Source: Gemmatimonadota bacterium (GTDB lineage Bacteria > Gemmatimonadota > Gemmatimonadetes > Gemmatimonadales > Gemmatimonadaceae). From it: DNA of 42,134 nt. Shown one piece after another: positions 1-42,134 of the stretch. A program made the translations under genes and the position numbers. Below the pieces are notes generated by a model, which saw nothing but the letters and a program-made list of their open reading frames with translations, did not search any database and was not told where the DNA came from. The stretch is taken from NCBI GenBank assembly GCA_021324635.1, contig JAJPIS010000119.1:1-42134 (forward strand), given 5' to 3'. Positions within the stretch are counted from its first letter, which is position 1. Each line of letters opens with the position of its first letter.

Positions 1-29
1 CCGTTATCGCACCTGTCGTTGTTGTTCCC

Positions 30-172
30 GGTGTCAGGGGCAATCGCGTCGCGATTGCCCCTGACACCATCCAAAAAACCCGTTCCATTGGTGGCCGCGG
101 GACGCGGCCGTCCCGGCATCCGTGCGGGATGTGGGTCGCGGGCGGCATGAATGCCGCCCCTACGACGGGGCG
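30..172 (+). repeat. Dispersed palindromic repeat, copy 1
   Basis: This copy starts with a perfect inverted repeat at 30-68: arms of 19 bases (ggtgtcaggggcaatcgcg at 30-48, its exact complement at 50-68) around one central base. A run of A follows, then ggtggccgcgggacgcgg at 90-107, then a second palindrome at 140-159 (gggcggcat, GA, atgccgccc), ending in ctacgacggggcg. The same order of elements recurs in copy 2, and the right part recurs inverted in copy 3. No open frame or transposase lies within it, so it looks like a non-autonomous REP- or MITE-like element. Confidence 0.85.
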
Positions 173-223
173 CGCACGTTTGCCGCGCGCGCGGCGGCAC
201 CCGCGCCCGTCGTTGCCGTTTCC

Positions 224-381
224 GGTGCAGGGGCAATTCGCGACGCGAATTGCCCCTGCACCATCAAAAAACCCCTTCCATTGGTGGCCGCGGGACGCGG
301 GACCCGCGCGAAATGCGGGGCCAGGCATCGGTGCGGGATGAGGGTCGCGGGCGGCATGAATGCCGCCCCTACGACGGGGCG
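224..381 (+). repeat. Dispersed palindromic repeat, copy 2
   Basis: This copy has the same layout as copy 1. A perfect 39-base hairpin at 224-262 has arms ggtgcaggggcaattcgcg (224-242) and its complement (244-262), with one central base. An A-rich spacer follows, then ggtggccgcgggacgcgg from 283, the palindrome gggcggcat-GA-atgccgccc at 349-368, and ctacgacggggcg. Compared with copy 1 the hairpin arms differ by one inserted and one missing T, and both arms changed together so the stem stays perfect. Confidence 0.85.
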
Positions 382-397
382 GCCTGGCGGCCGCCCC
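376..397 (-). terminator. Possible terminator hairpin after the aspartase-like gene
   Basis: A 9-base-pair stem (376-384 with 389-397) closed by a four-base loop lies 9 bases beyond the stop codon of the lyase gene, which ends the long minus-strand gene run. It has no U tract, so it could be a factor-dependent end or simply the right edge of the repeat unit. Confidence 0.35.
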
Positions 398-406
398 ACG
401 ACGGGC

Positions 407-1822
407 TTACACGCCGTGCGCGCCGCCGGGAACGCCGATCTCGGTCATCTTCCGCAGGTCGAGGACCTGATCGATCTCGTCGGGGGGGAGCAGCCCCTCG
501 CGCCGCACGAGGTCGCGGATCAGGACATTCTCCTTGACCGACTCCTTGCTCACCTCGGCCGCGCGCGCGTAGCCGATCTGCGGCGCCAACGCCGTCGCGA
601 GCGCCGCCGAGCGCTCCACCCAGTAGGCACACTGCTCCCGGTTCGCCGTCAGCCCCGAGACGCAGCGCTCGGCGAGCACCCGCATGGCCGCCGTCAGGAT
701 CTGCCCGGCCAGCAGCACGTTGAACGCGATCACGGGCATCATGACGTTGAGCTCCAATTGCCCGTGCTCCGCGGCCGCCGCCACGGACGCGTCACAGCCG
801 ATCACCTGCAAGCACACCTGGTTGACCATCTCCGGGATCGACGGGTTCACCTTCCCCGGCATGATCGACGACCCCGGCTGGACAGCCGGCAGCAGGATCT
901 CGTCCAGCCCCGTCCGCGGACCGCTCGCGAGCAGGCGGAGATCGCTCGCGATCTTGCTCAGGTCGAGCGCCAGCACCTTGAGCTGCGCGCTGTAGGCAGC
1001 GACGTCGCCCATGCTCTGCATCAGCTGGACCCGGTCACGCCCCTCGCGAAGCTCGAGGTGACTGATCTCCCGGAGGTGACGCACCATGAGGCCCGGATAC
1101 TCGGGCTCGACGTTCACGCCCGTGCCGACGGCGCTTCCGCCAATCCCCAGGTCGCGCAGGAAATCGGCCGCCTGCGTCACGCGCCGGAGGTTCCGCTCCA
1201 GCGTCTCGCCGTAGGCCCGGAGCTCCTGACCCAGTCGGATCGGCATCGCGTCCTGGAGATGTGTCCGGCCGGCCTTGACCACACCGTCGTACTCGCCCCC
1301 CTTTTCCCGGAACGTCCGCGCCAGCGTCATGCCCGCATCCAGGAGCGGGCCGAGTTGCGCGAGGCCGGCGAGCCGGATGGCCGTCGGGATCACGTCGTTC
1401 GTCGACTGCGCCATGTTGACGTGATCGTTCGGGTGCACCGGCGCATACGTGCCCCGCGGACGTCCCAGCAGCTCGTTCGCTCGATTGGCCAGCACTTCGT
1501 TCGTGTTCATGTTGTGCGACGTGCCGGCGCCGGCCTGGTACACGTCGACCACGAACTGGTCCAGGTGCTGCCCGGCCAGGATCTCGTCGGCGGCCCGGAC
1601 GATGGCGTCCGCCCGCGACCCGTCCAGGCGTCCGGTCTCACGATGCGTCAGGGCGGCGGCCTTCTTGATCCAGACGGTCGCCGTCACAAACACGGCAAGC
1701 GGACGAAGGCCGCTGATCGGGAAGTTCTGGCGGGCGCGCTCGGTCTGCACGCCGTACAGGGCGTCGGCGGGAACGGCGAGCTCGCCCAGGGGGTCCTTTT
1801 CGGTGCGGGTCGGAGTGGCCAT
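407..1822 (-). CDS. aspA: Aspartate ammonia-lyase / class II fumarase family
   Basis: Cytosolic lyase of the aspartase/fumarase superfamily, 471 residues, the usual length. It would deaminate aspartate to fumarate and ammonia, or act as a fumarase. The superfamily signature GSSIMPGKVN is at residues 317-326 and contains the catalytic-loop serines. The substrate loop THLQDAMP follows residue 187. The stretch HPNDHVNMAQSTND (130-143) and the N-terminal DALYGVQTERA resemble aspartases more than FumC, where VNKSQSSND is usual. The ATG at 1822 lies 11 bases after the stop of the DUF4149 gene, so this is the last gene of the long operon. The aspartase/fumarase choice is inference; the superfamily is certain. 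Confidence 0.85.
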   Translation of the reverse strand: MATPTRTEKDPLGELAVPADALYGVQTERARQNFPISGLRPLAVFVTATVWIKKAAALTHRETGRLDGSRADAIVRAADEILAGQHLDQFVVDVYQAGAGTSHNMNTNEVLANRANELLGRPRGTYAPVHPNDHVNMAQSTNDVIPTAIRLAGLAQLGPLLDAGMTLARTFREKGGEYDGVVKAGRTHLQDAMPIRLGQELRAYGETLERNLRRVTQAADFLRDLGIGGSAVGTGVNVEPEYPGLMVRHLREISHLELREGRDRVQLMQSMGDVAAYSAQLKVLALDLSKIASDLRLLASGPRTGLDEILLPAVQPGSSIMPGKVNPSIPEMVNQVCLQVIGCDASVAAAAEHGQLELNVMMPVIAFNVLLAGQILTAAMRVLAERCVSGLTANREQCAYWVERSAALATALAPQIGYARAAEVSKESVKENVLIRDLVRREGLLPPDEIDQVLDLRKMTEIGVPGGAHGV

Positions 1823-1833
1823 TGGTGGGGTGG

Positions 1834-2361
1834 TCAGGATGCGAGCGGGGCGCGGGCGGCGGCCCGCCCGGCAGCGTCGGACGAGGGGTGGGTGGCCGCT
1901 GCGGCCAGCGCGGCGAGCACGGCGATCGCGATCGCCGCCACGATGGCGACCCCCAGGAGCCCGACGCTCGTCGCGTGGAGCCGCCCGAACGCCAGGCGCC
2001 GGGGATCACCCGGCGTCAGCGCATCGATCGGCCCGCCGACCGTCTGCCGGATGCGCTCGATCCGCGGCATCACGACCAGGAGGGCGAGGGCGCAGGGGGC
2101 GCCCCACGCCGCGGCCGCCGCGATCCGCGCGCCCGCATGCGCCGCCGACGGGCCGGTGCCGCCGAGCACGCCGGCGACGCCCGCCCCCGCGATCCCGGAG
2201 AGGAACAGCGGCGGCAGCACCTGGCCCACCAGCGCGCCGGCGAGCGTCCGCGATGGGAGGGTGGCGAACGCCGCCGGCGCGACCGACACGGACAGGAGAA
2301 CGGCCGCGCCGACCCACGCGGCGGCCACGGCGAGGACAACGAGCGGCCGGGCGGCCGTCAC
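1834..2361 (-). CDS. DUF4149-like integral membrane protein
   Basis: A 175-residue hydrophobic protein with about four membrane segments. The pattern of a first helix, then VAPAAFATLPSRTLAGALVG, then a C-terminal FGRLHATSVGLLG segment resembles DUF4149 proteins, whose function is unknown. The start chosen is the GTG at 2361, which overlaps the TGA of the MBL gene as GTGA. A longer in-frame reading to 2526 would run inside the MBL gene and adds an Arg-rich, non-membrane stretch, so it is rejected. The four-base overlap implies translational coupling to the MBL hydrolase. Confidence 0.7.
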   Translation of the reverse strand: MTAARPLVVLAVAAAWVGAAVLLSVSVAPAAFATLPSRTLAGALVGQVLPPLFLSGIAGAGVAGVLGGTGPSAAHAGARIAAAAAWGAPCALALLVVMPRIERIRQTVGGPIDALTPGDPRRLAFGRLHATSVGLLGVAIVAAIAIAVLAALAAAATHPSSDAAGRAAARAPLAS

Positions 2362-3011
2362 GGAGCGTTGCTGTGGAGCACGCGGGCGACGCCGGAGAGA
2401 AACGGATTCCCACGCAGCTCGCCCCCGATCGTCGTCGCCGCACCATGTCCGGGATGAACGGCCAGCGCCTCCGGCAGCGCAGCCGCGCGCGCCAACGAGT
2501 CCTGCATCGCCGCCGGATCGCACCACGGCAGGTCGGTCCGTCCGATCGAGCCGGCGAAGAGCAGATCGCCCCCGAACACCACGTCGTCGCCGACGAACAT
2601 GACGTGCCCGGGTGCGTGTCCCGGCACATGCATCACGCGGAACCGCGTGCGTCCCCCGATTCGGATCTCCTGGCCCTCGCGCAACGCCACGTCTGGCGGC
2701 GGTGGGACCTCGAACGGGACGCCGTACAGGCGCGCCACCTGCTCGCCGTGCCCGTACACCGGCTCGTCGAGGGGATGGAGATGCACCGGCACATCGTGCA
2801 CGCGGCGGATGCCGGCAATCGCGCCGATATGGTCGATGTGCGCGTGCGTGAGCCAGATCGCCTCGAGCGTGGCGCCGGACCGCTCGAGCGCGGCGAGGAG
2901 ACGCGGTGCCTCGTCACCGGGATCGATGTACACGGCCCGCCGACTCTCCTCGTCGACGACCAGGTAGGCGTTCTCGCGGAACGGCCCGACCGTCGTCCGG
3001 GTGATGATCAC
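2358..3011 (-). CDS. MBL-fold metallohydrolase, glyoxalase II-like
   Basis: A 217-residue, single-domain cytosolic metallo-beta-lactamase-fold hydrolase. The metal-binding motif THAHIDH is at residues 55-61. Further ligands are expected at His132 (GHAPGH), Asp149 (GGDLLF) and a C-terminal HPGHG. Size and motif order match short glyoxalase II/YcbL-type thioester hydrolases; the substrate cannot be read from sequence. The ATG at 3011 overlaps the thioredoxin reductase stop by four bases (ATGA), and its own stop overlaps the next GTG. Position next to trxB suggests, without proving, a role in thiol chemistry. Confidence 0.85.
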   Translation of the reverse strand: MIITRTTVGPFRENAYLVVDEESRRAVYIDPGDEAPRLLAALERSGATLEAIWLTHAHIDHIGAIAGIRRVHDVPVHLHPLDEPVYGHGEQVARLYGVPFEVPPPPDVALREGQEIRIGGRTRFRVMHVPGHAPGHVMFVGDDVVFGGDLLFAGSIGRTDLPWCDPAAMQDSLARAAALPEALAVHPGHGAATTIGGELRGNPFLSGVARVLHSNAP

Positions 3012-4009
3012 ACCGCGTACCCTCCCGTCGCGATGATCTCCGGCTCGAGGCCCGGCGGTGTACTGCGGCGCGCGCTCAGGTACTTCTCGGCGGCGATCGC
3101 CGCCGTCGTGCCATCGCCCGCGGCCGTCGTCACCTGGCGGGTGAGCTGCGCCCGCACGTCGCCGGCCGCGAACAGCCCGGCGAGCGAGGTCTCCATGTTG
3201 GCGTCGGTGAGGAGATATCCCATATCGTCGTGGTCGACGTGCGCCTCGACGATCCCGGTATTGGGGCGGAACCCGATGAAGATGAACACGCCGGTGACCG
3301 CCAGGTCCCGCTGCTCGAGCGACTTCAGGTTCTGGAGTCGGAGGTTGTGGACGAGACCCTGGGCGTCGCCCTGAATCTCGGTCGCGACCGAATCCCAGAT
3401 GACCTCGATCTTGGGGTTCGAGAAGAGGCGTTGCTGGAGGATCTTGGACGCCCGAAGCTCGCCGCGGCGATGGATGAGGTACACCTTGTCCGCGTAGCGC
3501 GTCAGGAAATCGCTCTCCTCGACCGCGGCGTCCCCGCCGCCGACGACCGCGATCGTGTGCCCCTTGAAGAACGCGCCGTCGCAGATCGCGCAGTAGGAGA
3601 CCCCCTTCCCCGCATATTCGACCTCGCCGGGAACACCCAGCCGCACCGGCGTGCCGCCCGACGTCACGATCACGGTCGGCGCACGGACACGCTCCCCGTC
3701 GTCGGTCTCGACGTCGAAGATTCCGTCCCGCCCCTTCCGGATCGCCGTCACGGTGACGCCAGTGCGGAATGCCGCCCCGAACTTGCGGGCGTGCGCCTCG
3801 AAGCGCTGGGCCAGGTCCCAGCCGTCGATGTGCTCGAAGCCCGGGTAGTCCTCGATGATCTCCGTCTTGAGCAGCTCGCCGCCCGGCATCCCGGCCTCGA
3901 GCACGAGGGTCCGCAACATCGAGCGTCCGGCATAGAGAGCCGCCGTCAAACCGGCGGGTCCGGCACCCACGATGATGAGGTCGTACTCGGTATTCGTCGT
4001 CGCGTCCAC
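3008..4009 (-). CDS. trxB: Thioredoxin reductase
   Basis: FAD- and NAD(P)H-dependent flavoprotein that reduces thioredoxin. It has 333 residues, close to the 310-330 typical of low-molecular-weight reductases. It shows an N-terminal FAD motif (GAGPAG, residues 15-20), the redox-active CAIC at Cys140-Cys143, the NAD(P) motif GGGDAA and the C-terminal FAD segment GLFAAGD. The start is a GTG at 4009 sharing one base with the upstream TAG (TAGTG); the next residues reach the FAD motif at the normal distance. It lies in the long minus-strand operon, between the Cys-motif Rossmann gene and the MBL gene. No thioredoxin gene is in the window. Confidence 0.92.
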   Translation of the reverse strand: MDATTNTEYDLIIVGAGPAGLTAALYAGRSMLRTLVLEAGMPGGELLKTEIIEDYPGFEHIDGWDLAQRFEAHARKFGAAFRTGVTVTAIRKGRDGIFDVETDDGERVRAPTVIVTSGGTPVRLGVPGEVEYAGKGVSYCAICDGAFFKGHTIAVVGGGDAAVEESDFLTRYADKVYLIHRRGELRASKILQQRLFSNPKIEVIWDSVATEIQGDAQGLVHNLRLQNLKSLEQRDLAVTGVFIFIGFRPNTGIVEAHVDHDDMGYLLTDANMETSLAGLFAAGDVRAQLTRQVTTAAGDGTTAAIAAEKYLSARRSTPPGLEPEIIATGGYAV

Positions 4010-4806
4010 TACGTGTTGGCCCCCGCCCTCGCGATCTCGCCGATCGAGAGGATGTTCAACGCCCCGTGGCAGTGTGAGACCGTCCCGACCAGCACGTCGG
4101 CGGCGCCACGCTCGCCGGCTTCCCGGACCACCGCCTCTCCGTGCACGACGCTCGCGGTGTCGAACATGCCGACGCCGTAGGCCCGGTGGGTACAGTGAAA
4201 GATAACCGGGCCCACGAGTGGTCGACCGGCAGCCCGCTCCCGCGTCACGTAGCGCGCGAGCGCGTCAGGCATGCTCCACCAGCGGACGTCGCGCGTCTTG
4301 GGGCAGGTGGAGGGCTCGATGCAGTTCACGGGGCAGATCCATTCGGCGTAGCTGACGTAGCGCGTGCCCTCGGGCCCGGCCCGCTGCCAGGGGACATCGG
4401 GGGCGTGATCCACCGCCCGCGTCGCCACCGGCCGATCGGGCCACCGGGCACTCGCCCGGTCGCGCAGCCATTCGTACATCAGGTGCGGCATGAGCGGAGA
4501 CGGGACGATCGCGTCGCGCGCCGACCCGGCGGGATCGGCGCAGGCCCCGGTGAGATACGCATCGAAGAACGTCCGCCAGTCCGAGACGGCGACCGTCACG
4601 CCGGGCGTGGCGACGTCCCCCGCCGCGAGCGCCCGCGCCACGGCGCACTGCGGGTCGCGATCGGCGACGACGACGCGGCTCCACCCGAGCGCCCCGGCGG
4701 CCCGAGCCCGGCCGAGCTGTCGGACGTAGTACGATCCGTAACAGCCGCCGCCGACGATGACGATCGTTCCGTAGTCGGTGCGCGCGGCGCCATCAGGTGC
4801 GGACAT
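4009..4806 (-). CDS. Putative Rossmann-fold protein with C-x3-C-x5-C motif, unknown function
   Basis: 265 residues; I do not recognise a named family. The N-terminus has a dinucleotide-binding-like strand-turn (IVIVGGGCYGSYY, 15-27) with a cysteine at position 22. An acidic residue about 30 positions later (VVVADRDPQ) fits NAD or FAD ribose binding. The middle has Cys158, Cys162 and Cys168 in ICPVNCIEPSTCP, a C-x3-C-x5-C arrangement, and further cysteines next to histidines occur in HCTH (near 205) and SHCHG (near 246). This could be a metal or Fe-S site. The ATG at 4806 overlaps the SDR gene by 14 bases, so the two are probably made together. It could be an oxidoreductase or a metal-handling protein. 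Confidence 0.75.
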   Translation of the reverse strand: MSAPDGAARTDYGTIVIVGGGCYGSYYVRQLGRARAAGALGWSRVVVADRDPQCAVARALAAGDVATPGVTVAVSDWRTFFDAYLTGACADPAGSARDAIVPSPLMPHLMYEWLRDRASARWPDRPVATRAVDHAPDVPWQRAGPEGTRYVSYAEWICPVNCIEPSTCPKTRDVRWWSMPDALARYVTRERAAGRPLVGPVIFHCTHRAYGVGMFDTASVVHGEAVVREAGERGAADVLVGTVSHCHGALNILSIGEIARAGANT

Positions 4807-5527
4807 GCCGGCCTCCGTCGACGATCAGCGTCTCCCCGGTGACATACTCCGCCTCCAGGAGAAATGTCACTGCGCCGACGACGTCCGAGGGCGCGCCGAG
4901 CCGTCGGAGCGGCGTGGTCGCGACGAGCCGCTCGCCCTCGGCGGCATCCCAGCCGTCCGGGAGCAGGACCGCGCCGGGCGCAACGGCGTTCACGCGGATG
5001 CGCGGCGCAAGGGCGTGCGCGAGCGCGCGGGTCATCTGCACGATCCCGGCCTTGCTGATCCCGTGCGGGATGTAGCCCGACCAGGCCTCGAACGCGGCGA
5101 GGTCGGCAATGTTCACGATCGCGGCCCCGCCGGAGTCGGGCATCCGGGCGGCCGCCGCCTGAGCGACGAAGAAGGGCGCGCGGAGATTGACGGCGAAGAT
5201 CCGGTCCCAGAGGTCGGGCGTCACGGCACCGAGGGGTGTCCGCAGCATGATGCCGGCCGAGTTGACGAGAAGCTGGAGGGCGCCCAGCCGACCCACGACG
5301 GCGTCGACGAGCCGCTCGGCCGCGCCCGCGTCGGTGAGATCGGCGGGGAATGCCTCGGCGCGCCCGCCCCCGGCCCGGATCTCCTCCACCACCGCGTGCG
5401 CGCCCTCGGCCGAGGTGTTGTAGTGCACGGCGACGCAGGCCCCGCGTCCGGCGAGTCCGAGCGCGATCGCGCGGCCGACACGCCGGCCGGCGCCGGTTAC
5501 GAGTGCGACGCGCCCCCGGAGCTCCAC
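4793..5527 (-). CDS. SDR-family protein lacking the catalytic Ser and Tyr
   Basis: Short-chain dehydrogenase/reductase fold, 244 residues. The nucleotide motif TGAGRRVGRAIA (11-22) resembles pteridine reductases, NSAG (89-92) is present, and so is the structural Asn of FAVN (near 114). The active site is unusual. Lys159 is present in ISKAG, but the position four residues before it, normally Tyr, is His155, and the position normally Ser is Ala141 (NIADL). Tyr152 is nearby but in the wrong register. The GTG at 5527 is chosen because GGAGG precedes it on the minus strand. A longer in-frame reading to 5641 would lie inside the PHP gene. The SDR and PHP genes overlap by 31 bases. Confidence 0.82.
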   Translation of the reverse strand: MELRGRVALVTGAGRRVGRAIALGLAGRGACVAVHYNTSAEGAHAVVEEIRAGGGRAEAFPADLTDAGAAERLVDAVVGRLGALQLLVNSAGIMLRTPLGAVTPDLWDRIFAVNLRAPFFVAQAAAARMPDSGGAAIVNIADLAAFEAWSGYIPHGISKAGIVQMTRALAHALAPRIRVNAVAPGAVLLPDGWDAAEGERLVATTPLRRLGAPSDVVGAVTFLLEAEYVTGETLIVDGGRHVRT

Positions 5528-6408
5528 GGGTCCCCTCCGGCCTGTCGGTAGGCGTTCGCTCGCCGGGCCTGGCGGTCCGCCCAGGCCGCAGGAATGCTCA
5601 TCGCGCCGAGCACCCGCGGCCCGTCCGTCGCCCCGTGCCAATCGGAGCCGCCGCTCGGGACGAGATCCAGGAACTCGGCGAGCGTGCCGAGGCGGGCCTG
5701 ATCGTCGGCCGAGTGGCTCGGATGGCGGACCTCGACCCCGTCGAGCCCCGAGGCGCGCAGCTCCTCGAGCCGGGCCCGCGTCCCTTCCCGGCCGGGGTGC
5801 GCGAACACCGCGACGCCGCCCGCGGCGTGGATCAGGTCAATGGCGTCCGCCACCGAGAACGGCTCCTTGGGGACATACGCCACCCGCCCGGTCGCCAGGT
5901 ACCGGTCGAACGCGTCCCGCTGGTCGCGAGCCCAGCCGGCGCCGACGAGCGCCCGCGCCACGTGCGGGCGGCCGACCGCGCCGGCCCCGGCGTGAGCCAG
6001 CACATCGCCCAGCGTCACACCCACGCCCTGGGCATTGAGGGCCGCGACCATCGCCGCCGCCCGCCGCGCGCGGGCCTCGCGCAAGGCTGCGAGCCGCGGC
6101 TCGAGGGCCGCCGTGTCGCGCAGGTGCAACCCCAGGATGTGCACCTCCCGGTCCTCCTCGACGGCGCTCAGCTCGACCCCCGGGATGACGTCGATCCCGG
6201 CAGTCTGGGCGGCCGCCTGGGCCTCGGGCACGCCGTCGACCGTATCGTGATCGGTGAGCGCGACGGCCACCAGTCCGGCCGCCCGTGCGCGCTCCACGAG
6301 CCCGGCCGGCTCCACCGCCCCGTCCGAGGCGGTCGAGTGCGTATGCAGATCCACGTGCCGGTCGGCGGCCGGGTCGGGCGAGCTCCGACCCTCACCGCCC
6401 TCGGTCAC
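5497..6408 (-). CDS. PHP-domain phosphoesterase, RNase AM/YciV-like
   Basis: A 303-residue metal-dependent phosphoesterase. The PHP motif DLHTHSTASDG is at residues 20-30, followed by ALTDHDT, GVELSA, HILGL, GRPHVARALV, AYVPKEP, FAHPGR and a C-terminal SGGSDWHG. This order matches the YciV/RNase AM family, which acts on 3',5'-nucleoside bisphosphates and short RNA ends. The start is the GTG at 6408 overlapping the preceding TGA (GTGA). An upstream in-frame reading to 6636 lies inside the small preceding gene and is Arg/Ala-rich, so it is rejected. Confidence 0.85.
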   Translation of the reverse strand: MTEGGEGRSSPDPAADRHVDLHTHSTASDGAVEPAGLVERARAAGLVAVALTDHDTVDGVPEAQAAAQTAGIDVIPGVELSAVEEDREVHILGLHLRDTAALEPRLAALREARARRAAAMVAALNAQGVGVTLGDVLAHAGAGAVGRPHVARALVGAGWARDQRDAFDRYLATGRVAYVPKEPFSVADAIDLIHAAGGVAVFAHPGREGTRARLEELRASGLDGVEVRHPSHSADDQARLGTLAEFLDLVPSGGSDWHGATDGPRVLGAMSIPAAWADRQARRANAYRQAGGDPWSSGGASHS

Positions 6409-6671
6409 GGGGCGTAGCCCGCTTCCGGCGACGTGAAGCTCGGTTGCGACTCCTGGAACAACCGCGCCAGCTCGCGCTCGGTGAGCTGCGCGAGCGACTG
6501 CTCGCGCGACAGCGTCCCGGTGGGGGAGTACCGGGTCACCCGGACCTCCCGCTCCGCGCCCGTTCCGTGCACGAACAGGATCCCGAACTCGTCCCGATCG
6601 TACTGCGTCACGAAGCCGGACGGATAGACGCGCCACGCCCTGTCACCGACAGTGATCGTGCGAAACGACAT
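6405..6671 (-). CDS. Small conserved-looking protein, unknown function
   Basis: 88 residues, soluble, no signal peptide or membrane segment. The N-terminal half has regular beta-strand character (FRTITVGDRAWRVYPSG, then FGILFVHG and VRVTRYSP). The C-terminal half is helical (TERELARLFQES) and ends in a Pro-rich tail. I do not recognise the family. It starts with ATG at 6671 and its stop is coupled to the PHP gene start by GTGA. It looks real because codon use matches its neighbours and the spacing on both sides is operon-like. Confidence 0.65.
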   Translation of the reverse strand: MSFRTITVGDRAWRVYPSGFVTQYDRDEFGILFVHGTGAEREVRVTRYSPTGTLSREQSLAQLTERELARLFQESQPSFTSPEAGYAP

Positions 6672-6701
6672 GCGACGACTCCTCTCGCCCCGGTCGAGCC
6701 G

Positions 6702-6965
6702 CTAGAGCTCGACCTCCTGATAGATGCGGGCCGGATCGACGATGGGCTCGGGCGCGCCGGCAAGTGCCGATGCGAGCGCGCCGGCGTCGGCGGCCTCCGT
6801 GAACTCGATGAACGCGCCCGACAGCTCGGCCTCCTCGAACACCCAGTAGCGGCACTCGTGGCGGCGATAATGCTCGCGGAGCTCCCGCGCCCGGTCGAGG
6901 AAGCGACCTCGATCGGACGGCGTGACGATCGTCCGGTGCAGCGCGAGCACCCGGCCACCACTCAC
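6702..6965 (-). CDS. Small alpha/beta protein after the E2 gene, unknown function
   Basis: 87 residues. It starts at a GTG at 6965 that overlaps the E2 stop as GTGA. A longer reading to 7361 would sit inside the E2 gene and is rejected. Strands (VLALHRTIV, CRYWVFEEA, AFIEFTEA) alternate with helices (SDRGRFLDRARELREHYRRH), a pattern seen in dimeric ferredoxin-like barrels such as ABM-type proteins, but the match is weak. Coupling to E2 suggests a link to the dehydrogenase complex. Confidence 0.6.
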   Translation of the reverse strand: MSGGRVLALHRTIVTPSDRGRFLDRARELREHYRRHECRYWVFEEAELSGAFIEFTEAADAGALASALAGAPEPIVDPARIYQEVEL

Positions 6966-8389
6966 AGCGCGCCCTCGGGGAAGTGCTCGAGTTGCTTCTT
7001 CACGTGCGCCAGGAACTGGTCGGCCACCGCGCCATCGATGAGCCGGTGATCGAACGAGAGCGAGAAGTACGAGCAGGTCCGGATGGCGATGACATCCTCC
7101 CCATCGGGTCCGGTCAAGACCTTGGGCCGCTTCTCGATCGCGCCGACCCCGAGGATCGCGACCTGTGGCTGATTGATGATCGGCGTGCCCATGAGCGACC
7201 CGAATACACCCGGATTGGTGATCGTGAAGGTACCGTCCTGTACCTCCTCGGGCTGGAGCCGCTTGGCCCGCGCCCGGGCCGCCAGGTCGTTGAGGGCGCG
7301 GGTCAGCCCGACGATCGACAGCTCGTCGGCCCGCTTGATGACCGGCACGATCAGGCCCCACTCGAGCGCGACGGCAATGCCGATGTTGTACTGCTTGCGA
7401 TAGATGACATCGTGATCGGCGACCGAGGCGTTGACGGCCGGGAACGCCTTGAGCCCATCGATCACCGCCTTGATCACGAACGGCAGATAGGTCAGCTTCT
7501 GGCCGCTCGCGGACTCGAACTCGGCCCGCTTCTGGGCGCGGATCCGCGCCACGCGCGTCAGGTCGATCTCGAAGAACGACGTGACATGGGCCGCGGTGCG
7601 CCGCGACGCGACCATGTGGTCGCTGATGAGTTGCCGCATCTTGGACATCGGCTCGACGACATCGCCGGCCCAGGGTTCGGGCGGCGGCAGCAGCGGCTCG
7701 TGCCCGCCGCTCATCGGAGGTCGCGGCGGCCCGGCCGGGCGCGCTCCCGCGCCCGCCGGTGCGGGTCCGGCGGCGAGCAACGCCTCGATGTCGCGCTTCG
7801 TGACTCGACCCGCGACCCCCGACCCCGCGAGACTCGCCAGCTCGATCCCGTGCTCGGCCGCGATCTTCCGCACGAGCGGCGACGACTTGGTCCGGAGCCG
7901 CTCCTCGAGGCTCTGGCCATTCCCCCCGCCGCCCGCCGCGGGCGCGCCATCGCGGCCGCCACCACGGCCACCACCGCCAGCCGCGCCGACCGTGGCGCGC
8001 GGGGCCGGTGTGGGCGGCAAAGCGGAGGCGCGCGATGCGGCTGACGCCGGCGTGGCGCTCGCCGCACCGGCCCCGGCCGGCGCCGGGGGAGCCGCGGCCG
8101 CGGCCGGCTGCGCGGCCGGCTGCGCGTCCACCGCCGCGCCCACGCTCGTCTCGAGCCGCGCGACCACGGTCTGGACGGCGACGGTCTGCCCCTCGGTGAC
8201 CAGGATTTCGGCCAGGGTACCGGCCGCCGGCGAGGGGATCTCGGCGTCTACCTTGTCGGTCGAGATCTCGAAGATCGGCTCGTCGCGCTTGACGACATCA
8301 CCGACGCTCTTGAGCCACTTGGAAACGGTCCCCTCGGCGATCGACTCGCCCATCTGGGGCATGATCACATCTACGCGCGCCACCGACAT
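6962..8389 (-). CDS. 2-oxoacid dehydrogenase E2, dihydrolipoamide acyltransferase
   Basis: Core acyltransferase of a 2-oxoacid dehydrogenase complex, 475 residues. The lipoyl domain comes first (1-80, lipoylated Lys46 in TDKVDAE). An Ala/Pro/Gly-rich linker follows (about 80-165), then an E1/E3-binding domain (SPLVRKIAAEHGIELASL), a second linker, and the catalytic domain with HRLIDG near residue 448. There is one lipoyl domain. Substrate specificity (pyruvate, branched-chain or 2-oxoglutarate) is not settled by sequence. The heterodimeric E1 encoded just upstream favours pyruvate or branched-chain acids over 2-oxoglutarate. No E3 gene is in the window. Confidence 0.92.
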   Translation of the reverse strand: MSVARVDVIMPQMGESIAEGTVSKWLKSVGDVVKRDEPIFEISTDKVDAEIPSPAAGTLAEILVTEGQTVAVQTVVARLETSVGAAVDAQPAAQPAAAAAPPAPAGAGAASATPASAASRASALPPTPAPRATVGAAGGGGRGGGRDGAPAAGGGGNGQSLEERLRTKSSPLVRKIAAEHGIELASLAGSGVAGRVTKRDIEALLAAGPAPAGAGARPAGPPRPPMSGGHEPLLPPPEPWAGDVVEPMSKMRQLISDHMVASRRTAAHVTSFFEIDLTRVARIRAQKRAEFESASGQKLTYLPFVIKAVIDGLKAFPAVNASVADHDVIYRKQYNIGIAVALEWGLIVPVIKRADELSIVGLTRALNDLAARARAKRLQPEEVQDGTFTITNPGVFGSLMGTPIINQPQVAILGVGAIEKRPKVLTGPDGEDVIAIRTCSYFSLSFDHRLIDGAVADQFLAHVKKQLEHFPEGAL

Positions 8390-8404
8390 ACCCTCGTTCT
8401 GAGT

Positions 8405-8770
8405 TCACAACTCTCCGTGCGGGGGTGCTCCGGGCCGCCCCCCGCCCGCGTCGTCCCGTGCCGCTCCGTCACCACGCCGCCGTGGCCCACGCAGCACCTG
8501 CCAGAGCACGAGGGCAGGCAGGCTGACCGCTCCGATGATGCCGCCGACCCCCGCGAACGCTTCCCAATTGCACGCCGGCAGCTCGGGGTCGACCGGCGTA
8601 CAGTGCATCATCGACCCGCGGATCTTCGCCACCAGCACCGCGATCATCGCGCCGCTGAAGAAGCCGGCGATCGTCATCAAGCATCCTAACGCCGTGAAGC
8701 GGGAACGGTTGCCAGGTCCGCTCGCCTCCTCTCGCCCGTCCCCGCCGGCCGCTCGTCCCTCCGTCGCCAC
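8405..8770 (-). CDS. Small two-helix membrane protein between E1-beta and E2
   Basis: 121 residues. A charged N-terminal tail is followed by a membrane helix (FTALGCLMTIAGFFSGAMIA), a loop with two cysteines (MHCTPVDPELPACNW), a second helix (GVGGIIGAVSLPALVLWQVL) and an Arg/Gly-rich C-terminal tail. The loop cysteines could form a disulfide if the loop is periplasmic. I recognise no family. It lies 6 bases after the E1-beta stop and 15 before the E2 start, so it interrupts genes for a soluble complex. Confidence 0.7.
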   Translation of the reverse strand: MATEGRAAGGDGREEASGPGNRSRFTALGCLMTIAGFFSGAMIAVLVAKIRGSMMHCTPVDPELPACNWEAFAGVGGIIGAVSLPALVLWQVLRGPRRRGDGAARDDAGGGRPGAPPHGEL

Positions 8771-8776
8771 GGCGGG

Positions 8777-9754
8777 TCAGTACCGGGCGAGCTGCCGTGC
8801 CGCTCGCACGATGTCCGCCGTCTGCGGCAGCACGAAGTCCTCGAGGGGCGGAGCGTACGGCAGGGGCACATCGGCCGCCGTCACTCGAAGCACCGGCGCG
8901 TCCAGCCACTCGAACGCCCGCTCGTTGATGCGTGCGGTGATCTCGCCCGCGATCCCCCCGGTCCGCGTATCCTCGTGGACGATGAGGACGCGATTGGTCT
9001 TGCGCACCGTCGCCACGATCGCGTCGTCGTCCATCGGGAGCAGCGAACGGAGGTCGAGGACCTCGATCGACAGGCCGTCCTCGCGCTCGAGCTGCTCGGC
9101 GGCCTCGAGCGCCTTCCAGACGGTCGCCGCATAGGTGATGATCGACAGGTCCCGCCCCTCGCGCGCGAGGCGCGCCTTGCCGATCGGGACGACGTGATCG
9201 GTGGCCGGGAGCGTCTCCTTGATCCGGCGATACAGGTACTTGTGCTCGAAGAACAGGACGCAATCGTCGTCGCGGATGGCGGCCTTGAGCAGTCCCTTGG
9301 CGTCGCTCGCCGTCGCCGGATAGACGATCTTGAGCCCCGGAGTGTGCAGGAAAGCGGCCTCGGGGTTCTGGGAGTGAAACGGGCCGCCGCGCACATAGCC
9401 GCCGCTCGGGCCCCGGACCACCATGGGGCACGGGAGCATTGCCCGATACCGGGCCGTCGCGACGTAGTTCGTCAGCATGTCGTAGGCGCACGAGATGAAG
9501 TCGATGAACTGCATCTCGCAGACCGGCCGCATCCCCATGTGTGCCGCGCCGGCGGCGGCACCGACGATCGCCGCCTCCGAGATCGGGGTGTCGATCACCC
9601 GCCCCTCCCCGAAGCGTGCCTGGAGCCCCTCGGTGACCTTGAAGGCGCCGCCATAGGCCCCGATGTCCTCGCCGAGGCAGAAGACCGATGGGTCCCGCTC
9701 CATCTCCTCGAAGAGGGCCTGCCGGATCGCCTCGAGGTAGGTCACCTCAGGCAT
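8777..9754 (-). CDS. 2-oxoacid dehydrogenase E1 component, beta subunit
   Basis: 325 residues, the normal length for E1-beta (PdhB/BkdA2 type). Typical segments are the N-terminal LGEDIGAYGGAFKVTEGL, then RVIDTPISEAAIVGAAAGAA, the central MQFIDFI and MVVRGPSGG, and the C-terminal SLLPMDDDAIV. With the alpha subunit it forms the heterotetramer that decarboxylates the 2-oxoacid on thiamine diphosphate and acylates the E2 lipoyl group. The start overlaps the E1-alpha stop by eight bases. Pyruvate and branched-chain 2-oxoacids are equally possible substrates. Confidence 0.92.
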   Translation of the reverse strand: MPEVTYLEAIRQALFEEMERDPSVFCLGEDIGAYGGAFKVTEGLQARFGEGRVIDTPISEAAIVGAAAGAAHMGMRPVCEMQFIDFISCAYDMLTNYVATARYRAMLPCPMVVRGPSGGYVRGGPFHSQNPEAAFLHTPGLKIVYPATASDAKGLLKAAIRDDDCVLFFEHKYLYRRIKETLPATDHVVPIGKARLAREGRDLSIITYAATVWKALEAAEQLEREDGLSIEVLDLRSLLPMDDDAIVATVRKTNRVLIVHEDTRTGGIAGEITARINERAFEWLDAPVLRVTAADVPLPYAPPLEDFVLPQTADIVRAARQLARY

Positions 9755-10943
9755 CGTGCGTCCCCCAGCCGGCCGGCCGCTCGTGCACTGCGACCGCCGA
9801 CGTCACCCCGCTCCGGAACCACAGCATCTCGGCCGCGGGCGGATCGGCGTAGACGCCGACCAGGGCGTCCGGGCCGACCGGCATGGGCGCCGCCTCGGCG
9901 TCGGCGGCCGCGGCGTCGATCTCCTGCTGCGCGCGGGCGTCGATGGCCGCCAGCTCCTGGCTGTCGACGTCACCAGACGCGAGCAGCGCGCGGGAGTAGC
10001 GGTCGAGCGGGTCGTTCTCGCGCTCCCAGTGCTCGATCTCGCCCGGCGGCACGTACGATTGGTTGTCGTGCTCGGCGTGCCCCTTGCGCCGGTAGGTGAG
10101 CAGCTCGATCAGCGTCACGCCCCCACCGGCACGCGCGCGATCGACGGCCCGCTTCGTCACCTGGTAGGTCGCGAGCACATCGTTCCCGTCGGCGCGCTCG
10201 CCCGCGATCCCATAGCCCGCGGCCTTGTCCAGGAACTGCGCCGCCGCCGTCTGCTTGGCGACCGGCGTCGAGTAGGCGTAGCCATTGTTCTCCACGACCA
10301 CCACGAGCGGGCACCGCTGGACGGCCGCGAAGTTCAGGCCCTCGTGAAATGCGCCGGTCGAGGTCGCGCCGTCTCCCACGTAGACGAGTCCGACGCGATC
10401 CTGCCCCCGCATCTTGAACGACAGCGTGACGCCGGCCATCACCGGGACCATGTCGCCGAGGTGCGAGATCTGGCCGATGAACCCGCGCACGAGATCGCCG
10501 TAGTGGATGTTGAGCTCGCGGCCTCGCGTCGGTGAGTCGCCCTTCGCCATGTACTGGCGGAGGATCTCGGCTGGCCGAGCACCCTGGACCAGCATCGATC
10601 CGAGGTTGCGGATGAGGGGCGACAGGATGTCGCCCTTGCTTCGGTCAAGCGCGTAGGCGCTCCCGACGGCGTCGGCCTCCTGACCCAGCGAGCGGAAGAG
10701 CCCACCGACGACCTTGGTCTGGCGATACAGGTTGACCAGCCGCTCCTCGAGCGAGCGGGTGAGCCGCATGTAGTAGTACAGCTCGAGCCGCTGCGCGCGT
10801 GAGAGACCGCTCTGCGCGTCGCGGGCGGTGTCGGTCCGGTCGGGGGCCCGCATAGCAGCCCCGGCGGCCGGCTGGGCGGCCGTCGTCGTGCCCCCGTTCC
10901 GCCGACGGCCGCCGTTCGATGATCCCCCCGCCCGGGTTCCCAT
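9747..10943 (-). CDS. 2-oxoacid dehydrogenase E1 component, alpha subunit
   Basis: 398 residues. The thiamine-diphosphate motif begins with GDG at 190-192 (VGDGATSTGAFHEGLN) and ends at ENNGYA (about 218-223). The phosphorylation-loop-like segment YRRKGHAEHDN lies further on. The first 45 residues are a Gly/Asn/Arg/Ala-rich extension not needed for the fold. The start at 10943 is chosen because it shares one base with the upstream stop (TGATG). Met31 is an alternative that would remove most of the extension. Confidence 0.9.
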   Translation of the reverse strand: MGTRAGGSSNGGRRRNGGTTTAAQPAAGAAMRAPDRTDTARDAQSGLSRAQRLELYYYMRLTRSLEERLVNLYRQTKVVGGLFRSLGQEADAVGSAYALDRSKGDILSPLIRNLGSMLVQGARPAEILRQYMAKGDSPTRGRELNIHYGDLVRGFIGQISHLGDMVPVMAGVTLSFKMRGQDRVGLVYVGDGATSTGAFHEGLNFAAVQRCPLVVVVENNGYAYSTPVAKQTAAAQFLDKAAGYGIAGERADGNDVLATYQVTKRAVDRARAGGGVTLIELLTYRRKGHAEHDNQSYVPPGEIEHWERENDPLDRYSRALLASGDVDSQELAAIDARAQQEIDAAAADAEAAPMPVGPDALVGVYADPPAAEMLWFRSGVTSAVAVHERPAGWGTHDA

Positions 10944-11236
10944 CAGTACGCGGCCTCGATGGTGTGAGCGGGCTCGGCGCGCCGATGAATCTGCACGAAG
11001 AACTTCTTCACGTTCTTGTCGAGGCGACTCTCGCCGATCTGGTCGGTCTGGGCTTCGACGAACGTGTAGTGCCCACCCTCCGGCACGGCCGTGATCCGGA
11101 GGGTCCCGAGCGGCCCGACGAACGTCCGCCCACGCGGCGCGTTGGCGGTCGTGGTCATGCCCAGGCCCCTGAAGAACGCGTCGGCCGCCGCCAGCACGGC
11201 CGCCGGGGCGATCTGGCTTCGATGAAAGAGCTTCAT
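10943..11236 (-). CDS. Small soluble protein, unknown function
   Basis: 97 residues. It opens with MKLFHRSQIAPAAVLAAADA and has strands in TFVGPLGTLRITAVPEGG and YTFVEAQTD, then a basic segment LDKNVKKFFVQIHRR. No signal peptide or known motif is seen. The ATG at 11236 overlaps the lipoprotein stop by four bases (ATGA), and its own stop shares a base with the E1-alpha ATG. A longer in-frame reading to 12130 lies across the lipoprotein and inositol synthase genes and is rejected. Confidence 0.65.
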   Translation of the reverse strand: MKLFHRSQIAPAAVLAAADAFFRGLGMTTTANAPRGRTFVGPLGTLRITAVPEGGHYTFVEAQTDQIGESRLDKNVKKFFVQIHRRAEPAHTIEAAY

Positions 11237-11658
11237 CGGATCGGCGCCTCCCCTGTCGCCGCCTGTACCTCCTGCCGCCAGTCCAACCGCTCGATCGGCT
11301 TGGTCGAATCCCGCCGGAACTGCATCCCGACCGCCCAGTCGCCGGACGCGATGAAGTTGAGCTTCGCGTAATAGGTGCCGGGCTGCGGGCCCGGCGTGAG
11401 ACCGTCCCACGTGTTCACCCCGTCGCGGCTCGTCGCGAACACCCGCCCTTCGGCGCCCTCGATCGCCTGGCCCGAGTTCTTGTCCCGGGCGACGACCTTG
11501 AAGATGATGTCCTGCCGGGCCGGCGGCGGCGACGGGTCGGAGGACACCTGGAAGGCGATGTCGGACGTCCAGAGGCGAAGGGCCGGCGGTTGGTTGCTCG
11601 ACGGCCCGCAGGCGGCGACGCCCACCAGGGCCAGCGCGGCCGCCCATCCGACCGTCAC
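11233..11658 (-). CDS. Putative lipoprotein, FixH/YtkA-like domain
   Basis: 141 residues. The N-terminus has a lipoprotein signal (VGWAAALALVGVAAC) with lipobox VAAC and Cys17 as the lipid site. The mature part is one beta-rich domain with KVVARDKNSGQAIEGAEGR and GTYYAKLNFIASGDWAVGMQ, resembling YtkA/FixH-type domains that handle small periplasmic ligands. The start is the GTG at 11658, which overlaps the inositol synthase stop as GTGA. The longer reading to 11940 runs through that gene. Function unknown. Confidence 0.72.
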   Translation of the reverse strand: MTVGWAAALALVGVAACGPSSNQPPALRLWTSDIAFQVSSDPSPPPARQDIIFKVVARDKNSGQAIEGAEGRVFATSRDGVNTWDGLTPGPQPGTYYAKLNFIASGDWAVGMQFRRDSTKPIERLDWRQEVQAATGEAPIR

Positions 11659-12974
11659 GCGTAGTACTCCAACCCGAGGTGGGTGATCTGCTCCTCGCCG
11701 ACGGGGTGGCGCAGGGTGTTCTTGAGCTTCGTTTGCTGGATGAAAAGGTCGTGCTCCGGCTGGAGCCCGCTCGCTGCCATCGGGCTCTTGTAGTAGAACG
11801 AGAGCCATTCCTGGATCCCCTTGAGTCCCGCGCGCTGCGCGAAGTCGGAGAACAGCGCCAGGTCGAGTACCAGTGGGGCCGCGAGAATCGAGTCGCGGCA
11901 CAGGAAATTGACCTTGATCTGCATCGGGTACCCCATCCACCCGACGATATCGATGTTATCCCATCCTTCCTTGTTGTCGCCGCGCGGCCGGTAATAGTTG
12001 ATCCGCACGACGTGCGAGAAATCGCCATACAACGTCGGGTAGGACTCGGGCTGGAGGATCGAGTGCAGCACGCTGAGCTTGGACTCCTCCTTGGTCTTGA
12101 ACGACGCCGGGTCATCGAGCACCTCGCCATCGCGGTTCCCGAGGATGTTCGTCGAGTACCACCCGGCGAGCCCGAGCATGCGCGCCTTGATCCCCGGCGC
12201 GATCGCCGTCTTGAGCCACGTCTGCCCGGTCTTGAAGTCCTTCCCCGAGATCGGCACGCCGCGATCCTTGGCGAGCTGGATCAGGCAGGGCATGTCGACC
12301 GTCAGGTTGGGGGCCCCGTTGGCGAAGGGCACGCCCTCCATGAGGGCCGCGTACGCGTAGAGCATCGATGGCGCGATCGCGTCATCGTTGCGCTCCATCG
12401 CCTTCTCGAACTGCTCGAGTGTGGCGTGGGCGGGTCCGGGCTTGATGTAGATCTCGGTCGACGCGCACCAGACGATGACGACGCGGTCGAGCCGGTTCCG
12501 GCTCTTGAACTCCCGGATATCCTGACGGATCTGCTCGGCGAGGTCGCGTTTCGTCTTGCCGCGTTTGACGTTCGTGCCGTTGATGCGGGTCACGTACTTG
12601 TTGTCGAACGCCGCCGGCAGCGGGGTGATGCCGGCGAGGAAGCTCGCGACCCGGTCGATGTGGGCGGGCTCCAGCACGCCGGCCTTGCGCGCCGCGGTAC
12701 ACGCGTCGTCGGGGATGGGGTCCCACGCGCCGAAGACGAGATCGTCGAGGCTGGCCAGCGGCACCAGATCCTTGATCAGCGGCGCGCGGTTCTCCGTCCG
12801 GCGGCCGAGGCGGATCGTCGCCATCTGGGTCAGCGAGCCGATCGGTGGCGCGGTCCCGCGGCGAACGCTCTCGACGCCGGCCATGAAGGTCGTCGCGACG
12901 GCGCCAAGCCCGGGCGTCATGATGCCGAGCCGCCCGGTGGGCGGGCGGACGGTCGGGGCGGAAGAGTCGGTCAT
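11655..12974 (-). CDS. ino1: Inositol-3-phosphate synthase
   Basis: 439-residue NAD-dependent synthase that converts glucose-6-phosphate to myo-inositol phosphate. The N-terminal NAD-binding turn GLGAVATTF is near residues 23-31. Characteristic segments include INGTNVKRGKTK, VVIVWCASTEIY, VPFANGAPNLTVD, ISGKDFKTGQTWLKT, GWYSTNILGNRDGEVL and DNIDIVGWMGYPMQIKVNF. The length fits the bacterial/archaeal type, shorter than the eukaryotic enzyme. The ATG at 12974 overlaps the stop of the CDP-alcohol phosphatidyltransferase by four bases (ATGA). This direct coupling points to phosphoinositide lipid synthesis rather than inositol catabolism. Confidence 0.93.
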   Translation of the reverse strand: MTDSSAPTVRPPTGRLGIMTPGLGAVATTFMAGVESVRRGTAPPIGSLTQMATIRLGRRTENRAPLIKDLVPLASLDDLVFGAWDPIPDDACTAARKAGVLEPAHIDRVASFLAGITPLPAAFDNKYVTRINGTNVKRGKTKRDLAEQIRQDIREFKSRNRLDRVVIVWCASTEIYIKPGPAHATLEQFEKAMERNDDAIAPSMLYAYAALMEGVPFANGAPNLTVDMPCLIQLAKDRGVPISGKDFKTGQTWLKTAIAPGIKARMLGLAGWYSTNILGNRDGEVLDDPASFKTKEESKLSVLHSILQPESYPTLYGDFSHVVRINYYRPRGDNKEGWDNIDIVGWMGYPMQIKVNFLCRDSILAAPLVLDLALFSDFAQRAGLKGIQEWLSFYYKSPMAASGLQPEHDLFIQQTKLKNTLRHPVGEEQITHLGLEYYA

Positions 12975-13666
12975 TTCCCCTTGAGCGCGGCCCGCGGTGC
13001 GACGGGCGTGGCGCGGGAAAAGCGGGCGGGAGGCGTGATCGTGACGCCCGACGCCGGCAACGTGGCGCGATAGACGGTGACCACGCGCTGCACCGCCGTG
13101 GCCCACGAGGTGACGGTCAACAGCACGACGATCGCCGCCAGGACCCAGCCGTCCAGGGCGAGGCCGAAGAACGCCTGCGGCGCCGACAGAAGCACGACGC
13201 GCTCCGGACGCTGCATGAGGCCCACCTTGGCGTCGATCCCCAGGGCTTCGGCCCGGGCTCGCGTGTAGGAGACGAGGAACCCGCCCACGATGCCCGCCAG
13301 CGTCACGACGAGCATCGGCACGCTCGCATGGCGCGGGTTGGTGGCGTAGAACACGGCCAGCCCAGCGAGCACGGCCGCGTCGGCGATCCGGTCCAGCGAG
13401 GAGTCGTAGAAGGCGCCGAAGATGCTGGTGCGGCCGCTGCGGCGGGCGACCGTGCCGTCGACGACGTCAAAGAACGCCGTCAGTCCCAGGAACCAGCCAC
13501 CGGTCCGGATGTGCCCCGCCCCGTAGATGATGCCGCCGGCGATCGAGCAGCAGGTCCCGAGGGTGGTAATGATGTTGGGGTTCACGCCGCGTCGCACGAG
13601 AACGGATGCGATCGGCTCGATGAGATGGAGATACCCGCGCTTGATCCATTCCCACAGAGGTATCAT
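12971..13666 (-). CDS. CDP-alcohol phosphatidyltransferase, likely phosphatidylinositol-phosphate synthase
   Basis: 231-residue integral membrane enzyme with about six helices. The full catalytic motif D-x2-D-G-x2-A-R-x8-G-x3-D-x3-D is present: Asp67, Asp70, Gly71, Ala74, Arg75, Gly84, Asp88 and Asp92. It moves a phosphatidyl group from CDP-diacylglycerol to an alcohol with two metal ions. The family also includes phosphatidylglycerophosphate synthases, but the four-base overlap with ino1 makes inositol-1-phosphate the most likely acceptor. It is the first gene of the long minus-strand run. The phosphatase that would complete phosphatidylinositol is not in the window. Confidence 0.88.
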   Translation of the reverse strand: MIPLWEWIKRGYLHLIEPIASVLVRRGVNPNIITTLGTCCSIAGGIIYGAGHIRTGGWFLGLTAFFDVVDGTVARRSGRTSIFGAFYDSSLDRIADAAVLAGLAVFYATNPRHASVPMLVVTLAGIVGGFLVSYTRARAEALGIDAKVGLMQRPERVVLLSAPQAFFGLALDGWVLAAIVVLLTVTSWATAVQRVVTVYRATLPASGVTITPPARFSRATPVAPRAALKGK

Positions 13667-13790
13667 GCGTAGCTAGGCGGCCGCCGCCGACGCGGCACAG
13701 GCAAAAACATTCGCCGGAGCGACGCCCCAGCCCGTCAAAGTTACCGGGCCGGAATACGCCGAGAAAGGGGCGCCACCGAGCCGCCACACG
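13667..13790. other. Spacer upstream of the long minus-strand operon
   Basis: This 124-base spacer separates the first gene of the minus-strand run from the stop of the NamZ gene. On the minus strand it holds TTGACG (13738-13733), which could be a -35 box, and an A/T-rich patch around 13702-13711 (AATGTTTTTG on the minus strand). The spacing of 21 bases is too long for a confident sigma-70 call. It is the only place in over 13 kb upstream of this run where a main promoter is expected. Confidence 0.3.
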
Positions 13791-15176
13791 TCAGTGATAC
13801 AGCGCGTACCGCCGGGCGCGCTGCTCGAATGCCACGACCGCCGGCAGCGACCGATCGATCACGGCATCGGGATCCGTGCCACGGAGGAGCGCGAGCCGCG
13901 CTTCCGGGGATCCGAACCGGAGATCGAAGGCCAGCGTGTCGAGATGCAGCGAGTCGGGGTCGACCCTGGCCACGGCCCAGAGCAGGGCCGCGCCCACGCG
14001 CGAGGCCTGGAAGGCGTCCCGGTCGGTGACGACGACGTGGAGACCGGCGACCCGACGCCCGCCGTATTTGCCGTCGGTCGGGTGTTCCGGTGTGAAGTCA
14101 TCGCGCTCGAACCGCACGCCCGGCAGCCCTCGGTCGGCCAGCAACGCCACGACCCGGCGCGCATCCAGCCAGGGTGCGCCGAGACGCTGGAAGGCGTCCG
14201 CGGTGCCGCGTCCCACGGACAGGTTCGACGCCTCGAACGCGACGAGGGCCGGGTAGATGAGGGCGCTCTCGGGCGACGGGAGGTTGGGTGACGGGCGCAC
14301 CCAGGGGAGCCCCGTCTCGTCGAACCAGAGCGCCCGCCGCCAGCCGCGCGCGGGCACGACGCGGAGGTCGGCATGGAGCCCCAGCACGTCGTTGTAGTAC
14401 AGCGCCAGCTCCCCCATCGTGAGTCCGTGCCGGAGGGGGATGGGCGCGAGCGCGTATGGTCGGGCCGGCCGGCCGGGCGCGCCGGGCTCGGGGTTGGCGA
14501 GCGCGCTGTCGAGGATCGGTCCCTCGGTGTGAATCCCGGTGATCGGGTTGGGTCGGTCGAGCACGACGACCGGCAGGTGGATCCGGTCGCACGCGCCCAG
14601 GGCGTACACCATCGAGGCGACGTACGTCCAGGTGCGCGTCCCGACGTCCTGGAGATCGATGACGAGCACGTCGAGCCGCCGGAGCACGCTATCGGGCGGC
14701 GGGAGCACGCTCGCACCGTAGAGCGAATACACCGGGATACCAGTCGCTCCCTCGACGCCGCCACCGACGAATTGCCGATCCTCGACCCCGCGAAGTCCGT
14801 GCTCCGGGGAGAAGAGCACGGTGAGGTGGACGTCCGCGCGCACGGCGCGCGCCGACCGGGTCAGGAGCGCGACGTCCGACGCGCCGGACCGGTCGACCCC
14901 CGTCTGGTTCGTGAGCAACCCGACCCGCTTGCCCCGAATCAGCCCGAGGCTATCCTCCAGCAGCACGCTGATGCCGGGCAGGATGCGTCCGGTGTGCACC
15001 GCCGGCGGCCGCTTGGGGTGGCCGATGACGCACGCGACGAGGCCGAGCGCCAGCGCGGCGCCGGAGGTCCCCCCTCGCCGCAGGGCCGCCAGATGTCGTC
15101 TCCAGCCCGCTCCGCCCCACCCAGACCCACACCCACACCCCCGGGATCCTCTCAGACGCTCGCCCCTCGGCCGCAC
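13791..15176 (-). CDS. namZ: Exo-beta-N-acetylmuramidase NamZ family (DUF1343)
   Basis: Up to 461 residues. The DUF1343 hallmarks occur in order: VGLLTNQTGVD, FSPEHGLRG, DLQDVGTRTWTY, LDRPNP with THTEGP-like segment IHTEGP, and SPNLPSPESALIYP. Characterised members (NamZ, family GH171) remove MurNAc from the non-reducing end of peptidoglycan fragments. A lipoprotein signal (ALALGLVAC) suggests export and lipid anchoring. The ATG at 15176 gives an implausible Gly/Cys/Arg-rich leader. A CTG at 15092, preceded by GGAG, would give a normal signal peptide, so the true start is uncertain. The gene diverges from the sodium symporter. Confidence 0.88.
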   Translation of the reverse strand: MRPRGERLRGSRGCGCGSGWGGAGWRRHLAALRRGGTSGAALALGLVACVIGHPKRPPAVHTGRILPGISVLLEDSLGLIRGKRVGLLTNQTGVDRSGASDVALLTRSARAVRADVHLTVLFSPEHGLRGVEDRQFVGGGVEGATGIPVYSLYGASVLPPPDSVLRRLDVLVIDLQDVGTRTWTYVASMVYALGACDRIHLPVVVLDRPNPITGIHTEGPILDSALANPEPGAPGRPARPYALAPIPLRHGLTMGELALYYNDVLGLHADLRVVPARGWRRALWFDETGLPWVRPSPNLPSPESALIYPALVAFEASNLSVGRGTADAFQRLGAPWLDARRVVALLADRGLPGVRFERDDFTPEHPTDGKYGGRRVAGLHVVVTDRDAFQASRVGAALLWAVARVDPDSLHLDTLAFDLRFGSPEARLALLRGTDPDAVIDRSLPAVVAFEQRARRYALYH

Positions 15177-15238
15177 GGTCCGACTCCCTGCCTGCTCACG
15201 CGCGTTTCACCTCGGCCACACCCTCGTCGTAGTAGGAG

Positions 15239-17107
15239 ATGAACCTAACATCGATCGACTGGGCCATCGTCGCGGCGTACTTCGCGCTGTCCACGGGGAT
15301 TGGCCTGTATTTCACGAAACGCGGTGGCGAGAGCCTGGCCGAGTACTTCATCTCCGGCCGCGCCGCCCCCTGGTGGCTCGCCGGGGCGTCGATGGTGGCG
15401 ACCACGTTCGCCGCCGACACGCCGCTGCTCGTCACCGGACTGGTCGCGACCAAGGGCGTGGCCGGCAACTGGCTCTGGTGGAACATGGTCATGAGCGGCA
15501 TGCTGACCGTGTTCTTCTTCGCGCGGCTCTGGCGCCGCGCCAACGTCGTCACCGATGTCGAGTTCTCGGAGATCCGCTACAGCGGGCGGCCGGCGGCGTT
15601 CCTTCGTGGCTTCCGCGCGATCTACCTGGCGGTCCCGATCAACCTGATCATCATCGGCTGGGTGACACGGGCGATGATCAAGATCCTCACGATCTCGCTC
15701 GGGGTCTCGCCCGAGCTCGCGGTCGGGATCTGCTTCGTCGTCACGGTCTGCTATGCCGTCGCCGCGGGGCTCTGGGCGGTGCTGTGGACGGACCTCGTGC
15801 AGTTCGTGATCAAGATGGCGGCCGTGATCGTGCTGGCGATCTTCGCCGTGCGCGCGGTCGGCGGCATCGATGTCATGCGCGAGAAGCTCACAGCGCACTT
15901 CGGGTCCGAAACGGCCGCGCTCTCGGTCCTGCCGGTCTCGGTCAGCGCCGGCGGTGGGATCACGGCCTACGCCTGGATGCCGCTGCTCGCCCTCTCGGTC
16001 TTCCTGTTCGTGCAATGGTGGGCGGCCTGGTATCCGGGCGCCGAACCCGGGGGCGGCGGCTATGTCGCCCAGCGGATCTTCGCCGCCCGGACCGAGCGGG
16101 ACGGCGTGCTGGCGACGCTCTTCTTCCAGATCGCCCACTATGCGCTCCGCCCATGGCCCTGGATCGTCACCGGACTGGCGACGGTGATCCTGTACCCCAC
16201 GCTCCAGGACAAGGAGTCGGGGTATGTCCACGCATTCGTCGATCTCCTGCCGACTCCCTGGCGCGGCTTCATGCTCGCCGGCTTCGCCGCCGCCTACATG
16301 TCGACGATCGGCACGCAGTTGAACTGGGGCGCGTCGTACCTGATCAACGATGTGTACAAGCGCTTCGTCCGCCGGGAGGCCTCCGAGCGCCACTACGTGG
16401 CCGTCTCGCGCATCGCGACCGTCCTGCTCTTCCTCGGCTCGATCCTGGTCACCAGTGAACTCTCGTCCATCGAGCGGGCCTGGCGGTTCCTGATCGCCCT
16501 CGGCGCCGGCACCGGGCTGGTGTACATCCTTCGCTGGTACTGGTGGCGGATCAACGCCTGGTCGGAGATCAGCGCGATGGTGGTCTCGTTCGTGGCCGCC
16601 CTCATCACGTTGCGGACGATTCCCGGCCACTTCGCTCCCGGGGATCCGAATGCCGACGCGTGGGTGATGCTGGTGACGGTCGGGATCACGACTGTCGTCT
16701 GGCTCACGGTCACCTGGGTCACGGCGCCGGAGCCCGGGCCGGTCCTCGAGGCGTTTTACCGGCGGGTCCGGCCCGGGGGCCCGGGATGGCGCCACGTCGC
16801 GATCGGGGCGGGATTCGGAGCCGAGCCTTTGAGCGTCGGCCGCCTCGCGTGGGTCAACTGGATCGCCGGGATCGTGGCCGCGTACGCCTGCCTCTTCGGC
16901 ATCGGGAAGCTCATATTCGGCCCTCCGGCAACGGGGTTCGCGCTACTGGCGCTCGCGCTCGTTGCGTTCGCGTGGATCGCCTGGTCCCTCGGCGTCGCGG
17001 ATCCGGCCTCCGGCGAGCCGCTCCCGGGTGCGCTCGCGGCCCCCGACGCGGCCTCGCGGCCGGTGCTGGGAACCGAGCGCGTTGAACCGGGCTACATAAC
17101 ACGATAG
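15239..17107 (+). CDS. Sodium:solute symporter family transporter (1)
   Basis: 622-residue inner-membrane SSF transporter, predicted to have about 13-14 helices. The N-terminal helix IDWAIVAAYFALSTGIGLYF is followed by the family pattern EYFISGRAAPWWLAGASMVATTFAADTPL, and later RIATVLLFLGS. It imports a solute with sodium. The solute is not readable from sequence, but the divergent NamZ gene 62 bases away and the kinase downstream suggest an amino sugar such as MurNAc. AGGAG ends directly before the ATG, an unusually short spacing. The C-terminal part (about 500-622) is longer than in minimal family members. Confidence 0.88.
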   Translation: MNLTSIDWAIVAAYFALSTGIGLYFTKRGGESLAEYFISGRAAPWWLAGASMVATTFAADTPLLVTGLVATKGVAGNWLWWNMVMSGMLTVFFFARLWRRANVVTDVEFSEIRYSGRPAAFLRGFRAIYLAVPINLIIIGWVTRAMIKILTISLGVSPELAVGICFVVTVCYAVAAGLWAVLWTDLVQFVIKMAAVIVLAIFAVRAVGGIDVMREKLTAHFGSETAALSVLPVSVSAGGGITAYAWMPLLALSVFLFVQWWAAWYPGAEPGGGGYVAQRIFAARTERDGVLATLFFQIAHYALRPWPWIVTGLATVILYPTLQDKESGYVHAFVDLLPTPWRGFMLAGFAAAYMSTIGTQLNWGASYLINDVYKRFVRREASERHYVAVSRIATVLLFLGSILVTSELSSIERAWRFLIALGAGTGLVYILRWYWWRINAWSEISAMVVSFVAALITLRTIPGHFAPGDPNADAWVMLVTVGITTVVWLTVTWVTAPEPGPVLEAFYRRVRPGGPGWRHVAIGAGFGAEPLSVGRLAWVNWIAGIVAAYACLFGIGKLIFGPPATGFALLALALVAFAWIAWSLGVADPASGEPLPGALAAPDAASRPVLGTERVEPGYITR

Positions 17108-17132
17108 CTTTCAGCAACTTCCAGGAGGTTTG

Positions 17133-17540
17133 ATGGCCACCACGCAGCAGCCCGCGGCACAGGCTGCCGAGGCGCACGCCGAGTCGCGGACCGAGGCGCA
17201 GCCCGACGTCGTGCTCACCCTGACGCCCGTCGCCAGGACCGAAGTCAAGCGCTTCATGGACGCCGAGGGCGTCTCGCCCGAGACGGGCGGGCTCCGTGTG
17301 AGCGTGCAGCCGGGCGGGTGCAGCGGGTTCAAGTATGGCCTGCTGATCGAGGACCAGAGCGCCGAGGATGACCTGGTCGTCGACCAGGGCGACTTCCGGG
17401 TGTTCGTCGACCCGTTTTCGGCCCAGTACGTCCAGGGCGTCACGATCGACTACGTGTCGTCGATGCAGGGCTCCGGTTTCACCTTCAAGAACCCCAACGC
17501 CACCGGCGGCTGCGGGTGCGGCAGCTCGTTCTCGGCGTGA
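17133..17540 (+). CDS. A-type iron-sulfur carrier (IscA/ErpA/HesB family)
   Basis: 135 residues. The three conserved cysteines are Cys63 (GGCSGF), Cys127 and Cys129 (GGCGCGSSF), which bind or pass on an Fe-S cluster. An Ala/Gln/Glu-rich extension of about 27 residues precedes the domain (LTLTPVARTEVKRFM). The ATG at 17133 is preceded by AGGAGG at 17123-17128; the TTG three bases upstream is less likely. It starts 25 bases after the first symporter and is followed by a strong hairpin. Why it sits between two symporters is not clear. Confidence 0.93.
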   Translation: MATTQQPAAQAAEAHAESRTEAQPDVVLTLTPVARTEVKRFMDAEGVSPETGGLRVSVQPGGCSGFKYGLLIEDQSAEDDLVVDQGDFRVFVDPFSAQYVQGVTIDYVSSMQGSGFTFKNPNATGGCGCGSSFSA

Positions 17541-17593
17541 TCGGTCGGCGGCGCGTCTGAGCCCACGGCACGTCGCGCCATCTCGCCGGGACC

Positions 17594-17629
17594 GAAGGCC
17601 CGCGATCGGTGATCGGATCGCGGGCCTTC
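17594..17629 (+). terminator. Strong hairpin after the A-type Fe-S carrier
   Basis: A perfect 14-base-pair stem (17594-17607 pairing with 17616-17629) with an eight-base loop lies 53 bases beyond the stop of the Fe-S carrier. It is followed by TCTCAC rather than a run of T, so it would be an imperfect intrinsic terminator. It separates the first symporter/Fe-S pair from the second symporter/kinase pair. Confidence 0.6.
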
Positions 17630-17663
17630 TCACATCCTGGCGCGAACGCCATCATCAGCGGCG

Positions 17664-19192
17664 GTGAAACCGGTCTTCTCGCCGCTCGACGTCGCCGTCG
17701 TGGTCGCCTATCTGGCGGGCACCACGCTCCTCGGGGTCCGACTCGGCCGCACACAGCGCAACAGCCGCGACTACTTCGTCGCCGACCACGCCATCCCGTG
17801 GTGGGCGGTGCTCATCTCGGTCGTCGCGACCGAGACGAGCGCGATCACGTTCATCAGCATTCCGGGCGTGGCGTACCTCGGCGATTTCACGTTCCTCCAG
17901 ATCGCGGCCGGCTACGTCGTCGGCCGGGTCGTGGTCGCCTTCACGCTCCTGCCGCGATACATCCAGGGCGACCTCGTCACCGCGTACGCCCTGCTGGAGC
18001 AGCGCTTCGGGCTCGCCACGCGGCGGTTCGCCTCGATCGTCTTCATGGTCACGCGGGCGCTCGCCGACTCGGTCCGGGTCTTCGCCACGGCGATCCCGCT
18101 GGCGCTCATCCTCCGCTCGGTGGCCCCCGGGTCGGCCGTCATGCCGCTCGCGATCGTGGTGCTGGGGTGCCTCACGGTCTTCTACACGTACCATGGCGGC
18201 ATGCGCGCGGTCATCTGGACGGACGTCCTCCAGACCGGCGTATATCTGGTGGGCGCGGTCGCGGCCCTCGTGCTGCTCGGCCGCGCGGTCCCCGGTGGTT
18301 GGCCCGCCATCTGGGCGCACGCCGCGGCCGCGGGGAAGGCCCGGCTGATCGACGCGACGCCGACCCTGGCCAGGGCCTACACGCTGTGGGGGGGCGTGCT
18401 CGGGGGCGCCGTGCTGTCGATGGCCTCGCACGGTGCCGACCAGCTGATCGTGCAGCGCCTCCTCGCGGCCTCGTCACTCCGTGATGCGCGCCGGGCGCTC
18501 ATCGGGAGCGGGATCGCCGTGCTGGTGCAGTTCGCGGTCTTCCTCCTGATCGGGCTCGGGCTCTACGCCTACTACGGCGGCCGGCCGTTCACGCAGGCGG
18601 ACGCCGTCTTCCCCACATTCATCCTCGAGCGCATGCCTCCCGGGCTCGTCGGCCTCATCATCGCCGGTATACTCGCCACGACCATGAGCACGCATTCGGG
18701 TGCGATCAATTCGCTGGCCGCGTCCACGACCCACGACCTGTACCTTCCCCTCACGCGCCGCAGCGCCGACGATCCCGCGACGTTCCGTGCCGGTCGGCTG
18801 TTCACGCTGCTCTGGGGCGTCGTGCTGACCGGCGGGGCGCTCCTCTACCGGCAGCCGGGCACCCCGATCGTCAATGTGGCCCTTCAGATCGCGTCCTTCA
18901 CCTACGGCGGATTGCTCGGCGGGTTCTTCCTCGGGATCCTCTGGCGGCGGGCCGAGCAGCGCGATGCGATCACGGGGATGGCGGCCGGCATCGCGGCCAT
19001 GTCGGTCGTGTTCTTCGCGGCGCCGCTGGAGTCGATCGCGCCCGCGCTCGCGCCGCTGCTGTCGCCTCTCGCGCGCATCGCCTGGCCGTGGTATGCGCTG
19101 ATCGGCACCCTGATCACGCTCGGGACCGGCATGCTCGCGTCGTTGACACACACGGCCGCGGCGCCGGCGGCAGCCGAAGTCGAGGTGGTGGC

Positions 19193-19196
<4 letters not shown>
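17664..19196 (+). CDS. Sodium:solute symporter family transporter (2)
   Basis: 510-residue inner-membrane SSF symporter with about 13 helices. It starts at a GTG (KPVFSPLDVAVVVAYLAGTT) and shows the family segments RDYFVADHAIPWWAVLISVVAT, ETSAITFISIPGVAYLGD and LIIAGILATTMSTHSGAINS. Sequence and length differ clearly from the 622-residue symporter upstream, so this is not a recent duplicate. Its TGA overlaps the GTG of the kinase gene (GTGA), so it is probably co-translated with an amino-sugar kinase, which makes an amino sugar the best guess for its substrate. Confidence 0.88.
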
Positions 19197-20218
<1,022 letters not shown>

Positions 20219-20219
<1 letters not shown>

Positions 20220-21742
20220 TAACCCCGGGTGGCGGGCGCCTCCGACGCGCGGCCGGCGCCGCGCCGCACGACGGAGTGCCGGTACCCGTAGAGCACGTAG
20301 ATGAGCAGGCCCAGCACCAGCCACACGACGAACCGAATCCAGGTCACCCCGGGGAGGCCGGCCATCAGCAGCACGCAGACGGCGATGCCGAGGAGGCTCA
20401 CCAGCCAGACGAACTTCACTCGGAAGGGCCGCACCCGCCCCGGATCCTTGTAGCGCAGCACCAGCACGCCGGCGCAGACCAGCACGAACGCGAACAGGGT
20501 CCCGATGTTCGTGAGATCGAAGGTCTCCCCCGCGTCGCCGATCAGCGACCAGAGCGCGACGAAGATGCCGGTCGCGATCGTCGTCGCCCACGGGGTCTTG
20601 TACCTGGGGTGCACCCGCTCCGCCCACCGCGGCAGCAGCCCGTCCCGCGCCATCGCGAAGAAGATGCGGGGCTGGCCGTACTGGAAGACGAGCAACACCG
20701 CCGAGAGCGCGAACAGCGCGCCCAGTGAGACCAGTCCGGCCGTTCCGCCGAGCCCCGCGATCTGGAGTGCGCGCGAGAGCGGGTCCGCCACCGCGAGGCT
20801 GCTCGACGGGACCATGCCGGTCAGGACAATGCCAATGATGATGTAGATCACCGTGCAGAGCGCGAGCCCCCCGAGGATCCCCCGCGGCATGTTCCGCTGC
20901 GGATTCCGCGTCTCCTCGGCCGCGGTCGAGATCGCGTCGAAGCCGATGTAGGCGAAGAAGATGATCGCCGCGCCATGATGGATTCCGGCAAGGCCGTTCG
21001 GCGCAAACGGGTGGTAGTTCGCCGGGTGGATGTGCATCGCGCCGACGATCACGAACAGCGTGAGGGCGACCAGCTTCACGGCCACCAGCACGTTGTTGGT
21101 CCGGGCACTCTCGCGCACGCCCAACAGCAGCAGCCAGGTGATGAGCCCGACGATCCCGAAGGCCGGGACGTTGACGAGGATCGGGATCCCGAGGATGTGC
21201 GGCGCCGTCGTGAGCATCCCGTGCAGCGCGGGATCGTGACTCAACAGGGCGGTGCGATAGCCGGTCGTCAACCACTCGGGGATGTGGATCCCGAGGCCTC
21301 CCAGCAGCGACGTGAAGTACCCCGCCCACGAGATCGCCACCGCCACGTTGCCGACGGCGTACTCGAGGATCAGGTCCCACCCGATGATCCAGGCGACGAC
21401 TTCACCGAGCGTGGCGTAGGAGTACGCGTACGCGCTCCCCGCCTGCGGAATCATCGCCGCCAGCTCGGCGTAGCAGAGGCCCGCCAGCGCGCACCCGAAC
21501 GCCGACAGGAGGAAGGCGAACACGATCGCCGGCCCGGCTCCACTGCGCACGATGTGGCCGGCCGCGTCCATCTCGCCGGCCGCCGCGGTCCCGATCGAGC
21601 TGAAGATCCCGGCCCCGACGACGGCGCCGATCGAGAGCATGATCAGGTCGCCGGCGCCCAGGGCACGCCGGAGGACGCCCTCGCCCTCGGGCACGAGGGC
21701 CGAGATCGGCTTCCGGGAGAAGCACCGGGCTACGACACCCAC
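20219..21742 (-). CDS. APC-family amino acid permease (cationic amino acid transporter-like)
   Basis: 507-residue inner-membrane permease with about 12-14 helices. The N-terminal LGAGDLIMLSIGAVVGAGIFSSIG is the substrate-binding first helix of the amino acid-polyamine-organocation superfamily. SAYAYSYATLGEVVAWIIGW, FFAYIGFDAISTAAEETRNP and GQPRIFFAMARDGLLP match the CAT/YfnA subgroup. It starts at a GTG 13 bases after the pyrophosphatase stop, so it is the last gene of a three-gene set. The exact amino acid cannot be read from sequence. Confidence 0.9.
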
Positions 21743-21755
21743 GACCGACCCCGCC

Positions 21756-23933
<2,178 letters not shown>

Positions 23934-23962
23934 GGCGAAGTTGAATTCGGTGAAGTCGAGAC

Positions 23963-25486
23963 TCAGGGCACACCGGCCGACGCCGGCAGGCTCGCACGGC
24001 GCGCAGTCGCGCGCCACGCGTAGTACACCGGCACGCCGACGAGCACCAGCACGAGGCCGGAGATCGCTTGCGTGCGGGTCTTGGCGGCGAGCAGCAACAG
24101 GACCGCCACCGCAGATGCGAGGACAATGTACACGCCCGGCAGCACGGGATAGCCCACGGCGCGGTACGGACGCTCGGCGTCGGGCCGCGTACGCCGGAGC
24201 ACGAATAGCCCGATCGTCGTCAGCACGTAGAACATGAGCGCCGCGAAGATGACGTAGTCGAGCAGCTGGCTGTAGGTACCGGTCAGGCACAGGATCGTGG
24301 TCCAGATCCCCTGAACGCCGAGCGCCACCCCGGGCACCTGTCGTGCGCTCAACGCGCCGGCACGGCGGAAGAACAGGCCGTCCCGGGCCATGGCGTAGAG
24401 CACGCGCGCGCCGGCGAGGATCAGGCCGTTGTTGCACCCGAAGCACGAGATCAGGATCGCGACCGCCATCATGGCCGCCCCGGCGCCGCCGAAGATGGTC
24501 TCGATGGCCGCCGTCCCGACGCGGTCGTCGCTCGCGTACTGGATCCCTCGCGCCATGACGGTCGCGCCGTGGGGATCGCCGAGGAACGGCAGGGCGGTCA
24601 GGTATCCGAGGTTGGTGAGGACGTAGAGCACCCCCACGCCGCCGGTCCCGATGAGCAGCGCCAGGGGAAGGTTCCGCTGCGGGTTTCGCACCTCGGCCGC
24701 GGCGAAGGTGACGTTGTTCCAGGCATCGGACGAGAAGAGGGACCCGACGAGCGCCGCCGCGAACGTGAGGGCGAACGCCGGCCCCAGGGCGCCGGCGCCC
24801 ATGAAGTGCCCGGGGGCGAAGTTGGCGGCGATCGCCTCGGCGTGCCGCCCGACCGTGAGGCCGAGGATCACCAGCAGGCCGAGGGTCGCGGCTTTGACGG
24901 CGGTGACCGAGGTCTGTACCGCCTTCCCCTCACGAACCCCCTGGAGATTGATCCAGGTGAGGAACCAGACCATGGCGATCGCCACCACCCGCTGCGGCGA
25001 GATGCCGACGGCGATCGACCCGCCGCTGGTCGTGAACTGCATGTGGGGGAGCCAGGCGATCGTCGCCGCCGAGAGGCTGGGGACGAGCACGCTGGCGAAC
25101 TTCCCGAAGGCCACCGCGACGGCTGCGATCGTGCCGGTCTGAATGACGGTGAACAGGGTCCAGCCGTAGAGGAAGGCGGGCAACGGGCCAAGCGCCTCCC
25201 GCAGGAACACGTACTGGCCGCCCGCCCGCGGAAACATCGCCGCCAGCTCGCCATAGGCGAGCGCGCCGAGCACCGTGATGATCGCCGTCAGGACCCACGC
25301 CGCGAGCAGCCAGACGGGAGCACCGACCGTCCGGCCGATGTCCGCCGAGACGATGAAGATGCCGGACCCGATCATCGAGCCCGCCACGAGCATCGTGGCG
25401 TCGGTCAGGGTCAGCGCACGGACGAAGCCCGTGGCCTCACTGCTCTGCGACGCGGTCGCGTCCGGCGGGGCGGCGACGCTGTGCAT
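23963..25486 (-). CDS. APC-family amino acid permease (LAT/SteT-like)
   Basis: 507-residue permease with 12 predicted helices. It has TLTDATMLVAGSMIGSGIFIV in helix 1, AYGELAAMFPRAGGQYVFLRE, SLFSSDAWNNVTFAAAEVRNPQR and CFGCNNGLILAGARVLYAMARDG. These resemble the L-type/SteT exchanger branch of the APC superfamily and differ from the CAT-like permease at the other end of this set. The ATG at 25486 has an AGAGGTGG stretch upstream. A longer in-frame reading to 25681 adds only an Arg-rich leader and is rejected. It is the first gene of the permease-pyrophosphatase-permease set. Confidence 0.9.
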   Translation of the reverse strand: MHSVAAPPDATASQSSEATGFVRALTLTDATMLVAGSMIGSGIFIVSADIGRTVGAPVWLLAAWVLTAIITVLGALAYGELAAMFPRAGGQYVFLREALGPLPAFLYGWTLFTVIQTGTIAAVAVAFGKFASVLVPSLSAATIAWLPHMQFTTSGGSIAVGISPQRVVAIAMVWFLTWINLQGVREGKAVQTSVTAVKAATLGLLVILGLTVGRHAEAIAANFAPGHFMGAGALGPAFALTFAAALVGSLFSSDAWNNVTFAAAEVRNPQRNLPLALLIGTGGVGVLYVLTNLGYLTALPFLGDPHGATVMARGIQYASDDRVGTAAIETIFGGAGAAMMAVAILISCFGCNNGLILAGARVLYAMARDGLFFRRAGALSARQVPGVALGVQGIWTTILCLTGTYSQLLDYVIFAALMFYVLTTIGLFVLRRTRPDAERPYRAVGYPVLPGVYIVLASAVAVLLLLAAKTRTQAISGLVLVLVGVPVYYAWRATARRASLPASAGVP

Positions 25487-25680
25487 TCCACCTCTCTGGC
25501 GGGTCGGGTCGACGACGTGCGCCGGCCTTCGGCGCGGCCCTCCCGGGCGTGCGGTTCCGTCGTGCGCCGGCGGGCGGGGTGGCCGTGCACGAAGATCCGC
25601 CAGAGCACAGCAAACGTATCGGCCGACCCGCTCCGCGGCTAGGTCGGCCGGCCATCTCGTGGCGCGCCACGACGACACCA

Positions 25681-25709
25681 CGCCTCGGCGCCGATCCGGC
25701 GCCGAGGCG
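25681..25709 (-). terminator. Terminator-like hairpin after the Ton operon
   Basis: A perfect 13-base-pair stem (25681-25693 with 25697-25709) with a three-base loop begins 3 bases beyond the stop of the second TonB-like gene, the last of the minus-strand Ton operon. On the minus strand it is followed by TGGTGTCG, so no true U tract is present. Confidence 0.6.
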
Positions 25710-25712
25710 GCC

Positions 25713-26570
25713 CTAGTAGTCCTGGATGTACGCGACCGTGTCCTTGACCGGGGTGCCGTCCGGGCGGGTGGCCGGCCGAAAGCGGAAGGACTTGAGGTCG
25801 TCGAGCGCCTGCCGGTTGAAGGCGCCGTTCCGGCTCTTGGTCACGGCGAGCAGCCGCGCGTTGCCATGCTCGTCGACCTCGAACGTGGCGACGAAGTGGA
25901 ACGGGCGCTCCGATGGCGGATCTCCCAGGCTCACCGGCAGACACTCGGAGCAGTCGGCCTTGATCTTGGTGACGGCCGGCGACCCCGCTGCCCCGGCTCC
26001 GGTCCCTGCCCCCGCCCCGGTCCCGTGCCCGGTGCCCACGCCTCCACCCGCGCCCGGCCCCGCGCCGGCGCCACCGCCCGTGGCCGCGGCCACCGCGCCG
26101 GCCGCTCCGCCGGCGGCCTGGGGAGTCGGGGGAGCGAGGACCGGCGGGGCCGGGGGCAGCGGGGCCGGCACCGGGCGAACGGGCGGCACCGGCGGCGGCA
26201 CCGGCGGGCGGACCACCCGCCGCACGGGCGCGGGCGGCGGTCGCACGGGCCGCGCGGTGGTCGCCGGCACGGCCGGCGTCGTGATGTAGCGGACCCGCTC
26301 CTGGCGGCGGCTGGCGTCAGCGCCCGCGCCGCCACCCCCTCCTCCGGGCCTCGTCCCGTTCAGGCCCCAGGACCGCGCGTCGACCGGGATCACGCCCGTC
26401 CGGACGGTCGACCCCAGCCAACACACGAGGGCGAAGGCATGGAGGGCGATCGACAGGATCCACCCATTCCATCGCCCTCGCCCTCGCGACTCGCCGGGAA
26501 GACCAGCTGGCGGCCGATACCGGCGAACCGGCCTCGCCGCACTCCCCGCGCTCTCCGCCCGGGCCGGCAC
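25713..26570 (-). CDS. TonB-like energy transducer (2), Pro/Gly-rich
   Basis: 285 residues. One membrane helix (WILSIALHAFALVCWLG, about 40-56) is followed by a long periplasmic linker. The first part is Pro/Val-rich with repeated RPVPAP-like units (about 100-155); the second is Gly/Ala-rich (about 155-210). The C-terminal TonB-type domain has FVATFEVDEHGNARLLAVTKS and FRFRPATRPDGTPVK. A CSECLP pair sits just before that domain. The linker is much longer than in the first TonB-like protein of this operon. The GTG at 26570 is the only reasonable start, but it lies 99 bases after ExbD, so the N-terminus is uncertain. Confidence 0.8.
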   Translation of the reverse strand: MPARAESAGSAARPVRRYRPPAGLPGESRGRGRWNGWILSIALHAFALVCWLGSTVRTGVIPVDARSWGLNGTRPGGGGGGAGADASRRQERVRYITTPAVPATTARPVRPPPAPVRRVVRPPVPPPVPPVRPVPAPLPPAPPVLAPPTPQAAGGAAGAVAAATGGGAGAGPGAGGGVGTGHGTGAGAGTGAGAAGSPAVTKIKADCSECLPVSLGDPPSERPFHFVATFEVDEHGNARLLAVTKSRNGAFNRQALDDLKSFRFRPATRPDGTPVKDTVAYIQDY

Positions 26571-26669
26571 TCCCGCCCTCTCCAGGACCGCGCCGTTCGC
26601 ACCCGACCCGTGTGCGACCGGCCAGCGCAGAGCCGCGCTGGCCGACGCGCCGGGCGCGAGCCTCGCTCG

Positions 26670-27086
26670 CTACTGCCCGGATGCCTTCGGAGGCACGCCG
26701 ATGACCTTGACCCCGGAGCCGCGCGCGATGTCCATCACCTGGATCACGTCCTGGAACTTCACCGCGGAATCGCCCTTCACGAAGATGATCTTGTCGGGGC
26801 GCTGGTCGTAGACTTCGTGGAGCTTCGTCGCCAGCTGGCCCACGATGAGCGGCTGCTTGTTGATGGCGAGCTGTCCTCCCGGGTGCACCTCGAGGACGAT
26901 CTGGTCGTTGTTCTTGGGGGGTGGGGTATTCGTCGGCGTCGGGTCCGGAAGCTGGACGTCGATCGCCTTGCGTGACAACGGCACCACGATCATGAAGATG
27001 ATCAACAGCACGAGCAGCACGTCGATCATCGGTGTCACGTTGGGTTCGTTTTGCAACGACCCGCGTTGCCCCGTGGACATCGCCAT
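26670..27086 (-). CDS. exbD: ExbD/TolR-family biopolymer transport protein (1)
   Basis: 138 residues. A short cytoplasmic N-terminus leads to one membrane helix with the proton-path aspartate (NVTPMIDVLLVLLIIFMIVV). A periplasmic domain of about 90 residues follows, with the family segment KIIFVKGDSAVKFQDVIQVMD. It forms the Ton motor with ExbB and uses the proton gradient to drive TonB. Its ATG shares one base with the stop of the other exbD (TAATG), so the two are made together. Between helix and domain it has a Pro/Thr/Asn-rich linker (DPTPTNTPPPKNND) not found in its partner. Confidence 0.93.
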   Translation of the reverse strand: MAMSTGQRGSLQNEPNVTPMIDVLLVLLIIFMIVVPLSRKAIDVQLPDPTPTNTPPPKNNDQIVLEVHPGGQLAINKQPLIVGQLATKLHEVYDQRPDKIIFVKGDSAVKFQDVIQVMDIARGSGVKVIGVPPKASGQ

Positions 27087-27565
27087 TACGGCTTCCCTCC
27101 CGGCGTCTTGTCGTTGAGCGGGTTGTCACCGGCCACCGACGAGCGCGTGCCCGGCGTCTGCTCGGTGATCATGCCCGTCACGCGCACGCCGTTGTTGGCC
27201 GCGATGTCGAGCGCCGTGAGGATCTTGCCGTAGTCCAGCCCCTTGTCCGCCTTGAGGTACAGAATCTTGTCCTCGGTGCGGCTGTCGTAGATCTGCTTGA
27301 GCAACTGCGGCAAATCCTGGTTGTGGATCGGCTTCTTGTTCAGGTAATACTGACCCTGCACATCGATGCCGAGCACCTGGTCGTTCGTCTCTTCCGGGTG
27401 CGCCTTGAGGTTGGTGCCTTTGGGCGGCTGGGCGTTGAAGCCGGCGTTGAGGGCAGGCACGACGATCATGAAGATGATCAGCAGCACGAGCATGACGTCG
27501 ATCATCGGCGTCACGTTCGGCTCCGCCTTTACCCCGCTCCCGGCCGATCCGACCGAAATGGCCAT
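27086..27565 (-). CDS. exbD: ExbD/TolR-family biopolymer transport protein (2)
   Basis: 159 residues with the same plan as the next exbD: NVTPMIDVMLVLLIIFMIVV carries the conserved aspartate in the single helix, then a periplasmic domain with KILYLKADKGLDYGKILTALD. The C-terminal tail (about 25 residues, Gly/Thr/Lys-rich) extends past the domain. The two ExbD proteins share the helix closely but differ in the periplasmic half, so they may form a mixed dimer in the ExbB pore. Confidence 0.93.
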   Translation of the reverse strand: MAISVGSAGSGVKAEPNVTPMIDVMLVLLIIFMIVVPALNAGFNAQPPKGTNLKAHPEETNDQVLGIDVQGQYYLNKKPIHNQDLPQLLKQIYDSRTEDKILYLKADKGLDYGKILTALDIAANNGVRVTGMITEQTPGTRSSVAGDNPLNDKTPGGKP

Positions 27566-27643
27566 TCTCTCATCCCCTCACTCGCTGCGGTGGGCGCGCG
27601 CGCCGGCGCGGGCCGCCAGGGCCCGGCCGGCGCGCGCGGGTCC

Positions 27644-28384
27644 TTACTGCGTGATCGGGCCGGTGCCGCTCGAGGCGGCGGTGTTGAACTCACGCGTGAA
27701 GCGCGACCGACCGAACTCGCCCGACACCCCCTTGATGAGGTAGTCGATCATCTCCTTCGACGAGTAGGTCATCTCGGCCGTGAGGTTGTCGATCTTCGTG
27801 GCGAAGTAGTTGTACGCCCACACCGCCGGAATGGCCACGAGGAGACCGAAGGCGGTCGTCACGAGCGCCTCGGCGACACCGGCCGAGATCGCGCCGATCC
27901 CGCCCGATCCGGAGACCGCCATCCCCTGGAAGGCGTTCACGATACCCATCGTCGTGCCGAGCAGTCCGACGAACGGTGCGGTCGCGCCGACCGTCGCCAG
28001 CACGCCGAGCCCGCGCTTGAGGAGCACGATCTCCATCAGCATCTCGCGCTCGACCGCGCGCTCGGCCGAGTTGATGTCGGCCACCGTCACCGACCCATCC
28101 TGAATGAGCGGCTTGATCTCGCCCAGCGCCCCGCCGAGGACCCGGGCCACGTGCGAGCGCTTGTAGCCCTCGGCCAGCTTGACGGCCTCGCCCAGGTTGT
28201 CCTCCTCGAGGAACTGCGAGAACTCGGGGGCGAACTTGCGGGTCTGTGCCTGCGCCTGCCGCAGCGTCCACCACTTCTGGATCATGATCGTCAGCGAGAA
28301 GATCGACATGATCAGGAGGACGGCGGCGATACCCTTGGCAAACCAGCCCATCGAGTTGAACAGATCGATCAGCGAGATGTTCAT
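27644..28384 (-). CDS. exbB: ExbB/TolQ/MotA-family proton channel
   Basis: 246 residues with three membrane helices: an N-terminal one (FAKGIAAVLLIMSIFSLTIM), and two in the conserved C-terminal block (LGVLATVGATAPFVGLLGTTMGIVNAFQ and ALVTTAFGLLVAIPAVWAYNYF). The large cytoplasmic loop after helix 1 is typical. It forms the pentameric channel around the ExbD pair. The ATG at 28384 lies about 100 bases after the first tonB stop, within the same operon. Confidence 0.94.
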   Translation of the reverse strand: MNISLIDLFNSMGWFAKGIAAVLLIMSIFSLTIMIQKWWTLRQAQAQTRKFAPEFSQFLEEDNLGEAVKLAEGYKRSHVARVLGGALGEIKPLIQDGSVTVADINSAERAVEREMLMEIVLLKRGLGVLATVGATAPFVGLLGTTMGIVNAFQGMAVSGSGGIGAISAGVAEALVTTAFGLLVAIPAVWAYNYFATKIDNLTAEMTYSSKEMIDYLIKGVSGEFGRSRFTREFNTAASSGTGPITQ

Positions 28385-28486
28385 CTGCGGTGACCTCGAA
28401 ACAGGAACGGGGGAATGTGGCGAACGGACAGCGGGAGGCGGCCGGTGGCCGGCACGGCGCCGGCCCAGGCCGCGGAGCGTGCGGGC

Positions 28487-29188
28487 TTACTTGGTGATGT
28501 TGAAGGCGAAGGGGAGCTGGACCAGCTCCTTGACCTTCCGCCCCCCGACTTCTGCCGGGTAGAACCTCATCCGGGGTAGCGTGCTCTTGATGGACTGCGT
28601 GAACAGGTCGTTGTCCGACTTGAGCACCTTGAACGTGCTCATGTCCGCCTTGCCGGTCGTGTCGATCACGAACTGGGCGAGCACCTCACCGGCGACCCCG
28701 GCCTGCTGGAGCATGTCGGGGTACGGCGGCCTCGGGTTGCTCGACAGCGGCGCCGCCTGCTTCTCGACCTGGAAGTCGAAGTACGGCTGGTCGCCGACCG
28801 GGCCGGTCCCGCCGGCCTTCCCCTTGGAGCTTCCGCCCTCCACGCCCTTGCCGGTGAAGTCGGCCTCATCCGTCACCTTCTTGGTGAGGTCGACGGTCGG
28901 GATGACGTCCGGGATGTTGACCGGCGCGCTCAGCACCTGGAAGCCCTTCGGCGGCGGCGGGGCGACGATCTGGTCCTTGGGCGGCGGCGGCGGCTTCGGC
29001 GGCTCGGGCGCCTTCTTCACCTCCGCGAACTGGATCTTCTCGACCTTCTCCTTCTTGTTCTTAATCGCCGCGTTCGCGGTGGCGTAGACGGCAGCCATGC
29101 CGATCGCGACGTGGAGGACGACGCTGAAGACCGTCCCACCCGTGCTCCGCTGCTTCTTGGGCTTCGACTCCAACAGGGTGTTGAACAT
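28487..29188 (-). CDS. tonB: TonB-like energy transducer (1)
   Basis: 233 residues, first gene of the Ton operon. One membrane helix (GTVFSVVLHVAIGMAAVYATA) is followed by a Lys/Glu then Pro-rich linker (EPPKPPPPPKDQ) and a C-terminal TonB domain (PRPPYPDMLQQAGVAGEVLAQFVIDTTG, then MRFYPAEVGGRKVKELVQLPF). It spans the periplasm to energise outer-membrane receptors. The ATG at 29188 (MFNTLLESKPKK) has GGGAG five bases upstream; the longer reading to 29230 adds 14 residues without a ribosome-binding site. Confidence 0.92.
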   Translation of the reverse strand: MFNTLLESKPKKQRSTGGTVFSVVLHVAIGMAAVYATANAAIKNKKEKVEKIQFAEVKKAPEPPKPPPPPKDQIVAPPPPKGFQVLSAPVNIPDVIPTVDLTKKVTDEADFTGKGVEGGSSKGKAGGTGPVGDQPYFDFQVEKQAAPLSSNPRPPYPDMLQQAGVAGEVLAQFVIDTTGKADMSTFKVLKSDNDLFTQSIKSTLPRMRFYPAEVGGRKVKELVQLPFAFNITK

Positions 29189-29314
29189 GGCACTCCCGGA
29201 CCCAGGTCCTCTCGTCTGTTGGCGCACCACCGCCGGACAGCCGCGCTGGATGGCGCGGTGGCCGGCGTAGTGCGGAACATATTCCAGCCCTCTGTCGCGG
29301 GAATTGGGACGAGA

Positions 29315-29329
29315 TTAAGAATTGCTTAA
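29315..29329. promoter_or_regulatory. AT-rich palindrome upstream of the Ton operon
   Basis: TTAAG-AATTG-CTTAA is a 5+5 inverted repeat and lies in an A/T-rich island that stands out in this GC-rich DNA. It overlaps the stop codon of the histidine kinase and sits about 130 bases upstream of the first tonB, so it could be an operator or promoter element for the Ton operon. No convincing -35/-10 pair could be assigned. Confidence 0.35.
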
Positions 29330-30822
29330 ATCTGGGCCGCCGCGGCATGCGTTTCGGCGTCCGCGCGCGCGGGCTCGTCAGTGGCCGCCGGCAGGTGCAC
29401 GGTGAACACGCTCCCGCGCCCGAGCCTGGAGGTGACGGTGATCGAGCCGCCATGGGCCTGCGCGATCCACTGTCCGATCGCGAGGCCGAGCCCGAAGCCG
29501 CCGCGCTCCGAGGCCCGTGAGCGGGCGCGGTCCGCGCGCCAGAATCGCTCGAAGATGTAGGGGAGATCAGAGGCCGCGATGCCGATCCCGGTGTCCCGGA
29601 CGGAGAAGGTCACGCCGTCGAGCCGGTGACTCAGCGAGATGTCGATCCGGCCGCCGCGCGGCGTGTACTTGATGGCGTTCATGACCAGGTTCATGAACAG
29701 TTGCCGGAGGCGCGTGGCGTCCCCGCGCACGACGGCCGGCTCGAGCACCAGGATCGAGACGGTGAGCCCCGCATCCTCGCCGAGGATCACGGCCGACTCG
29801 CCGACCTCGCGGACGATCGCGTCGAGCGCCACCGGCTCGCGGAAGATGTCGAACCGTCCCTCGTCCGCCCGGGCGAGGGTGAGCAGCGAGTCCACGAGGT
29901 CGGCCATGCGGCGCGTCTCCTGGAGCGCCTCCTCCAGGGCGACCAACTGCTCGGTCGAGTGCGGCGGCGCGGTGATCGCCCGCTCCACGTCGGCCCGCAG
30001 CACGGCGAGCGGCGTCTTGAGCTCATGGCTCGCGTCGGCCGTGAAGCGACGAAGCCCGCCGAACGACGTCTCGAGTCGGGCGATCATCTCGTTCAGGGTC
30101 TCGCTCAATCGGCGCAGTTCGTCCCCGGCCCCGTCGACCGCCAGCCGGCGGTGCAGGCTGCGCCCGTCGGAGATCGCCTGCACTTCGTTGATGATCACAT
30201 CGACCGGGCGGAAGACCCGTCCCGATAGCACGTACGCGCCGATGACCGAGATCAGGATGACGAGCGGCGTGATGATGAACTCCGTCGCGAGCAGCTCTCG
30301 CGGGAACGCCTCCACGGTCGACATGTCGACGCCCGCCACGACGCGGTAGATGGCCGTGTGCAGTCCCGGCGGGAGCCCGGCCGGCGCGCCGGACCCGAGC
30401 AGCAGTTGGCGGTCGGAGAGGGCGACCGGCTCCGGCGGGCCGGCCACCCGCAGGCGCATCGCGACCTGGCTCAACCGGACCTGGTCGTCCGGGTCGAGCT
30501 GGCGGACGGCCGCCGAGTTGTAGAGCGTCCGGCTGGTCGAGTCGAGCACGAGCACGTAGTCCGGCACGAGCTCGAGCCGGGTGCGGAGCGCCGCGGTCAC
30601 GACGACGCCGATCAGCGTGTCATTGGTCGTCGTCGGGATCCCGTCCGCGGCGACCCGGTCGACGACCTGGAGGGCCGAATCCGCATCCGCCCGCGCGCGC
30701 GCCGACAGCGACCGGGCGGTGGCCTCCCGCTGGCCGGCGTACAGCACGGCCCCGAGCACGGCGACCGTTCCCACCAGCGTCGCCGCATACGCGGTCGTGA
30801 GGCGCGCGCGAATGCTGGCCAT
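29326..30822 (-). CDS. Sensor histidine kinase with HAMP domain
   Basis: 498 residues. Helix 1 (about 10-30) and helix 2 (about 181-200) enclose a periplasmic sensor domain of about 150 residues that I do not recognise. HAMP follows (about 200-255), then the phospho-acceptor His266 in ASHELKTPL. The ATPase domain has N-box LVMNAIKYTPRGG, DTGIGIAASD, the F-box and GFGLGLAI. It would phosphorylate the OmpR-type regulator encoded just upstream, whose stop is 38 bases before this ATG. Confidence 0.93.
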   Translation of the reverse strand: MASIRARLTTAYAATLVGTVAVLGAVLYAGQREATARSLSARARADADSALQVVDRVAADGIPTTTNDTLIGVVVTAALRTRLELVPDYVLVLDSTSRTLYNSAAVRQLDPDDQVRLSQVAMRLRVAGPPEPVALSDRQLLLGSGAPAGLPPGLHTAIYRVVAGVDMSTVEAFPRELLATEFIITPLVILISVIGAYVLSGRVFRPVDVIINEVQAISDGRSLHRRLAVDGAGDELRRLSETLNEMIARLETSFGGLRRFTADASHELKTPLAVLRADVERAITAPPHSTEQLVALEEALQETRRMADLVDSLLTLARADEGRFDIFREPVALDAIVREVGESAVILGEDAGLTVSILVLEPAVVRGDATRLRQLFMNLVMNAIKYTPRGGRIDISLSHRLDGVTFSVRDTGIGIAASDLPYIFERFWRADRARSRASERGGFGLGLAIGQWIAQAHGGSITVTSRLGRGSVFTVHLPAATDEPARADAETHAAAAQI

Positions 30823-30860
30823 GGCCGAAAGCTACTGGCTTCGCGGGGCGGCGTGCCGCC

Positions 30861-31529
30861 TCACGCTTTGATCACATACCCCACACCGCGCACGGTCGTG
30901 ATCAGCTTCCGGTCGTACTTCGCGTCGACCTTCTTGCGCAGGTGGTTGATCACGACGTCGACGATGTTGGTCCCCGGATCGAAGTGGTACCCCCAGGCGT
31001 ACTCGGTAATGAGGGTGCGGCTCATGACCTTCCCGGCGTGACGCATCAGGTACTCGAGGACGGCGTACTCCTTGGGCGTGAGCTCGATCGGCTCGCCGGC
31101 GCGCCGGACCTCGCGCGTGTCGAGGTCGAGTGTCAGATCGGCCACCCGGAGGGTCGGCGCGGCCAGCGCGCGCGGCCGGCGCGAGAGGGCCTCGACGCGC
31201 GCCAGCAGCTCCTCGAACGCGAACGGCTTGGTGACGTAGTCGTCGGCCCCGGCGCGCAGCGTCTGGACCTTGGCATCGACGGCGTCCTGCGCCGTGAGGA
31301 CCAGCACCGGACGCTCGAATCCCCGCGCCCGGAGCGTGTGGAGCACCTGGAGCCCGGGCTTCCCCGGAAGCCGCATGTCCAGGATCACGAGGTCGTATGC
31401 GTCGGAGGCAGCCATCCGCTCTCCGGCTTCGCCATCGCCGACGAGATCCACGCCCCAACGCTGTTCCTCGAGCCCCCGCTTCACGAACTGACCCACGGTG
31501 GGGTCATCCTCGATGACGAGAATCTTCAT
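30861..31529 (-). CDS. OmpR/PhoB-family response regulator
   Basis: 222 residues. The receiver domain (1-120) has the acidic pair Glu7-Asp8-Asp9, phospho-acceptor Asp51 (LVILDMRLPG), Thr in LVLTAQD and Lys in VTKPF. The winged-helix DNA-binding domain (about 125-222) ends in RGVGYVIKA, with ELTPKEYAVLEYLMRH and DVVINHLRKKVD in the usual places. It pairs with the HAMP kinase next to it. The Ton operon directly downstream is a plausible target, by position only. Confidence 0.94.
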   Translation of the reverse strand: MKILVIEDDPTVGQFVKRGLEEQRWGVDLVGDGEAGERMAASDAYDLVILDMRLPGKPGLQVLHTLRARGFERPVLVLTAQDAVDAKVQTLRAGADDYVTKPFAFEELLARVEALSRRPRALAAPTLRVADLTLDLDTREVRRAGEPIELTPKEYAVLEYLMRHAGKVMSRTLITEYAWGYHFDPGTNIVDVVINHLRKKVDAKYDRKLITTVRGVGYVIKA

Positions 31530-31559
31530 CCGTGCGGGAAATCTAGAGCGGCGGCCCCC

Positions 31560-33302
31560 CTAGTGCCCGTCGCCGTTGCCGCCCGCGTTCCCGCCAGCGT
31601 TCCCGTCGCCGTTCCCGTTCGACCGCCCGTCGCCCGTGCCGCTGGCAATCGCCGCGCCCGCCGCGGTGCTGCCCGTGCCGCCGCCCACGCCGTTCCCGGT
31701 GCCGCTGCCCGCGCCCCGATGGGGGGCGTCGAGCGGCCCGGCGTGCGGCCCGGTGTGCGGCCCGGCGTGCGCCGCCGGCACCTGGGCGGCCGCGTGCCCC
31801 GACGGCGCCCCGGGGGCCGGTGCGGGAGCTGGCGCGTGCATCGGGGTGTGGGCGGCGCCGTTCCGTGGCCGGGCGAAGCCGTACTCCCGGATCTTCCGAT
31901 AGAGGGTCTTCGAGGAGATGCCCAGCTGCGAGGCCGCGCGTCCCTGATGCCAGTTGGCGCGCAGCAGGACGGCTTCGATGTGGCGCCGCTCGAGCTCCGC
32001 CAGCGTCAAGTGCTGCCCATCCTGCGCCGCGCCGGCGAGGATCGACAGCGAGGGGCCGAGCGGCAGATCGGCGCGCGTGATCGCCCCACCGGAAGCCAGG
32101 AGCACCGCCCGCTCGATCACGTTCCGCAGCTCGCGCACGTTCCCCGGCCAGGGGTAGCCCTCGAGCGCCGCCACCGCGTCGGCCGTCAGCGTCGGCGGCA
32201 CCGGTCCGCCCAACTGCCGCAGGAAATGCTCGGCGAGCAGCGGGATGTCGACGATGCGCTCCCGCAGCGGCGGGAGGTTGATGCTGATCGTGTTGATCCG
32301 GTAGTAGAGGTCACTTCGGAAGGTGCGGGCGCTCACGGCCGCCGCCAGGTCGGTCTTGGTGGCGGCGACGATCCGCGCGTCGACCACCAGCTTGTGTGCC
32401 CCGCCGAGCCGGACGAAGCTCCCGGTTTCGAGGGCCCGGAGCAGCTTCCCCTGGACGCGTGGGTCGAGGGCGTCGATCTCGTCCAGGAAGAGCGTGCCGC
32501 CCGAGGCCAGCTCGAAGGCGCCGGTTTTCCGCTTGAGCACACCCGCGAACGCGCCCTTTTCATGTCCGAACAGCTCGCTCTCGGCCTGCGCTTCGCTCAG
32601 CGTCGCGCAGTCCACATCCACGAGCGCGCCCCCGCCCCCGCCCCCGCCCCCGCCCCCGCCCGCACCGCCCGTCAGCCCTGCCCCGCCGCCGGCACCGCCG
32701 TCCGTCGGGGCGACGTCCCCACGCCCCGACAGCCGGTGAAGGAGCCGCGCCACGAGCTGCTTCCCGGTGCCCGGCTCACCGCTGATCAGCACCGGGGAGT
32801 CGCTCTTCGCGACGCGCTCGACCAGCGCCAGCACGGCCTGCATCGGTCCGTACCGGGTGATCACGTCCGGCTCGCTGGTGGCGCGGTCGATGCGGGTCTG
32901 GAGCAGGGCATTCTGCCGCGCGAGCTGGCGCTTCTCCCAGGCGCGTCGGACGAGCACGTCGATCTCCGCCATGCGATACGGCTTGGCGAGATAGTCGTAG
33001 GCGCCGAGCCGAATGGCGGTGATCGCCGTCTCGATCGTGCCGTTGCCGGTGATGATGATCACCTGGGGCGGGGCCGGATCGTCGGCGATCTGGCGGAGCA
33101 CCTCCATCCCGTCCAGCTCCGGCATCACGATGTCGAGCAGCGCGACGTCGAAAGGATCCCGCCGCAACGCCTCGAGCGCCGCACGCCCGTCGCGCACGGT
33201 GGTCACGTCGTGCCCCCGACTCGTCAGGAATTGCTCGAGGACATTGCCGAGCATCTCCTCGTCTTCGGCGATCAGCACTTTGATGCGCGCCGGCTCTTTC
33301 AT
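31560..33302 (-). CDS. NtrC-like response regulator with altered sigma-54 loop and low-complexity inserts
   Basis: 580 residues. The receiver domain has phospho-acceptor Asp57 and Lys107. The AAA+ domain has Walker A GEPGTGK (175-181), Walker B LFLDEI (271-276) and RSDLYYRIN. The C-terminal Fis-type helix-turn-helix is near 452-475. Two oddities: a Gly-rich insert at about 202-226 just before the first core strand, and GAFAGV at 250-255 where sigma-54 activators have GAFTGA. A tail of about 95 residues (486-580) is Ala/Pro/His then Gly/Asn-rich. The ATG at 33302 overlaps the partner kinase stop (ATGA). It may not activate sigma-54 normally. A longer reading to 33905 is rejected. Confidence 0.9.
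   Translation of the reverse strand: MKEPARIKVLIAEDEEMLGNVLEQFLTSRGHDVTTVRDGRAALEALRRDPFDVALLDIVMPELDGMEVLRQIADDPAPPQVIIITGNGTIETAITAIRLGAYDYLAKPYRMAEIDVLVRRAWEKRQLARQNALLQTRIDRATSEPDVITRYGPMQAVLALVERVAKSDSPVLISGEPGTGKQLVARLLHRLSGRGDVAPTDGGAGGGAGLTGGAGGGGGGGGGGGALVDVDCATLSEAQAESELFGHEKGAFAGVLKRKTGAFELASGGTLFLDEIDALDPRVQGKLLRALETGSFVRLGGAHKLVVDARIVAATKTDLAAAVSARTFRSDLYYRINTISINLPPLRERIVDIPLLAEHFLRQLGGPVPPTLTADAVAALEGYPWPGNVRELRNVIERAVLLASGGAITRADLPLGPSLSILAGAAQDGQHLTLAELERRHIEAVLLRANWHQGRAASQLGISSKTLYRKIREYGFARPRNGAAHTPMHAPAPAPAPGAPSGHAAAQVPAAHAGPHTGPHAGPLDAPHRGAGSGTGNGVGGGTGSTAAGAAIASGTGDGRSNGNGDGNAGGNAGGNGDGH
32629..32658. repeat. CCCCCG hexanucleotide repeat inside the NtrC-like gene
   Basis: Five perfect CCCCCG units, flanked by partial ones, encode part of the glycine run in the AAA+ domain. 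A six-base unit keeps the frame when it expands or contracts, adding or removing two glycines at a time. Confidence 0.88.
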
Positions 33303-34699
33303 GTATGCGCCCCCGCGTCGCTGCGATCTGGTCCCATGGCCGCCGCGTCCGGAAGCACGACCCGGAACGTGCTCCCGATCCCGACTTCGCTCTCCACGTC
33401 GAGCCGACCGCCATGGTCGGTGATGATGCCGTAGCACACCGAGAGGCCCAGCCCCGTCCCACGTCCCGGCGGCTTCGTCGTATAGAAGGGCTCGAAGATC
33501 TTCTCGCGAAGGCGCGGCGGGATCCCGACCCCTTCGTCGATGACCTCGACGATGACCACCCCGCCATCCTCGCCGCCGACGACGCGCCGCGTGCGCACGG
33601 TGATGCCGCCGGCGGTCCCGTCGGTCGCGCCGCGGGCCGCCGGGCCGGGCGCTGCCGGCCGCGCGTCCACGGCGTCGGCCGCGTTGTGGAGGAGGGCCAT
33701 CAGCACCTGCACGAGCTGCTCGCCGTTGGCGAACACGACACCGGCCGTGGCATCGAGCGCGAGCCGCACGGTGCGCTGCTTGAATCGCGCGTGATGCTTG
33801 AGCAGGAACAGGGTCTGCTCCACGATGCCGTTCAACGCCACCACGCTCCGGGCCACGGGACGGGTCCGCCCGAAGTTCAGCAGAGCGTCGACGATCTGCT
33901 GGCACCGTCGAACTTCCGCCTCGATCACGCTCAGGTACTCGGCGTGCTGCGCCACGGGCACACCCGCGGGATCACTCCCCGGCGCCACGTTCAGCGCCAT
34001 GCTCTCGGCGCACGCGGCGATGGTCGCGAGGGGATTGTTGATCTCGTGCATGACCCCGGCCGCCAACTGCCCGATGGCGGCGAGCTTCTCCGCCTGGGCC
34101 ACGCGCGCTTGCGTCTCCTTCCACGCCGTCACATCCTCGCCGACGGTGATCACGTGGGTGATGTCGCCGCCGCCCAGCCGCATCGAGATCTTCGAGATGC
34201 GGTAGCTGCGCGGAGGGCGCCCGTCGGCCTCCGACCCGCTGGTCCGGGTCTCGTACTGCCGGATCGCGCCGGTCGTGAACACGTCATCGAACTCGCGCCG
34301 AAGCGATTCCGCCGACTGCCGGTGGAGGATCTCGAAGATCGTCCGCCCGATCGCCTCCCCTCGGGCGATCCCCTGGAGCCCCGTCTCCCGCGTGTGGTTC
34401 CACGCCTGGACGCGGTAGTCGCGGTCGACCACGTAGAGCCCGACCGGTAGGGCGTCGATCACGTGCTGGATGAAGTAGCGCTGGGCCTCGAGTGCCCGCG
34501 CGCTCTCCTCGAGCTCGCCCTGGAGCGCAGCGACGGTGGCGCCATGCCCAGCCGGGCCGTGCGCGGGCGGACCATGCCCAGCCGGATCATGGCCGGCGGG
34601 GCCGTGGGCGGACGCACGGTGCCCGGCGCGCCGGCCGGAGGGGTCGGGGCGGGACACGATGGACGACGGGTTCGAGGCTGCGTTCGCGCGAGGGCTCAT
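33299..34699 (-). CDS. PAS-domain sensor histidine kinase, NtrB-like
   Basis: 466 residues, no membrane helix. Residues 27-52 are His/Gly/Pro/Ala-rich with repeated AHGPAGH-like units. A short coiled segment and a PAS domain (about 72-195, VIDALPVGLYVVDRDYRVQAWN) follow. The phospho-acceptor is His218 in GVMHEINNPLA. The ATPase domain has LLHNAADAVDA, DEGVGIPP, FEPFYTTKPPG and GTGLGLSV. It would phosphorylate the NtrC-like regulator, with which it overlaps by four bases (ATGA). The His-rich stretch could bind metal ions, but nothing shows this directly. Confidence 0.92.
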   Translation of the reverse strand: MSPRANAASNPSSIVSRPDPSGRRAGHRASAHGPAGHDPAGHGPPAHGPAGHGATVAALQGELEESARALEAQRYFIQHVIDALPVGLYVVDRDYRVQAWNHTRETGLQGIARGEAIGRTIFEILHRQSAESLRREFDDVFTTGAIRQYETRTSGSEADGRPPRSYRISKISMRLGGGDITHVITVGEDVTAWKETQARVAQAEKLAAIGQLAAGVMHEINNPLATIAACAESMALNVAPGSDPAGVPVAQHAEYLSVIEAEVRRCQQIVDALLNFGRTRPVARSVVALNGIVEQTLFLLKHHARFKQRTVRLALDATAGVVFANGEQLVQVLMALLHNAADAVDARPAAPGPAARGATDGTAGGITVRTRRVVGGEDGGVVIVEVIDEGVGIPPRLREKIFEPFYTTKPPGRGTGLGLSVCYGIITDHGGRLDVESEVGIGSTFRVVLPDAAAMGPDRSDAGAHT

Positions 34700-34865
34700 C
34701 CATCTCCCCGGATCGGGCTTCGCGCACGCCGCGCCGAGAGCAGGCGATGCGCCTCCCTAGGACAAGCTGACCGAATCGGGGGCGCAAACGTCACATCGCC
34801 GGGCGTTGCCCGCCCTGCGGGGGACTCGAGAGCGGAGCGGGGCCCCCTCCCGGCCGCTGTCGGCG

Positions 34866-35267
34866 TCAGCCTCCTCGAAGGGCCTCGAGTGTCGCGCGGG
34901 CGGCGGCGAAGCCGATGAAGGTGCCGAGCAGGGCGAGCCCGACGCTGGCGACGATGTAGAGCGCCGCACGGCCGTACCCGCCCTCCTCGATCAGCACTGC
35001 GGTCTCGAGGCTGAAGGTGGAGAAGGTCGTGTACCCGCCGCAGAGTCCCGTCGTGAGCAGAGCCCGCAGGGCCGGCGTGACCGCGGGACTCTGGAGGGCC
35101 ACGGGCACCAGGAAGCCAAGGATCAGCGAGCCCGAGATGTTGATGAGGAGGGTGCCGACCGGGAACGTGGGACCAACCCGTTGTTGAACGGCGACGCCGA
35201 GGAGCAGCCGCGCGACGCTGCCGATCGCACCGCCCACCGCCACCGCCGCTACCACGCTGCCGCCCAT
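34866..35267 (-). CDS. crcB: Fluoride channel FluC/CrcB
   Basis: 133 residues with four helices, the length of single-gene FluC channels that export fluoride as dual-topology dimers. Typical motifs are GGAIGSVARL, FPVGTLLINISGSLILGF and TTGLCGGYTTFSTFSLET, the last carrying the Phe/Thr fluoride track. The ATG at 35267 (MGGSVVAAVAVGG) is preceded by GGAGGGTGG on the minus strand. The longer reading to 35564 crosses the divergent lipoprotein gene. I found no crcB-type fluoride riboswitch in the 113 bases upstream. Confidence 0.92.
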   Translation of the reverse strand: MGGSVVAAVAVGGAIGSVARLLLGVAVQQRVGPTFPVGTLLINISGSLILGFLVPVALQSPAVTPALRALLTTGLCGGYTTFSTFSLETAVLIEEGGYGRAALYIVASVGLALLGTFIGFAAARATLEALRGG

Positions 35268-35380
35268 CTGCCAGCCACCCTCCGCCCGGTTCAGTGCGGC
35301 TGAAGAATAGTTGCCGCCCGACCCGGCACAATGCGGGCGCCGGCGCGAGTCCTGGCGCACCTCGTGCGGACCGAGGCGGC

Positions 35381-35830
35381 ATGCCGCGCGCACGGATAGG
35401 CAGAACGGCGGGCATTGGGGCGGCCGTCTGCGATCTGGCGACCGTGACGCTGAGCATCGCGCCGGCGGTGGGGCTGGCGCTGGCACTCTCGGCCTGCGGC
35501 AACGCCACCGGGGTCCGCTACCAACTGACGGGAGCCTGGAGCTCGCGGAGCTATACCATGACACTGACGCAGGTCGGCGACCGCGTCACCGGGATCGCGG
35601 CGTGCGCGGACGTCCGCCTCTGCCGCGATGAGACCGACGGGGTGCGTGTCACCGGCGAGCTCGACGGCGCGCGCGTCCACCTCGCGCTCGGTACCGCAGC
35701 CGACTCGAGCTCCTTCTCGGGCCTCATGATCAGCGCGACGGCGGTCTCCGGTCTCCTCGCCGTCGGCCGCACGGTTCGGCCCGACACGCTGCGCCGCGCG
35801 GCGACGCCCACGACGCCCACGACCCCCTGA
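35381..35830 (+). CDS. Putative lipoprotein, unknown function
   Basis: 149 residues from the ATG at 35381. A hydrophobic stretch ends in the lipobox LSAC (Cys39). The mature part has a small beta-rich core (TGAWSSRSYTMTLTQVGDRVTGIA, with Cys pair CADVRLC) and ends in Thr/Pro repeats (ATPTTPTTP). A GTG at 35444 would give a shorter, more usual signal peptide, so the start is uncertain. It diverges from crcB and lies 23 bases before the membrane protein gene. Strand-pair patterns like this occur in small bacterial lipoproteins, but no family is assigned. Confidence 0.65.
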   Translation: MPRARIGRTAGIGAAVCDLATVTLSIAPAVGLALALSACGNATGVRYQLTGAWSSRSYTMTLTQVGDRVTGIAACADVRLCRDETDGVRVTGELDGARVHLALGTAADSSSFSGLMISATAVSGLLAVGRTVRPDTLRRAATPTTPTTP

Positions 35831-35853
35831 TCGCCGGCGGGGGCGCTCTCCGA

Positions 35854-37188
35854 ATGGCCGATCACCACTCCCGGCGCCGAGGTATCCTGGATCCGGTCTG
35901 GCTACTCGCACTCGGCTTCGGCCTGTGCGCACTGGCGGTGCACACGGCCGCGAGCTACGAGCTCGGCCGAACGGGCGTGCTCCACGAATGGGATGTGCTC
36001 TTCAATGCGGACCCGACCGTGTACACGACGAGCTTCACGACGGGCGAAAACACCTACCTCTGGGGGGGCCGCAGCTTCGTCCATCCCAACGTCAGCAACG
36101 TCATCTACCCGGCGGTTCGAGCAGTGGCCGCTGCGCTGCACGCCGTGCGTCCGGGGGCACCGGTCGACATACTCCGGCGTCGGGTCGCCTACCTGGTGTG
36201 TCCCCTCGCCTCCGCCGCGACGATCGCCACGCTCTTCGTGCTCTTTGTCGAGCTGGACCTGGGCATCGCCGGTGCCTCGCTCCTGGCCCTCCTGTATCTG
36301 GCGAGCTTCTCCGCCCTCGTCTTCGGCAGCATCCCCGAGTCCTACTGCCTGAGCGCGCTCGCCTTCGCCATCCTGTTCCTCGTCGCGACCCGCGCCGCCC
36401 GCGTCCTCGGCACGGCGCCAGAGCTGCATGATGCACCTCCACCGGCGCGGTGGCCCGTCTGGGTGGCGATCGGGACGGTCGCCAGCAGCATCACGATCAG
36501 CAACATCGTCCCATTCGCCTGCGTCGCGTTCGTGGTCCGCGGGCTCCGCGCGTCGCTCCGCGGAGCGCTCGGCTGGTCGACCGCGGTGTCGGCCGCCGCG
36601 CTCGCCATCACGGCAGCCGGATACGGCGTCGGAGCGCTCGCCGTCCGCGACGCACCGCCGTTCAGGCCCGGCGTCACGGGACAGGTCCGCGAGGAGCACC
36701 CCTTCGACGCCGAGACCTGGCTGGTCGGGTTCCCGGCCGCGCTGGCGAACACCGTGATCCCGCCGGCGCCACTCAAGGTGCCGGCCGACCCGGCGCTGCA
36801 TCAGGCGATGCCGTTCAGCCTCACGTTCCACGCGCGGGTCGACGAGCTACCCGGGCAGTGGTGGCGGGCGCTGCTCACCGTCGCCCTCCTGGCAGTCGCC
36901 CTCGTCCGGGTCCGGTTCCTCGCCCGCTGGCAGCAGGCGGTGATCGCCGCCGCGGTGCTCGTGATCGCCTTCAACTGGGTGTTGCACACGTTCTATGGGT
37001 CCGAGCTCTTCCTGTACTCGCAGCACTGGGTCGTCCCCCTCTTCGTCGTCTTCGCCGCCCTGGTCGGCGAGGCGGGACGTACGACGCGAGTCGCCCGGAC
37101 ACTCGCGGCCGCGCTCGTCGTGATCGCGACCTGGAATTCGGTGCACGTCTGGGGGCGGGTCATCCGACTGCTGAGCGGGCCCACCTGA
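35854..37188 (+). CDS. Polytopic membrane protein, GT-C glycosyltransferase-like
   Basis: 444 residues with about 10 helices. A first helix at 16-35 is followed by a long extracytoplasmic loop with acidic and aromatic residues (HEWDVLFNADPTVYTT, then GGRSFVHPNVSNVIYP). Further helices and FGSIPESYCLSALAFAILFL follow. A periplasmic acidic loop after helix 1 and a chain of helices are the plan of GT-C enzymes that move sugars from lipid carriers, but no clear catalytic DxD is seen and I assign no family. It ends 186 bases before the next gene. Confidence 0.7.
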   Translation: MADHHSRRRGILDPVWLLALGFGLCALAVHTAASYELGRTGVLHEWDVLFNADPTVYTTSFTTGENTYLWGGRSFVHPNVSNVIYPAVRAVAAALHAVRPGAPVDILRRRVAYLVCPLASAATIATLFVLFVELDLGIAGASLLALLYLASFSALVFGSIPESYCLSALAFAILFLVATRAARVLGTAPELHDAPPPARWPVWVAIGTVASSITISNIVPFACVAFVVRGLRASLRGALGWSTAVSAAALAITAAGYGVGALAVRDAPPFRPGVTGQVREEHPFDAETWLVGFPAALANTVIPPAPLKVPADPALHQAMPFSLTFHARVDELPGQWWRALLTVALLAVALVRVRFLARWQQAVIAAAVLVIAFNWVLHTFYGSELFLYSQHWVVPLFVVFAALVGEAGRTTRVARTLAAALVVIATWNSVHVWGRVIRLLSGPT

Positions 37189-37374
37189 GCCGGTGCCCGC
37201 GACGGATCGACGCCACATCTGCGCAGACGCGCGTCACTTCCGCGTGGCGGCGCGTCACGTCGGCGCCGCTCACGGCGGATCACGCAACTGGTCTAGCCCA
37301 CATACATGGAACTGGATCTACCCGCCTCGTCGGCGCGGCGCATCCTTGCGCCATACTCTGACGAGGAGGTTCGT
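37189..37374. promoter_or_regulatory. Spacer with a 21-base-spaced direct repeat and a clear ribosome-binding site
   Basis: GCGCGTCAC occurs at 37229-37237 and again at 37250-37258, so the copies are 21 bases apart, two turns of the helix, on the same face of DNA. This is a plausible site for a dimeric regulator of the lipoprotein gene that follows. GAGGAGG at 37363-37369 is the ribosome-binding site for the GTG at 37375. An in-frame ATG at 37306 has no such site. No -35/-10 pair could be assigned. Confidence 0.4.
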
Positions 37375-38181
37375 GTGCGATCAACTCTGTATGGCAGTCT
37401 GTGCGGCGCGCTCGTGCTCGTGATGGCGTGTGATGGGACCCACCCGACAGCGCCGATGACGGCGGGCGGCGCCAGCGGCGCCGTCCGCGGCGACGTCATG
37501 GGCGACGACGGCGCCCGCTCGGTCGCGTTCGCGCCCTCGGCGCACCCGTTCGGCCACAGCATGATCCACTGGAGTCAGAACTGGTGGCGCTGGGCCTACA
37601 GCGTGCCGGCGAGCGTGAATCCGCTGGTCGACGGGGGGCTGCCGCAGGACTGCGTGAACGGCCAGCACGGGCGCGTGTGGTACCTGCCGGTGCTCGTCGC
37701 GCCAGCGACGTCGGGCAGCCGGAACTGCACGATCCCGAACGGGAAGGCGCTGGTCGTGAATGTGTCCGGCGTGCTCAACGATTTCCCCTGCCCCGACCCG
37801 ACCTTCCACCCGGCGCCCGGCCAGTCCCTGTATGCGTTCCTGATCGCGGGCGCGGCGCCGATCGTCAACGCGGCGTTCAATCTCCAGCTCTCGGTCGATG
37901 GTCAGGCGGTGCCCGACGTGGTCGCATACCGCTTCACGTCGAAGCACCTGTTCTCGATCACGGGCGATCCCTCACTGCAGTCCGTGCTCGATCCGTGCAT
38001 CACGGGCACACCGCAGCCCGCGATCTCGGATGGCTATACCGTCATGCTCAAGCCGCTCTCGCCGGGCCAGCACGTGGTGACGTGGTCGGCGCAGGACCCG
38101 ATGGGGACGACGACCGATACGTTCAACCTCACGGTCCGCCGCGACGACGACCAGGACGACGGGATCGACGACAGCCACTGA
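37375..38181 (+). CDS. Putative lipoprotein with WSQNWWRWAYSVP motif, unknown function
   Basis: 268 residues. The signal ends at lipobox VMAC with Cys19. The mature protein opens with a striking aromatic motif (HWSQNWWRWAYSVPASVNPL), then QDCVNGQHGRVWYLPVL, SRNCTIPNGKALVVNVSG and FPCPDPTF. I recall uncharacterised secreted proteins with the same W-x-Q-x-W-W-x-W-A...C...GQ-x-G-x-V-W-x-L layout, so this is likely a real family without known function. Several cysteines could form disulfides. The acidic tail is DDDQDDGIDDSH. GTG 37375 is chosen for its ribosome-binding site. Confidence 0.75.
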   Translation: MRSTLYGSLCGALVLVMACDGTHPTAPMTAGGASGAVRGDVMGDDGARSVAFAPSAHPFGHSMIHWSQNWWRWAYSVPASVNPLVDGGLPQDCVNGQHGRVWYLPVLVAPATSGSRNCTIPNGKALVVNVSGVLNDFPCPDPTFHPAPGQSLYAFLIAGAAPIVNAAFNLQLSVDGQAVPDVVAYRFTSKHLFSITGDPSLQSVLDPCITGTPQPAISDGYTVMLKPLSPGQHVVTWSAQDPMGTTTDTFNLTVRRDDDQDDGIDDSH

Positions 38182-38218
38182 GCCGTCGCGTCAGTGGCGG
38201 TTGACGGTCAGCGATAGA

Positions 38219-39763
38219 TCAGCGGAACAGGAGTCGGCGGCCGGCAGGGTCCGCGCGGGGAATCGTCCCCCCGCGGCCCTGCCGGCTCCGTCGCAGCTGC
38301 CGGAGCGCGAGCGCCATGCGCCGCGCAGCGTCGGTCAGCTCGCGCTCGTCGTGGAAGCTGAAGCCGAGCCGGGTGTAGGGCACGACCGCATCGGCAAAAT
38401 CGTATGGCCGACCACCCCGGAACACGACGCCGAGCGCGGCCGCCCGCTCGGACCACTCATCGATGTCGATGTCCGGCGCGACCCGCGCCCAGAGAGCCAT
38501 CCCCCGTGCCGGCACGGTGAACTCGAGCGCGTCGCCCAGCTCGTGCCGGAGCGCGTCGACGAGCGCGTCCCGTCGGGCGTGATAGGCGCGGCGCATCCGC
38601 CGCACGTGGCGCCCGAGCTCGCCGGTCTCGAACAGCTCGGCCACCATGCACTCCACTGCCAGATCGCCCTGAAGATCACTCGCGTAGCGTAGGCTGGCGA
38701 GTCGTTCGATCACGGCGAGCGGCGCAGCGACGAACCCGACGCGCAGCCCAGGCGCGAGGATCTTCGACAGGGTGCCGACGTAGATCACGACACCCGCCGG
38801 ATCGCTGCTCGCGAGTGGGAAGACGGGTCGACCCTCGTACCGGAACTCGTGGTCGTAGTCGTCCTCGACGATCGCGATGCGGTGGCGGCTCGCGAGCGCG
38901 AGGAGCGCATCGCGCCGCGCATCGGAGAGGGCGACTGTCGTGGGGAACTGGGTGTGGGGCGTCATGTAGACCGCCCGCACACGTTGACGCGCGACCAGCC
39001 GCTCGAGCACATCGACGCACAGCCCGTCCGCATCGACGGGGATCGGGAGCAGCTCGGCCCCCGCCTGGCGGAACGCGTTCCACGTGGCCCGTTGGCCGAG
39101 CGCCTCGACGGCGACGGCGTCACCGGGCTCCACGAGCGCCCGGGCCGTGAGGTCCAGCGCCATCTGGCTCCCGCGGGTGATCATGACGGCGTCGGGCGGG
39201 GCGGCGATGCCGCGGGCGGCACCGAGCATGGCCGCGATCGCGGTCCGCAAGCGCACGTGCCCCCGGGAGTCGCCGTAGGTGAGCAGCTCGGTTCCGGCGC
39301 GCGTCAGGACGCGGCGGTACCCGCGCACGATCTCGGCGGTCGGCAGGAGCCGGACATCGGGGATGGCGCGCGCCAGCAGCAGTCGGTCGGGGCGGTAGGC
39401 CGGCGGCCGGTCGTTGGGGAGCGGCGCGCCGACGGGGTATCCGGGCAGCCTCGCCAGCACGCCGGAGCGGGCATCACTCGCCGCTCGGCCCCGGATCGGC
39501 AGATCGTCGGCGACGAAGGTGCCCCCGGCCCGCTCCGGGGTCACCCATCCCTCGACGGCCAACTCGGTGTAGGCCGCGAGTACGGTGTTTCGGTGCACGC
39601 CCAGTGACTGGGCGAGTGTCCGGCTCCCCGGTAACGCGTCGCCCGAGCGCAGCCGTCCCCGCCGGATGTCGCCTACCACTGCATGGGCAATCTGGAGGTA
39701 GAGGGGAAGCGTGCTCTTGTGATCGAGCGCGACAGTCAGCTCTGGGTTCCGGGTGCGCGACAC
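38219..39763 (-). CDS. MocR-family (GntR plus aminotransferase) transcriptional regulator
   Basis: 514 residues. The N-terminal winged helix-turn-helix (about 15-85) has LPLYLQIAHAVVGDIRRGRL, PGSRTLAQSLGVHRNTV and EGWVTPERAGGTFV. The rest is a fold-type I aminotransferase domain with cofactor residues Asp302/Asp304 region (DDYDHEF) and the pyridoxal-phosphate lysine Lys334 in GTLSKILAPGLRVG. Such proteins regulate nearby genes in response to PLP or amino-acid-derived ligands. The start is a GTG at 39763. The much longer in-frame reading to 40399 crosses the neighbouring lipoprotein gene and is rejected. The pdxST-type target is absent here. Confidence 0.88.
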   Translation of the reverse strand: MSRTRNPELTVALDHKSTLPLYLQIAHAVVGDIRRGRLRSGDALPGSRTLAQSLGVHRNTVLAAYTELAVEGWVTPERAGGTFVADDLPIRGRAASDARSGVLARLPGYPVGAPLPNDRPPAYRPDRLLLARAIPDVRLLPTAEIVRGYRRVLTRAGTELLTYGDSRGHVRLRTAIAAMLGAARGIAAPPDAVMITRGSQMALDLTARALVEPGDAVAVEALGQRATWNAFRQAGAELLPIPVDADGLCVDVLERLVARQRVRAVYMTPHTQFPTTVALSDARRDALLALASRHRIAIVEDDYDHEFRYEGRPVFPLASSDPAGVVIYVGTLSKILAPGLRVGFVAAPLAVIERLASLRYASDLQGDLAVECMVAELFETGELGRHVRRMRRAYHARRDALVDALRHELGDALEFTVPARGMALWARVAPDIDIDEWSERAAALGVVFRGGRPYDFADAVVPYTRLGFSFHDERELTDAARRMALALRQLRRSRQGRGGTIPRADPAGRRLLFR

Positions 39764-39825
39764 GGGTGCGTGTGGGTAAGGCCAGTGCGACGGGCGGAGC
39801 GCGGGACCCGGCGAGGACCGGGCAA

Positions 39826-40416
39826 TCAGCCGGACGACTGGAGCCGAGGGATCGCCGCCCGGGCGACGGTCAGTTCGGCAGCCTCGACGTCGTGCTGGTG
39901 GGTCGGGGTGTCGACGCTCTTCAGCACATTGATCGTGAGCGACTGCCCACCGACGTGCACGTCCAGGTCGTCGAGGAGAAAATAGGCGTCGGCTCCGAGG
40001 TCGGTGACGGGACGCAGCTCCCGCGCGTGGAGCTTCTTCCCGGCGTCCCAGACGGACGGCCCTTCCGGGACGAGGGCCAGGTGGACGGAGTACGGGAGCA
40101 CGCCGCCGTGGACCTGGAGGGTCCGGTAGTCGCAGATCGAGACGCTCCCGAGGGTGCTCCGCTGCGGATCGCCGACCGGCTCGCCGAGCATTCCCTGGGC
40201 CTCGTCCTTGGTGATCAGCGCGCAGGGGTCGGCGGCCGCCGAGGCAGCCGCGGCAGGCGCCGCGCGCTGTCCGGTCCCGCCCGCCGGCGGGGCGCTGCTG
40301 TCCGGCCCGCGCGAGGGTGTCCCCGCACCACGGCCGCCCCCGCCCGCCCCACTGCACGCCGCAAGGCCGGCGAGGGCGCCGGCCAGGATCACGCGCCACC
40401 TCACGCTGCGCGTCAC
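39826..40416 (-). CDS. Putative lipoprotein, DUF3558-like
   Basis: 196 residues. The signal ends at lipobox LAAC with Cys21, followed by a Gly/Ala/Pro/Ser-rich spacer (about 22-58). A compact domain begins at DPCALITKDEAQGMLGEPVGDPQ and includes SICDYR, resembling DUF3558-type lipoproteins. A Cys pair (CALI, CDYR) may form a disulfide. The GTG at 40416 overlaps the peptidase stop (GTGA), so it is coupled to the DmpA-like gene. The longer reading to 41268 lies inside that gene. Confidence 0.75.
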   Translation of the reverse strand: MTRSVRWRVILAGALAGLAACSGAGGGGRGAGTPSRGPDSSAPPAGGTGQRAAPAAAASAAADPCALITKDEAQGMLGEPVGDPQRSTLGSVSICDYRTLQVHGGVLPYSVHLALVPEGPSVWDAGKKLHARELRPVTDLGADAYFLLDDLDVHVGGQSLTINVLKSVDTPTHQHDVEAAELTVARAAIPRLQSSG

Positions 40417-41714
40417 CGGCCTGCGCGCGGCGCTGGCGCCTCCAGCGGCTGCCCGAATTTCGCGAAGATCCCGTGCAGCCGGTCCACCGGCAGGCCGTAC
40501 ATGCGCCGGTAGTCGGCCCCGGTCATTGCCTCGCCCGCGAGCAGCCCGTTGGTGATCGCCGCCTCGATCGCCTGCGAGGTCGCGATGAAGAGGGGAGCGA
40601 TCCGGCTGTTGGCCACGAACCGGGCCGACGGCATCGAGTCGCTCGCCGCACCCGGGTTCCCTGTCGAGAAGCCGATGAAGATGTCGCCGTCGCCATTGCC
40701 CGCGACGGTCCCTTCCCGTCCCATCCCCGCCGGCAGGCGTTTGAGCATCCGCTCGAGCTGATGCGGCAGCAGCGGCGCGTCGGTCGCGACGACGATGATC
40801 ATCGATCCCTGCCCTTCCTCCATGATCCCGGCCTCGCGCGACCCACCGAACGGGAGGGCCATGGCCGTCTTCTCGCCCGGCACCTCGAACCCCGGGCACC
40901 GGTGTCCGAAGCGAAGGTGGATGGCGGTGTCGCGCGACGCGGTACACGGAAGGAGCGTGTCCGCCAGCTCGCGCCCGACCGGGACGCCGCCGATCCGGAG
41001 CTCGCGGCGCACCCCCGTGTTGCACTGGACGAGGACGCCGACCGTGTAGCCGCCCTGGTTCGCGGGGAGCCGGCGAGACGCGGTCCCGGTGCTTCCCTTG
41101 AAACCGAAACACGTCATGCCGGTCCCGCCGCCCACGTTGCCCTCGGCCGGTACGACTCCGCCGCGGGCGCTGTCGATCGCCTCGTATACGGTCTCGTAGG
41201 TGACGTGAAACCCGTTGATATCGTTCATGAAGCCGTCGTATGTCTCGGCGGCCACCGGGAGCTGCCACGGCTGAATCATGTGGTGCTCCGGTCGGGTTTC
41301 CCAGCGGATGATCGCGTCCCGCACGACACCGACGCTGTGGGTGTTGGTGATGCCGATCGGCCCCTCGAGGAAACCTCCCTCACGGATCCAAGTCGTGCCG
41401 GTCATCTCGCCGTTGCCGTTGTAGGCGTACCAATTGGCGAACACGGGGTCCATGTTGTCGCGGCCCCGCGGGAAGACCATGGTCACGCCGGTCCGCACCG
41501 GGCCGCGGCCGGGCACGAGCTTTCCTTCGCCACTGATGAGCGTTCGATAGCCCACCTCGACGCCCTTCACGTCGGTGATGGCGTCGAGCGGCCCGGGCTC
41601 GCCGCCGATGCGCTCGGCGAGCCCCAGGTCACGCTCCCGCGGCCGGTGTTGCTGCTGCGCCGCGGCGGTGGAGGCTGCGACGACCATCAGGCAGCCGATG
41701 ACCCGACGCCGCAT
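40413..41714 (-). CDS. P1-family (S58) peptidase, DmpA/BapA-like aminopeptidase
   Basis: 433 residues. A signal peptide (about 1-19, VIGCLMVVAASTAAAQ) suggests export. The S58 self-cleaving fold has NVGGGTGMTCFGFKGSTGTASR and the predicted processing site before the nucleophile Ser304 in GQGSMIIVVATDAPLLPHQL, where DmpA cuts between Gly and Ser. The family removes N-terminal residues from peptides, some including beta- or D-amino acids. The ATG at 41714 is 6 bases after the preceding stop. Its substrate is unknown; export and the coupled lipoprotein suggest an envelope role. Confidence 0.9.
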   Translation of the reverse strand: MRRRVIGCLMVVAASTAAAQQQHRPRERDLGLAERIGGEPGPLDAITDVKGVEVGYRTLISGEGKLVPGRGPVRTGVTMVFPRGRDNMDPVFANWYAYNGNGEMTGTTWIREGGFLEGPIGITNTHSVGVVRDAIIRWETRPEHHMIQPWQLPVAAETYDGFMNDINGFHVTYETVYEAIDSARGGVVPAEGNVGGGTGMTCFGFKGSTGTASRRLPANQGGYTVGVLVQCNTGVRRELRIGGVPVGRELADTLLPCTASRDTAIHLRFGHRCPGFEVPGEKTAMALPFGGSREAGIMEEGQGSMIIVVATDAPLLPHQLERMLKRLPAGMGREGTVAGNGDGDIFIGFSTGNPGAASDSMPSARFVANSRIAPLFIATSQAIEAAITNGLLAGEAMTGADYRRMYGLPVDRLHGIFAKFGQPLEAPAPRAGR

Positions 41715-41720
41715 GGCCGC

Positions 41721-42134
41721 TTACCGGGCGGCGACGGCGGTCGTTGCCAGGTCCCGTACCGTGCTCGCGAGCTTCGTCAGCCTGGCCGGGTCGCGGGTCG
41801 CGGTGACGTCGTGTTCGAGCTGGCCCGTGAGCTGGGCCAGCATCTCCTGCTGCGCGGGACCGGAGGCGCGTTCCGCCCGCCGCAGTGCCAGGCGGATGCT
41901 CGCGATCCGCGCCGCCGGCAGGCTCCCCGCGCGCTCCAACTGGTCGACATACGCACCGGCGAGCGAGTAGGTGGCCGGCCAGACGAACTGCTGCTGGTCC
42001 TGCACGTTGTACTCGGGGAACTTGACCGACTTGGCGGCGTTGATCTCGTTCTGCGAGAGCAGGCCGCTGGGCGTGAGCTCCCAGATGTCGAGCCCGCGGG
42101 CGATCTCCGACCCGACGATCACTCCGTTGTACCA
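41721..42134 (-). CDS. C-terminal part of an LVIVD-like repeat protein (truncated by the window)
   Basis: The reading frame is open to the end of the window, so only about the last 137 codons are seen and the start lies beyond 42134. The visible part begins WYNGVIVGSEIARGLDIWEL and LTPSGLLSQNEINAAKSV, which resemble the closing strands of LVIVD-repeat beta-propeller proteins. An Ala/Arg/Glu-rich helical tail follows (LTGQLEHDVTATRDPARLTK). It is probably the first gene of the set with the peptidase and the DUF3558-like lipoprotein, with 6 bases between it and the peptidase. Confidence 0.6.
   Translation of the reverse strand, partial: WYNGVIVGSEIARGLDIWELTPSGLLSQNEINAAKSVKFPEYNVQDQQQFVWPATYSLAGAYVDQLERAGSLPAARIASIRLALRRAERASGPAQQEMLAQLTGQLEHDVTATRDPARLTKLASTVRDLATTAVAAR

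Follow-up and report, generated by a model that had tools for sequence, protein, structure and literature searches.

REP/RAYT systems are widespread, and the matching of palindrome arms despite sequence divergence is usually ascribed to selection. The pairing of GTAG-tagged REPs with a RAYT gene, the 'REPtron', has been described (Nunvar 2010, PMC2817692; Di Nocera 2013, PMC3733652; Corneloup 2021, PMC8266576). Complementary and compensatory changes in the palindromes are also already known. REP palindromes are preserved via complementary mutations, suggesting selection (PMC2817692), and compensatory changes on both sides of the hairpin are common in REPINs (Bertels and Rainey 2011, PMC3116915). 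Another route to matching arms is template switching, which homogenises arms and inverts spacers (PMC8604942) and makes paired changes in hairpins (PMC8794818). To this we add a species-specific array in which the tagged REP is joined by a separate, untagged 39-nt hairpin with perfect pairing, and a clean set of copies from one genome that differ by paired substitutions and indels and by flipped loops.

The window is a stretch of 42,134 nucleotides that makes up an entire contig (C55) of a Gemmatimonadota genome of 4.09 Mb in 127 contigs. At the contig start (1-376, minus strand), two GTAG-tagged REPs alternate with two hairpins. The left edge of this array is possibly cut by the assembly. The contig begins within the array, which may therefore extend further left. 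Read along the minus strand, one REP (349-372), whose end lies about 35 nt away from the neighbouring gene's stop codon, stands upstream of a hairpin at 224-262, and a second REP (GTAGGGGCGGCATTCATGCCGCCC, 140-163) stands upstream of a hairpin at 30-68. REP and hairpin are joined by a conserved spacer (69-139; second copy at 263-348, both minus strand). The spacer at 69-139 contains smaller palindromes (GGCCGCGTCCCGCGGCC; GCATCCGCACGGATGC) and a T-run (TTTTTTGGAT) beside the hairpin. The neighbouring gene (407-1822, minus strand) encodes a lyase of the fumarase/aspartase family (Lyase_1, FumaraseC_C), with the array directly following the stop codon. Elsewhere in the window, a lone REP with its spacer, without the 39-nt hairpin, is located between two convergent genes (20146-20219, plus strand).

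The initial annotation had placed both hairpins exactly. Each 39-mer is a perfect stem with 19 of 19 pairs matched around one central base. The hairpin at 30-68 (minus strand, set relative to the upstream REP) reads GGTGTCAGGGGCAATCGCG-T-CGCGATTGCCCCTGACACC. It has GGTGTC arms (type T) and its loop on the minus strand is GAC. The hairpin at 224-262 (minus strand) reads GGTGCAGGGGCAATTCGCG-A-CGCGAATTGCCCCTGCACC, is oriented like the first and has GGTGCA arms (type A, the commonest type). As had been noticed, an extra T follows GGTG in the first hairpin and precedes CGCG in the second, and the opposite arm carries the matching A each time. The predicted single-strand fold is an 18-bp stem with a 3-nt loop, at about -24 kcal/mol per hairpin as single-stranded DNA (z about -10). 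Perfect short-loop stems elsewhere in the window reach at most 13 bp, and those in 40 Markov-simulated windows at most 12 bp. The next-longest short-loop palindrome is an intergenic, perfect 13-bp stem at 25681-25709, the sequence of which is unrelated to the hairpin family.

Two readings of the hairpin were rejected. It is followed by GGGAAC on one strand and by ATCCAAAAAA on the other, and no T-run follows it on either strand. It is therefore no intrinsic terminator, which would be a G+C-rich hairpin with a U-tract behind it. An Rfam scan of the window gave no match reaching the gathering score of any curated family, which argues against a known structured RNA.

The REP next to the hairpin, GTAGGGGCGGCATTCATGCCGCCC, is a GTAG-tagged REP in the accepted sense, a palindrome of 20-40 nt headed by GTAG bases that stay unpaired. 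Its stem is 8 bp long and leaves GTAG unpaired, and 96 of 115 sampled copies are identical. The stem hardly varies, so that this repeat gives no parallel test of arm copying. As expected of REPs, the system is abundant and intergenic: about 236 GTAG-REP sites (140 + 96) are found in the genome at up to 2 mismatches, and none of the 61 hairpin copies, gathered by pattern searches and by local scans of the stretches around the repeats, lies inside a predicted gene. Units are arranged as GTAG-REP, a spacer of about 77 nt and the 39-nt hairpin, in tandem, in one orientation and between genes. The array plan is R> H> R> and so on (R, REP; H, hairpin), often closed by an inverted R<, at the right end only. 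In nearly all arrays the hairpin is downstream of a GTAG-REP in the same orientation; the few copies for which the examined stretch contains no REP are on C5, on C63 and, as one pair, on C123. Of the two marks of a BIME, a mosaic of REPs with other conserved motifs and an alternating REP orientation, the arrays show the mosaic; their REPs are mostly head-to-tail, with the terminal REP inverted. Some arrays of this genome (G000) contain another tandem unit of about 60-100 bp (CACC GGGAACGGCAACGACGGG ... GGTGCCGTCG), which continues from the right side of the hairpin without further hairpins, for instance at C70:19555-19895 and C75:1854-1942.

The genome contains exactly one Y1_Tnp gene (C75:2458-2961, 168 aa), its sole IS200-like transposase. 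The protein scores 28 bits against PF01797 (cut-off 23) and 79.2 bits (E 2.9e-22) against NCBIfam NF047646 (REP_Tyr_transpos), 0.8 bits under the cut-off of 80. An HVH motif and a C-terminal Tyr region are visible in its sequence. The locus (C75:1661-3154) reads R> H> R> R> rayt R<, the same plan as the other arrays, so that the gene is flanked by two inverted REPs. By these sequence features, it is a predicted REP-associated tyrosine transposase (RAYT/TnpA-REP). Around the locus (L046, C75:1018-4239), one side bears a putative gene that looks ParA-like by eye, and the other a putative DNA-methylase-like ORF with low-complexity repeats (ACGCACTCGACGCACTCGACG...).

The hairpin core was found in none of 59 relatives searched, and the GTAG-REP in none of 148, two same-genus genomes included. 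On this survey, both repeats are species-specific and the congeners have neither. Among 84,980 named species, a set that may leave out the window's own genome, the core matched only 11 single palindromes in scattered, unrelated taxa, which we judged to be unrelated. On contig C44, comparison with two congeners shows an upstream gene matching at about 76% and no repeats; synteny is lost beyond that gene, so this empty-site comparison speaks for the absence of the repeats only. RAYT homologues occur in 17 of the 148 other relatives searched. Many of them are flanked by species-specific palindromes of their own, mostly GTAG-tagged (e.g. GTAGGGGCGCAGCATGCTGCGCCCC). One same-genus genome (G002, locus L077) has a RAYT homologue with an inverted hairpin pair (GGSGGCCGTTC.GAGAACGGCCSCC, at 1330-1353 and 2031-2054) whose 5' neighbour resembles GCAGC, not GTAG, possibly a different head motif within the genus. 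At another RAYT homologue (L087), palindromes GGTGCCGCGC..GCGCGGCACC without a GTAG head, at 1348-1369, 1954-1973 and 2026-2047, are candidates for another REP tag.

The two forms seen in the window did not arise as independent local events, as one might have read the initial annotation. Each recurs in the genome, type A (GGTGCAGGGGCAATTCGC) in 26 copies, 22 of them perfect over 18 pairs, and type T (GGTGTCAGGGGCAATCGC) in about 11, and the contrast is therefore one between two repeat subfamilies. Besides these two main types there are several rarer ones, with GGTGCC, GGTACC, GGTGGC or GGTGCCGGGGG; they also include a form with TAAT, one with five G and a few others. The claim that pairing is kept while the arms change holds across the family. 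In the 23 distinct hairpins without gaps, pairing holds in 97.8% of cells. Double-changed cells, which count copies and not independent events, number 15, against 2.7 in shuffles (0 of 500 reach 15) and 0-3 in slid controls. Changes on both sides occur at 4 pairs; pair 7 shows all four Watson-Crick combinations (A-T, G-C, C-G, T-A) and pair 5 three (T-A, C-G, G-C).

Paired changes also include indels. Types A and T differ in this way, and the copy at C76:6725 has five G opposite five C. At C113:8596 the same extra base is present in one arm only, as expected of an intermediate. Loops vary freely. The 13 distinct triplets include 5 pairs that are reverse complements of each other (e.g. GAA in 7 copies and TTC in 8), more than under two null models (P 0.0007 and P 0.024). 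Both loop orientations occur within the same flanks. Since the flanks keep their orientation, we read these loops as inverted, the GAC/GTC 'inversion' being also explicable as a single base change.

Mostly unpaired arm changes, named beforehand as an outcome that would speak against conserved pairing, were not what the genome contains: 46 of the 61 copies are perfect over 18 pairs, and the 15 with unpaired changes are each single-copy. The four arm types with more than one copy are all perfect, whereas none of the 15 imperfect arm pairs occurs twice (Fisher p 0.012 when the imperfect types are taken as 13). One unpaired copy (C125:252) joins an arm of GGTACC type to one of GGTGTC type and looks like a recombinant. 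Hairpin type shows no link to similarity of the left flank, nor does A-versus-T type follow flank similarity; four arm classes show a weak link to the right flank (p about 0.01). We read this unlinking as shuffling among arrays. Because hairpin type and flanks are essentially unlinked, a flank tree does not reveal how many paired changes were independent. The tree is itself poorly supported (10 of 56 inner branches firm), and we therefore claim no event count.

We favour, with a probability of roughly 0.7, the view that the hairpins are a module of a species-specific, non-autonomous family of REP/BIME kind, that the single RAYT is the cognate enzyme, and that the arms are matched by template-switch copying together with preferential spread. 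As to which process makes the paired changes, we infer the following course. The RAYT or its ancestor would have spread the arrays as single-stranded DNA. When the hairpin is single-stranded, or extruded in replication, the polymerase may switch template between the arms. Such a switch would give a mutation in one arm its partner in the other, and the loop would sometimes be inverted as well. Perfect hairpins would be preferentially amplified, leaving mismatched ones as single dead copies, and recombination among arrays would move hairpin types between flanks. The 39-nt hairpin, which lacks the GTAG head, is itself no GTAG REP; we file it only as a module of REP-containing arrays, and it may be a passenger rather than a RAYT substrate. 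No case of transposition or excision was observed. On the copies compared, template-switch arm copying with preferential spread of perfect copies probably best explains the arm matching. Paired indels and loop inversion, both of which are observed, follow directly from template switching, and selection or preferential spread is also needed because only perfect types are multi-copy. Of the two mechanisms first suggested for these hairpins, arm copying thus fits the paired indels and inverted loops better, while selection, or preferential spread, may act beside it.

A different view is that selection on the fold alone keeps the arms matched, either as a DNA cruciform or as an RNA stem that is bound by protein or protects mRNA 3' ends, compensation arising in two ordinary steps. 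The stem is strongly conserved compared with the spacer, covariation exceeds the controls, and both the pairing of REPs and the frequent compensatory changes of REPINs provide precedents (PMC2817692, PMC3116915). The position of the hairpins would suit such a role: they are intergenic, often right after stop codons, and few face divergent promoters. Where both neighbours are known, 14 intervals are convergent, 15 same-direction and 5 divergent (14 vs 5, p 0.06). Two-step compensation, however, predicts neither paired indels nor inverted loops. Moreover, 15 of the 61 sites retain a mismatched copy, and a site can thus do without the structure. For RNA in particular, one-sided changes show no wobble enrichment on one strand, no Rfam family is matched and no U-tract follows the hairpin, which leaves RNA-level selection on structure, one of the suggestions of the initial annotation, without support. 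We regard selection on the fold alone as unlikely.

The 39-nt hairpin could instead be a mobile palindrome in its own right. It would then represent a second REP family, its transposase extinct or unseen, that entered an ancestral REP array and spread with or without it. It has no GTAG head (its 5' neighbour is GGAT or GGAC), is unlike the cognate REP, and for the most part neither flank predicts its type. Against independence, the left flank is constant (50 of 50 left motifs are accompanied by the hairpin), as is the orientation. Neither an empty left site nor a copy in foreign sequence was seen, and nothing thus points to independent movement. We consider this origin improbable.

A bolder form of the arm-copying idea makes copying part of the life cycle of the RAYT-linked element. 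The hairpin would be kept perfect actively, through a folded single-stranded intermediate in which each passage re-templates an arm and flips the loop. We give this transposition-coupled version only a small chance of being right. Assembly artefact, or chance palindromes, has next to no probability: about 20 arrays sit at contig ends, where the repeats broke the assembly, but the hairpins recur on dozens of contigs as many distinct copies with differing arms, loops and unique gene flanks, and the simulations gave no stems of such length.

The 61 copies of the hairpin, with paired substitutions and indels, a one-armed intermediate and flipped loops, make selection versus template-switch arm copying testable within one genome. 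They also carry a warning, in that covariation in intergenic hairpins need not imply a functional RNA.

Compared with studies of quasipalindrome correction (PMC7202029, PMC8794818, PMC8604942), the family shares arm homogenisation, paired changes and inversion of the loop (spacer); here these are read from repeat copies within a genome, there from observed mutations or a dated phylogeny. With GTAG-REP/RAYT systems it shares a short palindrome headed by GTAG, a species-specific sequence, intergenic copies in the hundreds and one Y1/HUH transposase gene between inverted REPs. Unlike in those systems, each unit has in addition, about 77 nt past the REP in the downstream direction, an untagged, perfect 39-nt hairpin whose orientation is fixed. 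The mosaic REP arrays with conserved spacers, some bounded by inverted REPs, and the compensatory hairpin changes recall BIMEs and REPINs (PMC3116915). In contrast to these, the REPs are mostly head-to-tail, with an inverted REP at the end only, and the strong hairpin lies within the spacer and is not built from two REPs. Anabaena GTAG-15 and Halothiobacillus CGTC-1 (PMC3733652) resemble the present family in that a REP is regularly associated with a second, longer palindrome. There, a REP dimer is located inside the palindrome, whereas here the palindrome is intact and located downstream of the REP.
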